From the NCBI GenBank assembly GCA_013327885.1, contig JABUMY010000012.1, positions 62,001 to 126,000 on the forward strand: a DNA stretch of 64,000 nucleotides, read 5' to 3'. Source of the DNA: Flavisolibacter longurius. Its GTDB lineage: Bacteria; Bacteroidota; Bacteroidia; Chitinophagales; Chitinophagaceae. Shown piece after piece: positions 1 through 64,000 of the stretch. A model generated the notes under the pieces. It had not been told where the DNA came from. It searched no databases and saw only the letters and a program-made list of their open reading frames with translations. The translations under genes were made by a program, and so were the position numbers. Position 1 is the first letter of the stretch. The number at the start of each line of letters is the position of its first letter.

Positions 1-2
1 AA

Positions 3-1421
3 GTTGGCGCCGGAAGCGCCGCCAATACAAAAACCGTTCGTGTTTACAACACAACGGGCAATAAGCGCAGCGAAGTGGTTCGGTTGGATCTGCCCGGAGG
101 TGACAATGCAAATTCTGTTACAATTGTTGATGCCCGCAACAAGCCTGTTCTTACACAGGCCAATGCTTCATCTACCGGCAAGGCGCAAACGCTTTATTTC
201 AATGCCACCGTACCGGCACTGGGGTATGCTACCTACCGCGTGATTCCGCAACAACCGGCGAAAAGGACAGGGGCCAACGCATTTCTGTCTGCCGATGGAA
301 ACCTTGTGCTGGAAACCGATCTTTACAAACTGGTGATCGACAAAAACAAGGGCGGCACCATCAAAAGCCTGGTGGCAAAAACACTTGGGAACAAAGAGTT
401 TATTGATGCCAAAAACGAAAGGCGTTTTAATGAACTGCGTGGGCATTTTTACAACAACGGTGGCTTTCATTCCACTGCCGACGGGCCGGTGATGGTTACC
501 CTTGTCGAAAACGGTCCGGCTCTGGTAAAGGCCGAAATAAGAGGAAGCCTTTTGTCGCACCCTTTTGTACAGACCATAACATTGAAACAGGGTGACAAAA
601 AAATCGATTTCAATCTGCAAATCGATTGGCAAGAAAACATTGGGATCGGGAGTGGTTACAAGCAGCATGGCGGACTGGATGCAAAGGATTACACAAAGCC
701 ATTTTACGATGACAGCAAAAAGCTGCTGGCCCTGTTCCCGGTTAATTTTTCTGCACAAAAAATTTACAAGGCCGCACCCTTTGATGTAACCGAAAGTAAG
801 CTGGCCAACACGTTTTTTACACGCTGGGACAGCATCAAGCACAATCTTTTGGTGAACTGGGTAGATCTGTATGATGAAAAGGCCAACCTTGGCCTGGCCC
901 TACTGACCGATCATGCAACCTCTTATGCACACGGCGAAAACCATCCTTTGGGTTTGAATGTGCAATATTCAGGCGCCGGTTTATGGGGTCGAAATCATAC
1001 CATCACGGGTGCAACCAACCTGGCTTATGCCCTCGTGCCACATGCCGGGAAATGGGATAAGGCAATGCTTAACACCGAAGCGCAAAACTGGAACGAGCCC
1101 CTGGTTGCTGCACTAACAGCTAACAATACGCCGGAACAGCGATCATTGTTGGATGTCAGCGGCACCGGGCTGCAGGTGACCACGATGATGATGGATGGGC
1201 CAGATTTGCTACTACGGTTGTTTAATGCGGAAGGGGATGATAAAATAAAGATGATTGTAGTAGGCGGTAAGGCGGCATCAGCCGATTTGATCGAGCTGAA
1301 CGGAGCAGTGAAAAGCCGTGTAAAACAGCAGCACAAAGGACCAGCAACGATTCTGCAACTCTCGATGCCTCGCTTCGGCATCCGAACCATCCGGTTAAAA
1401 AATTTCAAAGCAGCTTTATAA
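3..1421 (+). CDS. alpha-mannosidase, GH38 family, C-terminal part (5' truncated by window edge)
   Basis: The reading frame is open from the first bases and ends at 1421, so only about the last 472 residues are present. No native start is visible. The segment LYKLVIDKNKGGTIKSLV, followed by a beta-rich region with RRFNELRGHFY and FFTRWDSIKHNLLVNWVDL, is typical of the C-terminal beta-sandwich domains of GH38 alpha-mannosidases. The N-terminal catalytic barrel with the zinc site lies outside the window, so activity cannot be judged. It is followed 75 bp later by a GH43 gene on the same strand and probably begins, or belongs to, the CAZyme operon running to 10800. The likely role is release of alpha-linked mannose from oligosaccharides in the periplasm or at the cell surface. 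Another family with the same C-terminal fold is possible but less likely. Confidence 0.75.
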   Translation, partial: VGAGSAANTKTVRVYNTTGNKRSEVVRLDLPGGDNANSVTIVDARNKPVLTQANASSTGKAQTLYFNATVPALGYATYRVIPQQPAKRTGANAFLSADGNLVLETDLYKLVIDKNKGGTIKSLVAKTLGNKEFIDAKNERRFNELRGHFYNNGGFHSTADGPVMVTLVENGPALVKAEIRGSLLSHPFVQTITLKQGDKKIDFNLQIDWQENIGIGSGYKQHGGLDAKDYTKPFYDDSKKLLALFPVNFSAQKIYKAAPFDVTESKLANTFFTRWDSIKHNLLVNWVDLYDEKANLGLALLTDHATSYAHGENHPLGLNVQYSGAGLWGRNHTITGATNLAYALVPHAGKWDKAMLNTEAQNWNEPLVAALTANNTPEQRSLLDVSGTGLQVTTMMMDGPDLLLRLFNAEGDDKIKMIVVGGKAASADLIELNGAVKSRVKQQHKGPATILQLSMPRFGIRTIRLKNFKAAL

Positions 1422-1496
1422 TGTCTTTTTTTCAGAATGTACATTTAGGTGATTAGACTGTATGTGCAGGCGAAAGGAATTTTAAAAATTTAAGTT

Positions 1497-3092
1497 ATGA
1501 AGCCAGGGGTCAGCGTTATGTTGTTAAAGGTAATTTTGTTATTGTCCGTTGGCGGAATGCTTGCTTTCGGGGTGAAGGACAAAGTATCCGTTAGCGGTAA
1601 CAAGCAATCGCTAAAACGGCAACCCGGCACAATGATCATTTCAACCGATGATACAGGTGGCCGGAAAGAGGTCCCGGTAATACCAGGCGACTTTGCTGAT
1701 CCCACTGTCATTCGGCGAGGTAACCTGTATTATGCAACCGGGACGTCTTCGGAATGGGCCCCACATTTCCCGCTTTTTACGTCTACCGATTTGTACAATT
1801 GGAAACAGTTGGGGTATGTTTTTGATCAGTTGCCGGCCTGGGCGTCGTCATCCTTCTGGGCACCGGAACTGTTTTACTGGAAAGGCACCTACTATTTGTA
1901 TTATGTGGCCCGTAAAAAAAGCGATGGCATTTCCTGCATTGGTGTAGCCACGTCAAAAGACCCGGCAAAAGGGTTTACGGACAAGGGAATCGTCGTCGAA
2001 TTTGGCAAGGAAGCCATCGATCCGTTTGTGCTGGAAGACAATGGCCAGTTGTACATGACCTGGAAAGCGTATGGACTGGACCAGCGTCCGATTGAAATTT
2101 TAGGTGCCCCACTTTCGGATGATGGTTTGAAACTTACCGGGGAGCCCTTCCTATTGTTGCGTGATGACGATAAACAGGGACTCGAAGGACAGTGCCTGGT
2201 AAAGCGGAACGGTTACTATTATCTTTTTTATTCACCCGGGGCTTGCTGTGGCCGTGGCTGCAGTTACAAAACGGAAGTGGCACGTTCCGCATCTTTGAAA
2301 GGGCCCTATACCCGGTATTCGGCTAACCCTCTCCTGGCTGAAACAGAAGACTGGAAATGCACCGGCCATGGCACCCTTGTTCGTACCAATGCGGGCAAAG
2401 ACTTTTATCTCTACCATGCTTACAGCAAAACAGCAGATGTGTTTACCGGCCGCCAGGGCATGCTGGCCGAAGTAACCTGGGATCCTGCTTCGGGTTGGCC
2501 AGCCATCCATCCCCTTGGCAAAAAAGCAAGTATCCAAAAGATTTTCCGGGATGATTTTTCTTCGCGGTCTTTAGCGGGTTCATGGCAATGGGATTTTCGG
2601 CATGCAACACCGGTAACAAAACTTCAAAATGGTGCATTATCACTTTCCGGCAAGGTTACACCAAACAACCCTGCCGGCGTTGCACTGACCGTTCGGCCCA
2701 TTGCCAGCAATTATGAAATGACAACGGAAGTTGTTCAGTCAAACGGTTCGCTGCAAGGATTGGTGCTTTATGGCGATGCCAGCCAGGCCGTGGGCATTGG
2801 TGTAAAAGGATCTCGTGTAGCGGTATGGGAAACAAAGAAGGGCGTGCGGTCAGTTTTAAAAGACGTGCAAAGCGGCAACTACCCGGTGCAGTTGAAGATG
2901 GTTGTTGATAGCGGCTCAAGCCTGCGTTTTTACTGGCGTGCAAAAGGGGAGGGGTGGAATGAATTGCATGCTGATGGTGCTCCTTATAACGGAGATTTTT
3001 TACCACCCTGGGACCGCAGTCCGCGGCCAGGATTGTTGCAGCAAGGAACAACACCGGCGACGTTCAACTTTTTTAAGATCCTTTACAAATAA
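1497..3092 (+). CDS. GH43 family glycoside hydrolase (arabinosidase/xylosidase type)
   Basis: A 531-residue protein with an N-terminal hydrophobic segment (about residues 8-25) that could act as a signal peptide or anchor. Residues 60-340 form a five-bladed beta-propeller of the GH43 type. The three expected catalytic acids are visible: D68 in FADPTVI (base), D175 in AIDPFV (pKa modulator) and E230 in GLEGQC (acid). A C-terminal beta-sandwich of about 180 residues, resembling the GH43 accessory domain, follows. Family members cleave alpha-L-arabinofuranosides or beta-xylosides; specificity cannot be read from sequence. A second ATG at 1518 would give a shorter leader starting MLLKVILLLS and may be the true start. 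The gene sits between a GH38 and a GH92 gene, consistent with side-chain trimming of a complex glycan. Confidence 0.85.
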   Translation: MKPGVSVMLLKVILLLSVGGMLAFGVKDKVSVSGNKQSLKRQPGTMIISTDDTGGRKEVPVIPGDFADPTVIRRGNLYYATGTSSEWAPHFPLFTSTDLYNWKQLGYVFDQLPAWASSSFWAPELFYWKGTYYLYYVARKKSDGISCIGVATSKDPAKGFTDKGIVVEFGKEAIDPFVLEDNGQLYMTWKAYGLDQRPIEILGAPLSDDGLKLTGEPFLLLRDDDKQGLEGQCLVKRNGYYYLFYSPGACCGRGCSYKTEVARSASLKGPYTRYSANPLLAETEDWKCTGHGTLVRTNAGKDFYLYHAYSKTADVFTGRQGMLAEVTWDPASGWPAIHPLGKKASIQKIFRDDFSSRSLAGSWQWDFRHATPVTKLQNGALSLSGKVTPNNPAGVALTVRPIASNYEMTTEVVQSNGSLQGLVLYGDASQAVGIGVKGSRVAVWETKKGVRSVLKDVQSGNYPVQLKMVVDSGSSLRFYWRAKGEGWNELHADGAPYNGDFLPPWDRSPRPGLLQQGTTPATFNFFKILYK

Positions 3093-3328
3093 TTTCCTGC
3101 GTCATTTTTTTACAAAGTATAGTCTATTGTTCCTGATCAGGGAATGATTTCTCATCGACGTCAAGCAAAAAATACATTTTGTGTTTTAATTACTACAATT
3201 GATTGCGCTGTTCTAAAACATTTGTTTCGGTGAAAGATTCCACGCAGAACGACAAAAAGCATTCTATCTCTACGCTGGAATAGAGGTAAACCGCTGTATG
3301 CGCTACTCTATTGAAACAGGCGCCGATA

Positions 3329-5710
3329 ATGATGATAAGAACCTTTACGCTTGCAACATCTTTGACGCTTCTCGGATTGTTTTCTATAGCGCAAAAAAAG
3401 GACCTGGTAGACTATGTGAATACCCTTCAGGGCACCAATTCGCACTGGGGGCTTTCGTATGGCAACACGTATCCAACCATTGCTGTTCCCTTCCCCGTTC
3501 ATTCCTGGTCGCCGCAAACAGGCAAGAACGGAGATGGCTGGAAATACACGTATGCTGCCAACACCATTCGCGGCTTTCAGCAGGTACACCAATGCAGTCC
3601 GTGGATGGGAGATTATGCCGTGTTTTCACTGATGCCCGTTACCGGCAAACTGGAAGTTGGCGAAGACGCAAGAGCGTCCTCGTTTTCGCATGCCAATGAA
3701 ACGGCCAGGCCGCATCTTTACAAAGTAGCCCTGGGCAATGGTGCCACCACAGAAATCGCCCCGACCGAACGGGCCGGCCATATGCGGTTTTCATTTCCCA
3801 AAGGAAAAAATGCCTACCTGGTTTTGGATGGGTACACCAAAACCAGCGGTGTGACCATTCACCCCAAAGAGCGAAAGATAACCGGCTGGGTGCATAACGG
3901 AACCTTTGTTCCAAAGGATTTTCGCAGTTATTTCGAAATGCAGTTTGATCAGCCTTTTGTTGCCTATGGCACCTGGGAGAACCGCAAAAACACTGTGCTT
4001 GCCAACAACGTTAGCGACAGCGGCGAAGGCAAAGGCGCTTATGTACAATTCAAAGCTGGTACCACTGTACAAGTTAAGATCGCTTCTTCGTATATCAACC
4101 CCGCCCAGGCAACGCTTACGCTACAGCAGGAGCTGGGTAGCTTTGCTTCGGTGAACCAAACCAGTGATGCCGCCAGGAAGGCCTGGAATGCGCTTTTTTC
4201 GCGGGTAAAGGTGGAAGGCGGTACAGAAGAAGACCTGGCGACGTTTTATTCCTGTCTCTTCCGGGCTAACCTGTTTTCGCATAAATTTTACGAGATCGGC
4301 AAGAACGGCAAACCGTATTACTACAGTCCCTATGACGGGAAGATTTATAACGGTTATATGTACACGGATAACGGGTTTTGGGATACCTTTCGGGCCCAGT
4401 TCCCGTTAAGCAATATTTTACACCCTACCATGCAGGGACGCTATATGCAGTCGCTGCTGGCTGCGCAGGAGCAATCCGGATTTTTTCCCACTTGGTCCAA
4501 TCCCGGGCCTTCTGGCGTAATGATAGGCAACCATGCCATTTCTCTCCTTACCGATGCCTGGGCCAAAGGCATCCGCAGTTTTGATCCCGAAAAGGTTTTA
4601 AAAGCGTACCTGCACGAAATATCTAACAAGGGTCCCTGGGGTGGCAGCAACGGCCGCGAGGCGCACCAGGATTATTTTAAACTGGGTTATGTGCCGTATC
4701 CCAAATGGCACGAAAGCACAGCCAAAACACTGGAATTTGCCTACGATGATTTTTGTGCGTTTCAATTGGCACGCATGACGGGCAACCGTTTTTACGAAAA
4801 ACTGTTTGGCCGGCAGATGTACAATTACAAAAACATTTTTGATACAACGGTAGGCTTTGTTCGCGGAAGAAAAGAAGACGGTAGCTGGCTGCCCGATTTT
4901 GATCCGATCGAATGGGGTGGACCTTTTACCGAAGCCAATTCCTGGCAGTATAGCTGGTCGGTTTTTCACAACGTGGCGGACCTGCAAAAGCTGATGGGTG
5001 GCGAAGATGTCTTCCTGGCCAAACTGGATAGCTTTTTTACCATGCATTCCAATTTCAAGGTAGGCACCTACCGGGAAACCATACACGAAATGCGGGAAAT
5101 GGTGCTTGCAAAAATGGGACAGTATGCACACGGAAACCAACCGGTGCAGCATGCCGCTTATTTGTACAATTATACGCGGCAGCCCTGGAAGGCGCAAAAA
5201 AGGGTAAGAGAGATTATGGATCGTTTGTACAACCCCACTGAAAATGGTTATCCAGGTGATGAAGACCAGGGTGGCATGTCCTCCTGGTATGTGCTCAGTG
5301 CCCTGGGATTTTACAGCGTTTGTCCCGGCACGGATGAATACGTATTGGGAAGTCCGAAGTTTGGTAAAGCCACCATCACACTCGAAAACGGGAAGCAGTT
5401 TGTGGTAGAAGCAGTCAACAATAGTAAAGACAACGTGTACATCCAATCGGCTACGCTTAATGGTGTGCCTTACGACAAAAACTTTATCAGGTATAACGAT
5501 ATTACCAATGGTGGTACCCTGCGCCTGGTGATGGGCAGAAGCCCGGCCACCAACAGGGGCATTAGCCCGGGAGCTCGGCCTTTTTCGCTGGCGACCCACT
5601 TTGATAACATTTCAGCGACGCAGCTCAACGATGGTTCGCAGGTTTTGCCGCAACCTGCGACAACAGCCAATAAAAGTTTGTTGCTGCAGCAAGCCAATTC
5701 TCGTTTATAG
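3329..5710 (+). CDS. GH92 family alpha-mannosidase (first of three)
   Basis: A 793-residue protein beginning with an apparent signal peptide (to about residue 22, ending FSIAQ). I chose the ATG at 3329; a TTG at 3311 lies in frame and an ATG follows at 3332. The mature protein starts with the GH92 opening DLVDYVNTLQG, an N-terminal beta-sandwich, and then an (alpha/alpha)6 barrel with TDNGFWDTFRAQFPL and ESTAKTLEFAYDDF. The C-terminal GDEDQGGMSSWYV motif carries the Asp residues that serve as general base in this family. GH92 enzymes are calcium-dependent, inverting exo-alpha-mannosidases acting on N-glycans or fungal mannan. It shows only distant similarity to the two other GH92 genes in the window (26279 and 51462), so the three are probably not recent duplicates. 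Confidence 0.93.
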   Translation: MMIRTFTLATSLTLLGLFSIAQKKDLVDYVNTLQGTNSHWGLSYGNTYPTIAVPFPVHSWSPQTGKNGDGWKYTYAANTIRGFQQVHQCSPWMGDYAVFSLMPVTGKLEVGEDARASSFSHANETARPHLYKVALGNGATTEIAPTERAGHMRFSFPKGKNAYLVLDGYTKTSGVTIHPKERKITGWVHNGTFVPKDFRSYFEMQFDQPFVAYGTWENRKNTVLANNVSDSGEGKGAYVQFKAGTTVQVKIASSYINPAQATLTLQQELGSFASVNQTSDAARKAWNALFSRVKVEGGTEEDLATFYSCLFRANLFSHKFYEIGKNGKPYYYSPYDGKIYNGYMYTDNGFWDTFRAQFPLSNILHPTMQGRYMQSLLAAQEQSGFFPTWSNPGPSGVMIGNHAISLLTDAWAKGIRSFDPEKVLKAYLHEISNKGPWGGSNGREAHQDYFKLGYVPYPKWHESTAKTLEFAYDDFCAFQLARMTGNRFYEKLFGRQMYNYKNIFDTTVGFVRGRKEDGSWLPDFDPIEWGGPFTEANSWQYSWSVFHNVADLQKLMGGEDVFLAKLDSFFTMHSNFKVGTYRETIHEMREMVLAKMGQYAHGNQPVQHAAYLYNYTRQPWKAQKRVREIMDRLYNPTENGYPGDEDQGGMSSWYVLSALGFYSVCPGTDEYVLGSPKFGKATITLENGKQFVVEAVNNSKDNVYIQSATLNGVPYDKNFIRYNDITNGGTLRLVMGRSPATNRGISPGARPFSLATHFDNISATQLNDGSQVLPQPATTANKSLLLQQANSRL

Positions 5711-5821
5711 GGAAGATGATTACCGGGAAAACAGGCTCGTTTATAAAAGCTAGGAACGAGCTGAATAATTTACGTTACAAGCACTGAAATAAAAAAATGA
5801 CATGGGCATAAATGAAACAAC

Positions 5822-6742
5822 ATGAACAATTCACGTCGACAGTTTATAAAACAGACAGCAACCATTGCAGCAGGATTGGCCGTTTTTCCTTCATGGGCAG
5901 CGCTTTCCAAAAAACCATTTTTTGAAATTTCGCTGGCGCAATGGTCGCTATACAAAGAATTCTTTGGGAAAAAATATGAGGCGCTGGATTTCCCGGTTGT
6001 TGCCCGAAAGAATTTCGACATTGGTATGGTTGAATACGTGAACCAGTTTTTCAAAGACAAGGCTGAAGACAAAACTTTCTTAAAAGCCCTGCAGCAACGT
6101 TGTAGTGACAACGGTGTGAAAAATCACCTTATCATGATCGACGGCGAAGGTGACCTTGGAAATGTTGATGAAAAAGAACGCACAAAAGCGATCGAGAACC
6201 ATTACAAATGGGTAGAAGCCGCCAGCTTTTTGGGTTGCCGGTCGATCCGTGTCAATGCGTTCGGGCGGGGAAGCCGGGAGGAAGTGAAAGCGGCTGCAAT
6301 TGATGGACTCAGCAGGTTGGGAGCATTTGCCGGCAAGGCAGGTTTAAACGTGATCGTTGAGAACCATGGCAGCTATTCTTCCAATGGCGAATGGCTGCTT
6401 TCTGTCATGAAAGGGGTGAACAGGAAAAACGTAGGCATCCTGCCAGACTTTGGCAATTTCTGCATACAGCGGGATAATAATGGCTGCGCCGATGAATTCG
6501 ATAAATACAAGGGCGTGCAAATGTGGATGCCTTATGCCAAAGGTGTCAGCGCAAAAACGTTTTCCTTTGATGCTGCAGGTAACTGTATCGAAACCGACTA
6601 TCCCCGGATGCTGAAGATCATCAAAGATGCCGGTTTTAAAGGGGTGATCGGTATCGAGTACGAAGGTGATAAGCTTTCGGCTGAAGATGGCATTAAGGCT
6701 ACCAAGGCCCTGCTGCTAAAAACAGCAAATGCCTTGTCCTGA
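5822..6742 (+). CDS. exported sugar phosphate isomerase/epimerase-like TIM-barrel protein
   Basis: A 306-residue protein. The N-terminus reads SRRQFIKQTATIAAGLAVFP, a twin-arginine (Tat) type signal, implying export in folded state to the periplasm. The rest is a xylose-isomerase-like TIM barrel (AP-endonuclease family 2). Probable metal ligands are Glu in NVIVENHG, Asp in ILPDFGNF and Glu in GVIGIEYEG. Related Bacteroidota proteins are annotated as hydroxypyruvate isomerase-like or sugar isomerase/epimerase, and some act with 3-keto-sugar pathways; the substrate here is unknown. It lies between GH92 and GH78 in a colinear gene run (spacing 111 and 64 bp), which suggests it processes a sugar released by those enzymes. 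Confidence 0.8.
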   Translation: MNNSRRQFIKQTATIAAGLAVFPSWAALSKKPFFEISLAQWSLYKEFFGKKYEALDFPVVARKNFDIGMVEYVNQFFKDKAEDKTFLKALQQRCSDNGVKNHLIMIDGEGDLGNVDEKERTKAIENHYKWVEAASFLGCRSIRVNAFGRGSREEVKAAAIDGLSRLGAFAGKAGLNVIVENHGSYSSNGEWLLSVMKGVNRKNVGILPDFGNFCIQRDNNGCADEFDKYKGVQMWMPYAKGVSAKTFSFDAAGNCIETDYPRMLKIIKDAGFKGVIGIEYEGDKLSAEDGIKATKALLLKTANALS

Positions 6743-6806
6743 CTAAATTTTTTGTCAACCGATTTATCCATCCAAATCCATCACCGAAACAAACGATTTC
6801 ACAACT

Positions 6807-9197
6807 ATGTACAAACGTAAACCGTCGCTGCGAGGCTTCCCTTTTTTTCCGTTTGCCCTTTTTTTTATCCTGGTTTTCGGCGCAGCTAAAATGACAAACG
6901 CACAGGTGCTAACTTCTACAAAACTCTGGCGTGCCTACTGGATTGCTGCGCAAAATGATGAAGGTCGCGACTATGGTGTGTATCACTTTAGAAAAACAAT
7001 TGAGCTGAGCGTAAAACCGGCTGCGTTTAACATACACGTATCGGGAGATAACCGGTATAAATTGTTTGTCAATGGCACGCTGGTCTCGCTGGGGCCAGCC
7101 CGTGGTGACCTTCACCACTGGAACTATGAAACCGTAAACATTGCACCTTATTTAAGGGCCGGAAAGAACACAGTAGCGTCGCTGGTTTTCAATGAAGCGC
7201 AGTATCGTCCGGAAGCGCAGTTTACCATTCGCACGGGGTTCATCCTGCAAGGAGCAACGGAAGCCGAGGAAGTATTGAATACCAACAACACCTGGAAGTG
7301 CCTGCGCAACAGGGCAAACCTTCCTATACCAGGGTATTTTTTTGCTGCCAGTAAAGGCGAGATGGTTGACATGAGCCTGCGCATTAAGGGCGACTGGACC
7401 ACTGTTGATTTTGACGACAGCGCCTGGCCGGCTGCTAATGCCCTATTCGAAGGAAAGCCAAAAGGAATCGGTGATGCCTTTGCCTGGTCGCTGGTGCCGT
7501 CAGCCATTCCACCGATGGAAATGACCTACCTGCGCATTCCGGCCTTGCGACAGGCAACAGGCATTAGAGTGCCAGCAGGTTTTCCCGAAAAAAAGATACC
7601 GCTGACCATTCCCGCCAACACAACGGCAACCTTGCTGCTCGATCAGACCTATCTTACCAATGGCTATGTTACAATGGATTTCAGCAAGGGAAAAGGCGCC
7701 GGCATTTCATTGGGCTATGCAGAAACACTTTACGACAGCGGCAGCAACGGACGCCGGAAAAGTAACCGAAATGAGGTGGAAGGAAAAGAGTTCATTGGAC
7801 GGATCGACAGCCTGCTGGCCGATGGCAGCAACGGGCAGTCGTTCACCACGTTGAATTTCCGCACCTACCGGTATATCCGCCTGATCGTGCAAACTGGGGA
7901 AGAACCCCTGATCATTGAAGACATTTACGGCACCTTTACAGGCTACCCGTTTCAGCAAACCGCTCATTTTCAAACAAGCGATAAAGAGCTCAAACAGATC
8001 CTGGACATTGGATGGCGTACGGCCCGGCTCAATGCCTGGGAAACCTATACCGATTGTCCTTATTACGAGCAACTGCAGTACATCGGCGACACCCGCATCC
8101 AGGCCATGGTTTCCTACTATTACAGTGGTGACGACCGGCTGGCGCGGAATGCCATTACGCTGGTTGATCGTTCGCGGTTAGCCGAAGGCGTTACCCTCAG
8201 TCGTTACCCGTCGCATGGCACGCAGATCATCTCCACGTTCTCGCTCTGGTATATTGGTATGTTACATGATTACTGGCTGTATCGTGACGATGCGGCTTTT
8301 GTCAAGGACAAAATAGCCGGTACAAGATCCATACTGGAATTTTTTCGTAAATACCAGCAGGCCGATGGCTCTTTAAAAGACCTGCCGTATTGGACCTTTG
8401 TTGACTGGGCTGGTAACATGGGTTGGGGACCAAAAGGCTCTGATGGCAGTGCGGCTATCTATGATCTGCAACTGTTGCTGGCTTACCAATGGGCCGCGCA
8501 ACTGGAAGGATCGATGGGGCTCCCGGCTTTTGCATCCCTGTACAACCAAAAAGCAGCGCAGCTAAAGCAAACCATTCAGCGCAAGTATTGGGATCCGCAA
8601 CGGAAGCTGTATGCCGATACGAAAGGCAAGAAAGAGTACTCGCAGCATACCAATTCGCTGGCGATACTGGCCGGAGTGGCTGATAAAACACAATGGCCGG
8701 CATTGGCAAAAAGAATGCTGGCTGATACCACCTTAACCCAATGCACAGTTTATTTCAAATACTATTTACACCAGGCCCTGGTGAAAGCAGGTTTGGGCAA
8801 TGATTTTTTGAGCTGGCTGGATATTTGGCGGGAGAACATAAAAATGGGTCTTACCACCTGGGCCGAAGAATCGAACTTGCAAACGGCGAGGTCCGAATGT
8901 CATGCCTGGGGCAGTAGTCCGAACATTGAGTTTTTTAGGGTGGTGTTGGGAATTGACAGCGATGCGCCGGGGTTCCGAAAAATCCGGATCGAACCGCACC
9001 TCGGCAAGCTAAGTTCGGCCAGTGGCGAAATGCCGCATCCCAACGGAAAAGTGGCAGTTGCTTACCAACGCGACAACAAAGTATGGAAGATCACCTGCGA
9101 CCTGCCGCCCAATACCACCGGAAGCTTTGTCTGGAAAGGAAAAGCCCATAACCTTAAAGCCGGCAAGAATACTTTTGCTATCAATGACACGAAATAG
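6807..9197 (+). CDS. GH78 family alpha-L-rhamnosidase
   Basis: A 796-residue secreted protein with a signal peptide ending near residue 33 (KMTNAQ). Residues 40-380 contain the N-terminal beta-sandwich domains, including a carbohydrate-binding-like segment (FNIHVSGDNRYKLFVNG). The (alpha/alpha)6 catalytic barrel runs from about 385 to 720. The signature TYTDCPYYEQLQYIGDTR places D416 and E421 at the spacing of the Asp and general-acid Glu known from GH78 enzymes; Tyr420 stands where many members have Arg. The late motif SECHAWGSSPNIEFF and a short C-terminal beta domain complete the fold. It hydrolyses terminal alpha-L-rhamnose, as in rhamnogalacturonan, gum arabic or plant glycosides. It sits in the CAZyme run 1-10800. 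Confidence 0.92.
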   Translation: MYKRKPSLRGFPFFPFALFFILVFGAAKMTNAQVLTSTKLWRAYWIAAQNDEGRDYGVYHFRKTIELSVKPAAFNIHVSGDNRYKLFVNGTLVSLGPARGDLHHWNYETVNIAPYLRAGKNTVASLVFNEAQYRPEAQFTIRTGFILQGATEAEEVLNTNNTWKCLRNRANLPIPGYFFAASKGEMVDMSLRIKGDWTTVDFDDSAWPAANALFEGKPKGIGDAFAWSLVPSAIPPMEMTYLRIPALRQATGIRVPAGFPEKKIPLTIPANTTATLLLDQTYLTNGYVTMDFSKGKGAGISLGYAETLYDSGSNGRRKSNRNEVEGKEFIGRIDSLLADGSNGQSFTTLNFRTYRYIRLIVQTGEEPLIIEDIYGTFTGYPFQQTAHFQTSDKELKQILDIGWRTARLNAWETYTDCPYYEQLQYIGDTRIQAMVSYYYSGDDRLARNAITLVDRSRLAEGVTLSRYPSHGTQIISTFSLWYIGMLHDYWLYRDDAAFVKDKIAGTRSILEFFRKYQQADGSLKDLPYWTFVDWAGNMGWGPKGSDGSAAIYDLQLLLAYQWAAQLEGSMGLPAFASLYNQKAAQLKQTIQRKYWDPQRKLYADTKGKKEYSQHTNSLAILAGVADKTQWPALAKRMLADTTLTQCTVYFKYYLHQALVKAGLGNDFLSWLDIWRENIKMGLTTWAEESNLQTARSECHAWGSSPNIEFFRVVLGIDSDAPGFRKIRIEPHLGKLSSASGEMPHPNGKVAVAYQRDNKVWKITCDLPPNTTGSFVWKGKAHNLKAGKNTFAINDTK

Positions 9198-9309
9198 GAA
9201 TTCTCGACGCAAATACTATACGTAGTTGGGGTGGGTAAAAAGAGTTTTTTGCAAAACAAAAATGTAAAAGCGTCAACAGCCATTCCAAAAAAAACGCAGT
9301 TTTAGTACA

Positions 9310-10800
9310 ATGACCTTTAAAAGTTTCTGTTCAATCATTACCCTCTTTCAGTTGCTTTTTTGCTGTGGTTTATTGCATGCCCAGGAATCAACAACGCTAA
9401 AACTGTCGCCTGTTTTACAAAGCAATATGGTGATACAGCAAAACAAACCATTCAAAGTTTGGGGATGGGCGCCAGCAGGAGAAACCGTTCTTATAAGTGC
9501 TGATTGGATGAAGACGGCTGTAAAAGTAGCGGCAGAAGCCGATGGTCGTTTTCTCGGCATCTTACCAGTGCCGCCTGCTACCAGGGGCGACTTTTCCAAA
9601 AAAAGCCTGACTGTAACTGCCGCAGGAAAATCAGTGACCCTCCATAATCTTTTGATCGGCGAAACCTGGATCTGCAGCGGGCAATCGAACATGCAATTCA
9701 AGCTTCGCGAAACGATTGACTCAACGAGGGAAGTAGCAGCAGCCAATTTTCCGAACATCCGTTTATTCAGCGCTGGGTTAAATTTCAGTAACAGCCCGCT
9801 GGACAGCATCAGCGGCCGCTGGCAGGAATGCACACCGGAAACCGTGAAAAATTTTAGTGCCGTGGCGTATCATTTTGGCCGTGAACTGCACCAGGCCCTG
9901 AACCTTCCCATCGGCATCATTTTCACCGGCATTGGTGCCTCTTCAGCGCAGGCTTATGTACCAAAAGAAGTGCTGGCTGCCGACACCCTGCTTAACCGCG
10001 TTTACCTGCAACCTTATTTGTTTAGTCCCCGCTCAAAAGAAAAAATTGATGGCGGCTTTTCGTTTGAAAAAGTGACGCGGCCGTTTTTGTTGTACAATGC
10101 AATTATTCATCCGTTTACCCAACTTTCCGTGAAAGGGTTTACCTGGTACCAGGGCGAGTCAAATCGAATGGAACGGGAATCTTATACAAAATTGACACAG
10201 GCGTTAATACAAAGCTGGCGCAACGCATTCGGGCAAGGCGGCCTGCCGTTTTATTATGTGCAGATAGCACCGTTTTGGTATGATAATCCCGATTCTACGC
10301 TTGCCGATTATGCCTTTTTCCGCGAAGCACAAGCAAAGATTTCAACGTTAGGCAATACGGAAATGGTGGTAACGATGGATGTTGGTGAGGCCAGGGATCT
10401 TCATCCCAAAAACAAAAAACCAATTGGAATGCGGCTGGCAAAAACAGCATTGAATCGTACCTACGGCCAGCTCAGTGTTGCCTACAGGGGACCGCAATAT
10501 GATTATGCTGTTTTTGACAAGGCCAGGGCGATAATTCATTTTACTCCTGAAAGTGTAGGAAGTGGACTCGCAACAAAGGATGGCAATCCTCCCATGCATT
10601 TTACAATGGCTGGTGCCGATAAAATTTTTCACCCGGCAACTGCAAGAATTATCGGCAATACAATTGAACTGGTTTCACGGGGAGTAAAAAAGCCGGTTGC
10701 CGTTCGGTATGCCTTCACCAATTTCCCGGTTAGCAACCTACAAAACGGTGAGGGGCTTCCGGCCGTGCCGTTTCGCACGGACGGCTGGCCTGAAAAATAG
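9310..10800 (+). CDS. sialate O-acetylesterase-type SGNH carbohydrate esterase
   Basis: A 496-residue protein with a signal peptide to about residue 25 (LLHAQES). The catalytic serine is S126 in CSGQSNMQFKL, the hallmark of the SASA/DUF303 esterase family, and the second family block KGFTWYQGESNRMERESY is present. A Gly/Asn oxyanion region and a late Asp-x-x-His (ARDLHPKNK) complete the expected set. These enzymes remove O-acetyl groups from sugars; despite the name, many act on plant polysaccharides such as acetylated xylan or pectin rather than sialic acid. It is the last gene of the first colinear CAZyme run, with a 424 bp gap downstream. Deacetylation would expose the glycan to the neighbouring GH78, GH43 and GH92 enzymes. 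Confidence 0.9.
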   Translation: MTFKSFCSIITLFQLLFCCGLLHAQESTTLKLSPVLQSNMVIQQNKPFKVWGWAPAGETVLISADWMKTAVKVAAEADGRFLGILPVPPATRGDFSKKSLTVTAAGKSVTLHNLLIGETWICSGQSNMQFKLRETIDSTREVAAANFPNIRLFSAGLNFSNSPLDSISGRWQECTPETVKNFSAVAYHFGRELHQALNLPIGIIFTGIGASSAQAYVPKEVLAADTLLNRVYLQPYLFSPRSKEKIDGGFSFEKVTRPFLLYNAIIHPFTQLSVKGFTWYQGESNRMERESYTKLTQALIQSWRNAFGQGGLPFYYVQIAPFWYDNPDSTLADYAFFREAQAKISTLGNTEMVVTMDVGEARDLHPKNKKPIGMRLAKTALNRTYGQLSVAYRGPQYDYAVFDKARAIIHFTPESVGSGLATKDGNPPMHFTMAGADKIFHPATARIIGNTIELVSRGVKKPVAVRYAFTNFPVSNLQNGEGLPAVPFRTDGWPEK

Positions 10801-11224
10801 ACGCAGTAGGAGAGGCGTGGTAATAAGTTGTTGTTAATTCATTGTACTCCTACTATGCTGCAAACTGCAGCAATCAATTCGTTTAAGATACTCCTTCCCG
10901 GCTACTTGTTTTATTTCTGCACTGAACACGGCAACGTACTTTGACCTACTCACAAAGTGAAGAATGTTTGCATTTCCCCATCACGCAAGACATCACGCAA
11001 AACTTCATCCATAAAAAATAAAAGCAAAGACCTGAACGACCATTTCGATACCGCAAATGGATTTTTCGGCGTGATGCTGCGAATCGCTACTTCGTATAAA
11101 AAAAGTTTGCAACTAGTGGAGGTGGCGAAATTGTTAAGGTACTTATAAGATGTATGTTTTGTGAACGAAGCTGGTTGCCTGCTTGCCGCTTCTTTCCAAA
11201 AGATCAATCAATACTTGCTTGATT
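10801..11224. other. intergenic region before the six-gene susD/susC operon
   Basis: About 424 bp without a convincing gene. Just after the esterase stop there is an inverted repeat AGTAGGAG (10805-10812) / CTCCTACT (10847-10854), and a tight hairpin TGCTGCA-AAC-TGCAGCA at 10856-10872. Neither has a following T-run, so they are weak terminator candidates at best. A 63-codon frame at 10957-11148 has no recognisable features and is probably chance. The promoter of the downstream operon should lie here, but I could not pick it out. Confidence 0.5.
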
Positions 11225-12964
11225 ATGAAAGTTTTCTTCTTTGCTGCTGTTACTGTTACGTGTTTCCTGCTTTCCTGTAAAAAAAGTGGCTTTCTCGACC
11301 AGACGGTAACCTCCAGTCTGAATGAGTCCACCACGTTTGCCGACAGCGTTAACGCCATGGCCTTCCTCAATGAAATCTATTCGGGCATTGGCTTTGCCAC
11401 CGATCCGCGCCGGTTTGGTGGTGGTGGTTTTGCGGCGGGACTGGATGCTGCTTCGGATGAAGCCGAAGGGCCCAATGCCTCCAGTTCAAACGGCTTTATA
11501 CAATTTGCTACCGGCACAGTCAACCCCAATATTATTCCTGATGATGCGTGGTGGGTTCCTTACAACAAGATCAGGGCGGTCAACCAGTTCTTAAAGAATT
11601 TACCCACGGTGCCGTTCAATGCGGCGTTAAAAGCACACACAAGAGCCGAAGCAAGATTTCTACGGGCCTGGTATTATGCCATGATGTTGCAGCATTATGG
11701 TGGTGTGCCGTTGATTGGTGATGCTATTTTTACAGCTAACGAAGCCATTCCTGCCAAAAGAAGTTCGTTCCGTGCTTGCGTTGAATATATTTTGTCGGAA
11801 TGCGATGCAGCCGCTCAGGACCTGCCGCTCACACAAGCCGGATCGCAGTATGGTCGCATCAGCAGAGGTGCCTGCCTGGCGCTGAAAGCAAGAGTATTAT
11901 TGTTTGCTGCCAGCCCGCTGTTTAACGATGGCGGCCAAGCCAAAGGTATAGCCGGACTGGATTCGATCGTGGCTTACCCGGACAGCGATCCTACTCGCTG
12001 GCGCAGAGCAGCCGATGCGGCAAGAACCGTTATTGGCTCCAATGCTTACTCCCTTTACTACGACTCCACCAGCCGTAGCGGCGAAAAAGGTTATGGCTTC
12101 CAGCGTTTGTTTACGCTCCGCTACAATACCGAATACATTCTGGCCCGTATGATGGGCGATAACAAACACATGGAAAGCCTGTGGGATGCACCTTCCCGCG
12201 GGGGTGGCGGTGGACCGTTTCCTTACCAGGAGATGGTGGACGCTTTCCCGATGGCCAATGGCAAGGAAATAACCGATCCCACATCGGGCTACAACCCGGC
12301 GCAGCCTTATCAAAACCGCGATCCGCGGCTGCAGTACAGCATCCTTTATGATTCCAGCCTGCGCAAAGTCTTTGCTGCCAACCAGCCGGCACCACTCCAG
12401 CTTTATATCAATACAGCGGTTACTCCCGCTGTACCGGCCAGTGGCGATGCCGTTTACAGGGGCACACCAACGGGCTACTATATCTTTAAAATGATCGACC
12501 CCAATGTGATCAACAATGACCTGGCGGCAAGTCAGCGGGTACTTCCCCTCATGCGTTATGCGGAGGTGCTGCTGAATTTTGCAGAAGCCACCAACGAAGC
12601 CGATGGGCCAACACCGGAAGTGTACCAGGCCGTGGAAGCCATTCGCCGGCGAGCCGGTATTCGCCCATACGAACTGCCAACCGGTTTGTCGAAAGAGCAA
12701 ATGCGCATTGCTATTCGCAAAGAACGCCGCATTGAACTGGCGTATGAAGGGCATCGCTTTTTTGACGTAAGACGCTGGATGATTGCCGAAGAAACCGACA
12801 ACAAAATGATGCACGGAATGGAAGTCAGCCGCAACGGCGCTCAAAAAACGCACAAGGTATTTGATGTGCGCAAGCACAATTTCAGCAAAGCCATGTACCT
12901 CTGGCCCTTGCCGCTGTCCGAAATTGCCAAATCGCCAGAGCTGTTGCAAAACCCGCATTATTAA
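11225..12964 (+). CDS. SusD/RagB family outer-membrane lipoprotein (first)
   Basis: A 579-residue lipoprotein. I start it at the ATG of MKVFFFAAVTVTCFLLSC; the lipobox FLLSC puts the lipidated Cys at residue 18. A longer frame from a TTG at 11183 would add 14 residues ahead of the signal and is unlikely. The body shows the SusD signature blocks: HTRAEARFLRAWYYAMMLQHYGGVPL (helical TPR face, about 140-165), ALKARVLLFAASPLFND, and near the C-terminus RKERRIELAYEGHRFFDVRRW. SusD proteins sit on the cell surface and form a lid over a SusC porin, capturing glycan. It is unusual in preceding its susC and being separated from it by two small lipoprotein genes. Confidence 0.93.
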   Translation: MKVFFFAAVTVTCFLLSCKKSGFLDQTVTSSLNESTTFADSVNAMAFLNEIYSGIGFATDPRRFGGGGFAAGLDAASDEAEGPNASSSNGFIQFATGTVNPNIIPDDAWWVPYNKIRAVNQFLKNLPTVPFNAALKAHTRAEARFLRAWYYAMMLQHYGGVPLIGDAIFTANEAIPAKRSSFRACVEYILSECDAAAQDLPLTQAGSQYGRISRGACLALKARVLLFAASPLFNDGGQAKGIAGLDSIVAYPDSDPTRWRRAADAARTVIGSNAYSLYYDSTSRSGEKGYGFQRLFTLRYNTEYILARMMGDNKHMESLWDAPSRGGGGGPFPYQEMVDAFPMANGKEITDPTSGYNPAQPYQNRDPRLQYSILYDSSLRKVFAANQPAPLQLYINTAVTPAVPASGDAVYRGTPTGYYIFKMIDPNVINNDLAASQRVLPLMRYAEVLLNFAEATNEADGPTPEVYQAVEAIRRRAGIRPYELPTGLSKEQMRIAIRKERRIELAYEGHRFFDVRRWMIAEETDNKMMHGMEVSRNGAQKTHKVFDVRKHNFSKAMYLWPLPLSEIAKSPELLQNPHY

Positions 12965-13011
12965 TCGATCCCATTTTCTATAACGATTGTTGACGCCTAC
13001 AAAAAAAAGCT

Positions 13012-13437
13012 ATGAAACGCGTACACGTATACCTGTTGTTCCTTTCGTTGTCGGCCCTGTTTGCCTGCAGAACCGAACGGTTGGAAAGGCCTTTTGAGCC
13101 TATAAAAGATGTGAATGGAAGCTGGAAAATTGTGGGGGTGTCCCGCAACGGCACAGACCTGACATCCCGGTTTGATTTTTCAAAGTTCAGGCTCAGTTTT
13201 ACCGACAGCGCTTATTCCATTTCTGAGCAGGTCCCTTTCCTGGTGACCACCAGCGGTACCTGGCGGTTTGATGACCCGGCCTACCCATTCAAACTGTCAC
13301 TAACGGCAAAGGACAGTGCCGCGAAAACCACCCCGCTTCTTTTCCCGGTTACCGGGGGAAAACGCAGCATGATCTTAAACCTGAGCCCTGGCTGCACCGC
13401 CAACACTTACCAGTACACATTGCAAAAAGCCGACTAA
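13012..13437 (+). CDS. small lipoprotein, possibly DUF5004/lipocalin-like
   Basis: A 141-residue protein starting MKRVHVYLLFLSLSALFAC, with a lipobox at ALFAC and predicted lipid attachment at C19. The mature part contains DVNGSWKIVGVSRNGTDLT followed by alternating beta strands (FRLSFTDSAYSI, GTWRFDDPAYPFKL). This is a layout like the small lipocalin-like lipoproteins of Bacteroidota carbohydrate loci that databases group as DUF5004. That family name is from memory and not verified. The gene lies 47 bp after susD and 30 bp before another lipoprotein gene, so it is surely in the same transcript. The likely role is an accessory surface glycan-binding protein; no catalytic residues are evident. 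Confidence 0.7.
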   Translation: MKRVHVYLLFLSLSALFACRTERLERPFEPIKDVNGSWKIVGVSRNGTDLTSRFDFSKFRLSFTDSAYSISEQVPFLVTTSGTWRFDDPAYPFKLSLTAKDSAAKTTPLLFPVTGGKRSMILNLSPGCTANTYQYTLQKAD

Positions 13438-13467
13438 CAAAATACCTCACCGGATAAAAACCGTTTC

Positions 13468-14448
13468 ATGAAATTTTTACCATTGAAAAAGAGCTGGTTT
13501 TCGCCGCGAAACGTCGCTGCCTTTTTCATTCTTGCCTTCTTTATCAGTTGCAGCATGACCATTGATACCATCGAACAACCGATGAGTGTTAAAGGCGGCG
13601 AGATTTTACCTGTGACCCTAAACGTGACCATTGAAACCAATGAGGCGCAAACCTCCAAGTTCATGGTAGCAGTGCTGGTGCCAAAGGTTTGGAATGCCCG
13701 CCGAAATACGACGGTCACGTTTACCAGCGACATCACTTCCGGTGATCAGCGCATGTCCGTGATACCCGAAGGCACGCCGGAACCCAAAGGCAGCGGCATG
13801 GACTGGCCAACACTGATTTCAACAAAAGTTGGCAATGGCGGAAACCTGATCAACGATTACGAATGGGTAGCCTTTTTTTCCGACGCGGCGTATCGGGTGG
13901 AAGGAAACAAGACCGTTAAAGTACAGGTGAAAATAAGAACGAGAGTAAGCGATGACAACCTTTCTTTTAAACTTGGTTATTGCGTGGCTAACAGTACCGA
14001 TGGGTTGAGCGGCACTGACCGTTACGGTACTTATTTCACCTCTTGTTTCCGCGTGGAAGGAAGTGGTGACCTGATTGATTTTTGTAATCCGCAACTGGCT
14101 TCTATTGAACCGCGTACCTCGCTGGACAATGACATTATTACCCTCAATTTCGATTCCAAGGTTAGCGACAACCTCCTTTCCGATGTGACGGATATTTATC
14201 TCTGCGCCACCGGTATTACCACAGCGGGGGAACGCATTGATGTCTGCCTGCAAAATGCACAAAGCAAAATGAACCCGGCAGGCGTGGGGCGTTTTCAAAA
14301 AGACATCTGGCCGCGACAGTTTTTTTCCCTGAAACCGGCTCAAACCCTGCGCAGCCTTGAATATTATTTCACCGATGCAACGGGCACAAAGAAAGTGGGC
14401 TACGGTGGCGGTGCCGATCCGTTCCCGTTTACGTTCAAATGTCAATAA
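13468..14448 (+). CDS. lipoprotein of unknown function, possibly DUF4961 family
   Basis: A 326-residue protein with a hydrophobic leader (about residues 14-27) and a Cys at 28 in FFISC, consistent with a lipoprotein. The mature chain is beta-rich with no enzyme signature. It contains WNARRNTTVTF, YEWVAFFSD and a paired block ending DPFPFTFKCQ. Its layout resembles proteins grouped as DUF4961, which occur beside SusC/SusD genes; the name is a recollection, not a search result. Position 30 bp after one lipoprotein and 61 bp before susC argues that it is a third surface component of the uptake complex, perhaps a glycan-binding protein in the place of SusE/SusF. Several Cys residues in the second half could form disulfides. 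Confidence 0.65.
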   Translation: MKFLPLKKSWFSPRNVAAFFILAFFISCSMTIDTIEQPMSVKGGEILPVTLNVTIETNEAQTSKFMVAVLVPKVWNARRNTTVTFTSDITSGDQRMSVIPEGTPEPKGSGMDWPTLISTKVGNGGNLINDYEWVAFFSDAAYRVEGNKTVKVQVKIRTRVSDDNLSFKLGYCVANSTDGLSGTDRYGTYFTSCFRVEGSGDLIDFCNPQLASIEPRTSLDNDIITLNFDSKVSDNLLSDVTDIYLCATGITTAGERIDVCLQNAQSKMNPAGVGRFQKDIWPRQFFSLKPAQTLRSLEYYFTDATGTKKVGYGGGADPFPFTFKCQ

Positions 14449-14509
14449 GCCAAAACCAACATTTTTTCATTCACCGCAACATTAAACTAAGCATATGCCT
14501 GCTTTTTAT

Positions 14510-17500
14510 ATGAAGAAATCCATTCTTGCCACCCTTGTCGCCTTGTTGTTTTGCTGGCATACTGCCAGTGCTCAAGTGGGACAAAATACAACTACCGTCC
14601 GGTTAACCGGTACGGTGGTGGATGATTTTGGCAAGCCCTTGTCCGGCGTGGTGGTTTCGCAAACCGGGACAGCGGTATCAACCCTTACCGATAAGGCAGG
14701 AGCCTTCCAGGTAGAAGCGGCACCGGATAGCCGTGTGCTGTTTTCCCATCCTCTTTTCAACAGTACCAGCATCAAAGCAGGTCATGCAGGAGAGTTGACC
14801 ATTCGCCTTTCCAAACGCTTCCTGCATCAATTGGGGCCTGTGAAAAACAGTGTGACCATCACCGATACCACTGAACTGTTATTGAACCGCAGGCAACGGG
14901 TGAATGTGTTGTACGGCGAAAAAAATCCAGCCGAATTACTGGGATCTTATGCTACGGTTTATGGTTCGCAACTCGGCACAGCGCCTGTGCCTAATTACCT
15001 GTATGCTTTGCCCGGTCAACTGGCGGGGCTGAACGTCATTCAGAACAGGGGATTTTATGTTCCGCTTACTTCATCGCTTACTGACGTGGATATTTTCGTG
15101 GGCAATATTCCCAAGAACAACAGCGGCGCCGGTCCTTCCGATAACACTGAATTTTCCATTCAACTCCGTGGGCATGGCGGCAGCGCCGGACAGGGACCGG
15201 CAACCGTAGTGGATGGTGTTCAGCGTGATTATTTTTCGCTGGACCCGCACAGCATTGAATCGGTAACGATTGCGAAAGACGCATTGTCTTCCATCTTACT
15301 TGGACAAAACAGCTCCCGTGGTGCCCTGATTGTAACAACAAAACGACCGGAAGCCGGCGCTCCCAGGCTTTCCTACACAGCAGAGACAGGGTTGCAAACA
15401 CCGCTCGGATTTCAAAACCCGCTACCGGCTTACCAGTATGCCTACCTATTGAACGAAGCCCTGCTGAATGATGGCAAGCAACCCGCCTATACAGCCGCTG
15501 ATTTTGCCGCTTACCGCGATGGCAGCGATCCAATCAGGCGCCCCGATGTAAACTGGTACAATACGGTGCTGCGTGACAACGCCAGGCTTACCCGTCATAA
15601 CCTGAACGTAAGCGGTGGCGGCAGTCTTGCCCGCTATCTCGTTTCACTCAATTATATGGACCAGCAGGGATTGTTTGTTACCGACCCGGCCAACACCTAC
15701 AATACCAACGCTCAGCTCAAGCGATACGTGATCAATTCAAAAGTGGAAGTGGATGTCAACCGCAACTTCAACATCGGACTCCAACTGTTTGGACGCCTGC
15801 AGGAAGGCAACCAGCCCGGTGCCGGTACGCAAACCATCCTGAACGGCGTTCTGTCAACTCCCGGTAATGCCTACCCGGTTTATAATCCCAACGGTTCGTT
15901 TGGCGGTACCAATAATTATACGCAAAACCTGCTGGCGCAAACCATTGCCTCCGGTTACCAGGCCGATAACACCCGCGATGTGATGGCCAACCTGGACCTC
16001 TCGTATAAACTCGATGATTATGTAAAAGGCCTTTGGGTAAACGCCAAAGGAAACGTGTCTGTTTATTCGGCCGGTATTATCAACCGCAACAAGCAGACGC
16101 CGGTTTTTACGATGGCCCTTTCACCATCGGGTGACACGGTTTACAATCGCCACGGCAACACTGTTAACCAGCAAAATGGCTTCACCACAACGGCATGGGC
16201 CCGTTACTGGTTTGCGCAATTATCAGCAGGTTACGACCGGCAGTTTGGCCAGCACAAAGTGAGTGGCCAATTGCTCTTCGACCAGAAAAAAACATTACTG
16301 AACTACGATATTCCTTCCCGCCTTACCAACTATGCCGGTAAAGCTTCGTATAACTATGGCGGTAAATATTTTGCCGAAGGCGCCCTGGTGTATAGCGGTT
16401 ATGACCGTTACCGGCCTGGTCACCAGTTTGGCTTGTTTTACGCGGCGGGATTGGGCTGGGACGTGGCCAAAGAAAATTTCTTGCAGGGGCAGCAATCCTG
16501 GCTTCACCAGTTAAAGTTCAGAGCTACCTATGGCAAAACAGGGAATGCCAATGTAGATAATTACGGCTACTATATTTGGCGGTCGTATTACGTGGGTGTC
16601 GCAGGCTGGTATCCAATCGGCAGCAATTATCAAAACGGCATTGGCATGGCCGAAGGCGGACAGCCCGGTAGCCAGACGCTGGCCAATATTGTAGCCACCT
16701 GGGAAAAAGCCAACAAATTGAATGTTGGGTTGAATGTTTCGTTATGGAAAAACCATTTACAGCTAACGGCTGACTACTACAACGAAAAATATTATGATGT
16801 CATGCAGCAGCGTGGCAAGACCATTGCGCTGATCGGAATAAACTATCCCGCAGAAAACATCGGTATCAATCGGTTTACCGGTTTTGAAGGATCACTTACC
16901 TACCAGAATAACGTAAAAAGCTTCAACTATTTTATTAACGGTAACGCAGCCATCCAGCAATCAAAAGTTTTATTCAAAGATGAACAGGAGAGGGCTTATG
17001 CCTGGAACGTGGAAACCGGTCACCCCGTTGGTCAGCGCTTTGGCCTTGTTGCCGATGGCTTTTTTCAAACTGATGCCGAAGCCAAAGCCGCCCCAACCAT
17101 CACTGGCTTTACACCACTGGCCGGCGACTTCCGCTACCGCGACCTTAATAACGATGGTGTGATCGACCAGTTTGACATCACGGCATTGGGCCAGGAGCGT
17201 CCGCTGATCTACTACGGGCTGACGGTGGGTTTTGATTTTAAAGGCATCGAATTCAGTGCGCTGGTTCAGGGTGTGCATAACCGTGAGATCTATGTCAACA
17301 ACGGGATTGTTGATGCGGGCTTCCAGGGCCAGAACAATGGTTATTCGCAGGCTTACCAGCAGGCGCTCGGTCGCTGGGTTCCGGAGAATGCAGCCAATGC
17401 CAGCTATCCAAGGTTGACGGCTGGTGGAAGCGGTTACAACTATACACCGCTCTTTTCATCCAATTCTGCATTTCTTAAAAACGGCAATTTCCTTCGGTTG

Positions 17501-17692
17501 AAAACAGTGCACCTGGCTTATTCTCTGCCCTTCAATTGGGTTAAGCGTTTGAAGCTTGCCAACGTCAAGCTTTTTGTGAGTGCGCAAAACCTGGCGACGT
17601 GGGCGGCCTATGGCGTGACCGATCCCGAGGTGTCGCTACCCAACTATCCCATACAAAGGGTGATCAATACCGGCTTAACCATTAAACTGTAA
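14510..17692 (+). CDS. SusC/RagA family TonB-linked outer membrane protein (first, divergent plug)
   Basis: A 1060-residue porin. I prefer the ATG at 14510 (MKKSILATLVALLFCW, cleavage after TASAQ) over the ATG at 14495, which adds five residues. Residues 30-105 form a carboxypeptidase-like regulatory domain (VRLTGTVVDDFGKPLSGVVV). The plug is atypical: the usual VVVVGYG TonB-box segment is absent. The region after the regulatory domain instead runs through VTITDTTELLLNRRQRVNV and YALPGQLAGLNVIQNRGFYV, with an extra stretch before IQLRGHGGS. The rest is a 22-strand barrel ending VINTGLTIKL, with an SusC-typical RYRDLNNDGVIDQFDIT calcium-binding-like loop. It is followed 19 bp later by a susD gene, its most likely partner. 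Confidence 0.9.
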   Translation: MKKSILATLVALLFCWHTASAQVGQNTTTVRLTGTVVDDFGKPLSGVVVSQTGTAVSTLTDKAGAFQVEAAPDSRVLFSHPLFNSTSIKAGHAGELTIRLSKRFLHQLGPVKNSVTITDTTELLLNRRQRVNVLYGEKNPAELLGSYATVYGSQLGTAPVPNYLYALPGQLAGLNVIQNRGFYVPLTSSLTDVDIFVGNIPKNNSGAGPSDNTEFSIQLRGHGGSAGQGPATVVDGVQRDYFSLDPHSIESVTIAKDALSSILLGQNSSRGALIVTTKRPEAGAPRLSYTAETGLQTPLGFQNPLPAYQYAYLLNEALLNDGKQPAYTAADFAAYRDGSDPIRRPDVNWYNTVLRDNARLTRHNLNVSGGGSLARYLVSLNYMDQQGLFVTDPANTYNTNAQLKRYVINSKVEVDVNRNFNIGLQLFGRLQEGNQPGAGTQTILNGVLSTPGNAYPVYNPNGSFGGTNNYTQNLLAQTIASGYQADNTRDVMANLDLSYKLDDYVKGLWVNAKGNVSVYSAGIINRNKQTPVFTMALSPSGDTVYNRHGNTVNQQNGFTTTAWARYWFAQLSAGYDRQFGQHKVSGQLLFDQKKTLLNYDIPSRLTNYAGKASYNYGGKYFAEGALVYSGYDRYRPGHQFGLFYAAGLGWDVAKENFLQGQQSWLHQLKFRATYGKTGNANVDNYGYYIWRSYYVGVAGWYPIGSNYQNGIGMAEGGQPGSQTLANIVATWEKANKLNVGLNVSLWKNHLQLTADYYNEKYYDVMQQRGKTIALIGINYPAENIGINRFTGFEGSLTYQNNVKSFNYFINGNAAIQQSKVLFKDEQERAYAWNVETGHPVGQRFGLVADGFFQTDAEAKAAPTITGFTPLAGDFRYRDLNNDGVIDQFDITALGQERPLIYYGLTVGFDFKGIEFSALVQGVHNREIYVNNGIVDAGFQGQNNGYSQAYQQALGRWVPENAANASYPRLTAGGSGYNYTPLFSSNSAFLKNGNFLRLKTVHLAYSLPFNWVKRLKLANVKLFVSAQNLATWAAYGVTDPEVSLPNYPIQRVINTGLTIKL

Positions 17693-17711
17693 ACTTTTTA
17701 AACAAGAGAAG

Positions 17712-19457
17712 ATGCGTACGATTCGCTTTACGATAGGGGTTGCTGTTGGTGTTTGGAGCCTGGTGGTCCTTTCCTGCACCAAGGCTTACGAGCCGGTGCC
17801 GCTGGGGCAACAGATCAGCCTTGACCTTGTCTTTGACCCCGCCGACTCCCTTGGCAAAAACGCTATGCGTTACCTGGGTACGCTGTACCAGCAGGCGCTT
17901 CCCGACGGCCATAACCGAATCGGCGGTAATTACCTGGATGCTGCTTCCGACGATGCTGTTTCTTCAGCCTCAGGCATACCTGAAGTACAGCGCATTGCCA
18001 CAGGGGCTTACACGTCCTCGCAGGCCAACGGTGATAATGTCTGGAACAACTATTACGCGGCCATTCGCAACTGTACCAATTTTGCTGTTTACATCAACAG
18101 GGTGCCCCTAAAAGAAACCCTGCCCAACGGTGCCTCCGCCAGGCCGGCCTATCGCTCCGAAGCCCGTTTTCTACGGGCCCGCCTTTATTTTGAATTGGTG
18201 AAACGTTATGGCGGTGTACCACTGCTGAAAGATCTTGTTCCGCAGATCACCGACGAAATTCAATTGCCCCGCAACAGCTTTGCCGAATGCATTGATTACA
18301 TCGTTGCAGAATGCGACGACATAAAAGACAGTTTGCGCACAAAGGCAATGGTTGGCAATACCGAATACGGCAGGGTAACAAAGGCTGCTGCTATGGCTTT
18401 AAAAGCAAGAGTGCTGTTGTATGCTGCCAGCCCGCTTTTCAATGGCGGCAATACCGGTAACTCACCCCTGACAGGTTATGCCACCGCCGATCCGGAACGC
18501 TGGAAGCGAGCCGCCGATGCTGCTAAGGCCATCATGGACCTGCAATCATATACCCTGAATCCTTCGTTTGTTACTGTATTTACCACGCAGGCGCAGCCGG
18601 TGGGTTCCAACAGCGAAATCATTTTCTGGCGACAGGATGGTTACAACAAAAACGTAGAGATCAACAACGCACCGGTAGGGTATGTGTCTGCCGGTGGCAG
18701 AGGGGTCACCAGTCCAACGCAAAACTTAGTAGATGAATTTCCCATGGTTTCGGGCCTACCCATCGACGATCCGGCCTCTGGATACGACCCGGCAAATCCT
18801 TATGAGAACCGCGACCCAAGGTTACATCACACCGTTTTTTACAACGGCCATATGTGGCTGAACCGCCCGGTAGAAACCTTTGATGGCGGCGCCGACAAGC
18901 CCGGTGGTACGGTGCAGCAAACCAAGACCGGTTATTACATGCGAAAGTTTATGGGAGAGTTTGAAAGTGTGAGCAACAACCCGCCGTTGTACAACGATGT
19001 GGTGCATGACTGGATCTATTTCCGCTATGCAGAAGTGCTCCTGAATTTTGCCGAGGCCACCAATGAATTTTCAGGGGCTACAGCCGATGTGTATGCGGCA
19101 CTGACAGCACTCCGGAAACGGGCTGGCATTGAAGCAGGCGCTGATAATTTTTACGGCCTGAAACAAGGCATGTCAAAAGACGAAATGCGCCAGGCCATTC
19201 GTACCGAAAGAAGAATTGAGCTCGCTTTCGAAGAACACCGTTTCTGGGACATCCGTCGCTGGAAGATTGCCGAAGCCGTGTACAATATGGCACCACTTTA
19301 CGGACTCAATATTCAACGATCGAGCAGCGGGCAAATTTTTTACAACCGCATACCGGTTTTGACAACGGCCTTCCGCAGCCCGCAAATGTATCTCTATCCC
19401 ATTCCGTTCAGTGAAGTGAACAAGAACCCGAAAATGCAACAAAACCCAGGCTGGTAA
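17712..19457 (+). CDS. SusD/RagB family outer-membrane lipoprotein (second)
   Basis: A 581-residue lipoprotein with leader MRTIRFTIGVAVGVWSLVVL and the lipidated Cys at residue 22 (VVLSC). The SusD hallmarks are present: YRSEARFLRARLYFELVKRY (about 135-160), KARVLLYAASPLFNGG, ENRDPRLHHTVFYNG, YFRYAEVLLNFAEATN and the C-terminal RTERRIELAFEEHRFWDIRRW. It forms the glycan-binding lid of a SusC porin. It lies 19 bp after one susC and 35 bp before another, so its partner could be either; the usual susC-then-susD order points to the upstream one (14510). Confidence 0.94.
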   Translation: MRTIRFTIGVAVGVWSLVVLSCTKAYEPVPLGQQISLDLVFDPADSLGKNAMRYLGTLYQQALPDGHNRIGGNYLDAASDDAVSSASGIPEVQRIATGAYTSSQANGDNVWNNYYAAIRNCTNFAVYINRVPLKETLPNGASARPAYRSEARFLRARLYFELVKRYGGVPLLKDLVPQITDEIQLPRNSFAECIDYIVAECDDIKDSLRTKAMVGNTEYGRVTKAAAMALKARVLLYAASPLFNGGNTGNSPLTGYATADPERWKRAADAAKAIMDLQSYTLNPSFVTVFTTQAQPVGSNSEIIFWRQDGYNKNVEINNAPVGYVSAGGRGVTSPTQNLVDEFPMVSGLPIDDPASGYDPANPYENRDPRLHHTVFYNGHMWLNRPVETFDGGADKPGGTVQQTKTGYYMRKFMGEFESVSNNPPLYNDVVHDWIYFRYAEVLLNFAEATNEFSGATADVYAALTALRKRAGIEAGADNFYGLKQGMSKDEMRQAIRTERRIELAFEEHRFWDIRRWKIAEAVYNMAPLYGLNIQRSSSGQIFYNRIPVLTTAFRSPQMYLYPIPFSEVNKNPKMQQNPGW

Positions 19458-19492
19458 TGGCATTTTAATCAATCTAACCAATGTTATCTGTC

Positions 19493-22400
19493 ATGAAAAA
19501 AATTCGTGCTTTTCTACTCATCGCCTTTACGTTCTTGCTCACCGAATCCTTTGCACAGGGACGTGTGGTCAACGGCATTGTAAAAGACGTAGCCGGCCCG
19601 GTACCGGGTGCCAGCATCACCGAAAAGGGATTGCCTTCCAATGGTGTTATTGCCAATGAACTGGGGCAGTTTACCCTTGCCCTGAAGGGAACGTCCAATG
19701 CCCTGGTGATAACGGCTGCCAATCATCAAAACACAGAAATAGACCTGAAGAATTTCAATCTTTCGGAGGTGATCAATGTCAACATGCAGTTGACCAACGC
19801 ATCGATGGATGAAGTGGTGGTAGTAGGATTTGGAAAGAAAAAACGCATCACCAACACCGGTTCGGTAAGTTCGGTATCGGGTGCCGAAATTCGTACAGTT
19901 CCCACATCCAGCGTACAGAATGCACTGCAGGGAAAAGTCCCCGGCTTTTTTGCACAGCAGCGCAGTGGGCAGCCGGGCCGCGATGCCTCTGATTATTACA
20001 TCCGCGGTGTTAGTTCTTTAAACGCTGCCGGCAACCGTCCGCTCATTGTGGTAGATGATATTGAATACACGTACGAACAGCTCTCCCAGATCAACGTGAA
20101 CGAAATTGAAAGCATTTCTGTTTTAAAAGACGCTTCCACTACTGCCGTTTACGGTATCAAAGGAGCGAACGGTGTATTGGTTGTAACAACGCGGCGTGGC
20201 TCCGCTGGCCGGCCCAAGTTCAACCTCCGTGGCGAAATGGGCATGCAGGCGCCTGTTCGTACACCCAATTTTTTAAACGCCTATGAAACGGCGGTACTGG
20301 TAAATGAAGCCTACCGCAACGATGGTCTGCAACCGCAGTTTACACCGCAGGACCTGGAACTCTATAAAAGCGGTGCCGATCCTTATGGCCACCCGGACGT
20401 AAACTGGTACCAGTCGATCATGAAACCCTTTTCGCTGCAGGCCAATACCAACCTTGATATCTCCGGCGGATCGCAGGCGGTAAAATATTTTATTTCAGCC
20501 GGTGCCTTCACACAGAATGGATCGGTGCGCAACTTTTCTACCAACGCCGATGGCGTGAATAGCAACTATTTTTACAAGCGGTATAACCTTCGTTCCAATC
20601 TCGACATTCAGGCCACCAAAAACCTTTCGCTTCGCCTGGATATGACCAGTCGCTTTGGTGATATCAATGAACCGTTCAGCAACAATGTTATCAGTAATAT
20701 CTACGATTTTTCACGCATCCGCCCTTACTCGGCACCTTTCCTGAATCCGAACGGAAGCTATGCCTTTGCATATGATACAAAGGACCAGATGCCAACCATC
20801 AATGCCATGCTGCAGTCGAATGGTTATCGCCGGCAGCGCCGCACCGATTTTAATGTGCTGTTTGGTTTTACGGAAAAGCTGGATGATATCACACAGGGAC
20901 TTTCCTTGCTTGGCCGCATTGCCTATGCAGGCGTTGAACAAAATACCCTCAACCTGTTTCGCGAAGGTTACCCGCCATCGTACCGGTATGACCCGGTAAG
21001 CGGTACTTACAGTCTCAATACAGGCGTAGGAACGGGAGGCTATACCTTAAAAGAATACAGAACGATCGGCAATACCGACCTGCGTGACCAGCGCTTGAAT
21101 ATGCAGATCTACCTGAACTACGACCGCACCTTTGGCCCTCACCATATCACCTCGCTTTTGCTTTGGAACCAGCAGGGTTACCGGGTTGATAATTTTGGCG
21201 CCACACCGCAAAAGTCAAAAGGCTATTCGCTGAAAGTCGGTTATGATTTTGAACAGAAATACCTGATCGATTTTAACGCTGCTTATAACGGGTCCGACCG
21301 TTTTCAGGCGTCCAACCGCTATGGCTTTTTCCCGGCCGTTGGCATTGGCTGGAACATGGCGCAGGAGGCGTTTTTTATCGATCATGTGCCTTTCCTGAAG
21401 CTGGCCAAGTTAAGGGCTTCGTATGGTTTGGTTGGATCGGATGTGGCGCCGGGTGATCAGTACCTCTACAACCAGGTTTATGTACCGGGCGGCGGGTACA
21501 GCTTTGGACAAAACCACCAAGGTGCACCAACCATTTATGAAGGCGCATTGGGTAACAACAACGTGACCTGGGAAAAAGCAAAAAAATATGACATTGGCCT
21601 GGACCTTAATTCGGCCAACGACAAGTATGCGCTGACGGTAGATTATTTCCATGAAGAACGATATGACCAATTGGTGGTAAGACAGGATATCCCGCAGATG
21701 CTTGGCGTAGGCGTTTCGCCAACGAACGTGGCCATTGTGGTCAACCGTGGCTGGGACGGGCAGTTTACTTATCGCGATAAAATCGGGCAGGTGCAATACA
21801 GCCTGGGATTGGTGCTGTCGTATGCAAAAAATAAAGTGATCTACCAGGCCGAAGCCCAACCGCGTTATCCCTGGCTGGCACGTACCGGTCAGTCCATCAA
21901 CCAGCCGTTTGGCTACGGCTTTGATGGCTTTTATACGGAAGCGGAGCTGACCGATCCTAAAGTGGCTAAGCCTGTTTCGGCCATTCCGCTGCAGGCCGGC
22001 GACCTGAAATACCGCGACCGCAACAACGATGGTGTGATCGATCAAAACGATGTAACGGCTATCGGCAGGCCCAACCTGCCTAACACCAACATTGGTATGC
22101 CGATAAAGCTGGGTTACAAAAACCTCGACCTGAATATTCTTTTCCAGGGTGCTTTCGGGTATAGCCTGGGGTTAGTAGGCAATGCCATTGAACCCTTCCG
22201 CAGCCAGTTTCAACCGCTGCACCAGCGCCGCTGGACGCCGGAAACTGCTGCACAGGCACAGTTTCCCCGTCTGACAAGCAATCCCACAACGGTCAACAGC
22301 CCATCATCTTATTATTCCGACTTCTGGTTGATCGATGCGCATTATGTTCGCTTAAAAACCGTTGACATCGGCTACCAGATCCCTAATAAACTGTTGCCTT

Positions 22401-22564
22401 TCCGTATCAACAACGGGCGCCTGTACCTGAGTGCCTACAACCTGCTGACATGGAGTAATATTTCCAAAAAATACCAGCAGGATCCTGAAGTGACCTCCAA
22501 CAGTGCTGGTGATGCTTACCTGAACCAGCGTGTAGTAAATGTTGGCTTGCAGATTGGGTTTTAA
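19493..22564 (+). CDS. SusC/RagA family TonB-linked outer membrane protein (second)
   Basis: A 1023-residue porin. The start is placed at the second ATG (MKKIRAFLLIAFTFLLTESF, cleavage near SFAQ); an ATG four codons upstream is also possible. The carboxypeptidase-like domain (VVNGIVKDVAGPVPGASI) is followed by the classical TonB box MDEVVVVGFGKK at about residue 106. The plug carries NALQGKVPGFF and IESISVLKDASTTAVYGIKG. The barrel ends QRVVNVGLQIGF. No N-terminal STN signalling domain is seen, so it probably does not signal directly to an anti-sigma factor. It is the last gene of the six-gene operon and, by exclusion, may pair with the SusD protein encoded first (11225). Confidence 0.94.
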   Translation: MKKIRAFLLIAFTFLLTESFAQGRVVNGIVKDVAGPVPGASITEKGLPSNGVIANELGQFTLALKGTSNALVITAANHQNTEIDLKNFNLSEVINVNMQLTNASMDEVVVVGFGKKKRITNTGSVSSVSGAEIRTVPTSSVQNALQGKVPGFFAQQRSGQPGRDASDYYIRGVSSLNAAGNRPLIVVDDIEYTYEQLSQINVNEIESISVLKDASTTAVYGIKGANGVLVVTTRRGSAGRPKFNLRGEMGMQAPVRTPNFLNAYETAVLVNEAYRNDGLQPQFTPQDLELYKSGADPYGHPDVNWYQSIMKPFSLQANTNLDISGGSQAVKYFISAGAFTQNGSVRNFSTNADGVNSNYFYKRYNLRSNLDIQATKNLSLRLDMTSRFGDINEPFSNNVISNIYDFSRIRPYSAPFLNPNGSYAFAYDTKDQMPTINAMLQSNGYRRQRRTDFNVLFGFTEKLDDITQGLSLLGRIAYAGVEQNTLNLFREGYPPSYRYDPVSGTYSLNTGVGTGGYTLKEYRTIGNTDLRDQRLNMQIYLNYDRTFGPHHITSLLLWNQQGYRVDNFGATPQKSKGYSLKVGYDFEQKYLIDFNAAYNGSDRFQASNRYGFFPAVGIGWNMAQEAFFIDHVPFLKLAKLRASYGLVGSDVAPGDQYLYNQVYVPGGGYSFGQNHQGAPTIYEGALGNNNVTWEKAKKYDIGLDLNSANDKYALTVDYFHEERYDQLVVRQDIPQMLGVGVSPTNVAIVVNRGWDGQFTYRDKIGQVQYSLGLVLSYAKNKVIYQAEAQPRYPWLARTGQSINQPFGYGFDGFYTEAELTDPKVAKPVSAIPLQAGDLKYRDRNNDGVIDQNDVTAIGRPNLPNTNIGMPIKLGYKNLDLNILFQGAFGYSLGLVGNAIEPFRSQFQPLHQRRWTPETAAQAQFPRLTSNPTTVNSPSSYYSDFWLIDAHYVRLKTVDIGYQIPNKLLPFRINNGRLYLSAYNLLTWSNISKKYQQDPEVTSNSAGDAYLNQRVVNVGLQIGF

Positions 22565-22576
22565 ACGGATACGTTT
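22563..22576. promoter_or_regulatory. AAACG-GATA-CGTTT dyad, possible LacI-type operator
   Basis: Arms AAACG and CGTTT flank a four-base centre, overlapping the stop codon of susC and lying 70 bp upstream of the LacI-family gene. LacI operators are often short dyads, so this could be an autoregulatory site. It is short enough to be chance. Confidence 0.25.
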
Positions 22577-22645
22577 GCGCCATTTTGTAAACAAAAGTGG
22601 CTGCCAAAAGAGTATGAATGTGATTTTGAATTTTGATTGCGCTGA

Positions 22646-23656
22646 ATGAAACGTATCTCGATAAAAGATATCGCCACCAAGGCTGGTGTTGTGCCATCCA
22701 CCGTTTCTTTTGTGTTGAATGGAAAAGCAAAAGAAATGCGCATCAGCGATGCGATGGCTGAAAAGATTGTTGCCGTGGCAAAGGCCGAAGGCTATGCACC
22801 CAACCACATTGCCGTGAGTTTGCGAACTGGCCGTTCACGCATCCTTGGTTTAATTGTAGAAGATATCTCTAACCCGTTTTTTGCAGCGCTGGCCAAGAAC
22901 ATAGAAGAAAAGGGCAACGAACTGGGTTACCGTATTGTGTATTGCAGTACAAAAAACGATTCCCAAAAAGGCAATGATCTTATTACGTTGTTGTCGCAAA
23001 GCCAGGTTGATGGATTTATCATAACGCCATTGCCCGGTATGGAGGAGCAGGTTGCGTTGCTGCAAAAGCAGGGGATCCCCATAACGTTTATGGACCGTTA
23101 TTTACCCGGGTTGGATGTGGCCTCTGTGTTGCTTGACAATGAGGATGGTGTTCGATTAGGCATGCAGCACCTGTTAAGCAAGGGTTACAAGCGCATTGGG
23201 TTTGTGACCGTTGAACTACAGCAGGTACAAATGGTGCAAAGACAATCTGCCTATGAACAAATTCTGGAGGAAAGGGGAGTAGCCGAAGGCGAGCATTTTA
23301 TACTGAAGCTGCCATTCAACTACCAGCACGATTTTGCGGTTGACCAGATCAAGCGGTTTATTGTTGACCAGCGGTTGGATGCCATCCTTTTTTCAACGAA
23401 CTACCTTGGCATCATGGGAATTGAAAGCATTGCACAGTTAAAACTGCAGATACCCCGTGACCTTGCTGTTGTTTGCTTCGACAACCATGATCTTTTCAAG
23501 CTTTATCCGCCGGGAATCACTACTATCAATCAACCTCTCCAGGCCATGGCGCATGCAGCCATTGCTAATCTGGTAGAGCAAATCGAATCAGGCAAAGGCC
23601 TTGCACCTAAACACATACAATTAAAAGCTGAACTCATTGTAAGAGGGTCTACCTAA
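22646..23656 (+). CDS. LacI family transcriptional regulator
   Basis: A 336-residue protein. Residues 3-25 (ISIKDIATKAGVVPSTVSFVLNG) are the LacI helix-turn-helix, with the hinge following (HIAVSLRTGRSRILGLIVEDISNPFF). Residues 60-335 form a periplasmic-binding-protein-like sugar-sensing domain with the dimer and ligand blocks VDGFIITPLPG, GYKRIGFVTVE and DLAVVCFDNHDLFKLYPPGITTI. In Bacteroidota, LacI regulators often control adjacent sugar loci. It follows susC by 81 bp on the same strand, so it probably regulates this polysaccharide locus in response to a released sugar; the inducer is unknown. Confidence 0.93.
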   Translation: MKRISIKDIATKAGVVPSTVSFVLNGKAKEMRISDAMAEKIVAVAKAEGYAPNHIAVSLRTGRSRILGLIVEDISNPFFAALAKNIEEKGNELGYRIVYCSTKNDSQKGNDLITLLSQSQVDGFIITPLPGMEEQVALLQKQGIPITFMDRYLPGLDVASVLLDNEDGVRLGMQHLLSKGYKRIGFVTVELQQVQMVQRQSAYEQILEERGVAEGEHFILKLPFNYQHDFAVDQIKRFIVDQRLDAILFSTNYLGIMGIESIAQLKLQIPRDLAVVCFDNHDLFKLYPPGITTINQPLQAMAHAAIANLVEQIESGKGLAPKHIQLKAELIVRGST

Positions 23657-23671
23657 AAAAAGGAAAAGATT

Positions 23672-23679
23672 TATTTTTG
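23672..23679 (+). promoter_or_regulatory. promoter core TATTTTTG (-7 element) for the FecR-like stub gene
   Basis: TATTTTTG matches the Bacteroidota -7 consensus TAnnTTTG exactly and lies 13 bases before the ATG at 23693. No clear -33 TTTG was found at the expected distance. It supports the small downstream frame being expressed. Confidence 0.45.
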
Positions 23680-23692
23680 CCCTACTAAAAAC

Positions 23693-23908
23693 ATGGAATC
23701 ACTACCGGCTCATAGCATCGATAATTATCTTGCGGGTAAAGCCACACCCGAAGAAAAAACGCAGGTAGAGGCATGGTATCAATCCTGCCAGAGACGTGCC
23801 TCCCTTTTTGCTGAATTATCCGGCAACAAAAAAAACGAAGCAAAAGACCGGATGTGGGCCGCCATAGAAGAAGCTGTCCAAACCCAAAGCTGCAAGGCGA
23901 CAAAGTAA
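23693..23908 (+). CDS. 71-residue protein resembling the N-terminus of a FecR-type anti-sigma factor
   Basis: The sequence SIDNYLAGKATPEEKTQVEAWY resembles the first helical segment of Bacteroidota FecR anti-sigma factors (pattern: short helix, Y-L-x-G-x-x-T/S-x-E-E, then a helix ending in W-x). Real FecR proteins continue through a transmembrane helix into a large periplasmic domain; here the frame stops after 71 residues with only RMWAAIEEAVQ beyond. It has its own promoter-like element upstream and lies 150 bp before an ECF sigma factor gene. Normally FecR follows the sigma gene, so the order is reversed. It may be a minimal cytosolic anti-sigma protein or a decayed remnant. The short length and lack of a search make the assignment tentative. 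Confidence 0.5.
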   Translation: MESLPAHSIDNYLAGKATPEEKTQVEAWYQSCQRRASLFAELSGNKKNEAKDRMWAAIEEAVQTQSCKATK

Positions 23909-24008
23909 ATCTGGCCCGCATCATCATTCTTAAACAATCAGCTAAACAGCCTTTTCACCTCCCAGAAAAAGACGGAAAATAAATTTGAAAAGAAAAAGAA
24001 GAATAATT

Positions 24009-24028
24009 TTACAAAATCGATTTTGTAA
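24009..24028. promoter_or_regulatory. perfect 20-bp palindrome upstream of the ECF sigma gene
   Basis: TTACAAAATCGATTTTGTAA is a perfect palindrome ending 30 bases before the sigma-factor ATG at 24059. The length, symmetry and central CG are what a LacI-type or similar dimeric repressor site would show. A LacI gene lies 1.3 kb upstream. An 11-base half (ACAAAATCGAT) recurs just before the ATG at 63214, but without the second half. Confidence 0.55.
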
Positions 24029-24058
24029 GTATATTTAAGCTTCAATCCGCTTGCTCCC

Positions 24059-24616
24059 ATGCACATTAATTTTCACCAACAAACTAACGACGAGCAATTG
24101 TTCTGCTATCTGAAAAACGATGACCCTTTAGCGTTCAAAGAGCTCTACAACCGGTACTGGTCTTTTTTGCTGGACGCAGCCTGCAGAACCCTGCAATCGC
24201 AGGACAGGGCGGAAGACGTGGTACAGGAGATTTTTATCAGTTTGTACCAGCGCCGAAAGGTCATTACGCTAGAAGTTTCGCTTAAAGCTTACTTGTGCAA
24301 GGCCCTAAAATTTAAAGTGCTGAACGAACTGCGATCAAAATCGGTGCGGGACAATTACCAAAAGCGGGTTTTTTTTCAGGCTAATTGCAAAAACGATTTT
24401 GTTGTCCATTCCGAAACAAAGGAATTAAAGGTTGCCATTGACCAGTCGGTAGAACAATTACCCGAAAAGTGCAAGCAAGCCTTTTTGTTAAGCCGGGAAG
24501 AAAACCTTTCGTATAAAGACATTTCTGCGGAACTGGAAATATCGGTTAGTACCGTGGAGAAGCATATCAGCAAGGCGTTGAAGAACATAAAAGCTAACCT
24601 GCATCTTTATCTCTAA
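24059..24616 (+). CDS. ECF RNA polymerase sigma factor (sigma-70 family)
   Basis: A 185-residue protein with the two ECF domains. Region 2 covers about residues 10-80 (DPLAFKELYNRYWSFLLDAA, then RAEDVVQEIFISLYQRR). Region 4 covers about 125-180, with helix-turn-helix LSYKDISAELEISVSTVEKH. It matches the SusC/FecR-associated ECF group typical of Bacteroidota. No complete FecR anti-sigma gene follows; the next gene is a GDSL hydrolase 232 bp downstream, and only a short FecR-like stub precedes it. A perfect palindrome 30 bases before the start suggests transcriptional control by a repressor. The targets are unknown. Confidence 0.92.
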   Translation: MHINFHQQTNDEQLFCYLKNDDPLAFKELYNRYWSFLLDAACRTLQSQDRAEDVVQEIFISLYQRRKVITLEVSLKAYLCKALKFKVLNELRSKSVRDNYQKRVFFQANCKNDFVVHSETKELKVAIDQSVEQLPEKCKQAFLLSREENLSYKDISAELEISVSTVEKHISKALKNIKANLHLYL

Positions 24617-24848
24617 TTGTTTATCGGATTCACCTCCCATTACAAGATAAAAAAGATATCAGTTCATGCTTTTTTAGACAACGACATAAGCAAATATCAG
24701 TTGCCTTTGAGCAGCTTTTATATTGTTATCATCCAACGTTTGGGAAAATGTTGTGCTCCAGTGGAGGCAGGCAACTCATAAGGTGACTTATAAGATTAGA
24801 TTGTATTTAGCCTTATCACTTTTTTCTGAAATCAGCATGCGTTCCCAC

Positions 24849-26234
24849 ATGAAGCCTAAAAAAATCTTTGTTGTCCTTTTGCTACTTTCATTTTGCGGCC
24901 AACTAATGGCGCAAACCATTGCACCCTTTAAAGCAGGCGATAAAATTGCTTTTGTCGGTAACAGCATCACCGACGCGGGTTTTTATCATTCATACATCTG
25001 GTTGTATTACATGACCCGCTTTCCCGATAGGCGCATCCAGGTACTGAACAAAGGCATCGGTGGCGATGATGCAGGCTTGATCAACAACCGCCTCCCCGTA
25101 GAAGTCTTCCCGGAAAAACCCACTGTGCTTGCCCTCACCTTTGGCATGAACGATTCGGGTTATTTTGAATACTTGAATGAGAAGAAGGACAGTTTAGCGC
25201 AGGTAAAATGGCAGAAATCATTTGACAGTTACCAGCAGGTGGAAGCAAAGCTGAAGCAACAACCCGGTATCAGGAAGATCATTTTTACCACAGCGCCGTA
25301 TGATGAAACCACCACCAGCGCCAAAAACAATCTTTATCCGGGTAAAACCAAAACCATTGAGCGGATCATTCAATTTCAAAAAGCGTCAGCACAAAAAAAC
25401 GGCTGGGAGTATTTGGATCTGAACGGGGAGATGACGGCTATCAACCAGAGAGAGCAAGCCAAAGATCCTGCGTTTAGCCTGTCGCCCGGCGACCGTATTC
25501 ACCCCGGCGTTGGGGGCCACCTGGTGATGGCCTATTTCTTTTTAAAGGCACAGGGCATGGCTGGTAAACCGGTGGCTGCAGTCGCCATCGATGCAACAAC
25601 AAAAAAGATTTTGAAACAGGAAAACAGTACGGTTACTAACCTTTCTGTCAGCCCCGGAATGGTGGCATTTGACTACCTGGCAAAAGCCTTGCCCTTTCCC
25701 ATTGATACCATGTCAAGAATGTGGAACAGTAATTCAAACCAGCGGGAAGCGTTGGCGGTAATTCCTTTTATGGAAGAAATGAATCGCGAGGATTTGCAGG
25801 TAAAAGGCCTGCTACCGGGAACCTATACCCTAAAAATAGGTGGGCAAAAAATTGGTGCGTGGACGGCAACCGATTTTGCAAATGGAATCAACCTGGCAGC
25901 CCACATGAATACGCCGCAATACCAGCAGGCATGCATCATCAGGGACCTGAACCAGGAGCGCATGGAAATAGAAAGACGCTTTCGCCAGTATAACTGGATG
26001 GAGTTTGATGTGTTGCGGGAAAAAGGATTGTTGCGCAAGCATAACCAGCAAGCGCTGGACGCTGTGATGGCAGAGATCAACAACGGTTTTATTCGTGGCA
26101 ATTTTGAAAACTGGAACAAGGGAAGAAGTGAAGCGGTAAGAGATGTTTGGACAGCCCAGATGAAGCTCCTGGTGGATAAAATTTACGCCATCAACAAGCC
26201 GGTAAAACGCCGCATTACCCTCGAAAAAAATTGA
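24849..26234 (+). CDS. SGNH/GDSL hydrolase (putative carbohydrate esterase)
   Basis: A 461-residue secreted protein starting MKPKKIFVVLLLLSFCGQLM, with cleavage after LMAQ. An ATG 12 bases upstream and a TTG at 24723 are in frame, but the signal peptide fixes the start here. The SGNH blocks are GNSIT (nucleophile S39), GIGGDDAGLINNR, LTFGMNDSG and the C-terminal DRIHPGVGGH with Asp and His of the triad, about residue 216-224. About 200 further residues of unrecognised, mostly helical sequence follow. Such proteins deacetylate sugars in polysaccharide loci. It precedes the second GH92 gene by 44 bp, likely as one transcript. Confidence 0.85.
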   Translation: MKPKKIFVVLLLLSFCGQLMAQTIAPFKAGDKIAFVGNSITDAGFYHSYIWLYYMTRFPDRRIQVLNKGIGGDDAGLINNRLPVEVFPEKPTVLALTFGMNDSGYFEYLNEKKDSLAQVKWQKSFDSYQQVEAKLKQQPGIRKIIFTTAPYDETTTSAKNNLYPGKTKTIERIIQFQKASAQKNGWEYLDLNGEMTAINQREQAKDPAFSLSPGDRIHPGVGGHLVMAYFFLKAQGMAGKPVAAVAIDATTKKILKQENSTVTNLSVSPGMVAFDYLAKALPFPIDTMSRMWNSNSNQREALAVIPFMEEMNREDLQVKGLLPGTYTLKIGGQKIGAWTATDFANGINLAAHMNTPQYQQACIIRDLNQERMEIERRFRQYNWMEFDVLREKGLLRKHNQQALDAVMAEINNGFIRGNFENWNKGRSEAVRDVWTAQMKLLVDKIYAINKPVKRRITLEKN

Positions 26235-26278
26235 TAGAGGCAATCGTTGCCTGCTCTCATATGAACTGATGTAAGACG

Positions 26279-28591
26279 ATGAAAACGGAAAAAAACTTTG
26301 GTTTGGCTAGCTTATTGGCAGTTTCGCTTTGCACCTCCGCCCAGCAACCGGTTGATTACGTCAATCCCTTTATTGGTGCCAGCACCAGCGAAGGGGCAGC
26401 CGGCATTTATCACGGACTGGGAAAAACATTTCCCGGCGCCACCACGCCATACGGGCTGGTGCAGGTGAGTCCCAATACCATCACTGGTGGCGACAATGGT
26501 TCGGGCTATAGTTATGAGCATACAAGCATTGAAGGTTTTGCCTTTACGCAATTGAGCGGTGTGGGCTGGTTTGGCGACATGGGTAACTTTCTTGTCATGC
26601 CCACAACAGGACCTTTGCAAACCGCTTCGGGTAAGTTGGAAGATCCGGACAAAGGCTACCGGTCGCGGTACGACAAAGCATCGGAAAAAGCGTCTGCCGG
26701 TTATTATACCACGGTGCTGTCCGACTATTCCATCAGAGCCGAAATGACGGCTGCTCCCCACAGCGGAATGCTGCGTTTTACCTTCCCGGCACACAAGCAG
26801 TCGCGGATCCAGATCGACCTGGCACGCAGGGTAGGCGGAACGTCAACCCTGCAAAAAGTGGAGGTCATCGATGACCACACTATCCGGGGATGGATGAAAT
26901 GTACGCCTGATGGTGGTGGCTGGGGCAATGGCGAAGGCAATGCCGATTACACGGTTTATTTCTACGCACAGTTCAGCAAGCCCCTGAAAAGTTACGGCAT
27001 CTGGAGTGCTGCGATTCCTGATTCCTGGAACCGCAAACGCGAAGACGTGGAAAGCGATGCCTACCAGCAAGCCATTGCGCAGGCCAAGGTAAGCAAAGGA
27101 CAAAAAATGGGGGAAGGAAAACACCTCGGTTTTTATACCGAGTTTGCTACCAAAGCTGGTGAGCAGGTGCTGATGAAAACGGGGATATCTTTTGTAAGCC
27201 TCGACGGAGCGAAAAAAAACCTGCAGGCGGAGATCAGGGACTGGAATTTTGATGCCGTTACGCAACAGGCCCGTAAGCGCTGGAATGATGCCTTGTCAAC
27301 AATGACCGTTCAAGGCGGAACAAAGGACCAGAAAACCGTTTTTTATACCTCGCTTTATCATACCATGATCGATCCGCGGGTATTGGAAGATGTGGATGGT
27401 TCTTACCCGGGTGGAGATGGTAAGGTGCACAAATCGGAAGGGTTTACCAAGCGCACCGTTTTTAGCGGGTGGGATGTTTTCCGTAGCCAGATGCCCCTCC
27501 AAACCATTATCAATCCTTCGCTGGTGAACGACATGATCAATTCGCTCATCACGCTGGCCGATCAAAAAGGAAAGGATTATTTTGAGCGCTGGGAAATTTT
27601 GAACGCATACAGTGGTTGCATGCTGGGAAACCCTGCAGTGTCGGTTGTTGCCGATGCTTATGCGAAGGGCATCCGCAACTTTGATATCAACAAAGCCTAT
27701 GCGCTTTCGGTAGGATCCGTAGAAAAATTTGGCAACGGCGAAACGGGTTACACACCCAACCCGCTGAGCATTTCGTATACGCTTGAATACGCCTATTTCG
27801 ACTGGTGTGTTTCGCAATTGGCAAAGGCATTGGGTAAAAAAGAAGATGCCGCCAAATATGTGCAACGCTCCCTGGCCTATAAAAATATTTTTGATGCGGA
27901 GAAAGGTTGGTTCCGTCCCAAACAAAAAGATGGTTCCTGGGAGGCCTGGCCGGAAGAAGGCCGGCTGAAGCAATGGTACGGTACGATGGAGAGCAACGCT
28001 TACCAGCAGGGTTGGTTTGTGCCGCAGGATGTGGCGGGAATGGTGGGCCTGATGGGCGGAAAGGAAAAAGTAAAGGCTGACCTGATCAGCTTTTTTGAAA
28101 AGGTGCCGCAGAACATGATGTGGAACGACTATTACAACCACGCCAACGAGCCGGTGCACCACGTGCCGTTTCTTTTCAACCGGTTGGGTGAGCCGTCGTT
28201 AACACAAAAGTGGACAAGAGCCATTTGTGACCGGGCCTATAAGAATTCGGTGGAAGGTCTTGTGGGCAATGAAGATGTTGGCCAGATGTCGGCCTGGTAT
28301 ATATTGGCCGCCAGCGGACTGCACCCGGTTTGTCCAGGTGAAACACGCTACGAGATCACCAGTCCTGTATTTAACGCGATAACGATCAAACTTGACAAGG
28401 CGTATAGCAAAGGCGAACGTTTTACCATTAAAGCAGTGAACAACAGCCCCGAGAATATTTATATCCAGCGGGCCAGTCTGAATGGCAAACCCTACAACAA
28501 AAGTTTTATCGATCACAGCGATTTGATGAAAGGCGGTGTATTGGAGTTGGTGATGGGAAGGGAGGCAAACGAGGCTTGGGGAAAGGAGTGA
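26279..28591 (+). CDS. GH92 family alpha-mannosidase (second of three)
   Basis: A 770-residue protein with a short signal peptide (to about residue 21, CTSAQQ). The GH92 opening PVDYVNPFIG, the block GYSYEHTSIEGFAFTQLSGVG, the barrel segment FSGWDVFRSQMPLQTI, YTLEYAYFDWCVSQ and the C-terminal NEDVGQMSAWYILAASGLHP are all present. GH92 enzymes are calcium-dependent exo-alpha-mannosidases. Full length and intact motifs suggest activity. It ends the carbohydrate locus; an 821 bp spacer follows. It is clearly divergent from the GH92 proteins at 3329 and 51462, so linkage preference may differ. Confidence 0.93.
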   Translation: MKTEKNFGLASLLAVSLCTSAQQPVDYVNPFIGASTSEGAAGIYHGLGKTFPGATTPYGLVQVSPNTITGGDNGSGYSYEHTSIEGFAFTQLSGVGWFGDMGNFLVMPTTGPLQTASGKLEDPDKGYRSRYDKASEKASAGYYTTVLSDYSIRAEMTAAPHSGMLRFTFPAHKQSRIQIDLARRVGGTSTLQKVEVIDDHTIRGWMKCTPDGGGWGNGEGNADYTVYFYAQFSKPLKSYGIWSAAIPDSWNRKREDVESDAYQQAIAQAKVSKGQKMGEGKHLGFYTEFATKAGEQVLMKTGISFVSLDGAKKNLQAEIRDWNFDAVTQQARKRWNDALSTMTVQGGTKDQKTVFYTSLYHTMIDPRVLEDVDGSYPGGDGKVHKSEGFTKRTVFSGWDVFRSQMPLQTIINPSLVNDMINSLITLADQKGKDYFERWEILNAYSGCMLGNPAVSVVADAYAKGIRNFDINKAYALSVGSVEKFGNGETGYTPNPLSISYTLEYAYFDWCVSQLAKALGKKEDAAKYVQRSLAYKNIFDAEKGWFRPKQKDGSWEAWPEEGRLKQWYGTMESNAYQQGWFVPQDVAGMVGLMGGKEKVKADLISFFEKVPQNMMWNDYYNHANEPVHHVPFLFNRLGEPSLTQKWTRAICDRAYKNSVEGLVGNEDVGQMSAWYILAASGLHPVCPGETRYEITSPVFNAITIKLDKAYSKGERFTIKAVNNSPENIYIQRASLNGKPYNKSFIDHSDLMKGGVLELVMGREANEAWGKE

Positions 28592-29412
28592 GGTCGTAAA
28601 TTGTAAATGAAGAAGAGCGTAAATCAAATTAAAAATGTAACACTGCTTTCTTCATGTTACGCTATCACCACATCCTGTTAAATTGTACTTTATTAGGGTT
28701 GAAAAAAAAGCAGTATACTATCATACAAAAAGATATCTGCAAAAATTTTGAAAGCTCATGAACTTCGGCTAGGTCTGAAATGCCGCCATACATTAGCCCA
28801 GGGTGCAAGCCCTGGGTTAAACATTTATAGATAGTAACCAGAGCCCTGAAGGGGCGACATAGCAAGATTCATTCAAAAACCTGTGTAGCCCCTTCTGGGC
28901 TCTGTACCTTAATCAATATTTTTCAACACGGCTCTTGCAGGCCGGGCTAGTTTATGTCGCCCTTTCAGGGCTAAATATGGATGAATTCTTACTGTATAAA
29001 ATAGAATCACCTGCGTTAGGCAGCGCTGTTATTAGGAATGGTAATTGGGAAAAATTTAAACGTTCATGGAATGACAAATTGGTTTATAAGAACATGCTGT
29101 TTCTTATCCAGGTTTTGCCGTCCAATTCCAGAATGTTTTGGACCTCTGCCGTATATATTGTGTTACTTACTTAGCCTCGATTATGCAAAAACTGCTGGCT
29201 AATTTTGCGGAACGTTTTACCCGTAGAAAAAACATATTTCCTTCTCGGACCTCGTATTTCGTTATACAAACTCGGTCCAGGGTAAAAGTGTCTCGTTGCA
29301 AATTTATCTCACGCAAAACCCATTTTACTTTGTTTATGCACATCGGCCATCGTTGCTTGTGAATTGTTACGTGTTGGCACAAAGTTTTAATACTTCTGGC
29401 AAAACCTATAAA
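28592..29412. other. intergenic spacer with a REP-like element
   Basis: About 820 bp with no gene I can support. After the GH92 stop there is an imperfect inverted repeat (ATGAAGAA at 28607-28614, TTCTTCAT at 28648-28655) without a T-run. The REP-like element at 28797-28972 occupies the centre. The remaining sequence up to the DUF892 gene is AT-rich; short frames at 28935-29174 and 29138-29362 overlap the repeat or lack features. Confidence 0.6.
28797..28972. repeat. REP/BIME-like intergenic inverted-repeat element
   Basis: A 20-base arm AGCCCTGAAGGGGCGACATA (28842-28861) recurs inverted at 28953-28972 with one mismatch, separated by about 90 bp. Upstream lies a perfect hairpin CCCAGGG-TGCAAG-CCCTGGG (28797-28816), and the interior has further GGGCT/AGCCC stems. 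This GC-rich layout in an AT-rich spacer resembles the dispersed REP-type elements mobilised by RAYT transposases; no transposase is nearby. Confidence 0.6.
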
Positions 29413-29955
29413 ATGGCAAAAGCAAAAAAAGGAGCAAATTTCGGAGCCGGATCGCACGACTCCATGCTTCGTGAATTCTTTATTGACGAATTAAAAGACA
29501 TTTACTACGCGGAAAAACACATTGCGAAAACACTGCCCAAGATGAAAAAGGCGGCCACGTCGCCGCAGTTGCAACAAGCCTTTGAAGAGCACAAAGCCAT
29601 GACCCTTGAGCAGGTGGCACGGCTGGAGCAAGTATTTGAGCTGTTGGGTGTAAAAGCCAGAGCCAAAACCTGCGAAGCCATTATTGGTATCACCAAGGAA
29701 GGCGAAGGCATTATAGAAGAAACGGAAAAAGGCACAGCCACCCGCGATGTAGGACTGATTTTGGCCGCTCAAAAAGTAGAGCATTACGAGATTTCCACTT
29801 ATGGCGGCCTGACGCAACTGGCGCAAACACTGGGTGAAAAAGAAGTGGCAGCCCTGCTGCACCAAACGCTGGAAGAAGAAAAACAAACCGATGTGCTGCT
29901 TACCGGCATTGCCGAAAACAGCGTGAACTACGAAGCGGCTGGCGAAGAAGAGTAG
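29413..29955 (+). CDS. DUF892 / YciF-like ferritin-like protein
   Basis: A 180-residue protein started at the ATG of MAKAKKGANFGAG; the frame stays open 117 bases upstream, but that part looks non-coding. The core carries the family's four-helix, ferritin-like pattern with potential metal ligands: FIDELKDIYYAEKHIAKTLP (E in helix 1), FEEHKAMTLEQVARLEQVF (E and H), AAQKVEHYEISTYGGL (E and H) and HQTLEEEKQTD (E). Members (YciE/YciF type) are soluble stress-induced proteins of unclear function. It appears monocistronic, with an intrinsic terminator about 175 bp downstream and unrelated neighbours. Confidence 0.88.
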   Translation: MAKAKKGANFGAGSHDSMLREFFIDELKDIYYAEKHIAKTLPKMKKAATSPQLQQAFEEHKAMTLEQVARLEQVFELLGVKARAKTCEAIIGITKEGEGIIEETEKGTATRDVGLILAAQKVEHYEISTYGGLTQLAQTLGEKEVAALLHQTLEEEKQTDVLLTGIAENSVNYEAAGEEE

Positions 29956-30128
29956 TCGTTCTGAAAAACACAAGTAGCTTATAAAGGCGGCCAGCAGGCA
30001 AGAGGAGAAGGGTTTGGTGGAGTTAGGAATTGCCTGCTGTTTGCTTTTTCGTTTTCGTAATATGGAAAGGGCAGGGGCGAAATGGAATCTGGTTATCCCT
30101 GCTCATTCAGTTTTATGGAAAAAGATTT

Positions 30129-30156
30129 TAAAACGCCTTTTGGAAGGCGTTTTTCT
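30129..30156. terminator. bidirectional intrinsic terminator
   Basis: AAAACGCCTT-TTGG-AAGGCGTTTT forms a stable stem with an A-run on one side and TTTTTCTTTT on the other. It sits between the + strand DUF892 gene and the convergent - strand DUF3891 gene and can serve both. Confidence 0.85.
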
Positions 30157-30193
30157 TTTGCGCATTTTTAAATCATTGGGCTGTAGCCTGACC

Positions 30194-30964
30194 TTATTTT
30201 GCTTTTACCTTGGCCGCTTTTTCTTTAGTCGATGGTTTCTTTTTAGCCAGCGTCCATGCCGTTTCGGTGACCGGCGCCGCCAAAAATGCAGCTCTAAATT
30301 CTTTGGACGATGAAAACTGGATTTGCGTTAATGTCCTGCTTTCAAAGCGCACCTCGAATTGAGGCGTTTGAAAAGGCCAGGGTTCCACAGTCAGCATGTT
30401 GTCGTTAAGTTGCGTGAGGTAATACATTTTTTTATCGGGGCCGCTGCTGATCTCCACTTTCCGTTTCTCCGGTTGCAATTCACCTTTGCATAGCAGGAGG
30501 GAAAACGCATCACACCATTCTACCAGGTTATATATCCGCAAGACTTCTTCTTTGGTCATACCCAGTTCCTTTCGCCAGGTTTCCTGCTGCTGTTGCTGCT
30601 CTTCCAAAAAAGCTTTGGCGGCTTTGTCAGTCCTCGCAAATTCACCGTAGACAAAAGACATATGGAGAGAGGTCAGTAAAGCAATATACCGGCTTTTGGT
30701 AATCGTTAATGCTGAAAGTTGCCGGCAGTGTGCCAGGTCAAATTTTTTCATGGAAAAATGAAGCGGTCCACCGGTGGGTGTCAGCAGTTCTTCTCCATCC
30801 AGTTCGTTCTCGGCATCATCGTGTTCCGCAATGGCCAACACCGTTTCCATCCACCGGGCCGGACGGTCATTTTCCCGCCATTGGGCGGCCAATTGTGCTG
30901 CCAGCAAGCCGTGTGCCCGCTGGGTAATAACCTGCCATCCTTCTTCTTTGTAATTTGCTATCAT
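30194..30964 (-). CDS. DUF3891 family protein
   Basis: A 256-residue soluble protein. The opening NYKEEGWQVITQRAHGLLAA, with the Gln-x-x-His pattern, and the following LAAQWRENDRPARWMETVLAIAEHDD fit the DUF3891 family, whose conserved His and Asp residues (here around H18 and EHDD) suggest a metal-binding helical fold like HD-domain proteins. A block EEVLRIYNLVEWCDAFSLLLC and a beta-rich segment follow. The last 20 residues are a Lys/Ala-rich tail (KEKAAKVKAK) and are probably disordered. Function is unknown. It converges on the DUF892 gene across a shared terminator. Confidence 0.7.
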   Translation of the reverse strand: MIANYKEEGWQVITQRAHGLLAAQLAAQWRENDRPARWMETVLAIAEHDDAENELDGEELLTPTGGPLHFSMKKFDLAHCRQLSALTITKSRYIALLTSLHMSFVYGEFARTDKAAKAFLEEQQQQQETWRKELGMTKEEVLRIYNLVEWCDAFSLLLCKGELQPEKRKVEISSGPDKKMYYLTQLNDNMLTVEPWPFQTPQFEVRFESRTLTQIQFSSSKEFRAAFLAAPVTETAWTLAKKKPSTKEKAAKVKAK

Positions 30965-31162
30965 TGGTAATGTTGTAAAATCTCAACAAATCCTTTGCCT
31001 GCATGCAGCAATCGAACCAGGAACCTGGAATTTTGGCAAGCACCTGATCGTTACCGTTATCCCCGCCAAACGAAAAAAGACCCTGAACTGCTGTTCACAT
31101 TATTAAAAAATCAAATTATTGGATAGAATTTGTTTTATAAATAATTTAACGTAAAATTGACT

Positions 31163-31184
31163 CTTGTTAACGTTTTTTAACAAG
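31163..31184. promoter_or_regulatory. inverted repeat CTTGTTAA-N6-TTAACAAG
   Basis: Two perfect 8-base arms with a six-base centre (CGTTTT). It is about 200 bp upstream of the DUF3891 start and about 550 bp upstream of susC. It has no flanking T-run, so a protein-binding site is more likely than a terminator. Confidence 0.35.
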
Positions 31185-31548
31185 GACGTTATGGATAGCC
31201 AACCCAAGAGATCAATTTGAAAACCATACCAACCAAGTGAAAAATCTTTTATTACCAGGAAAATTGAATCTGCTGATAGGGCCACCCCGGCAATCAGATC
31301 GCCATCGCCGGGCACACATTTTTCCCAGGTCGGTATCAATTTTCCCGTCAAACAGCTTCAATAGCCTGCTTTCAGAAGACTTTCCCAACATTCGAAAGAC
31401 AATAGCCCATCATGATCAAACGGGATCGATGAAAGGCATTGTTTCTTATTGTCGTTTTCGATTTCTCACACTACAATTTATTCTTTACCCGGCCCTGGCA
31501 ATGCAAAAACTTGCGTGGCAGGGTGGGAAAAGCTAAACGCTTTTCCTG

Positions 31549-31573
31549 GCAACAAGGTCCCGGACGTTGTTGC
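31549..31573. promoter_or_regulatory. 25-bp near-perfect dyad upstream of susC
   Basis: Left arm GCAACAAGGTCC and right arm GGACGTTGTTGC around a single central C: 11 of 12 positions pair. It lies 163 bp before the susC ATG at 31737. A loop of one base is too tight for a simple RNA hairpin, so a DNA-binding dyad is plausible. Confidence 0.45.
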
Positions 31574-31671
31574 AAGATGACATGGTGCAGAATGGCGTTG
31601 ACGGAATGATTTCATTTTCTATTACTGATCCACCGTAAGATGAGGTCAGCTACCGCTTGAAAACAACTTTT

Positions 31672-31709
31672 CTATTGTTCGTAGTTCACATTTCAGTCAT
31701 AAACAATAG
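31672..31709. promoter_or_regulatory. CTATTGTT-N22-AACAATAG inverted repeat in the susC leader
   Basis: Two perfect 8-base arms (31672-31679 and 31702-31709), the second ending 27 bases before the susC ATG. It could form a leader stem-loop near the ribosome-binding region or be a split operator. Confidence 0.35.
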
Positions 31710-31736
31710 TCAACGATTCTTAAACAAAACAATGCC

Positions 31737-34700
31737 ATGAAAGGTTACTTGCTCTTGAAAGAGGTCCCACCTCGCCAGGCTGGCAGAAGGCTTTACCAGC
31801 TACAGAAAATCATTCTTCTTCTTTTGTTTTTGGGGGGAACCGGTCTGTCGGTTTTTGCCCAGCAGCGTACCGTCACCGGGCGGGTACTGTCTGCTGACAG
31901 TGCTTTATCCGGTGTTACGGTCAATGTAAAAGGTACCGGTACCGCTACGCAAACAGATGAAAACGGCCGTTTCAGCATTTCAGCTGCCGGCAACGCCACC
32001 CTTGTTTTTAGTTCCGTTGGCTTTAGCCCCCGGGAAGTAAGTGTGAACAACCGCTCCGCTGTGGATGTGCAGTTGGACAGGATCACTTCCAGCATGAACG
32101 AAGTAGTGGTGGTTGGTTATGGCACGCAGCGAAAAGTGACCGTAACCGGTTCGGTAACGGCTGTAAAAGGCACCGAACTGGATAAGTCGCCTACCATGAA
32201 CCTCTCTAACTCTTTGGCCGGACGCCTGCCGGGCATTACCGCTTTACAGCGCACCGGTGAACCCGGCTTTGATGGTTCCACCATCCGCATCCGCGGTACC
32301 AATACGCTGGGTGAAAGCGGGCCGCTGATCGTTATCGACGGTGTGCCCGACCGTGCCGGTGGTATCGACCGCCTGAACCCCGCCGATATTGAAAACATGT
32401 CGGTGCTGAAAGACGCAGCAGCCGCCATCTACGGTGCTCGTGCTGCCAACGGCGTTATTCTGATCACCACCAAGCAAGGCAGGGCCGGAAAACCGGTTGT
32501 TACCTACGATTTCAACAAAGGCTGGCAGCAGCCAACCGTGGTGCCCGAAATGTCCAATGCAGCGCAATATGCCGAGTTGCTGAACGAGCAGCGCCTGTTC
32601 AGCGATGTGCCTTACCAGCAGTGGGGGGCCGCCTGGCAGGCCTTGCAAACAAACGGGTCTTATGTTCGCACCGACAACGGCCAGGTTGTAAACGCCATCT
32701 ACTCGCCGCAGGACCAGCAAAAGTTCAGGGATGGTACCAACCCACTCACGCATCCCAACACCGATTGGTACAAAGCTGTATTCAAAGACTGGTCCGGGCA
32801 ACAGCAGCACAGCCTGCAGATCAGCGGCGGCTCCGAAGCCGTTCGTTTCCTGGCCTCTGCCAACTACCAGCAGCAGGATGCGTATTATAAAAACTCCGCT
32901 ACTGGTTACAAGCAATACGACATGCGCATCAATCTCGATGCAAAAGTGAACAAGTATATCACCGCCAATCTTGGCATTACGGCCCGCGAGGAGTTCCGTT
33001 ATTTCCCAACGGTAGGTGCTGGTGATATCTTCCGTATGCTTATTCGCGGTAAACCCACTGAAATTGCCGTATGGCCCAATGGTCTCCCAGGTCCTGATAT
33101 TGAAAACGGTCAAAACCCGGTTGTGGTCACCACCGGTGCTACCGGCTACGACCGCAACCGCCGCGATTATTTTCAAACCAACGGCCAGGTGGAGTTTCGC
33201 AATCCCTGGATAGAAGGATTGAAACTGACGCTCCAGGGAGCTGCCGATAAATACATTGGCCGCACCAAACGGTTTCAAACTCCATGGTCTCTTTACACCT
33301 GGGATAAAGTAACCTTTGAGGCAGACGGTGTTTCACCCAAGCTAACCAAAACGGTTCGCTCTACGTTCACCGATCCAATGCTTCGCATGGCCGATGAAGA
33401 GGAACTGCGCATTAACCTCAATGCCTTGCTGAACTACGACCGTGTGTTCGGCGGAACGCATACCGTTGCCTTCCTGGCCGGTGTGCAAAAAGAAACAAGG
33501 AAAGGCGATAACTTCTTTGCTTACCGTCGGAACTTTATTTCGCCCCTGCTCGACCAGTTTGCCGTAGGTGGCACAGCGCAGCAGGACATTGGCGGCAATG
33601 GCTTTGACCAGGCCCGCCTTAGTTATTTTGGTCGTGTGGCCTACAACTACCGTGAGAAGTACCTTGCTGAATTTGTTTGGCGCTACGATGGTTCTTACAT
33701 CTTCCCGGAAAGCGGCCGATTTGGCTTTTTCCCTGGTGTGTTGGTGGGATGGAACATCTCCCGTGAAGAATTTTTCAAGAGCATCAGCTTTATCAATAAC
33801 CTGAAGCTGCGTGCATCTTACGGGCAGATGGGGAACGACCGGTTGAACATTGCCGATTATGGCTACCTGTCAACCTATTCGCTTTCAGGTGTACAGGTGA
33901 TCAACGGGCAGATTGTTCGTTCGCTCACCGAGCCACGTGTACCCAACCTGAACTTTACTTGGGAGATCGCCAACAACGCCAATTTTGGCCTGGAAGGAAC
34001 AGCGTTGAACAACAAGATCTTCTTCGAGTTTGATGTGTTCAACAACCAGCGGAAGCAGATCCTGATTCCCCGTGCCGGTAATGTGCCCAATAGCTCCGGT
34101 ATCCGCGACAAGCTTCCCCCGGTGAATCTTGGCCATGTGGAAAACAAAGGCTGGGAGTTCAGGGTTGGCTATAACGGAAGAGCCGGCAAAGATTTCACCT
34201 TTAACGTAAGTGTAAACGGTGGTTATTCCAAGAACCGCATTGTTTTCTGGGATGAGATCGCAACCGTGCCGGAATGGCAAAAAACAACCGGCAAGCCGTT
34301 TGGTACCAACGGAACCGCCTTCCTTGCTTTCGAGTATGACGGGGTGTTCCGCGACGAAGCCGAGATCACAGCCAACAAGATCGACTACAGCGCTGCCGAA
34401 CGCAACCTTCGTCCTGGCGACATGAAGTTCAAGGATGTTAACAATGACGGAAAGATCACGGACCTGGATGCCGTTCGTTTGGACAAAACAAGGGATCCTC
34501 GCTTTACCGGTGGTCTCAATATCAACATGACCTACAAGAATTTTGACCTTTCAGCGCTTTTCCAGGGTGCTACGGGTGGTTTGCAACTGCTGAACTTTAA
34601 TGAGACCGGCGAATTCGGCAACTGGCTGAAGTACAGCTATGATAACCGCTGGTCGGTTAACAACCCAAGCAGTGAACACCCACGACTGGTGAGCCGAACC

Positions 34701-34970
34701 AACCGCTATTATACCAACAGCTTCCGCAACAACACGTATTGGCTGCGCAAGAATGATTACCTGCGCTTTAAGAACATTGAGCTTGGCTATACGCTTAGCC
34801 CTTCAGTTGGGCAGAAGATCGGCATTAACCGGTTACGCATTTACGTTAGTGGCCTCAACCTCATTACCTGGGATGAACTGGGTATATGGGATCCGGAAGC
34901 AACGGCCGAAAATGGTTATGCCTATCCTCAGTCAAGAATCATTAGTACCGGTGTGCGGGTAACCTTCTAA
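31737..34970 (+). CDS. SusC/RagA family TonB-linked outer membrane protein (third)
   Basis: A 1077-residue porin. The leader is long: about 22 polar residues (MKGYLLLKEVPPRQAGRR) precede the hydrophobic core, with cleavage near SVFAQ (residue 42). The carboxypeptidase-like domain (RTVTGRVLSADSALSGVTV) spans about 44-118, the TonB box MNEVVVVGYGTQ about 118-129, and the plug about 130-240 (NSLAGRLPGI, IENMSVLKDAAAAIYGARAA). The barrel follows, with KFKDVNNDGKITDLDAVR, and ends in a C-terminal aromatic strand (STGVRVTF). It imports an oligosaccharide or other large nutrient with its SusD partner, encoded 9 bp downstream. Dyads at 31549 and 31672 may regulate it. Confidence 0.95.
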   Translation: MKGYLLLKEVPPRQAGRRLYQLQKIILLLLFLGGTGLSVFAQQRTVTGRVLSADSALSGVTVNVKGTGTATQTDENGRFSISAAGNATLVFSSVGFSPREVSVNNRSAVDVQLDRITSSMNEVVVVGYGTQRKVTVTGSVTAVKGTELDKSPTMNLSNSLAGRLPGITALQRTGEPGFDGSTIRIRGTNTLGESGPLIVIDGVPDRAGGIDRLNPADIENMSVLKDAAAAIYGARAANGVILITTKQGRAGKPVVTYDFNKGWQQPTVVPEMSNAAQYAELLNEQRLFSDVPYQQWGAAWQALQTNGSYVRTDNGQVVNAIYSPQDQQKFRDGTNPLTHPNTDWYKAVFKDWSGQQQHSLQISGGSEAVRFLASANYQQQDAYYKNSATGYKQYDMRINLDAKVNKYITANLGITAREEFRYFPTVGAGDIFRMLIRGKPTEIAVWPNGLPGPDIENGQNPVVVTTGATGYDRNRRDYFQTNGQVEFRNPWIEGLKLTLQGAADKYIGRTKRFQTPWSLYTWDKVTFEADGVSPKLTKTVRSTFTDPMLRMADEEELRINLNALLNYDRVFGGTHTVAFLAGVQKETRKGDNFFAYRRNFISPLLDQFAVGGTAQQDIGGNGFDQARLSYFGRVAYNYREKYLAEFVWRYDGSYIFPESGRFGFFPGVLVGWNISREEFFKSISFINNLKLRASYGQMGNDRLNIADYGYLSTYSLSGVQVINGQIVRSLTEPRVPNLNFTWEIANNANFGLEGTALNNKIFFEFDVFNNQRKQILIPRAGNVPNSSGIRDKLPPVNLGHVENKGWEFRVGYNGRAGKDFTFNVSVNGGYSKNRIVFWDEIATVPEWQKTTGKPFGTNGTAFLAFEYDGVFRDEAEITANKIDYSAAERNLRPGDMKFKDVNNDGKITDLDAVRLDKTRDPRFTGGLNINMTYKNFDLSALFQGATGGLQLLNFNETGEFGNWLKYSYDNRWSVNNPSSEHPRLVSRTNRYYTNSFRNNTYWLRKNDYLRFKNIELGYTLSPSVGQKIGINRLRIYVSGLNLITWDELGIWDPEATAENGYAYPQSRIISTGVRVTF

Positions 34971-34979
34971 AAAACGTCT

Positions 34980-36845
34980 ATGAAAAAGATAACAAGTAAA
35001 TCAATCATATTATTGTTGGCGATGGGCGGCCTTTTTTCCGCCTGTAAAAAGGATTTTTTAAATACCCGGCCGCTGGACCAGATAGAGGCCAGCGAAACCT
35101 GGAAGGACGCTGCCTTTGCAGAAGCCTGGGTGAACGGTGCGTATGCCGCCTTGTATGAAGGTGGCTTTGACGAGGAAATGTTGGCTTCTTTTACCGACGA
35201 AGCCATTTTTACCCATGCGGGGCGAAACATCAACACCGTCAACCAAGGTATTCTCAATCCCTCCAACCAGGGTTTTATCGGCCGCCATACCAACTGGAAT
35301 GACCTGTACCGGTCTATTCGCCAGGTGAATATTGCCATCGAAAACCTGCCCAAAGCAACGTTTGACAACCAGGCGCTGAAAGACAGGCTGATGGGAGAAT
35401 CGCTGTTTTTGCGGGCCTACTACTATCACCAGTTGCTGCGTTTTTATGGTGGTGTTCCGCTGGTTACCCAGGTCTTTGGTTTAGATGAAGACTATGCCGC
35501 TCCCCGCAACACCTATGCGGAGGTTAGCGCCTTTATCCTGAAAGATGCAGAGGATGCGTACAATCTACTGAAAGGAAAAGGCCGCATTCGCGGAAGGGGT
35601 TCTGACCTGGCCGCTCTTGCTTTGAAATCCCGCCAACTGATTTACGATGCCAGCGACCTGCATGATATTCCTACGGCAAAAGCAAAATCAACCCTTATTA
35701 ACGGTTATGCACAGCCGGACCTGATCGGGTTTGTCAGTGGCGACCGGAGGGCTCGTTGGACGGCGGCGAGAGATGCAGCCAAGAAAGTGCTGGACGAAGC
35801 GGGTAGCGGATACAAAACCAATCTGGCTTCGCCGGTTTCATTTGAAGATGGCAAGAAAAACTATTTGTCGATTGCCATGGGTGGTGCCAGTAAACATCCC
35901 GATGCCGATCCGGGTGTAACGTCAACAAACGAGTTGCTTTTTGTAAGAACCTTTACGCTGGAACGGTCGGAAGGCGCACAGCAGCACGGCCTGCGCCAGG
36001 GACCGAACGGATACAACAACTGGGCAGGCAACACGCCCATCCAGGAGTTGGTGGATGATTACGAAATGATGGACGGAAGCAAGTTCGACTGGTCCGACCA
36101 GGCACACAAAGCCGATCCTTATGCCAACAGGGAGCCCCGCTTTTATGTATCGATTCTCCACGACGGCGCCCCCTGGAAGCCACGCCGCCGGGCGGAAGAT
36201 CCTGCCAACGAAATTCAAACAGGAACCTACTTTGTCGGCAACACAAAAATCGTTGGTCTTGATACCCGTTCGGGGCCCATCGAAAACTGGAACGGCAGCT
36301 TTACCGGTTATTATTTCCGCAAGTTCATTGACCCCGATCCCAACCTGCGTGACAATACCGACAGGCAAACCGTTCCCTGGCCATTTTTCCGCTATACCGA
36401 AGCCATGTTTAACTACATAGAGGCCTCAATCGAACTGGGGGAAGAGGCCGAGGCAAAGGCCTGGCTAAACCGCATCCGTTTTCGGGCGGGCATGCCGGCC
36501 ATTACAGAGTCGGGCGACGCCTTGAAGCAACGCTACCGCAACGAACGCAGGATAGAGATGGCCTTTGAAGAACAGCGTTATTTTGATGCCCGTCGCTGGA
36601 TGATTCCCGCTGCAACCATTGGCAGGAAAACCCGTTACATTGCCATTGAAGGCAGGCTGAAGCCAGGCGCCACGGCACCTGAGCCCTACCGGAAGGACAA
36701 AACGAAGTTTGATTATACCTATACGCCTGTTGTCAACAACGACCTGGAAAACAGGACCTGGGACGATAAAATGTATTACCGTCCGCTAGCCCTCCAGGAA
36801 ACACAGTTGAACAGCAAGCTGGTACAAAACCCCGGTTATCAATAA
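34980..36845 (+). CDS. SusD/RagB family outer-membrane lipoprotein (third)
   Basis: A 621-residue lipoprotein with leader MKKITSKSIILLLAMGGLFS and the lipidated Cys at 22 (LFSAC). Family blocks are visible: LMGESLFLRAYYYHQLLRFYGGVPL, LAALALKSRQLIYDASDL, ANREPRFYVSILHDG, FFRYTEAMFNYIEASIELG and YRNERRIEMAFEEQRYFDARRW. It caps the SusC encoded 9 bp upstream. A strong intrinsic terminator follows the stop, so the downstream ASPIC/haloperoxidase pair may be transcribed separately or by read-through. Confidence 0.95.
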   Translation: MKKITSKSIILLLAMGGLFSACKKDFLNTRPLDQIEASETWKDAAFAEAWVNGAYAALYEGGFDEEMLASFTDEAIFTHAGRNINTVNQGILNPSNQGFIGRHTNWNDLYRSIRQVNIAIENLPKATFDNQALKDRLMGESLFLRAYYYHQLLRFYGGVPLVTQVFGLDEDYAAPRNTYAEVSAFILKDAEDAYNLLKGKGRIRGRGSDLAALALKSRQLIYDASDLHDIPTAKAKSTLINGYAQPDLIGFVSGDRRARWTAARDAAKKVLDEAGSGYKTNLASPVSFEDGKKNYLSIAMGGASKHPDADPGVTSTNELLFVRTFTLERSEGAQQHGLRQGPNGYNNWAGNTPIQELVDDYEMMDGSKFDWSDQAHKADPYANREPRFYVSILHDGAPWKPRRRAEDPANEIQTGTYFVGNTKIVGLDTRSGPIENWNGSFTGYYFRKFIDPDPNLRDNTDRQTVPWPFFRYTEAMFNYIEASIELGEEAEAKAWLNRIRFRAGMPAITESGDALKQRYRNERRIEMAFEEQRYFDARRWMIPAATIGRKTRYIAIEGRLKPGATAPEPYRKDKTKFDYTYTPVVNNDLENRTWDDKMYYRPLALQETQLNSKLVQNPGYQ

Positions 36846-36874
36846 ACGGGTTTCTAAGGCCGGATAATTTTCAA

Positions 36875-36910
36875 TCTATGCTGCCGCAGGGCAGCATAGA
36901 TTTTTTATTT
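36875..36910 (+). terminator. intrinsic terminator after susD
   Basis: A perfect 11-bp stem (TCTATGCTGCC / GGCAGCATAGA) with a GCAG loop, immediately followed by TTTTTTATTT. It lies 30 bp after the susD stop codon. Confidence 0.9.
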
Positions 36911-37094
36911 AAGTTGCGGATAGAATTGATGGGGGATAGGCTGTCGACATTATGCGCCGCCCTACAAGCAACACGGCACAGGATAGATGGCAAAAGAAAG
37001 CCCGAACCGTTTTTATAAACATCATCCTGGCAAATGACCTGCTGCAACAACAACTTGCAACAGCTTTTGATCACACCACCAAAAACGAAAAGAT

Positions 37095-40000
37095 TTGTAC
37101 GTAAAAAAGTTGATTGTTCTCTGCTATGTTTCTGCTTTTTCTGCACTCTGGCTGCTCGCTTGCCGCAATGAAAAGACCGGAGAAGAAAGCAGTGGACCGG
37201 CACTCTTTACCTTACTAAGCCCGCAGGAATCTGGCATTCATTTTAATGATTCGCTTACCGAAGGCCTGAACACCAATGTGCTGATGTATGAATACTTCTA
37301 CAACGGCGGTGGCGTGGCTGTCGGTGATTTGAACGGCGATGGTTTGCAGGATATTTATTTCACCGGGAACATGGTGGACAACAAGCTTTATCTCAACAAG
37401 GGCAACCTGCAGTTTGAAGACATTACCACGGCAGCGAATGTGGCCGGCAGGCCGGGACCCTGGAAGACTGGTGTGACCATGGCCGATGTAAATGGCGATG
37501 GCCGGCTGGATATTTATGTTTGCTATTCCGGCAAGCTACGAGGTGAAAAAAGAGCTAATCAATTGTTTATTAATGGAGGATTGGATGCCGATAAGAAACC
37601 CCGCTTTACTGAACAGGCAGCGTCTTTTGGTCTTGCCGATTCATCCTACAGCACACAGGCTTATTTTTTTGATGCCGACAGGGACAGTGACCTCGACCTG
37701 TTGCTGCTCAACCACAATCCCAAATCCCTGCCCGTACTGGATTCGGCCAGTACCAGCGAGATCATGAACAAAGCGGATCCGCTCAACGGAACAAAGCTCC
37801 TGCTGAACGAGGGCGGTCGCTTTCGGGATGTGACGGTTCAAGCGGGACTGCACAGTTCTTCTTTGTCCTACGGCCTTGGTGCCGGCATTGCCGATATTAA
37901 CGGGGATGGATGGCCGGATATCTACCTTTCCAACGACTACGCCGTTCCCGACTACCTCTATCTCAACAACGGCAACGGAACGTTTATCGATGTAAAGCAA
38001 AAAGCCCTGGGACACACCTCGCAGTTTTCTATGGGCAATGATGTAAGTGATATCAACAACGACGGCCTGCCTGATATTTTTACGCTTGACATGCTGCCGG
38101 AAGACAACCGACGCCAAAAGTTGCTGATGGCGCCTGATAATTACGAAAAATTCGACCTCAACCTGAAGTCAGGATTTTACTACCAGTACATGCGCAACAT
38201 GCTGCAGGTAAATAACGGTGATGGTACGTTCAGTGAAGTCGGCCAACTGGCCGGTATTTCCAACACAGACTGGAGCTGGGCACCCTTGTTCGCCGATTAT
38301 GACAACGATGGCTGGAAAGATTTGTTTGTGACCAATGGCTATGTACGCGATTACACCAACATGGACTTTTTAAAGTACATGGGCGATTACATTCAAAACC
38401 GCGAGGCCGGTGTTATGCGCCAGGCCGTGCTGGACCTTGTTCACCGGATGCCATCCTCCGATATGGTGAATTACCTGTTTAAGAACAACGGCAACCTGAC
38501 CTTCAGCAATGTCAGCCGGCAATGGGGAATCAGCACACCGTCAAACAGCAATGGCGCTGCCTATGCCGATCTTGATAACGACGGCGATCTTGACCTGGTG
38601 ATCAACAACATCAACAAGCCGGCTTTTCTTTACCGCAACGAGGCTGGAAAAGAGGGAGAGAACCGGTTTTTGCAGGTGCAGTTACAAGGTGAAGGCGGCA
38701 ACACGCAAGGCATTGGTGCAAAGGTTTGGGTCTATCAAAAAGGTCGGCAGCAATACCAGGAGCAAATGCCGGCAAGGGGATTCCAGTCAAGCGTTACACC
38801 AGTCCTTCATTTTGGACTAGGCAAAGAGGGTGGTGTGGATTCGGTCCGCGTGGTTTGGCAGAGTGGAAAGCAACAAGTGCTAACCAGTGTAAAAACCAAC
38901 CAGGTATTGACCCTGCAGGAAAAGGATGCCGGTGGAAACTATCAGCGTTCCGGCACCGCTGCTCCCTTGTTTGCTGAAACGTCGTCCCCAATTATTTTCC
39001 AGCATGCAGTCAACAATATCAATGATTTCAAGCGGCAGCCCCTGATGGTTAACCCGATGTCGGCCTTTGGCCCCTGCCTTGTAAAAGGCGACATAAACGG
39101 CGATGGCCTGGAAGACCTGTTTGCCGGTGCCGGTAATGGGCAGGCAGGTGCCATTTATCTGCAACAAAAAGGGGGAGGCTTTAGCCGTGTGCCCCAACCG
39201 GCATTGGAAGCCGATAGGCAACAGGTGGACGCGGATGCTGTGTTCCTGGATGCCAATAAAGATGGTTTTACAGACCTTTACGTGGCCAGCGGTGGCTACC
39301 ATAACCTTACGCCGGAAGATCCCGCCCTGCAGGACAGGCTTTACCTTGGCAATGGCAAGGGAGGTTTTACAAAAGCGGTGAATGCGCTACCGACAATGCT
39401 GGTAAGCAAAAGCTGCGTCCGTGTTACCGATATTAACGGCGATGGTTACCCTGATTTGTTTGTGGGCGGTAGGGTGGTGCCGGGTCGTTACCCCGAAACA
39501 CCGGCGAGCTACCTCTTGCTAAATGACGGGAAGGGCAATTTTTCGGACGCAACACAGCGCCTGTCGCCAGCCCTGCACACGATAGGCATGGTGAGCGATG
39601 CGGTTTGGATGGACCTGAACGGCGACAAAAAAGACGACCTTGTGCTGGCAGGCGAATGGATGCCGGTAACCGTTTTTGTCAATACCGGGAGCAAACTGGA
39701 AAATAAAACAGGTGAGTATTTTACCAAAGAATACAGTGGCTGGTGGAACAGGATTGCTGTGGGTGATTTTAATGGCGATGGCCGGCAGGACCTTGTCCTT
39801 GGCAACGAAGGCGCCAACACGCAATGCAAAGCCAGTGATGCAGAACCGGCCGAGATTTTTTACAAGGATTTTGACGACAACGGTTCTGTGGATCCTATCC
39901 TTTGTTTTTACATGCAGGGCAAATCTTATCCCTATGTATTCCGGGATGAGTTGCTTGACCAGATGAGCATTATGCGAACCCGTTTTGGCGATTATAAAAG

Positions 40001-40436
40001 CTACGCCGATGCCACCCTGCCCACTGTTTTTACGCCGGAAGAAATGGAGGGAGCTGCCTCCCGCAAAGCCAATTACCTGCACACGGTTTTATTTGAAAGG
40101 GGTGCTGATGGAAAGTTCCAGGAAAAAGCATTGCCCTTGCAGGCGCAATATGCACCGGTGTTCACCATCACGCCGCTGGATTACAACAAGGATGGCAAGC
40201 AAGACCTTTTGCTTTGTGGCAACATCAACAAGGCCAGGCTTCGGTTTGGAAAAACCGATGCAAACTTTGGCGTGCTGCTGCAAGGCGACGGTGATGGCAC
40301 CTTTACCTATGTGCCACAGCAGCAAAGCGGCTTCAGGTTGTGGGGCGATGTGCGATCCGTACTAACAGTCAACAATACCCTGCTTTTTGGCGTCAACCAA
40401 CAGGGCATAAAAGCCTATAAAATGACCCTGCCATGA
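37095..40436 (+). CDS. giant VCBS/FG-GAP repeat lipoprotein with ASPIC/UnbV domain
   Basis: A 1113-residue lipoprotein. No in-frame ATG precedes the signal sequence, so the start must be a TTG, at 37095 or possibly 37110. The leader is KLIVLCYVSAFSALWLLAC, with the lipidated Cys near residue 23. Residues about 70-500 and 660-1030 contain many repeats of the type DLNGDGLQDIY, DVNGDGRLDIY and DINGDGWPDIY, calcium-binding loops of a beta-propeller. About 534-612 is an ASPIC/UnbV domain (GIGAKVWVYQKGRQQYQE, HFGLGKEGGVDSVRVVW). Such proteins are surface exposed and of uncertain function, probably binding or scaffolding. The stop overlaps the next gene's ATG by four bases (ATGA), so the two are translationally coupled. 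Confidence 0.88.
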   Translation: MYVKKLIVLCYVSAFSALWLLACRNEKTGEESSGPALFTLLSPQESGIHFNDSLTEGLNTNVLMYEYFYNGGGVAVGDLNGDGLQDIYFTGNMVDNKLYLNKGNLQFEDITTAANVAGRPGPWKTGVTMADVNGDGRLDIYVCYSGKLRGEKRANQLFINGGLDADKKPRFTEQAASFGLADSSYSTQAYFFDADRDSDLDLLLLNHNPKSLPVLDSASTSEIMNKADPLNGTKLLLNEGGRFRDVTVQAGLHSSSLSYGLGAGIADINGDGWPDIYLSNDYAVPDYLYLNNGNGTFIDVKQKALGHTSQFSMGNDVSDINNDGLPDIFTLDMLPEDNRRQKLLMAPDNYEKFDLNLKSGFYYQYMRNMLQVNNGDGTFSEVGQLAGISNTDWSWAPLFADYDNDGWKDLFVTNGYVRDYTNMDFLKYMGDYIQNREAGVMRQAVLDLVHRMPSSDMVNYLFKNNGNLTFSNVSRQWGISTPSNSNGAAYADLDNDGDLDLVINNINKPAFLYRNEAGKEGENRFLQVQLQGEGGNTQGIGAKVWVYQKGRQQYQEQMPARGFQSSVTPVLHFGLGKEGGVDSVRVVWQSGKQQVLTSVKTNQVLTLQEKDAGGNYQRSGTAAPLFAETSSPIIFQHAVNNINDFKRQPLMVNPMSAFGPCLVKGDINGDGLEDLFAGAGNGQAGAIYLQQKGGGFSRVPQPALEADRQQVDADAVFLDANKDGFTDLYVASGGYHNLTPEDPALQDRLYLGNGKGGFTKAVNALPTMLVSKSCVRVTDINGDGYPDLFVGGRVVPGRYPETPASYLLLNDGKGNFSDATQRLSPALHTIGMVSDAVWMDLNGDKKDDLVLAGEWMPVTVFVNTGSKLENKTGEYFTKEYSGWWNRIAVGDFNGDGRQDLVLGNEGANTQCKASDAEPAEIFYKDFDDNGSVDPILCFYMQGKSYPYVFRDELLDQMSIMRTRFGDYKSYADATLPTVFTPEEMEGAASRKANYLHTVLFERGADGKFQEKALPLQAQYAPVFTITPLDYNKDGKQDLLLCGNINKARLRFGKTDANFGVLLQGDGDGTFTYVPQQQSGFRLWGDVRSVLTVNNTLLFGVNQQGIKAYKMTLP

Positions 40437-41770
40437 AAAACCTTGTGATAATTCTATTCGCTTTAGCGGCGCTATTCGGCTGCCAGCAGCCGAAGGATGG
40501 GGAAGGAGAATTTGGTCATGCGCAACTTAATGCGGTCATTTCCAAAATGACGGACATTATGATGCATGATGTAACCAACCCGCCCCTGGCTACCCGTTTT
40601 TTTACCTATACCACGTTAGCCGGTTACGAAGTGGTGGCGCAAAACAAGAGAGCTGTCAAAAGCATGTTTGGTGTGCTGAAGGATTATCCCCAACTAAAAA
40701 AACCTGATACGTTGGCTGGCTATCATTACCAGCTCGCCGCCTTGCTCGCCATGATGGAAACCGCCAAAAAAATGCAGCCTTCGGGCAAATTGCTGGAAGC
40801 CTATCAACAACAGTTTTTGGACTCCTGCCGGCAGGCTGGTTTTTCAGAAGAAACCCTTGAGAATTCCCGGCGGTATGCCCTTGCGGTGAGCAAGCAGATA
40901 CTGGCCTATGCCCGTGGCGACCGATACAACCGGATCGCCAATTTTGCCCGCTACACACCCGAACAAAAAGATGGCGCCTGGTACCCCACGCCGCCGGCTT
41001 ATATGGCTGCCGTAGAGCCGCATTTTATGACCATCCGTTCCATGACCCTCGATACCTGCTCGCAGTTCAAGCCGGAACCACCGGTGGCGTTTTCCACCGA
41101 TAAAAATTCTGCTTTTTACAAAATGATGTGGCAGAATTACACGGATACGCTGACCGATGAAAAAAGGATGATCGCCGCCTATTGGGACTGCAACCCGTTT
41201 GCGGTGCAGGACAATGGTCACCTGCTGGTAGGACTGAAAAAAATATCACCGGGTGCCCATTGGTTAAGCATTGCCGGTACCGCCTGCCGGCAAAAGGACA
41301 AGTCGTTTGATGAAACCTTGCAGGTGCTCAAGACAGTTTCTATCGGTCTGCTGGATGGCTTTATCAGTTGCTGGGATGAAAAATACCGCAGCAACCGCAT
41401 ACGGCCCGAAACAGCCATTCGCAATACCATCGACCCAGCCTGGACGCCGCTTTTGCAGACGCCTCCATTCCCGGAATACCTAAGTGGACATTCCACCATC
41501 TCCGCGGCTTCAGCCACCATATTGACTCATTTTTTTGGAAAGAATTTTAAGTTTACAGATTCAACGGAAATGCGTTTTGGATTGGGAGCCCGCAGCTTTA
41601 CTTCTTTTCACCACGCCGCACAGGAGGCAGCTATCAGCCGTTTTTATGGCGGTATTCATTTTATGGATGCCATTGATAACGGGTATAAGCAAGGCGAAAG
41701 CGTAGGGCAGTGGGTGCTGCAAAAGCTGGTCCACCGGGATGCGAATGCGGTAGCCGGCACGAAGCAGTGA
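40433..41770 (+). CDS. vanadium-dependent haloperoxidase-family (PAP2 superfamily) lipoprotein
   Basis: A 445-residue lipoprotein (leader MKNLVIILFALAALFGC, Cys 17). The C-terminal half contains the full vanadate/phosphate-binding set of the haloperoxidase/PAP2 superfamily: K317 and R324-P325 in KYRSNRIRP, S351-G352-H353 in YLSGHSTIS, and S402-R403 with H409 and D412 in SRFYGGIHFMD. Vanadate-loaded enzymes oxidise halides with hydrogen peroxide; the same scaffold also hydrolyses phosphate esters, so either activity is possible. The N-terminal 200 residues are helical, as in bacterial haloperoxidases. It overlaps the ASPIC lipoprotein gene by four bases and ends before a 13-bp-stem terminator-like hairpin. 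Confidence 0.88.
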   Translation: MKNLVIILFALAALFGCQQPKDGEGEFGHAQLNAVISKMTDIMMHDVTNPPLATRFFTYTTLAGYEVVAQNKRAVKSMFGVLKDYPQLKKPDTLAGYHYQLAALLAMMETAKKMQPSGKLLEAYQQQFLDSCRQAGFSEETLENSRRYALAVSKQILAYARGDRYNRIANFARYTPEQKDGAWYPTPPAYMAAVEPHFMTIRSMTLDTCSQFKPEPPVAFSTDKNSAFYKMMWQNYTDTLTDEKRMIAAYWDCNPFAVQDNGHLLVGLKKISPGAHWLSIAGTACRQKDKSFDETLQVLKTVSIGLLDGFISCWDEKYRSNRIRPETAIRNTIDPAWTPLLQTPPFPEYLSGHSTISAASATILTHFFGKNFKFTDSTEMRFGLGARSFTSFHHAAQEAAISRFYGGIHFMDAIDNGYKQGESVGQWVLQKLVHRDANAVAGTKQ

Positions 41771-41813
41771 CGAAGCATTCCCACGGTAACTATATTTTGT
41801 TTGCCGGCATAAG

Positions 41814-41864
41814 TTTCATTGCCTGCTCAAATTTGTTTGCTGCAGGCAATGAAATTCTTTCTCT
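41814..41864. terminator. 13-bp-stem hairpin between convergent genes
   Basis: TTTCATTGCCTGC (41814-41826) pairs perfectly with GCAGGCAATGAAA (41842-41854), with a 15-base loop. The + strand continues TTCTTTCTCTTGG. It separates the haloperoxidase gene from the convergent rhodanese gene. The T-run is impure, so efficiency is uncertain. Confidence 0.65.
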
Positions 41865-41894
41865 TGGTTTTGCCGGAGAGATTTGTACGCTGTT

Positions 41895-43235
41895 TTATTT
41901 CATGAATGATTTAATGTGCTCACCCAAATCAAAAACCGGGACACGGCCATTGATTTTTGAATTTATCAACGAACTTCCTGCAGCACTGCGGTAACCACCG
42001 GCACAATGCACCACGATGGGTTTGTCAGTTGGTATTTCCTCCATTCTTTCCCGCACTTCCGCCAGTGGGATGGAAAGGCTGGTTGGAAATACTTTTCCTT
42101 TTTTTACTTCTGACTCGTTCCGCACATCCACGATGGTGTAATCTTCCGGATGGTTTCGGAAAGCGGCCAGGTCAAGCTGTTCTTCTTTTTCGGTTCCGTT
42201 TTGCACAACAAAACCATTCACAACAACCGTTTCATAACCAATAGCGACTACCCGTTTCAGCATGCGTTGCAACTGCTCTTTGTCTTCGCCTGCAAGGTAA
42301 AAACGTTCGCCGGGTTTCAATATACTGCCCAGCCAGGTTTCAAACTTTCCGTCTTCCATCAGGTTGATCGCATTGGGCAAATGGCCCTCCTTAAACGTGG
42401 ATTCCTTGCGAACATCGATCACCCAAACAGAAGGATCAACACTTGTAGTTTCCTCCAGAATTGAAATATTAGCTAGGCTTTCCGCCATCGGGGCTGCACC
42501 CTTTCGATTTAGTTCCACATCAAAGGGAAAGTAAGCTGGAACAAAAGGCTGGTCGGTCAAAAGGTTGGCCACAAATTCTTCTTCTGTTGCTTCCTGCAGG
42601 CTCCAGTTGGTTTGTTTTTCTTTGCCGATGGTGCTGCTGCTTTCCTTGCTCAGATTTTTTCCGCACAATGTACCAGCGCCATGCGCAGGATAGACGATGA
42701 CGTCATCGCCGAGAACCGCCAGTTTTTCACGAAGCGAATGATACATCTGGCTTGCCAACTCTTCCCGTTTTGCCTGCAGTTTGCCGGCGCCTTCCCGCAG
42801 GTCGGGGCGGCCACAATCACCAACAAACAAGGTATCGCCGGTAAAGACAGCTTTTTGTTTGCCCTCATGTTCCAGCAGGATGCTGATGCTATCCGGTGAG
42901 TGTCCCGGTGTGTTGATAGCCGTTAGTTTTATCTTTCCCAGTTGAACAGATTGTCCTTCATCAAAGCCTTCGTGCGGATAGGCGGCATCAACCAATTTGC
43001 TGGTGTAAATCGCAGCGCCAAGTGTTTGGTAAAGTTCCAAATGCGAGCTGACAAAATCAGCATGCGGATGCGTTTCGATCACACCAACGATCGTTGCTTC
43101 GTTCTGCGCAGCGAAATCGAGGTAGGGTTGTACATCACGGGCCGGGTCAATGAGGATGATTTTCTGCTCACATTCGCTGAGTATTGCGTAACTATAATGC
43201 GAGAGGTTTTTGTCTTCGAATTGTTGAATCTTCAT
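41895..43235 (-). CDS. MBL-fold metallohydrolase with two rhodanese domains (persulfide dioxygenase-like)
   Basis: A 446-residue cytosolic protein. Residues 1-230 are a metallo-beta-lactamase domain of the ETHE1/Blh type: H56 and H58 with D60 in THPHADF, H111 in TPGHS, D133 in TGDTLFVGDCGRPDL and H184 in YPAHGAG. Position 61 is Phe where the HxHxDH pattern has His. Residues 255-345 form a first rhodanese domain without a catalytic Cys (FYLAGEDKEQ in that position). Residues 355-446 form a second with C410 in VVHCAGGYRSA. These fusions oxidise persulfides and move sulfane sulfur. It has its own promoter with a CRP-like dyad 55 bp upstream and is the most distal gene of the sulfur cluster. Confidence 0.92.
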   Translation of the reverse strand: MKIQQFEDKNLSHYSYAILSECEQKIILIDPARDVQPYLDFAAQNEATIVGVIETHPHADFVSSHLELYQTLGAAIYTSKLVDAAYPHEGFDEGQSVQLGKIKLTAINTPGHSPDSISILLEHEGKQKAVFTGDTLFVGDCGRPDLREGAGKLQAKREELASQMYHSLREKLAVLGDDVIVYPAHGAGTLCGKNLSKESSSTIGKEKQTNWSLQEATEEEFVANLLTDQPFVPAYFPFDVELNRKGAAPMAESLANISILEETTSVDPSVWVIDVRKESTFKEGHLPNAINLMEDGKFETWLGSILKPGERFYLAGEDKEQLQRMLKRVVAIGYETVVVNGFVVQNGTEKEEQLDLAAFRNHPEDYTIVDVRNESEVKKGKVFPTSLSIPLAEVRERMEEIPTDKPIVVHCAGGYRSAAGSSLINSKINGRVPVFDLGEHIKSFMK

Positions 43236-43253
43236 GTTTCGTAATTTCTAGCG

Positions 43254-43299
43254 CAAAAGAAGCGATGTTTTGGAAAACAATCCGTGACCTGAATCACGG
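43254..43299 (-). promoter_or_regulatory. CRP-like operator plus promoter core for the MBL-rhodanese gene
   Basis: CCGTGA-CCTGAA-TCACGG (43282-43299, + strand) is a perfect dyad. Read toward the gene, TTCTTTTG (43254-43261) fits the -7 consensus TAnnTTTG with one mismatch. The dyad centre to the end of TTTG is 37 nt, placing the site near -41, as for CRP class II activation. The ATG follows 18 bases after the core. Confidence 0.7.
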
Positions 43300-43344
43300 A
43301 GGTTTGACAAACTTTTCAGCCTTCTTAAAACTTCATTCTTTCTT

Positions 43345-43902
43345 TTAACGCAACACCTTGCGATATGCTTCGGTATTGTAATCATCACTGCCATCGGTTC
43401 GTTGAAAAAGCCTGCCTTCCTCATCAAAAAAGAACGTGGTAGGAATGGCTTGGACATTGAATAGGGCAGGTAAATTTTCTGCTGGATAATAAATGGGCAG
43501 GGAAAGTTGTTGCCGTTTGGCAAACGCTTTGGCCTTGTCAAAATTGTCATCCAGTGAAAGCAGCACAAACGCCACTTTGTCCTTGTCTACGGACTTTGCC
43601 AGCTTTTCAATGGATGGCATCTCCCGGCGGCAGGGCGGGCACCAGGAAGCCCAGAGGTTGACAAACACTTTTTTTCCTTTGAGGCTTTGCAGGTTAACTG
43701 TTTTTCCATTCACATCCTGCACGGTAAATGAGGGCAGTGTTGTACTGTTTTCATTCGTAGTTGGTGCCGCCGCCGCATTGCTGTCAACATTGATTTGTTG
43801 CTGCACGGCTGTATCTGCACTTTGTTCGTTTGCGCCATCGTTCGAACAGGCTGTCAGTGCCACAGCTAAAAGCGTTGTTGTTCCTATCAAAAATAGTTTC
43901 AT
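43345..43902 (-). CDS. TlpA-like thioredoxin-fold lipoprotein
   Basis: A 185-residue protein starting MKLFLIGTTTLLAVALTAC (lipobox, Cys 19); an ATG eight codons upstream only adds a polar stretch. After a low-complexity Asn/Ala/Thr linker (about 20-52), residues 55-185 form a TlpA/ResA-like thioredoxin domain with the active site WASWCPPC (C88, C91) and the cis-Pro segment QAIPTTFFFDEEG. It would act as a membrane-tethered thiol reductant in the periplasm. It lies 30 bp downstream of a second TlpA-like gene and probably shares the transcript started at the YeeE-type gene. Confidence 0.9.
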   Translation of the reverse strand: MKLFLIGTTTLLAVALTACSNDGANEQSADTAVQQQINVDSNAAAAPTTNENSTTLPSFTVQDVNGKTVNLQSLKGKKVFVNLWASWCPPCRREMPSIEKLAKSVDKDKVAFVLLSLDDNFDKAKAFAKRQQLSLPIYYPAENLPALFNVQAIPTTFFFDEEGRLFQRTDGSDDYNTEAYRKVLR

Positions 43903-43932
43903 GTTGTTTGTTGATCGGTTTACCAAAAGCGT

Positions 43933-44559
43933 TTATAAGAGTGCTTTTAGTTGGTTAATAAAATGGGTGCTGCTGTAGTTGGCAAGGCCTTCCTCTTTAA
44001 AAACTATGTTACCTTCTTTGTTCAAGATAACCGTTGTGGGCAGGGTACCGCTGTAAATTCCGGATGGCACACTACCAGCCCTTGTTACCATGGGCATGGC
44101 GTAGCCTTTTTTCGCCAGGAAATCGACAGCCTTTCCTGCATCCTCGTCTTCATTGATAAAAAGAAAAACAATTCGCTCATCGTCACGAAACTGGTTGTAC
44201 AGATCATTCAGCGACGGCATTTCTGCGATACAGGGCGGACACCAGGTTGCCCAGAAGTTGATGAACACCACTTTGCCTTTTAAATCTGCGGTGGAAACAA
44301 CGGCACCTTTCTCATCATGAAACGAAAAGGCATTGTCTTCCATAGAGCGGGTTGTAGCCAGTGCTTCTTTTTTAATCTCAGCTTTGAACAAGCCAACGGC
44401 CATTAGTTGCTGCAGCACCCAGCCTTTGGCGGCTGGGTTAAAGATCAGTAGCAAAAAAGCGCCGTAAAACAATACGTTGCCGCCGATGCGTAACCACTTC
44501 TTTTTTCCCGTTTGTTTATCACTTATAATATTCATTTCTCCGGGATTCTTATTGAGCAT
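43933..44559 (-). CDS. membrane-anchored TlpA-like thioredoxin-fold protein
   Basis: A 208-residue protein. The start is set at the ATG preceded by AGAGG at a spacing of nine bases; the frame is open back to 44697, but that overlaps the upstream gene. An ATG at 44535 is an alternative. Residues 24-46 form one transmembrane helix (IGGNVLFYGAFLLLIF), and the remainder is a periplasmic thioredoxin fold with NFWATWCPPC (C107, C110) and the cis-Pro segment GTLPTTVILNKEG. It probably donates or accepts electrons from periplasmic sulfur compounds. It is encoded between the YeeE-like half protein and the TlpA lipoprotein. Confidence 0.88.
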   Translation of the reverse strand: MLNKNPGEMNIISDKQTGKKKWLRIGGNVLFYGAFLLLIFNPAAKGWVLQQLMAVGLFKAEIKKEALATTRSMEDNAFSFHDEKGAVVSTADLKGKVVFINFWATWCPPCIAEMPSLNDLYNQFRDDERIVFLFINEDEDAGKAVDFLAKKGYAMPMVTRAGSVPSGIYSGTLPTTVILNKEGNIVFKEEGLANYSSTHFINQLKALL

Positions 44560-44641
44560 TTTTTGTACCTCTTTATTTCCCCGCTGCCTTTTACCAATGG
44601 AATAGGCATTGGTTATAGCAACAGTTTTGAAAGCAAGAGCA

Positions 44642-45178
44642 CTAGTGCGGCAGCCTGTCCCGCAAATACCCATACACCCACGTACCGGCAACAGCACTCA
44701 ATAACACCACGACAATCACCAAAAATCCGGAGCCGATCTGGGCAAACAAGGGTCCGGGACAAGCGCCGGTCATGGCCCAGCCGAGACCAAAGATCAAACC
44801 GCCGTAGATCTGTCCTTTGTTAAATTTCTTCGGGTGAAACTCGATGGCCTCACCATAGATGGTTTTCACCTTGTATTTTTTGATCAGCCATACGGAGATC
44901 ATTCCCACAAAAATCGCGGTTCCAATCACCCCATACATGTGAAAGCTTTGCAGGCGAAACATTTCCTGGATGCGAAACCAGGAGATGATCTCGGCCTTGG
45001 TAAAGGCAATGCCAAAGAGAATACCAACCGCTGCATACTTCAGGTTGTGATACCATTTGTGCTGCAGGTGCGATTCGTTGATGCAAACGGTATCCATCGC
45101 CCTGGCTTCATAGTCCAGGTCTTCAAGCTGCTTTTCAGTTGTCTCTCGCATCGGTATTTTATTTAAAACGCCAGCCAT
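44642..45178 (-). CDS. YeeE/YedE-family half protein (DUF6691 type), sulfur compound transport
   Basis: A 178-residue integral membrane protein. After a polar N-terminus of about 45 residues, there are four likely transmembrane helices (LKYAAVGILFGIAF, MYGVIGTAIFVGMISVWLI, IYGGLIFGLGWAMTGACPGP, LVIVVVLLSAVAGTWVYG). The GACPGP motif holds the conserved Cys of YeeE-type thiosulfate transporters. The full YeeE protein has two such halves; here they are separate genes 13 bp apart (this one and 45192-45755). Known members import thiosulfate or related sulfur species. The long polar N-terminus is probably cytosolic. Confidence 0.87.
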   Translation of the reverse strand: MAGVLNKIPMRETTEKQLEDLDYEARAMDTVCINESHLQHKWYHNLKYAAVGILFGIAFTKAEIISWFRIQEMFRLQSFHMYGVIGTAIFVGMISVWLIKKYKVKTIYGEAIEFHPKKFNKGQIYGGLIFGLGWAMTGACPGPLFAQIGSGFLVIVVVLLSAVAGTWVYGYLRDRLPH

Positions 45179-45191
45179 AGTTGTTCTTGTT

Positions 45192-45755
45192 TTAGAGGTT
45201 TAAAATAAAGGGAAGGATCACATTGGCCATCAGGAAACCACCAGCCATAAAGGCGGCTGTCGCAATCATGGACGGTACCTGCAGGTTGCTGATGCCCATG
45301 ATGGAATGCCCACTGGTACAGCCACCCGCATAACGGGTACCAAAGCCTACGAGAAAGCCACCGCCGACAAGCATGATCAGTCCGCGAAGGGAAAGCAGGC
45401 TTTCCAGGCTAAACAGCTCTTTTGGTAACACGTTCGATGTGTCCTCAATGCCATAACCCTTCAACTCCGATAGTAACGCCGGCGCTACTTGCACCGGTTC
45501 GGGGTTTGCCAGGAATTGGGTTGCCAGGAAACCGCCAATCAAAATGCCGGCAACAAAAAACAGGTTCCAGACTTCTTTCTTCCAGTCATACTTAAAAAAT
45601 TTAATATTAGAAGGAAAACAGGCGGCACAGGCGTGTCGCAGGTTTGCCGAAATACCAAAATGCTTGTTGCCTAAGAGCAACAAGGCTGGTACGGTTAAGC
45701 CCACAAGTGCACCGGCTACATACCAGGGCCAGGGTTGTTTGAGTAGTTCCATCAT
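45192..45755 (-). CDS. YeeE/YedE-family half protein, sulfur compound transport
   Basis: A 187-residue membrane protein with about four to five helices: [58 protein letters not shown] and the last helix near the C-terminus. [11 protein letters not shown] is the conserved Cys motif of YeeE/TsuA-type thiosulfate transporters; a second Cys pair occurs in HACAACFPS. It is the first gene of a four-gene run (both YeeE halves and two TlpA proteins), preceded by a CRP-like operator and promoter core. A double Met start is present; the first is taken. Confidence 0.9.
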
Positions 45756-45775
45756 ATGTGCAATATTTTGTTGTG

Positions 45776-45820
45776 CAAAATTGGTTACCTGTAAAATACG
45801 GCAGCGTGACAGAAATCACG
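45776..45820 (-). promoter_or_regulatory. CRP-like operator plus promoter core for the YeeE-TlpA operon
   Basis: CGTGA-CAGAAA-TCACG (45805-45820) is a perfect dyad. The promoter core CAATTTTG (45776-45783, read on the - strand) fits TAnnTTTG except its first base. The centre-to-TTTG-end distance is 37 nt, identical to the other two sites. The ATG lies 20 bases after the core. Confidence 0.7.
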
Positions 45821-45985
45821 GGCCAAGACAGGAAGACTTTATTTTTTCTTAAGGGTTGGACAAAAGGGTTCTGTTATTAGTTCCAAATTAAGCTGTCCGG
45901 TTTTCATGCTGTCATATTTCGTTAATGAAAAAACGCAACGTTATCGATATTCATTCCTGACAATGGATATGCTATAACCGGTCAC

Positions 45986-46783
45986 TTATTTCAATACCGT
46001 CTCTTTTAACAGGATGTAGATACCCATCACCAGCACAAACCAGCCAAAGCCTTTTTTGAGTTTGTCGCCGGGTATCTTTTTATTCAGGGCACCACCAATA
46101 AAAATGCCGGTAATGGCAATGGCTGTTATCGTTAGCAGAAAGGTCCAGTTTATGGCGAAATGCCCCAGGTCGCCGGTAAAACCGATGAGTGAATTCAGTG
46201 CAATGATCATCAGCGATGTCCCGATGGCTTTTTTCATGGGAAGTTTGAGCAGGAGCACAAGGGCAGGGATCAACAAAAAGCCGCCGCCGGCGCCAAGAAA
46301 ACCGGTGACAAGCCCAATGGCAATGCCGTAAAAAACAAGCTTGCCAAAACGGATGCAATCCAGGCATTCTTTTTCTTCTGCATTTACTTTTTTGGTGCGG
46401 ATCATACTGATAGAAGCCACCAGCATGAGCACAGCAAAAAGCACCATAGTAAGAAAGGGTTCTGTGATGGTGACGCCGTTTATGGTAGCGATGTCTTTGG
46501 GAATAACCGGTACGATGAATTTGCGGGTGAAGAAAACGGTAACAAACGAAGATGCTCCAAATAACAACGCGGCTTTTATATTGACCAATCCTTTGCGGAA
46601 ATTGGAGTAAGCACCCACCAGGCTTGTAGAGCCCACAACAAAAAGCGAGTACGAGGTTGCCAGCAGGGGCTGCAATCCAAAAAGGTAAACCATCACCGGC
46701 ACCGTCAGGATGGAACCACCGCCACCTATCAGTCCCAGCGAAATGCCAATCAGCAGCGAAGCGATGTACCCGATAATCTCCAT
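45986..46783 (-). CDS. TauE/SafE family sulfite/anion exporter
   Basis: A 265-residue membrane protein starting MEIIGYIASLLIGISLGLIG. An in-frame GTG 27 bases upstream lies inside the promoter core and is rejected. The two TauE repeats are seen: GISLGLIGGGGSILTVP in the first half and GLVTGFLGAGGGFLLIPAL in the second, with about eight transmembrane helices overall. A charged loop between them has Cys residues (EEKECLDCIRFG). Family members export sulfite, sulfoacetate or other organosulfur anions. It stands apart from the YeeE genes but shares the same operator type, which ties it to the sulfur cluster. Confidence 0.9.
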   Translation of the reverse strand: MEIIGYIASLLIGISLGLIGGGGSILTVPVMVYLFGLQPLLATSYSLFVVGSTSLVGAYSNFRKGLVNIKAALLFGASSFVTVFFTRKFIVPVIPKDIATINGVTITEPFLTMVLFAVLMLVASISMIRTKKVNAEEKECLDCIRFGKLVFYGIAIGLVTGFLGAGGGFLLIPALVLLLKLPMKKAIGTSLMIIALNSLIGFTGDLGHFAINWTFLLTITAIAITGIFIGGALNKKIPGDKLKKGFGWFVLVMGIYILLKETVLK

Positions 46784-46800
46784 GGCATTCAATTTACGTG

Positions 46801-46845
46801 CAAACTTCACACAAGCCCGGCGCTTTTTTCGTGATACAGGTCACG
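46801..46845 (-). promoter_or_regulatory. CRP-like operator plus promoter core for the TauE/SafE gene
   Basis: CGTGA-TACAGG-TCACG (46830-46845) is a perfect dyad. The core GAAGTTTG (46801-46808, - strand) matches TAnnTTTG except its first base. Centre to TTTG end is 37 nt, as at the other two sites, and the core is followed by CAC as in the YeeE promoter. The ATG at 46783 follows 17 bases later. Confidence 0.7.
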
Positions 46846-47040
46846 CTAAAACAATGAAGCTTCCAAAAGAATGCGGCGATACACAGGATGGTATTGTAAG
46901 CAGTTGTTTGGTGTGAAGGGTAGGAGAAGCAAAGCGATGAGCAAAAGAAGAAATCGCTTCTAATATGTACAGCAATCGCTGTAGCCTTTTTCTTGCGATA
47001 CATATGCAACTATTTTTCATAAGATGATATCTCTTTGAAA

Positions 47041-47685
47041 TCAGAAAAACTGGTCCAAATTCACCAACTCCACGTGTGAACCCATCAGCTTCACCACGCC
47101 TTTATCCGCCAGTTTGCGCATCAAGCGGGATATCACTTCGCGGGAAGAATTCAGTTCCTGTGCCATTTCTGTAAACGAAAGATCAATGTGGGCCGTTTTA
47201 AACTGTTGCTGGTAACGCTTCAGGTAAAAAACCAGGCGTTCGTCCATGTTCCGAAAGGCAATATGATCGATGGTTTGCAGGAGTTCATCAAACCGCTCCC
47301 GGTAAGAGCTCACGGCAAACTGTGCCCAACTTTTATACTTACCCATCCATTCGTCCACGTAGTGCAAGGGAATGCTGATCAATGTTGATCCGGTCACAGC
47401 TTTTGCCATCAGCCCGCTGGTTTCCTGTCCAAGCGCACAAACCAGTGAAATGGCACAGGCCTTCCCCGAGTCGATGTAATACATAAAGAACTCGCTGCCC
47501 TGCTCGTCTTCGCGGTAAATTTTCACAGTGCCATCCAGCACCAGCAAGGCAGAACGAATGTTTTGCCCGGTACGCATGAGCAACTCACCTGCTGCTAAGG
47601 TTTTTACATCCGCCACCTTGATAATCTCTGCTACCAGGGCTTTTTCAAGTGAAGGAAAATGTTTCGCCAGTTCTTGTTCCGTCAT
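47041..47685 (-). CDS. Crp/Fnr family transcriptional regulator
   Basis: A 214-residue protein started at the ATG of MTEQELAKHFPSLEK; a longer frame from 47742 adds 19 residues of no family character and overlaps a palindrome. Residues 1-130 are a cyclic-nucleotide-binding-like effector domain with Cys at 77 and 83 (KACAISLVCALGQ) that could be a thiol sensor. Residues 140-214 are a winged helix; the recognition helix has REVISR (R182, E183, R187), matching the Arg-Glu-x-x-x-Arg with which E. coli CRP reads GTGA. The same GTGA-N6-TCAC pattern occurs at three promoters just downstream, so it very probably controls them. Confidence 0.9.
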   Translation of the reverse strand: MTEQELAKHFPSLEKALVAEIIKVADVKTLAAGELLMRTGQNIRSALLVLDGTVKIYREDEQGSEFFMYYIDSGKACAISLVCALGQETSGLMAKAVTGSTLISIPLHYVDEWMGKYKSWAQFAVSSYRERFDELLQTIDHIAFRNMDERLVFYLKRYQQQFKTAHIDLSFTEMAQELNSSREVISRLMRKLADKGVVKLMGSHVELVNLDQFF

Positions 47686-48048
47686 ATCTACAAAGGTAGC
47701 CCCAGGTGCTGAGGGTAAGTGACTTTCGTCTCGCTGCAACATTGCAGCCTGATTTACTTTCGCAGGATGGCCCTTTGTATTGCATCCAGAAAAGACATTT
47801 TAGACTATGTTTTGGCTTTTGCTGGCTAATTGAGCAGAAAGAACCTAACAACAGTGGGATGCCAGTATTGCAAAAATGTAAAGACGTTTGGCGAATGCTT
47901 TAAACACACCACTCAGGATTTTGCGTCTGTTCAACAATAAAATTGCTGGAATACCTTGTTCGAGGATTCACTAGCCCTTATGGTGTAGAATTATTTGATA
48001 AAGGAAACGATTTATCCTGGAGTAGCAGCTAACTGTGATCGCTTACAA
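47686..48048. other. intergenic region between the Crp/Fnr gene and the tRNA genes
   Basis: About 360 bp without a gene. On the - strand TACCTTTG (47691-47698), a perfect -7 match, lies only five bases before the regulator's ATG, implying a very short or absent leader if used. GCTGCAA-CA-TTGCAGC (47733-47748) is a perfect 7-bp-arm dyad 48 bp upstream of that ATG and may be an autoregulatory site. Nothing else is recognised up to the tRNA terminator. Confidence 0.45.
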
Positions 48049-48087
48049 CAATAAAAAAGGCTCATCTTACTGAACCTTTTTTTATTG
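48049..48087 (-). terminator. intrinsic terminator after tRNA-Leu(TAA)
   Basis: On the - strand AAAAAAGGTTCA pairs with TGAGCCTTTTTT (one G-U pair) around a short loop, ending in a T-run. It lies just beyond the 3' end of the tRNA. Confidence 0.7.
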
Positions 48088-48099
48088 TTTGTTTTTGTG

Positions 48100-48185
48100 T
48101 GCCCCGGATCGGACTTGAACCGATACTCGCATTGCTGCGAACAGGATTTTAAGTCCTGCGTGTCTACCAATTTCACCACCAGGGC
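48100..48185 (-). tRNA. tRNA-Leu (anticodon TAA)
   Basis: An 86-nt cloverleaf on the - strand. The acceptor stem GCCCUGG/CCGGGGC pairs with one G-U; the D arm has GGUGAAAUUGGUAGAC; the anticodon stem CAGGA/UCCUG encloses CUUAAAA with anticodon UAA. A long variable arm (CGCAGCAAUGCG) typical of tRNA-Leu and a T arm with UUCAAGU follow. The discriminator is A and CCA is not encoded. Confidence 0.95.
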
Positions 48186-48260
48186 AGGTGAAGAGAACAA
48201 CAGGTGAACAAGCATCAAATTACTAAAAGATCTGTGCTTTGTACGACAGTTGTTCGTAAA

Positions 48261-48290
48261 AAAAATCCTCCGCAGTGGGAGGATCTTTTT
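48261..48290 (-). terminator. intrinsic terminator between the two tRNA genes
   Basis: ATCCTCC and GGAGGAT form a perfect 7-bp stem with a six-base loop, flanked by A- and T-runs. On the - strand it is followed by a run of T after tRNA-Gly. Confidence 0.75.
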
Positions 48291-48293
48291 GTG

Positions 48294-48366
48294 AGCGGAA
48301 GACGAGATTCGAACCCGCGACCTCAACCTTGGCAAGGTTGCGCTCTACCAGCTGAGCTACTTCCGC
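48294..48366 (-). tRNA. tRNA-Gly (anticodon GCC)
   Basis: A 73-nt cloverleaf on the - strand. The acceptor GCGGAAG/CUUCCGC is perfect, the D arm is UAGCUCAGCUGGUAGAGC, the anticodon loop is within CAACCUUGCCAAGGUUG (anticodon GCC), and the T arm is CGGGUUCGAAUCUCG. The discriminator is U, usual for tRNA-Gly. CCA is not encoded. Confidence 0.97.
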
Positions 48367-48390
48367 AATTGTCTTTCTAAGAACGGGTTG

Positions 48391-48421
48391 CAAAAATAAG
48401 GGGTGTAACTATTGCAACAAA
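48391..48421 (-). promoter_or_regulatory. promoter of tRNA-Gly: TTTG, 19 bp, TATTTTTG
   Basis: Read on the - strand, TTTG (48418-48421), a 19-base spacer and TATTTTTG (48391-48398) match the Bacteroidota -33/-7 consensus (TTTG and TAnnTTTG). The tRNA begins 24 bases later. Confidence 0.7.
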
Positions 48422-48436
48422 AAAAATCTTGAAAAA

Positions 48437-48670
48437 TTATTTGTATTCAGGTAAAAATTTTGTGCTTGGTGGTACAACGATCTCCTGTTGCGGGATCGCT
48501 TTTTCAAAACGCTTGGTGTAAAGCGAAAAACAGGTGCCGAATGCAAACGCCACCAGGCATGCAAGCGACAAATAAAAGATAAAAGCAGAGGAGGTAACCC
48601 AGTTGTGTGTAAAGTCACGGTCCTGTACTTTCTGCAGTTCTTCCTGATATTCTGCCTGGCGATAATCCAT
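48437..48670 (-). CDS. small single-helix membrane protein of unknown function
   Basis: A 77-residue protein: a charged N-terminal segment (MDYRQAEYQEELQKVQ), one hydrophobic helix at about residues 28-50 (AFIFYLSLACLVAFAFG) and a Pro-rich tail. I do not recognise a family. It lies upstream of tRNA-Gly on the same strand and 55 bp from the stop of a glycosyltransferase gene that is also on the - strand, so it may be co-transcribed with it. The regular membrane topology argues for a real gene, but support is modest. Confidence 0.5.
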   Translation of the reverse strand: MDYRQAEYQEELQKVQDRDFTHNWVTSSAFIFYLSLACLVAFAFGTCFSLYTKRFEKAIPQQEIVVPPSTKFLPEYK

Positions 48671-48725
48671 GTTCTGATTTTGTGGTGCAAAAATAAGGGT
48701 TACAGCACTGAGAAAACAAATGGTA

Positions 48726-49766
48726 TCAACTTTTTTTCCGCGTAACGATCGTTGCGAATGTATTTTTTTTCTTTACGAAATGCTCCCAAACGAGGTTGCC
48801 GCAAAAAACACCGTTGAGCGTACAGAGTTTTTTACGCTTTTTGGGCTGCCATGTTTTGTTGCCAAAAACCACCCAATAAAGGAAAGCAAAATGCGCTTCT
48901 ACAATGGCAATATAATAACCGCCTTCACCAGCTAACAACCCTTTTACGGCCGATACATGATCAAGCAGGAGGCGGTAGGGTATCTTCCACCATTTTTCGC
49001 CCCAGGGCAGGTTTTTGGCCAGCATGATCTGGTTGTTGCGAAAATTAAGATAGGTTTTCTTGGTGTTGCCCCTTGGCAAGGTGCCGCCACCGACATGGTA
49101 CACCACCGATTCGGGACAACAAAAAACCTTGTACCCGGCAAGCTGCAGTCGCCAGCACAGGTCGATCTCTTCCTGGTGGGCAAAAAAATATTCATCAAAA
49201 CCTTTCAGCGCATGAAACGCTTCGCTGCGAATGAGCATGGCTGCACCGGTTGCCCAAAACACTTCTTCGCAGTCCTGGTACTGCTGTTTGTCTTCTTCGC
49301 AGACATCAAAGATGCGTCCCCGTGCAAAGGGATAGCCATAAGCATCCAGCCAGCCACCACCGGCACCGGCGTATTCAAAGAAGTCCTTGTTTTTAAACGC
49401 CCTGATCTTGGGCTGACAGGCAGCATGGCTTTTGTCTTTTTCCAATAAAGCAACCATTGGTTGCAGCCAGCCCGGTGTGATCTCCACATCCGAATTCAGG
49501 AGCATGTAATAATCCGCTTCTACCTGCTTCAAGGCTTCGTTGTACCCCTTGGCAAAACCATGGTTTTCGGTAAGCGGCAGCACCGTTGCCTGCGGGTAAG
49601 TGCTTTGCAAAAACAAGATCGAATCATCGGTAGAAGCATTGTCGGCCACCACCAGTTTTGTGTTGGAGTAGGTAGTGGTGAAAACAGAAGGAAGAAATTG
49701 TGCGAGGTGGTGTTTCCCGTTCCAGTTTAAGATGACAATGGCTACTGATGGTTCGTCGGTCGGCAA
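48726..49766 (-). CDS. GT2 family glycosyltransferase
   Basis: A 346-residue protein. The only usable start is a TTG at 49766, placing VAIVILNWNGKHHLAQFL directly at the N-terminus as usual in this family. A perfect -7 element TATATTTG ends 13 bases before it. The GT-A fold motifs are VVADNASTDDS (nucleotide binding), YYMLLNSDVEI (DxD-like) and GFDEYFFAHQEEIDLCWRL (ED-type acceptor motif), followed by a C-terminal region with a hydrophobic segment. It resembles the rhamnosyltransferase-like GT2 enzymes that build surface polysaccharide. No other polysaccharide synthesis genes are adjacent. Confidence 0.9.
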   Translation of the reverse strand: MPTDEPSVAIVILNWNGKHHLAQFLPSVFTTTYSNTKLVVADNASTDDSILFLQSTYPQATVLPLTENHGFAKGYNEALKQVEADYYMLLNSDVEITPGWLQPMVALLEKDKSHAACQPKIRAFKNKDFFEYAGAGGGWLDAYGYPFARGRIFDVCEEDKQQYQDCEEVFWATGAAMLIRSEAFHALKGFDEYFFAHQEEIDLCWRLQLAGYKVFCCPESVVYHVGGGTLPRGNTKKTYLNFRNNQIMLAKNLPWGEKWWKIPYRLLLDHVSAVKGLLAGEGGYYIAIVEAHFAFLYWVVFGNKTWQPKKRKKLCTLNGVFCGNLVWEHFVKKKNTFATIVTRKKS

Positions 49767-49779
49767 GAAAAAATTTTTT

Positions 49780-49787
49780 CAAATATA
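49780..49787 (-). promoter_or_regulatory. promoter core TATATTTG for the glycosyltransferase gene
   Basis: A perfect match to TAnnTTTG on the - strand, 13 bases before the TTG start codon. It supports both the start choice and a separate promoter between the divergent GT2 and histidine kinase genes. Confidence 0.55.
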
Positions 49788-49822
49788 GCAGATGCGGAAC
49801 TATCCTCTTTATTTTCGGAGGT

Positions 49823-51001
49823 ATGTTGCGGCAATTCTTAAACTGGCGAACGGTACTGGCTCTGATTGCCATTCTTATTGTCAGTGGTACCATCGCGTAT
49901 TCTACTTACCTGGCCAATAAAATTGCCAAAGACGAGCGCCGCAAAGTGGAGCTGTGGATAGAAGCAGGGAAATCGTTTTTAAATGCCGCCAATAATGATG
50001 TGAGCCTGCCCCTGCTCATCACAAGGCAAAACGATATTCCCATTATTGCTACTACGGAAAAAGACAGCATCCTCGAATGGGTGAATCTTGATTCGGCAAA
50101 GGTGGCAAATGGCTGGCCGCCGAGTGATACGCTGCGTGACCTCAATGCCAATACCTATCTCCGCGATAAGCTCGATGATTTTAGGGCCAGCAAACTGTCG
50201 GTAGAGTGGGTGAACCCCCTGGACACAGCACAGCGCAACCGTTACTATTACGGGCAATCGCAGTTGCTGATAGAAGTAAAGTACTACCCGCTGGTGCAGT
50301 TGCTGATCGTAGGGCTTTTTATCTTCATTACAATACAGGCCATCCGCGCTTCGTTCCGCTCCACGCAAAACGGTGTGTGGGCCGGCATGGCCAAGGAAAC
50401 AGCGCATCAACTGGGCACGCCGGTATCGTCGCTCGAAGGCTGGGTGGAGATCCTGAAAGAAACCCACAGCCGGGAAGATTTTGTGTATGAGATCGAAAAA
50501 GATGTGTCGCGGTTACGGCTGGTATCGGACCGGTTTGGCAAGATCGGGTCGTCGCCGCAACTGGAAGAGCGGAACGTGGTGCTGCAGGTAGAGAACATGG
50601 TGGATTATATTCAAAAGCGGGCAGGGGGTAAGGTGACCTTTGCCATCAATGCCCACCAACAAAATATTTTGGCCCGTGTATCGCCGCCCCTGTTCGACTG
50701 GGTAATTGAAAACCTGCTGAAGAACGGGCTGGACGCCATGGAGGGCAAGGGGCGGATAACGGTGGATATTTCTGGCAATGAAAAAGAAGTGATGATCGAC
50801 GTAACAGATACGGGAAAAGGCATCAGCCGGCAAAACCTCGACAAGGTTTTCAAGCCCGGGTTCACCACCAAAAAGCGGGGTTGGGGGCTGGGACTCAGCC
50901 TGTCGAAGCGCATCATCGACCAGTATCACCAGGGGTCTTTAACGGTGAAACATTCGGAAGTAGGAAAAGGCACAACTTTTCGCATTGTTTTGAAAAAATA
51001 G
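49823..51001 (+). CDS. orphan sensor histidine kinase
   Basis: A 392-residue protein starting MLRQFLNWRTVLALIAILIV, with GGAGG directly before the ATG (closer than ideal). A frame from 49748 exists but precedes this signal. Helix 1 (about 11-28) and helix 2 (LVQLLIVGLFIFITIQ, about 157-173) enclose a periplasmic sensor of about 125 residues. The phospho-acceptor is H195 in KETAHQLGTPVSSL. The ATPase has the N box VIENLLKNGLDAM, the G1 box VTDTGKGIS and the G2 box GWGLGLSLSKRI. No response regulator is adjacent. It is followed 39 bp later by a tRNA gene with its own promoter. Confidence 0.93.
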   Translation: MLRQFLNWRTVLALIAILIVSGTIAYSTYLANKIAKDERRKVELWIEAGKSFLNAANNDVSLPLLITRQNDIPIIATTEKDSILEWVNLDSAKVANGWPPSDTLRDLNANTYLRDKLDDFRASKLSVEWVNPLDTAQRNRYYYGQSQLLIEVKYYPLVQLLIVGLFIFITIQAIRASFRSTQNGVWAGMAKETAHQLGTPVSSLEGWVEILKETHSREDFVYEIEKDVSRLRLVSDRFGKIGSSPQLEERNVVLQVENMVDYIQKRAGGKVTFAINAHQQNILARVSPPLFDWVIENLLKNGLDAMEGKGRITVDISGNEKEVMIDVTDTGKGISRQNLDKVFKPGFTTKKRGWGLGLSLSKRIIDQYHQGSLTVKHSEVGKGTTFRIVLKK

Positions 51002-51005
51002 CCAT

Positions 51006-51013
51006 TATATTTG
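51006..51013 (+). promoter_or_regulatory. promoter core TATATTTG for tRNA-Leu(GAG)
   Basis: An exact TAnnTTTG match immediately after the histidine kinase stop and 27 bases before the tRNA. Candidate upstream TTTG/TTG elements exist, but spacing is not canonical. Confidence 0.6.
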
Positions 51014-51040
51014 CGACCGTTTGCTACGGCAAAAGAGGTT

Positions 51041-51124
51041 GCCCAGGTGTTGAAACTGGTAGACAAGCCACCTTGAGGTGGTGGTGCTGGAAACGGCGTG
51101 CTGGTTCGAATCCAGTCCTGGGCA
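51041..51124 (+). tRNA. tRNA-Leu (anticodon GAG)
   Basis: An 84-nt cloverleaf. The acceptor GCCCAGG/CCUGGGC is perfect, the D arm is GUUGAAACUGGUAGAC, and the anticodon stem CCACC/GGUGG encloses UUGAGGU (GAG). A long variable arm and a T arm with UUCGAAU follow. The discriminator is A; CCA is not encoded. Confidence 0.95.
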
Positions 51125-51135
51125 CGAGTAAAATT

Positions 51136-51174
51136 AAAGACCCTTATCAGGCGTGAGTTTGGTGGGGGTTTTTT
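51136..51174 (+). terminator. probable terminator after tRNA-Leu(GAG)
   Basis: AAAGACCC can pair with GGGTTTTTT (one G-U) across a loop of about 22 bases, ending in a T6 run. The long loop lowers confidence. Confidence 0.45.
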
Positions 51175-51461
51175 GTTTTGGTAACGTTTGAGGGGACATA
51201 TTAATCATAAGAAATCATGCCTCCGTTTATAGCTGCAAATTGATAAAATGCTTTTTTGCTAATCAGTAAAGTAAACTGTTAGATGATATAATTTCGGATG
51301 ATTGAACAGTTAAGGGATGCTAAGAATAGATTTTTAAAAACGGGAATCTATCATAAGCTTTCAGAATTTCAGTTTAACGGTAGTTGCCTTCAGAACTATG
51401 CAAATACAAAAGAAGGATTATCTCATTTCTTATTGCTGGAAAAATTTATAAATAGAATTAC
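51175..51461. other. AT-rich gap before the third GH92 gene
   Basis: About 290 bp of low-GC sequence. Apart from the small frame at 51298-51465 (listed separately) no signal was recognised; the promoter of the GH92 gene should be here. Confidence 0.4.
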
Positions 51462-51465
51462 ATGA
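51298..51465 (+). CDS. possible 55-residue peptide overlapping the GH92 start
   Basis: An ATG-initiated frame of 55 codons whose stop overlaps the GH92 start codon as ATGA, the arrangement of translationally coupled genes. The peptide begins MIEQLRDAKNRFLKTG and ends LLLEKFINRIT; it is mostly polar with no signal peptide, and I do not recognise it. Base composition is lower in GC than the neighbouring genes. It may be a real leader peptide, a remnant of a larger gene or chance. Confidence 0.25.
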   Translation: MIEQLRDAKNRFLKTGIYHKLSEFQFNGSCLQNYANTKEGLSHFLLLEKFINRIT

Positions 51466-53816
51466 AGAAATATAAATGGTTTTTTCTTTTCGTGCTGTCA
51501 GTTACACTTTTTTCATCCGTGGTAATGAGCCAGGACGTTTTAAAATATGTCAACCCCACTATCGGCACAGCCCATAGTCGTTGGTTCTTTTACACGCCGG
51601 CCGCTTTACCCCATGGCATGGCTAAATTAGCGCCGTCAACCAATGGTTCTTATGGCAATGCCCAGGGCTGGGAAGCGGTTGGTTACGATCCCCGCCATAA
51701 TTCAATTGAAGGCTTTGTTCATTTTCATGAATGGCAGGCCGGCGGTGTTTCTGTTATGCCTGCTACCGGGGAATTAAAAGTAAAGCCAGGTCCTCTCGAA
51801 AAGCCGGATGAAGGGTATCGTTCCCGTTTTGACAGGAAAAATGAAGTAGCCGAACCTGGTTACTATAAAGTCTTGTTGGATGATTATAAAATAATGGCTG
51901 AATTAACCGCTACCACAAGAGTTGGGTTTCATAAATACACTTTTCCTGCAAGCAGCCAGTCCAGAATAATTCTTGACATTGGAAACGTGCAGGGAGAAAG
52001 CGGGCCGGTTACAGATGCCTCCATCCGCATGATAGATGATACGCATTTCGAAGGCTTTGTAACAACCAATCCTAAATACGTAGAAAAATACGACAAAGGC
52101 GGCCGCGTTTCCATGTACATCTATGGCGAAATAAGCAGGAAGCCTATAACGGTGGGTTCTTTCAATAAAACTGGCATCACGCAAAATTCGAAAGTAGGAA
52201 AAGGGATTGGTGCCGGTCTTTTTCTCGGCTTTAACACAGCGGACAAAGAAGTAATTGAATTAAAAATCGGGCAATCCTTTACATCGATAAAAAATGCACA
52301 GCAAAACTTACGGGCAGAAGCCGCAACCCTAACATTTGACCAGGCAAGATCGCAGGCCAGAAAAATATGGCGGCAGGAACTGGGAAAACTTACTGTGGAA
52401 GGAAAAAATGAGGATGACAAGGTGAAGTTTTATACTGGGCTTTTTCATGCTTTATTGGGAAGAGGTATTGCAAGTGATGTCAATGGTGATTACCCGAAGC
52501 ATGGTGGCTCCATCGGTCGTTTGCCGGCCGATAAAAACGGCAACTTTACACATAACTTCATCAATACAGATGCCATTTGGGGCGCCTATTGGAATCTTAC
52601 ACAAATGTGGGCTTTGGCCTATCCTGAACAGTACACCAATTTTGTACATACACAACTGGAAATCTATAAGCAACGCGGCTGGTTTGCGGACGGAATGGTC
52701 AATAGTAATTTTGCATCCGGCGTTGGAACAAACATGGTAGGCCTGGCCATAGCAGCAGCGTACAACATCGGGCTTCGTGACTACGATGTGAAATTGGCTT
52801 ATGAGGCGGTAAAGAAAAATGAAGTTGGTTATGAAGGACGGTTAGTCGGTTCGGGAAAACTGGATGTAAAGAAGTTTCTTGACCTTGGTTATTCTCCCTT
52901 TGCTCCGGCTGATAACATGGACGTAAGCGGGGCGCAATTTGGTGCTTCTCATACCCTGGAATATAGTTTTAGTGCGTTTGCTGCGGCCCAGATGGCAAAG
53001 TCCATGGGGCTTACAGATGACTACAAAAACCTGATGAAATATGCCGACGGATGGAAACTGCTGTTTGAACCCATCGATAAGCTCATCCGGCCCCGCAATG
53101 CCAACGGAGAATTTATCGACAAGTTTGATCCGTATGAACCATGGAGAGGCTTTCAGGAAGGAAACGCCATTCAATATACTTTTTTTGTGCCGCATAACCC
53201 AGCCGGTTTAATTGCTGCCATGGGAAAAGAGGAGTTCAACACCCGTTTGAATACCATTTTTGAAACGGCGCAGCGGAACTCTTTTGGCGGTGGAAAGGAA
53301 ATTGATGCGTTTGCCGGTGTCAAGTCAATTTATAATCACGGCAACCAACCCAATCTACATATCAGCTGGTTGTTCAATTTTTCGGGTAAACCCTGGCTGA
53401 CGCAAAAATGGACCCGTGCCATATGTGATGAATTTTATGGTGTAGAACCGATACACGGTTATGGATATGGGCAGGATGAAGACCAGGGGCAACTGGGTTC
53501 GTGGTATGTGATGGCAGCACTGGGCCTGTTTGATGTAAAAGGCTTTACCGATATGCGACCGATCATTCAGATTGGAAGCCCGCTTTTTGATAAAGCGACG
53601 ATTCAACTCGGTACAGGAAAAAGGCTGGTTATTCAAACGAGGAATAACATTAGGGAAAACATTTATGTGCAATCTGCTAAGTTTAACGGCAAGCCATTGA
53701 ACAATGCCTGGTTATACCGCGATGAATTAATGAAAGGCGGCAACCTGGAATTAGTAATGGGGAACCAGCCAAACATGGCATGGGGCGTTAACGTGCCGCC
53801 TCCTTCAGCACAATAG
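51462..53816 (+). CDS. GH92 family alpha-mannosidase (third of three)
   Basis: A 784-residue protein with a signal peptide to about residue 24 (SVVMSQ). It opens DVLKYVNPTIGTAHSRWFF. The catalytic barrel carries INTDAIWGAYWNLTQMWAL, ASHTLEYSFSAFAAAQMAKS and the C-terminal GQDEDQGQLGSWYVMAALGLF with the catalytic Asp pair. In the nearer part of the family this block reads GDEDQG; here the Gly-Gln-Asp order is a small variation. Gene composition is more AT-rich than the CAZyme genes of region 1, hinting at a different history. It is flanked by a tRNA terminator and, 311 bp downstream, a GH10 xylanase. Confidence 0.92.
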   Translation: MKKYKWFFLFVLSVTLFSSVVMSQDVLKYVNPTIGTAHSRWFFYTPAALPHGMAKLAPSTNGSYGNAQGWEAVGYDPRHNSIEGFVHFHEWQAGGVSVMPATGELKVKPGPLEKPDEGYRSRFDRKNEVAEPGYYKVLLDDYKIMAELTATTRVGFHKYTFPASSQSRIILDIGNVQGESGPVTDASIRMIDDTHFEGFVTTNPKYVEKYDKGGRVSMYIYGEISRKPITVGSFNKTGITQNSKVGKGIGAGLFLGFNTADKEVIELKIGQSFTSIKNAQQNLRAEAATLTFDQARSQARKIWRQELGKLTVEGKNEDDKVKFYTGLFHALLGRGIASDVNGDYPKHGGSIGRLPADKNGNFTHNFINTDAIWGAYWNLTQMWALAYPEQYTNFVHTQLEIYKQRGWFADGMVNSNFASGVGTNMVGLAIAAAYNIGLRDYDVKLAYEAVKKNEVGYEGRLVGSGKLDVKKFLDLGYSPFAPADNMDVSGAQFGASHTLEYSFSAFAAAQMAKSMGLTDDYKNLMKYADGWKLLFEPIDKLIRPRNANGEFIDKFDPYEPWRGFQEGNAIQYTFFVPHNPAGLIAAMGKEEFNTRLNTIFETAQRNSFGGGKEIDAFAGVKSIYNHGNQPNLHISWLFNFSGKPWLTQKWTRAICDEFYGVEPIHGYGYGQDEDQGQLGSWYVMAALGLFDVKGFTDMRPIIQIGSPLFDKATIQLGTGKRLVIQTRNNIRENIYVQSAKFNGKPLNNAWLYRDELMKGGNLELVMGNQPNMAWGVNVPPPSAQ

Positions 53817-54127
53817 GAAATAGTCTGCGGCTTTTTCGTTTACGTTTTCATACGAGAAAATAAATAAGTACAATCTATAGGACTGACGGTAACCGGTAGT
53901 CATTTCTATCATCAATTGGCAATGAATGATTAAATACCATTGCGTTTCGATTCAATGCAATGACCACTTAATTTGTCAGACACAAGTTGTTTTCAATTTC
54001 GGCCACAACTTCTACACTATCCGAATCCATATGGTCACCAGATTACAGGCCATCCGCAAAAGCATGGCTTTTGAACAAGCCTTAAATAGTCTATCTTTCC
54101 CATAGAAACCCATCATCATTTTCTTCC
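53817..54127. other. intergenic region between GH92 and GH10 genes
   Basis: A 311 bp gap. The only structure noted is the hairpin CAAAAGC-ATG-GCTTTTG (54057-54073), 54 bases before the xylanase ATG; it has no T-run and might be an operator. No gene or terminator is evident. Confidence 0.4.
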
Positions 54128-55267
54128 ATGAAATCATTCATCGTTTTTTTCCTCCTTCTGTTTATGCAATCCCTTCATGCGCAAAAGGCCGTGACCTTGA
54201 AAGATGTGTATAAGGAAGCCTTCTTGCTTGGTGCTGCCGTTACGCCGGCTATAACTTCCGGAAAGGAAAAATCATCGCAGGACATTGTTGTAAAGCACTT
54301 TAATTCCATCACGGTAGAAAACGTGATGAAGGCGGCGCTGATCAATCCGCAACCGGGTGTTTACAATTGGGGGCCGGCCGATGATTTTGTTGCCTTCGGA
54401 GAGAAGCACAACATGTTTATTGTTGCCCATACGCTGGTGTGGCACAACCAGGTTCCGGACTGGTTTTTTACCAATGCCGATGGGAAGCCCAATACAAAAG
54501 AGCAGCAAATAGAAAGACTGCGAAGCCATATACAGGCCGTTGCCAGCCGTTATGCCGGGCGAGTACAAGCCTGGGATGTAGTGAATGAAGTAATAGGAGA
54601 AGATGGCGCTTACCGCGAAAACACGGCGTGGGTAAAAGCCTTTGGCAATGGCGATACGTTGGTGAAGTATGCATTCAAGTTTGCCGCACAGTATGCGCCA
54701 AACACCGAGTTGTACTATAACGATTTCAATGCCTGGCGGCCGGCCAAAAGGGATGGGATTGTACGCCTTGTAAAAATGCTGCAAAAAGAAGGTATCCGCA
54801 TTGATGGCGTAGGCATGCAAGGCCACTGGGGACTCAACTATCCAAAGACAGCCTATATTGAACAGGCGATTGATGCATATGCTGCCTGCGGGGTAAAGGT
54901 GATGATTACCGAACTGGATGTGGATGTTTTGCCCTTGACCAAAGAGGGGCAGATCATCGGGCAGGGAATGGCAGATAAACAGTTTCAACTGGAAGAGTTC
55001 AAAACGTTTTTGGATCCTTATCAAAAAGGGTTGCCTGCAAGCGTGCAATCGCAATTGACAAAGCGATACGCGGAATTGTTTTCGATTTTTTATAAACGCA
55101 GGGAAAAGATAGCAAGGGTTACGCTTTGGGGTGTGGACGATGGCATGAACTGGAAGAATGACTATCCCATTCCGGGAAGAACAAATTACCCATTGTTGTG
55201 GTCACGTAATGGGGAGGCAAAACCTGCATTAGCTGCGGTGCTATCCGTTCCAAAAGCGATTAAATAG
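54128..55267 (+). CDS. GH10 family endo-1,4-beta-xylanase
   Basis: A 379-residue secreted protein with a signal peptide MKSFIVFFLLLFMQSLHAQ. The mature part is a single (beta/alpha)8 GH10 domain: FNSITVENVMKAALINP, HTLVWHNQVPDWFF, the acid/base Glu E154 in AWDVVNEVIGE, YYNDFNAW, MQGHWGLN and the nucleophile E262 in ITELDVDVLP, ending with ARVTLWGVDDGMNW. It hydrolyses internal beta-1,4 linkages of xylan. There is no carbohydrate-binding module. It is separate from the GH92 gene by a 311 bp gap, so operon membership is uncertain. Confidence 0.95.
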   Translation: MKSFIVFFLLLFMQSLHAQKAVTLKDVYKEAFLLGAAVTPAITSGKEKSSQDIVVKHFNSITVENVMKAALINPQPGVYNWGPADDFVAFGEKHNMFIVAHTLVWHNQVPDWFFTNADGKPNTKEQQIERLRSHIQAVASRYAGRVQAWDVVNEVIGEDGAYRENTAWVKAFGNGDTLVKYAFKFAAQYAPNTELYYNDFNAWRPAKRDGIVRLVKMLQKEGIRIDGVGMQGHWGLNYPKTAYIEQAIDAYAACGVKVMITELDVDVLPLTKEGQIIGQGMADKQFQLEEFKTFLDPYQKGLPASVQSQLTKRYAELFSIFYKRREKIARVTLWGVDDGMNWKNDYPIPGRTNYPLLWSRNGEAKPALAAVLSVPKAIK

Positions 55268-55306
55268 CTGCTCGAAAGTTTCGATTGTGAAGCATAAATA
55301 AAGTCT

Positions 55307-55325
55307 TCAGGCCAAATTGGCCTGA
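55307..55325. promoter_or_regulatory. 19-bp dyad after the xylanase gene
   Basis: TCAGGCCAA-A-TTGGCCTGA: perfect 9-base arms around one base, 40 bp after the xylanase stop. No T-run follows, so it is not a standard terminator. It could be an RNA hairpin or a protein site for the next gene. Confidence 0.35.
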
Positions 55326-55460
55326 CCGAACAAAGATGCCCGATAAAATAAAATTATATAGGGATTCTTAAGTCGGTTTCCGTTGCCAGGCTGAAGTAAA
55401 CAGAATATCGATACAGCAGCAAATCATCAAAATTGTGCGTCATCTAACTACCCTTGAATA

Positions 55461-55955
55461 ATGAAATATACCTGTGCATCTTGCGGAATTGTGCATGAAA
55501 GCTGGCCGGCTATTGGCTTTGATGCTCCCTATCATTTCCATAGCCTCTCTGACGAAGAAAAACATGCCATTGCTGAACTTAGTAGTGATTTCTGTACAAT
55601 TAAATATGAAGACCAGACAGACTACTTCATCAGAGCCGTTTTGTTTCAAAAAGTAAATGACCATTGTGAAGACTTGCATTATGGTGTATGGGTGTCTTTA
55701 AGTGAGAAGAGCTTTCACGACTACAAAGACAATTTCCATAACGGTAATCATGAAGCTAACTATTTTGGTTATTTAAGTAGCTGGCTTCCAGGTTACGATG
55801 ACTCGACGTCCATCAAAACCAATGTTATATTGTCACCAGGCAGTAACAGACCTGAAGTGATTCCCCATTTGGAAAAAGCTGAACATCCTTTTCTTGCAGA
55901 CTATTTCAATGGAATATCCATTGAAGAGGCAGAAAGGAGAATAAAATTGGCGTAG
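55461..55955 (+). CDS. DUF2199 family protein
   Basis: A 164-residue cytosolic protein. It begins MKYTCASCGIVHESWPAIGF, a Cys-x-x-Cys near the N-terminus that could bind zinc, followed by the family's aromatic-rich core (YGVWVSLSEKSFHDY, NYFGYLSSWLPGYDDS, HPFLADYFNGIS). This matches DUF2199, whose function is unknown. Composition is more AT-rich than the neighbouring genes. It converges on the dehydratase gene, 110 bp away. It is not obviously linked to sugar metabolism. Confidence 0.82.
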   Translation: MKYTCASCGIVHESWPAIGFDAPYHFHSLSDEEKHAIAELSSDFCTIKYEDQTDYFIRAVLFQKVNDHCEDLHYGVWVSLSEKSFHDYKDNFHNGNHEANYFGYLSSWLPGYDDSTSIKTNVILSPGSNRPEVIPHLEKAEHPFLADYFNGISIEEAERRIKLA

Positions 55956-56064
55956 GGAGATTAGACGAGTGCCGACATAGTTTTGATACGATGCTTGCAT
56001 GTGTCCAAAATTTTTTCTTTAGAAATCTCTTTCTCTCCTAAAACTTCTTTGCCTTACCAATCCC

Positions 56065-57786
56065 TCAATGCAAATTCCTCACCACCTCGCTACCCGATCC
56101 TCCCCGCAAAATATCCATATCCGCACCCAGGTGTGCCTGCTGTACATGATCGATATAGAGCTTTACATAACCTCGTGCCGCCATAGGAGGGGGTGCCAGC
56201 CAGGCTTCCCTTCTTTTTTGTAATTCTTCATCGGTAATGTCCAGGTGCAAACGCCGCTGCTCCACGTCCAGTTCTATCATGTCGCCGTCTTTTACAAGTG
56301 CCAGCGTACCGCCTACGGCACTTTCCGGCGACACATGCAACACGACTGTTCCCGAAGCCGTTCCGCTCATCCGGCCGTCAGAAATGCGGATCATGTCCCT
56401 CACGCCTTTGCGCAGCAGTTTTTCCGGCAGGTCCACGTTACCCACTTCGGGCATGCCTGGGTAACCCACAGGACCCACGCCTTTTAAAACGATCACGCAG
56501 GTTTCGTCAATGTCCAGCAGGGGATCATCGATCCTGGCGTGATAGTCTTCCATGGTTTCAAACACCACGGCGCGGCCCCGGTGCTTCAGCAGGGCCTTTG
56601 TAGCAGCAGAAGGCTTGATGATAGCACCCTTCTCGCAAAGGTTTCCTTTCAGCACGGCAATGCCGGCTTTTTCCTGCAGGGGACTGTCTATCGTGGTGAT
56701 CACATCCTGGTTGTAGCAAATGGGTTTGCTGTTGTTTTCGGCCAGTGTTTTACCGTTGACGGCAATGGCGTCGTTATGCAGGTACTGCGCCAGCTCTTTC
56801 ATCACAACAGGTAGGCCGCCGGCGTAATAAAAATCTTCCATCAGGTATTTGCCGGCAGGCTTCAGGTTCACCAGCAGCGGAATCCGGCTGCCAATAGTAT
56901 CAAAATCTTCCAACGTTAGCTCAATGCCAAGCCGGCCGGCAATGGCCAGGAGATGAATGATAAAATTGGTGGAGCCGCCAATGGCTGCGTTCACCACAAT
57001 AGAGTTTTCAAAAGCTGCCCTCGTCAGCACTTTTGAAAGCTTGAGGTCTTCTTTTACCATTTCCACAATTCGCCGGCCTGAGAGTTGCGCCAGCACTTTT
57101 TTACGCGAATCCACGGCGGGGATGGCTGCCGCACCGGGCAGGGTAAGGCCCAGGGCTTCTACCATGCAGGCCATTGTGGAAGCAGTACCCATCGTCATAC
57201 AATGCCCCGCACTGCGGGCCACGCCAATCTCCGCTTCCAGGATGTCTTCCGGGGTGTAGTTTTCCACCATCATTTTTTCCTTGATCATCCAGTTGAACGA
57301 CCCGCTGCCAAGGCATTCGCCTTTGAACCGCCCGTTTAACATGGCACCACCGGGAACAACGATCGTGGGCAGGTCTACGCTGCAGGCACCCATCACCGTC
57401 GACGGCGTGGTTTTATCGCAACCCGTCAGCAACACCACGCCATCAATAGGATTGGCACGGATGGTTTCTTCCGTATCCATTGCCGCTAAATTCCGGAACA
57501 GCATTGTGGTAGGCCGCATGATGGTTTCGCCCAGCGAGGTAACGGGAAATTCCAGCGGAAAGCCACCGGCATCCAGTACTCCGCGTTTCACCACTTCTGC
57601 CAGGTCACGCAAATGCCCGTTGCAGGGCGTCAGCTCACTCCAGGTATTGCAAATGCCTATAACTGGACGGTCCTTGAAATAATCATCGGGGTAACCCTGG
57701 TTGCGCAGCCACGACCGGTGCACAAATCCCATCTTATCGTTTTTCCCGAACCAATCGTAACTTTTATATTTTCTATCGGAAAGCAT
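56065..57786 (-). CDS. IlvD/Edd family sugar-acid dehydratase
   Basis: A 573-residue protein started at the ATG of MLSDRKYKSYDWFGKNDK; the longer frame to 57873 adds an unlikely 29-residue extension. The three Cys ligands of the iron-sulfur cluster are C46 (GICNTWSELTP), C123 (LTGCDKTTPS) and C196 (GHCMTMGTAS). The C-terminal swivel domain has GVGPVGYPGMPEV and RISDGRMSGTASG. The opening blocks are closer to sugar-acid dehydratases (L-arabinonate/xylonate type) than to valine-pathway IlvD. It would convert an aldonic acid to a 2-keto-3-deoxy acid. It lies downstream of a susC-susD pair, separated by 213 bp containing hairpins and a palindrome. Confidence 0.87.
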   Translation of the reverse strand: MLSDRKYKSYDWFGKNDKMGFVHRSWLRNQGYPDDYFKDRPVIGICNTWSELTPCNGHLRDLAEVVKRGVLDAGGFPLEFPVTSLGETIMRPTTMLFRNLAAMDTEETIRANPIDGVVLLTGCDKTTPSTVMGACSVDLPTIVVPGGAMLNGRFKGECLGSGSFNWMIKEKMMVENYTPEDILEAEIGVARSAGHCMTMGTASTMACMVEALGLTLPGAAAIPAVDSRKKVLAQLSGRRIVEMVKEDLKLSKVLTRAAFENSIVVNAAIGGSTNFIIHLLAIAGRLGIELTLEDFDTIGSRIPLLVNLKPAGKYLMEDFYYAGGLPVVMKELAQYLHNDAIAVNGKTLAENNSKPICYNQDVITTIDSPLQEKAGIAVLKGNLCEKGAIIKPSAATKALLKHRGRAVVFETMEDYHARIDDPLLDIDETCVIVLKGVGPVGYPGMPEVGNVDLPEKLLRKGVRDMIRISDGRMSGTASGTVVLHVSPESAVGGTLALVKDGDMIELDVEQRRLHLDITDEELQKRREAWLAPPPMAARGYVKLYIDHVQQAHLGADMDILRGGSGSEVVRNLH

Positions 57787-57889
57787 ACAAATTCGTTTAA
57801 CCTTTTTAAAAAAGGAGCAACGGCAGCCCACTGCACCTGTACCGATGGAGGTCTGCAGGCCATCCGCCAGCACGTAAACCCTCCATTCG

Positions 57890-57907
57890 GCAATAAAATT
57901 TTATTGC
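57890..57907. promoter_or_regulatory. perfect 18-bp palindrome upstream of the dehydratase gene
   Basis: GCAATAAAATTTTATTGC is a perfect palindrome 103 bases before the dehydratase ATG. It lies between the susD terminator hairpin and the gene, a position suited to an operator. Confidence 0.45.
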
Positions 57908-57928
57908 GCAAGCTAACGGCTTGCCGCC

Positions 57929-57970
57929 AACTGGTAAAAAGAAAGACCAGTTGTTTTAACAACGGTCTTT
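57929..57970 (-). terminator. susD terminator hairpin with an alternative overlapping stem
   Basis: On the - strand AAAGACCGTTGTT pairs with AACAACTGGTCTTT (one bulge, two-base loop) and is followed by CTTTTT. An alternative 8-bp stem, CAACTGGT / ACCAGTTG (57929-57936 and 57946-57953), uses part of the same strand and excludes the first. The two are mutually exclusive. Confidence 0.65.
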
Positions 57971-57999
57971 CCTGTGTGATCCTGCTTGTGAAAGAAACT

Positions 58000-59538
58000 T
58001 TATTTATCCCACCAGACCCGTGTGCTTAATTTGTCGGCACCCTGGCGGGCAACGGCTGCGTTTACGTTGGTAGCATTCACCGACAGCTCAGACGTTGGGT
58101 AAGTGAGCCTGCGGATAAACGTACCGTTCGGAACATCAGGATTGCTCGGTTGTCCGTAGGGGTTAGGCGTTAGTGTCGGGAAGCCGCTGCGCCTGAAATT
58201 GGCAAAAGCTTCGGGGCCATTCAGGAACGATGCGATCCAGTATTGCGTATTGATCTGCTCAAGCTCCCTGCCGGCGGCCAGTGGGTTGGCAGCCAGGTAA
58301 GTATCTCTTGCGGCACCGGGAACGGCAGATGCGGCATCATAGGCAGCCATTTGATCCATGTGTGCTTTGATCCCATCCTGGAAATACTGTGCTGCTGTAC
58401 CGGCGGTGATCCAACCCCTGAAGCGGGCTTCGGCCAGTAAGAGGTTGGTTTGTGCTGCCGTTACCAAAAATACCGGCGCAAAGGGTTTTGCCATCCGGCG
58501 ACGATCCACCTGGCTGTAATCGTAAAAGCTGGCCAGGCCATCGGCTGTAGCCGCAGCCACGATGGTACCGTTGTCCTTGCCGATAGGCATACCAATTTGC
58601 CTTGCGGGGTCGGTGGTGCCAACGGCCGGTGTTTGACCGGGTCCCGAGGTAGCGCCTACGTAGCGAATGGCAATGGCAGAAAGCCTTGGATCAGCCGTGT
58701 TCTTTAGATGGTCGACAAACGGTTTTGCCAGGTAAAAGTTGGCCCCTTCGGTGCCGTTCAGGGTAGCACCCATGGGTTGGGTGTAGTTGGCATCGTGTAA
58801 GATCACGCCATTGTCGGCATTGGTAAGAATAACACCACCGGCAAAGGCAGCCTGCACGGTCGATTGTGCTTTTGTTGCATCGGCTTTGCTCAGGCGCATG
58901 CCGGCACGTAACAGGAGGGAGTAACCGAATTTTTTCCATTTGTCAACATTGCCGGCATAAAATACATCCGCCGTTTCAATGGTGCCGGACGCATTCAATG
59001 CGGCGGATGCTTCGGTTAATTCCTGGATCAGTTTGTTATAAATATCCTGTTGCGCATCGTACTTGGGAAAAAAGGTTTGGGTAAAATAACCACCACCGGC
59101 TTCGCTGTATGGAATGTCACCGTATTCATCGGTTAACACCATAAATGCATAGGCCTGGAAGATGCGGGCCATGTTGTACAGGTTTGATTTTGCCGGTACA
59201 TCTTTGGTCAGCGCAATGACATCGTTGGTGTATTTCACCACGTTTTGGTAGTAACCAGCCCAAAGTGGTGCCATGGTCACATCGCGACTGTCCTGGTTAA
59301 AATTGGCGCCGGCCAGTACACCACCGTTGGGTGATACCATTTGCTGCACAATCCCCACATCAAAGATCAGCGTCTTTACAGGGAAAGAAGCATTGATAAC
59401 GGCCGTATTTAGCAGCAGGGCAGGATCCACCCTGGTCGGACTTGTTTTGTTTTGGTTTAAATCATCAAAGCCTTTGTCGCAGGCAACGCTTGCCGTCATC
59501 AGGCAAACCAGCAAACTATAGTTGAGTATTTTTTTCAT
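58000..59538 (-). CDS. SusD-like lipoprotein (SusD/RagB type 2 family)
   Basis: A 512-residue lipoprotein with leader MKKILNYSLLVCLMTASVAC (Cys 20). It lacks the RIELAFEEHRFFDIRRW block of the classical SusD proteins in this window. Instead it has FDDLNQNKTSPTRVDPALLL, ARIFQAYAFMVLTDEYGDIPYSEA, VDKWKKFGYSLLLRAGMRLS and the C-terminal PEAFANFRRSGFPTL, typical of the SusD-like type 2 family. It pairs with the susC gene 12 bp upstream. The same family handles oligosaccharides and other large nutrients. Confidence 0.93.
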   Translation of the reverse strand: MKKILNYSLLVCLMTASVACDKGFDDLNQNKTSPTRVDPALLLNTAVINASFPVKTLIFDVGIVQQMVSPNGGVLAGANFNQDSRDVTMAPLWAGYYQNVVKYTNDVIALTKDVPAKSNLYNMARIFQAYAFMVLTDEYGDIPYSEAGGGYFTQTFFPKYDAQQDIYNKLIQELTEASAALNASGTIETADVFYAGNVDKWKKFGYSLLLRAGMRLSKADATKAQSTVQAAFAGGVILTNADNGVILHDANYTQPMGATLNGTEGANFYLAKPFVDHLKNTADPRLSAIAIRYVGATSGPGQTPAVGTTDPARQIGMPIGKDNGTIVAAATADGLASFYDYSQVDRRRMAKPFAPVFLVTAAQTNLLLAEARFRGWITAGTAAQYFQDGIKAHMDQMAAYDAASAVPGAARDTYLAANPLAAGRELEQINTQYWIASFLNGPEAFANFRRSGFPTLTPNPYGQPSNPDVPNGTFIRRLTYPTSELSVNATNVNAAVARQGADKLSTRVWWDK

Positions 59539-59550
59539 GATCGGTGGGGG

Positions 59551-62500
59551 TTAGAATTTAATATTCAGGTTCACGCCTATGCTCCTTGTGGTTGGCAAAC
59601 CGGGTGCTTCCAGTCCAACCATGTTATCGGAACCATAGCCAAATGATTCGGGGTCAATATTGTCAACCCATTTTTTGATGATGAGCACATTGTTGGCCAC
59701 AAAATCAAGCTTGGCGCCTTTAATGGGCCAGGTGGTGGGGAGGAAGCGGGAGAAATCATAACCAAGCGTTAGCTGGCGCACTTTCCAGTAGCCGCCGTTG
59801 TACACAACCGATTCGATGATCTGCTGTGAACGCAGGTGTTCCCAGTAGGTTTGCACCGGTGCAACCACGGTGTTATTGCCACCGGAGGCGTTCACACCGC
59901 CGCCGATCACGCCACCTTCCCTGCCTTCGAGTGTCCGCTGGTGCAGGCCATGACGAATGGCGTTGAAGTTGGTGCCCGACAGCATTTTGTTACCCAGCTT
60001 GTAATCGATAAACACGGAAAAGCCAATGCCCTTGTAGTTGAAGGCATTCAGGAAGCCGCCTGTCCACTTGGGAAGGCCACTGCCAAAGAGCACAAAATCA
60101 GCGGTACGCTGCGGCAGGCCGTTCGATTGAAATATCCTGTTACCCTTGCCATCGGTGGCATAGCCATAACCGGCGATCTGACCCATTTCTTCGCCTACTA
60201 CCAATCTTACCTCGCCGTTGAAAACGTGTGAACCAACGGTAATCCTTTCACCCGGTTTGTTGGTAACAATGCTCAACACTTTTGTTTTATTATACGTTGT
60301 GTTCGCCGTAAAATCCCAGGTGAAATTGCGGGTCCGAATGGGCGCCAGGCTCAGTAAGGCTTCAAAGCCACGGTTCTCGCTTTCGCCGCTGTTAATTTGG
60401 GTGCTGATAAAACCCGAGGCATCAGAGATCTGTACCGGAACGATCTGGTCGCGGGTGGTTTTTTTGTACACCGCAACATCCAGGTTCACCCGGTTGTTGA
60501 ACATTCTCATTTCCAGCCCCAGCTCTGTCTCCGCTACACGGCTTGGCTTTAAGTTGGCGTTTGGTACCACGTTTCCGCTGGTACCCAGCGCAACGGCGGT
60601 ACCGGACGGGTTGTTAATAAGGTTAGCGTTGATGGCATAGAACAACTGGTTGGAGTAGGGGGCTACCGAACCATCGCTGCCCACTTCGGCATAACCCAGC
60701 CTGATCTTTCCAAACGTGAGCCAGGGGATATTTTTTAAGGTTTCTGAAAACACGTAGGCACCGGAAATGGAAGGATACAAAATGCTCCTGTTTTGTGGTG
60801 ACAACGTCGAGAACCAGTCGTTGCGCACTGTTGCATTCAAATAAAGGGTGCGCTTCCACGATACTTCGCCTGAGCTGTAAAGCGAATTTACGCCCTGCTC
60901 AAGTAAGGTATATACCGGGTCTTTGGCCCTGCCGTTTTGCACGGTGTAAAGTCCGCGGATCACGAAATCGGTTACCTGTACGTTGTTGATGTCAGAACGT
61001 TTTTTCATCTGGTTACCACCGCCGGTAAGCGAGACACCAAAATCGCCAAACTCTCTTGTTGCGGAAATAAGGAAGTCAAGGTTGCTTTCGCGGAAGCGAC
61101 GCGACTCCTGTGTGTAGATGCCGTTGACAAAACCTGCGGGTGCTGGTGACCGTGAGGCGTGTCCGGTAGGAAAGTTGTTGTAGTCTTCGTCACGTGACCA
61201 GTAGTCCTGTCCAAAGCGGCCTTGCACATATAACCAGGGAAGAATATTGTATTTGGCAAACACGTTGCCAAACACCCTGTCGCGGCTAATGTTGTGAAAC
61301 TGCTCCGCCAACACCCAGTAAGGGTTGGTGCGGTTCATAAAGCGGGAGTAAACGTATTCGTTGCCCTGTGCATTGTATTTGTTCTCGTTCAATACCTGCA
61401 GGGGCATCGTGGTCGACATTGCCATCAGCGTAGTTGGGATGGAGTTATCCTGGTTGGCGATGTTGGGCGGGTTGGTATTTTTTTCGTTGGAGTAATTGAT
61501 GCTGCCACCAAAACTCAGTTTTTGTGAAAGGTTATAGTTAAAGCCAAGGTTGAGCGATTTGCGATTAAAGGAGTTGTTGGGAACAATGCCTTTGTTTTCG
61601 GTATTGTTGAACGAAAGGTGCATCCCGCCTTTCTCTGAGTTCGTCGATACCGAAACGGTGTTGGAAAGGTTTTGTCCCTTGCGGTAAAATTCTTTGATGC
61701 GGCTGCCTTGTGCCACGTAAGGCACTTGCAGGTTGTTAAACAAAACGTGCGTCATGCCGGGTTGGATCCGTTCGCCAAACGACCACTGTCCCGAAGTGGG
61801 ATTGGGTGTTGTGGGTCGTACGCCATTTTCACCCTGTCCATAAATTTTTTGGTAATCGGTAAAGTCAAGCGGGTCCTCGTTGGTGTAGTTGACATTGTAG
61901 CTTACCCCAAGCCCGGTGCCACGGCCCCTGGTTTTGGTGGTGATCATAATAACACCATTCTGTGCCCGGGAACCATAGAGAGCCGAAGCCGGTGCACCTT
62001 TCAGTACGGTCATGCTCTCAATATCATCGGGGTTGATGCTCGACAGGGCGTCGCCACCGTCGGCGTATACACCACCACCTCTGGTGTTGATGGTGCCTTC
62101 GCTGAAGTTGGTGTTATCAATAGGTACGCCATTGATAACGATCAGCGGGTTGTTCTGACCGGAAATGGACGATTGTCCGCGGATGCGGATCTTGGAGGTG
62201 CCGCCCGGGCCTGTGCCCAGCGAGGAGATATTGACACCTGCAATTTTACCCTGCAGGGCATTCATTACATTCGGTGTGCGGTTCACCGTTAGTTCCTCGG
62301 GTTTTACACTGGTGGCGGCATAACCCAGTCCCCTCGATTGCTTGGCAATGCCCAGCGCCGTTACCACCACGGTTCCCATGTCCTGGGAAGTAGAGTTTAG
62401 TGTAACGGTCAACTGCCGGCGGCCATCTACCGGTACTTCAGTGCTGGCATAACCAATGTTGGAGAAAACAAGTGTGGCGGTGGGTGCCGCATTGATCTGG

Positions 62501-62700
62501 AATTGCCCCGATGCATCGGTGGCAGTACCCGTAGCTGTGCCTTTAACCGTTACCGAAACACCGGCGATGCGTTTGCCTGTTTCGTCGGACACCGTGCCGG
62601 AAACCGTTTGCGCCTGTGCGTGGGTAAAAAAGGAAAAAAGCAGTAACGTGAAAAGCAGTGTGAAGCCGGTTGAAAGGCCTGGCTTTGCATTTTCTTTCAT
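59551..62700 (-). CDS. SusC/RagA family TonB-linked outer membrane protein (fourth)
   Basis: A 1049-residue porin with leader MKENAKPGLSTGFTLLFTLL and cleavage near THAQAQ (residue 31). The carboxypeptidase-like domain is about 32-106 (TVSGTVSDETGKRIAGVSV). The TonB box is the variant MGTVVVTALGIAKQSRGLGY, common in SusC proteins that pair with type 2 SusD proteins. The plug has NALQGKIAGVNIS and IESMTVLKGAPASALYGSRA, and the barrel ends RSIGVNLNIKF. It is transcribed from the 513 bp region shared with the divergent RraA gene. Confidence 0.95.
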   Translation of the reverse strand: MKENAKPGLSTGFTLLFTLLLFSFFTHAQAQTVSGTVSDETGKRIAGVSVTVKGTATGTATDASGQFQINAAPTATLVFSNIGYASTEVPVDGRRQLTVTLNSTSQDMGTVVVTALGIAKQSRGLGYAATSVKPEELTVNRTPNVMNALQGKIAGVNISSLGTGPGGTSKIRIRGQSSISGQNNPLIVINGVPIDNTNFSEGTINTRGGGVYADGGDALSSINPDDIESMTVLKGAPASALYGSRAQNGVIMITTKTRGRGTGLGVSYNVNYTNEDPLDFTDYQKIYGQGENGVRPTTPNPTSGQWSFGERIQPGMTHVLFNNLQVPYVAQGSRIKEFYRKGQNLSNTVSVSTNSEKGGMHLSFNNTENKGIVPNNSFNRKSLNLGFNYNLSQKLSFGGSINYSNEKNTNPPNIANQDNSIPTTLMAMSTTMPLQVLNENKYNAQGNEYVYSRFMNRTNPYWVLAEQFHNISRDRVFGNVFAKYNILPWLYVQGRFGQDYWSRDEDYNNFPTGHASRSPAPAGFVNGIYTQESRRFRESNLDFLISATREFGDFGVSLTGGGNQMKKRSDINNVQVTDFVIRGLYTVQNGRAKDPVYTLLEQGVNSLYSSGEVSWKRTLYLNATVRNDWFSTLSPQNRSILYPSISGAYVFSETLKNIPWLTFGKIRLGYAEVGSDGSVAPYSNQLFYAINANLINNPSGTAVALGTSGNVVPNANLKPSRVAETELGLEMRMFNNRVNLDVAVYKKTTRDQIVPVQISDASGFISTQINSGESENRGFEALLSLAPIRTRNFTWDFTANTTYNKTKVLSIVTNKPGERITVGSHVFNGEVRLVVGEEMGQIAGYGYATDGKGNRIFQSNGLPQRTADFVLFGSGLPKWTGGFLNAFNYKGIGFSVFIDYKLGNKMLSGTNFNAIRHGLHQRTLEGREGGVIGGGVNASGGNNTVVAPVQTYWEHLRSQQIIESVVYNGGYWKVRQLTLGYDFSRFLPTTWPIKGAKLDFVANNVLIIKKWVDNIDPESFGYGSDNMVGLEAPGLPTTRSIGVNLNIKF

Positions 62701-63213
62701 GATAGCAAGTAGTTTGATGAATTAATAGAAAGCGATACCGAAATGACCTGTCAGGATCCCTGAAACCAACGGCAAAGTATTCTCACCATAAATGAAAAAC
62801 TTCCAATATAAAACGGCGGTGATTTTTGTACGTCCCGGTACAATTTATTTTCTTTCTTTATGACGCTGCTGCCAAAACCTGTTTTTATATATGAGAAAGA
62901 ATACCGTGGCAGGATACAATAGCAGTGCGGAAAATGCCGGAGAAAAATTCGGAAAAATTCTTTGCTGCAGAGAAGAATGTAGTGGAAAAACAGCGATGGC
63001 CGGCTAATATTTCAAGCAGAAAAGCAAAAAATTTTTTCTAAATTATTTTTTGTTTGGGTAGAAAAAAGCAACAGCATTTTAACGTACGGAGAAAAACAGG
63101 GAGTGTTGCTTTGCGGCTTAGCGAGTTGAAAATTTCATTGCCATTATGCGGATTGCTTTGCATAAAATAACGATTGTCCAACCAAACTTTTGCCAACAAA
63201 ATCGATAGGCTAT
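62701..63213. promoter_or_regulatory. divergent promoter region between susC and the RraA gene
   Basis: 513 bp, AT-rich near the RraA side. It must hold promoters for both genes. TCAGG-ATC-CCTGA (around 62751-62763) is a short dyad near the susC side. ACAAAATCGAT ends about eight bases before the RraA ATG and equals one half of the palindrome at 24009. No perfect TAnnTTTG was located. Confidence 0.4.
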
Positions 63214-64000
63214 ATGAACAAAAAACAGATCTTCCCTTTTCTCCTGCTGCTTTGTGGCAGCCTGCCGTCAATGGCACAACAAGTTACCTTGTCTTCCGAT
63301 CAAATCAAAGCCATCACTCCTGAATGGAAAGGCGAACGGTCGCCTGACGGCCGGCCATGGGTGGCTGTCAACCTGATGGAGCGCCTCAAAAAAATTCGGC
63401 TCGAAGAAGCCTGGGGTGTGTTGCGCAACAAAGGCTATCAAAACCAGTTTGAAGGCGATTGGACCATCCTCAACCCCGACTCGGCCATGGTGGGCAGAGT
63501 GGTGACGGCTCAATACCTTCCGCTGCGGCCTGACTATGACAAGATCATTAAAGACAAAGGCAAATCCGAGGCAAGGGTAGGGGCCACCAACTCCTGGCCG
63601 ATCGATGTGCTAAAAGATGGCGACATCTATGTTGCTGACAGTTACGGCAAGGTGGTGGACGGGACGCTTATCGGCGACAACTTAGGCAATGCCATCTACG
63701 CTAAGTCCAACCGCGGCGTCATCTTCAACGGGTCGGTACGCGACATGGAAGGCCTTAGCGAGATCAAAGGTTTTAATGCCTGGATTAAAGGTTATGATCC
63801 TTCTTATATCCAGCAAATGATGCTGGGCGGCATCAATGTTCCTATTCGCATTGGCAGGGCAACGGTCCTACCCGGCGATGTGGCCTTAGCAAAAAAAGGC
63901 GGGATCGTTTTTATTCCTGCCCACCTGCTGGAAGAAGTGGTGCTGAACGCCGAATTCATTGGCCTGCGTGACCTCTTTGGCCACCAGCGGTTGCGGGAAG
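63214..64000 (+). CDS. RraA family protein with a signal peptide (3' truncated by window edge)
   Basis: The frame starts at the ATG at 63214 and is open to the window end (262 codons). It begins MNKKQIFPFLLLLCGSLPSM with predicted cleavage after SMAQ, so the product should be exported. From about residue 90 the RraA/4-hydroxy-4-methyl-2-oxoglutarate aldolase fold is evident: the segment GDNLGNAIYAKSNRGVIFNG, then SVRDMEGLSE with the Arg-Asp pair that binds substrate or metal, and RIGRATVLPGDVA. Related enzymes are pyruvate aldolases; others regulate RNase E. Divergent to a susC-susD-dehydratase set, an aldolase role in sugar-acid breakdown is the better guess. The C-terminus is missing. Confidence 0.85.
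   Translation, partial: MNKKQIFPFLLLLCGSLPSMAQQVTLSSDQIKAITPEWKGERSPDGRPWVAVNLMERLKKIRLEEAWGVLRNKGYQNQFEGDWTILNPDSAMVGRVVTAQYLPLRPDYDKIIKDKGKSEARVGATNSWPIDVLKDGDIYVADSYGKVVDGTLIGDNLGNAIYAKSNRGVIFNGSVRDMEGLSEIKGFNAWIKGYDPSYIQQMMLGGINVPIRIGRATVLPGDVALAKKGGIVFIPAHLLEEVVLNAEFIGLRDLFGHQRLRE

Follow-up and report, generated by a model that had tools for sequence, protein, structure and literature searches.

Candidate Crp/Fnr-type operators in a sulfur gene cluster of Flavisolibacter longurius and covariation of a recognition-helix residue with an operator base in Bacteroidota

The window analyzed here, a stretch of 64,000 nucleotides from Flavisolibacter longurius, harbors on its minus strand a cluster of genes with predicted functions in sulfur metabolism, together with a gene encoding a Crp/Fnr-type regulator (Table 1). 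The initial annotation had reported three CRP-like dyads upstream of three transcripts of this cluster, all at the same distance from a promoter core, and had named the Crp/Fnr gene as the obvious source of their regulator. The locus thus raises the question of whether these dyads are operators of the neighboring regulator and, if so, how they would control the sulfur genes.

Table 1. Positions of the cluster genes, operators and -7 boxes in the window
Feature	Position	Strand or location	Basis and remarks
MBL fold with two rhodanese stretches	41895..43235	-	Pfam Lactamase_B, Rhodanese; probable persulfide dioxygenase/sulfurtransferase (predicted function)
TlpA/ResA-like thioredoxin-fold protein (redoxin/TlpA-like)	43345..43902	-	profile matches including Pfam
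TlpA/ResA-like thioredoxin-fold protein (redoxin/TlpA-like)	43933..44559	-	profile matches including Pfam
YeeE/YedE-type transporter half 2 (DUF6691/Sulf_transp)	44642..45178	-	Pfam
YeeE/YedE-type transporter half 1 (Sulf_transp)	45192..45755	-	Pfam
TauE/SafE exporter	45986..46786	-	Pfam TauE, 145.9 bits
Crp/Fnr-type regulator, 214 aa	47041..47685	-	recognition helix SSREVISRLMRKL; Arg182, Glu183, Arg187; Cys77, Cys83
Operator 1, CGTGACCTGAATCACG	43283..43298	5' of MBL-rhodanese gene	exact CGTGA-N6-TCACG dyad
Operator 2, CGTGACAGAAATCACG	45805..45820	5' of YeeE-YeeE-TlpA-TlpA genes	exact CGTGA-N6-TCACG dyad
Operator 3, CGTGATACAGGTCACG	46830..46845	5' of tauE	exact CGTGA-N6-TCACG dyad
-7 box, TTCTTTTG	43254..43261	-	box position after PMC9723704; predicted start ~43249
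-7 box, CAATTTTG	45776..45783	-	predicted start ~45771
-7 box, GAAGTTTG	46801..46808	-	predicted start ~46796

In one Sphingobacteriales MAG (L047), genes for rhodaneses, a thioredoxin and a SoxA/TsdA-like cytochrome c lie between mbl and yeeE1 in what appears to be the same regulon, a content that points to thiosulfate besides persulfide.

All three dyads were found to match CGTGA-N6-TCACG exactly, and they are the only places in the window that do so with zero or one mismatch; at up to two mismatches, the window holds 17 dyads versus 18.7 expected. On the minus strand, each dyad is followed by TTTG after a gap of 25 nt, and its center lies 36.5 nt from the G of TTTG (positions 43254, 45776 and 46801), so that the identical spacing reported earlier holds for all three. 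The core had been described as nAnnTTTG followed by CRC. The letters after TTTG are indeed CGC, CAC and CAC, respectively, and the core is complete at 45776 and 46801, but the box at 43254 lacks the A. Upstream of crp itself, the best site in the window has two mismatches and a gap of 23, and we do not claim it as an autoregulatory site; exact sites are present upstream of crp in two relatives (L047 and L082), with a gap of 24.

The protein encoded next to these operators belongs to the Crp/Fnr superfamily, with matches to cNMP_binding (33.3 bits; cut-off, 27.5) and HTH_Crp_2 (35.6 bits; cut-off, 27). It stays below the cut-offs of the models for CRP, the cAMP-activated equivalog (34.5 versus 266 bits), and for FNR (33.9 versus 228 bits), and the four cluster-binding cysteines of FNR are absent, Cys77 and Cys83 being the only cysteines among its 214 residues. 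Because the scores are far under the cut-offs and there are just two cysteines, the regulator is neither a CRP nor an Fe-S FNR. By sequence, a CRP-type operator is paired here with an Arg-Glu...Arg helix, the first operator base being C rather than T in this genome. Arg182 and Arg187 are invariant among the 115 regulators compared, while residue 183, which occupies the position of Glu181 in Escherichia coli CRP, is Glu or Val in the neighboring Crp/Fnr proteins (Glu types and Val types). Cys77 is conserved in 114 of the 115 regulators, and the exception (L103) also lacks Cys83. Cys83 is common among Glu types (65 of 73), less so among Val types (12 of 40) and absent from both Ala types. Cysteine-based persulfide sensors are characterized by a conserved dithiol pair that forms persulfide or polysulfide bridges. 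Located in the former nucleotide pocket, Cys77 is a fair candidate for a persulfide sensor, but its role may instead be structural.

Conservation was analyzed at yeeE loci taken from genome contigs (the best 80 of 585), supplemented with genus and order relatives, by a de novo search for dyads with arms of 4 to 5 nt and spacers of 4 to 10 nt. At loci with close Glu-type regulators, the top dyad was GTGA-N6-TCAC, which was present in 51 of 103 upstream regions versus 3.1 expected. When counted by regulator class, with the window's own locus (L096) omitted, GTGA dyads occurred in 50 of 99 regions with close and 7 of 12 with distant Glu-type regulators, and in 1 of 100 and 0 of 17 Val-type regions. 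Eight rearranged control dyads gave a single match in total. The top dyad of the Val-type loci, AATTT-N5-AAATT, was dropped, as it occurs at few related loci only and has no fixed spacing. Under close Glu-type regulators, the strict dyad was found upstream of tauE in 23 of 26 cases (missing in 3), of mbl in 14 of 25 (missing in 11), of crp in 6 of 27 (missing in 21) and of yeeE1 in 5 of 21 (missing in 16); some of the cluster genes without a dyad may be transcribed from a promoter further upstream.

The spacing was conserved as well. Of 79 dyads, 50 had TTTG at a gap of 25 or 26, compared to a maximum of 5 in 2,000 shuffles, and 25 lacked it at gaps 24 to 26; in several of the latter, TTTA occupies the corresponding position. 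When gaps from 15 to 35 were swept upstream of tauE, MBL, yeeE and crp homologues, the counts showed a sharp maximum at 25: among 116 Glu-type regions, 33 had a gap of 25 and 12 a gap of 26, and among 109 Val-type regions, the numbers were 46 and 1, while any other gap reached 5 at most. The set of loci with gap 26 includes Saprospiraceae, and where a locus has several sites with TTTG, all of them share a single gap value (for example, L020 and L034). Dyad and spacing thus recur upstream of tauE, MBL and yeeE homologues in Bacteroidota, and the conservation in relatives on which the initial annotation had made its reading depend was indeed found.

These data also bear on whether the dyads could be a product of chance or base composition. 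In 300 dinucleotide shuffles of the window, exact dyads occurred 0.04 times on average and twice at most, and GTGA-N6-TCAC-N26-TTTG 0.007 times on average and once at most, compared to three observed in each case, in good agreement with the earlier statement that three matches at the same spacing are hard to obtain by chance. Across the genome (5.75 Mb, with the pattern read backwards as a control), we found seven exact dyads including the three of the window (control, 1), five places with GTGA-N6-TCAC and TTTG at a gap of 24 to 26, three of them those of the window (control, 1), and four places with GTGA-Y-N4-R-TYAC and TTTG or TTTA at the exact gap, again including the three of the window (control, 0). 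By eye, the fourth place matching this relaxed pattern seems to lie within a reading frame. The four exact dyads outside the window (L004 to L007) were rejected as promoters, since they are without TTTG at the spacing and do not look promoter-like by eye. A chance origin would be in line with the one-mismatch dyad, which is not enriched in the 5.75 Mb (97 versus 117 in the control), but the genome counts of exact dyads, the TTTG spacing counts, the gap sweep and the shuffles are all contrary to it. Because the dyads are conserved at a fixed spacing, we consider chance and composition refuted, with next to no probability left to them.

The operators differ between the two regulator types at a single position of the half-site. 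Glu types are accompanied by GTGA-N6-TCAC and Val types by GTAA-N6-TTAC at the same place; in genera such as Pedobacter and Chryseobacterium, the Val types come with TGTAAC-N4-GTTACA-like sites upstream of the same genes, with a gap of 25. Among anchored dyads, x in the left half-site GTxA was A for every Val-type case (54 of 54) and G for 57 of the 60 Glu-type cases. Counted by half-sites, A and G occurred 84 and 3 times, respectively, in Val types, and 21 and 205 times in Glu types; Val types are strict, whereas Glu types tolerate one A half-site. Overall, residue and operator were concordant for 93 of the 94 regulators that could be scored among the 115, the remainder being 2 Ala types, 14 regulators without an operator and 5 ties (L141, L145, L160, L165 and L167). 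The exception is L133, whose genome encodes a Val type (L152) as well. After addition of 60 further loci, concordance was 114 of 117. Two of the added loci contained a pair of regulators each, and among the other 58 there were 32 with a tie or no call, so that the enlarged set contains further ties; its new exceptions are L244 and L294. At L265 and L276, Val and Glu regulators occur together, and both kinds of operator are present.

Closely related sequences do not count as independent, and switches were counted on trees built without the recognition helix and without the long branches L055, L103 and L180, all three of which are concordant. The residue changed three to four times on these trees. 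Independent switches on supported branches were concordant in three of three cases, and in the enlarged set a mean of 2.8 were concordant and 0.2 did not differ; with only about three independent switches, a sign test cannot reach 0.05. The placement of the Val type L134 within the Glu clade is good (100/97), and that of the Glu type L105 among Val types is weak in the careful tree. The G4:C4 pair of TGTGA is recognized in E. coli CRP by Arg185 together with Glu181 (PMC11253593). The base pair read by Glu181 of CRP is the very pair that changes between Glu-type and Val-type operators. From classical laboratory work, exchange of Glu181 in CRP is known to alter specificity at this base pair.

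Across 148 genomes of the order, we counted 217 occurrences of the strict promoter pattern, versus 40 for the control. The 24 genomes with a homologue of at least 43% identity account for 64 sites (control, 9) and the 77 genomes with a homologue below 35% or none for 61 sites (control, 16). Presence of the homologue is accordingly associated with more sites. Because the control is exceeded even where a close homologue is missing, other regulators use this operator type too, and the dyads of the window could be genuine operators of a different Crp/Fnr protein encoded in the genome. Indeed, the genome contains six HTH_Crp_2 matches with E <= 0.001, two of them over the cut-off, and at least one further Glu-type helix, identified by eye as GVSRETLSRL in L123. 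However, the operator letter tracks the residue found in the homologue that is linked or nearest (the 114 of 117 above), and 27 of the 58 strict sites listed are no more than 12 kb away from a homologue of at least 43% identity. This linkage is seen in 15 of the 21 genomes for which a site is listed; the count covers 58 of the 64 sites, includes the window's three, and uses cut-offs set after viewing the table. All six loci that have GTGA dyads and lack a local regulator come from genomes encoding a Glu type elsewhere. The converse fails, as the strict dyad is missing from the yeeE locus in some of the genomes whose Glu type is distant (for example, L032 and L093). We regard control by another Crp/Fnr protein as improbable. 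Covariation and linkage instead argue for the product of the adjacent gene as the likely regulator, as proposed in the initial annotation.

To place the operators relative to transcription, we used the transcription-start map of Flavobacterium psychrophilum, in which TAnnTTTG is located at -12 to -5 (PMC9723704). With the G at -5 and a gap of 25, the dyad center would fall at -41.5 from the predicted start, as in a class II site, matching the position near -41 given earlier; leaders of roughly 14, 16 and 10 nt are predicted on this basis. A dyad at -41.5 overlaps the -33 region and would suit a repressor too, released on meeting sulfide or persulfide like BigR, SqrR or CstR, and the regulators of similar operons described in PMC7315123 and PMC9774590 are often repressors. 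A single fixed gap of 25 (26 in one lineage set) across many genomes, however, suits a class II activator, and the stretch between dyad and -7 box carries little information, which would fit an activator that takes over the -33 contact. Repressors usually tolerate varied operator positions. Repression is thus an unlikely reading, although less so than control by a different Crp/Fnr protein.

The operators, their spacing, their conservation and their covariation with the regulator are best explained if the three dyads are operators of the adjacent Crp/Fnr-type regulator, most likely serving class II activation of sulfur-detoxification genes, to which we assign a probability of about 0.85. The regulator would then probably be a local class II activator of a persulfide/thiosulfate regulon. 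A dimer would bind each dyad around -41.5, substituting for a -33 element. In the manner of class II CRP, it would most likely activate transcription, here in response to rising levels of reduced sulfur species, with Cys77 as the candidate sensor. Activation would switch on the MBL-rhodanese protein for persulfide oxidation, the YeeE pair and the TlpA proteins for thiosulfate or sulfane-sulfur transport and thiol redox reactions, and TauE/SafE for export of sulfite or thiosulfate. More tentatively, and with somewhat less than even odds, this regulator could represent a phylum-wide branch of Crp/Fnr proteins in Bacteroidota that sense persulfide or polysulfide at Cys77 (often with Cys83), activate sulfur-detoxification promoters, and have repeatedly swapped specificity through Glu/Val and G/A in every operator with the promoter geometry unchanged.

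Bacteroidota would thereby gain a candidate sulfur-stress regulon under Crp/Fnr control, the sulfide responses described in the sources cited here using other families. The system would also offer a natural and testable record of a regulator and its whole operator set shifting specificity together, through one residue and one base pair.

Compared to known systems, the window regulator has counterparts in BigR/SqrR, CstR and FisR, the regulators of such genes named in PMC7315123 and PMC9774590. They control similar genes (persulfide dioxygenase, YeeE/YedE and TauE; PMC7315123) but belong to the ArsR, CsoR and sigma-54 activator families, unlike the Crp/Fnr protein described here. Searches of one open library, some of them weak, listed no paper in which a cluster of this kind in Bacteroidota is controlled by a Crp/Fnr protein. 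In a study of Acinetobacter baumannii, a Crp-like protein is described as heavily persulfidated. By sequence, the nearest solved relatives are the Crp/Fnr family proteins of PDB 3dv8 (E 3.3e-10) and Pseudomonas aeruginosa DNR (E 2.9e-7); 3dv8 shares the Cys-x5-Cys spacing in the alignment, but similarity to both is low, and their regulons are different or unknown. With class II activation by E. coli CRP, the system has in common a TGTGA-type dyad with a 6-nt spacer, an Arg-Glu-x-x-x-Arg helix and a predicted center at -41.5. Unlike in E. coli, however, the regulator reaches only 34.5 bits against the CRP equivalog model (cut-off, 266), the regulon is a local one for sulfur, the sigma factor uses a TAnnTTTG box, the first operator base is C or T, and the helix motif ends in Ser-Arg, where CRP has Gly-Arg.

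The crp gene, which encodes the Crp/Fnr-type regulator, has its ATG at 47685, and the perfect TACCTTTG box upstream ends 6 nt ahead of this codon. Given the usual start position relative to the box, the crp mRNA would be almost leaderless.

Features upstream of the regulator gene
Feature	Position	Strand	Remark
TACCTTTG box of crp	47691-47698		perfect match, within the 47685-47698 stretch
tRNA-Leu and tRNA-Gly genes	48099-48366	minus	upstream of the regulator gene

Among the compared loci from related genomes, several with a Val-type regulator (valine at the position equivalent to Glu181 of E. coli CRP), including L016, L019, L022, and L029, have a regulator-gene stop codon that, by eye, appears to be overlapped by the operator of the exporter gene tauE. 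The regulator of locus L103 is the only one of the 115 regulators to lack Cys77, and it lacks Cys83 as well; neither tauE nor the MBL-rhodanese gene mbl was detected in this 3.6-kb locus.

Hybrid operators, combining a GTGA half-site with a GTAA-type half-site at a dyad-to-TTTG gap of 25, were found with the Glu-type regulators of L252, L253, L258, L259, L262, L263, and L293. In loci L265 and L276, a Val-type regulator occurs alongside one of the Glu type, and operators of both the GTAA and the GTGA kinds are present; these loci represent natural tests of cross-talk.
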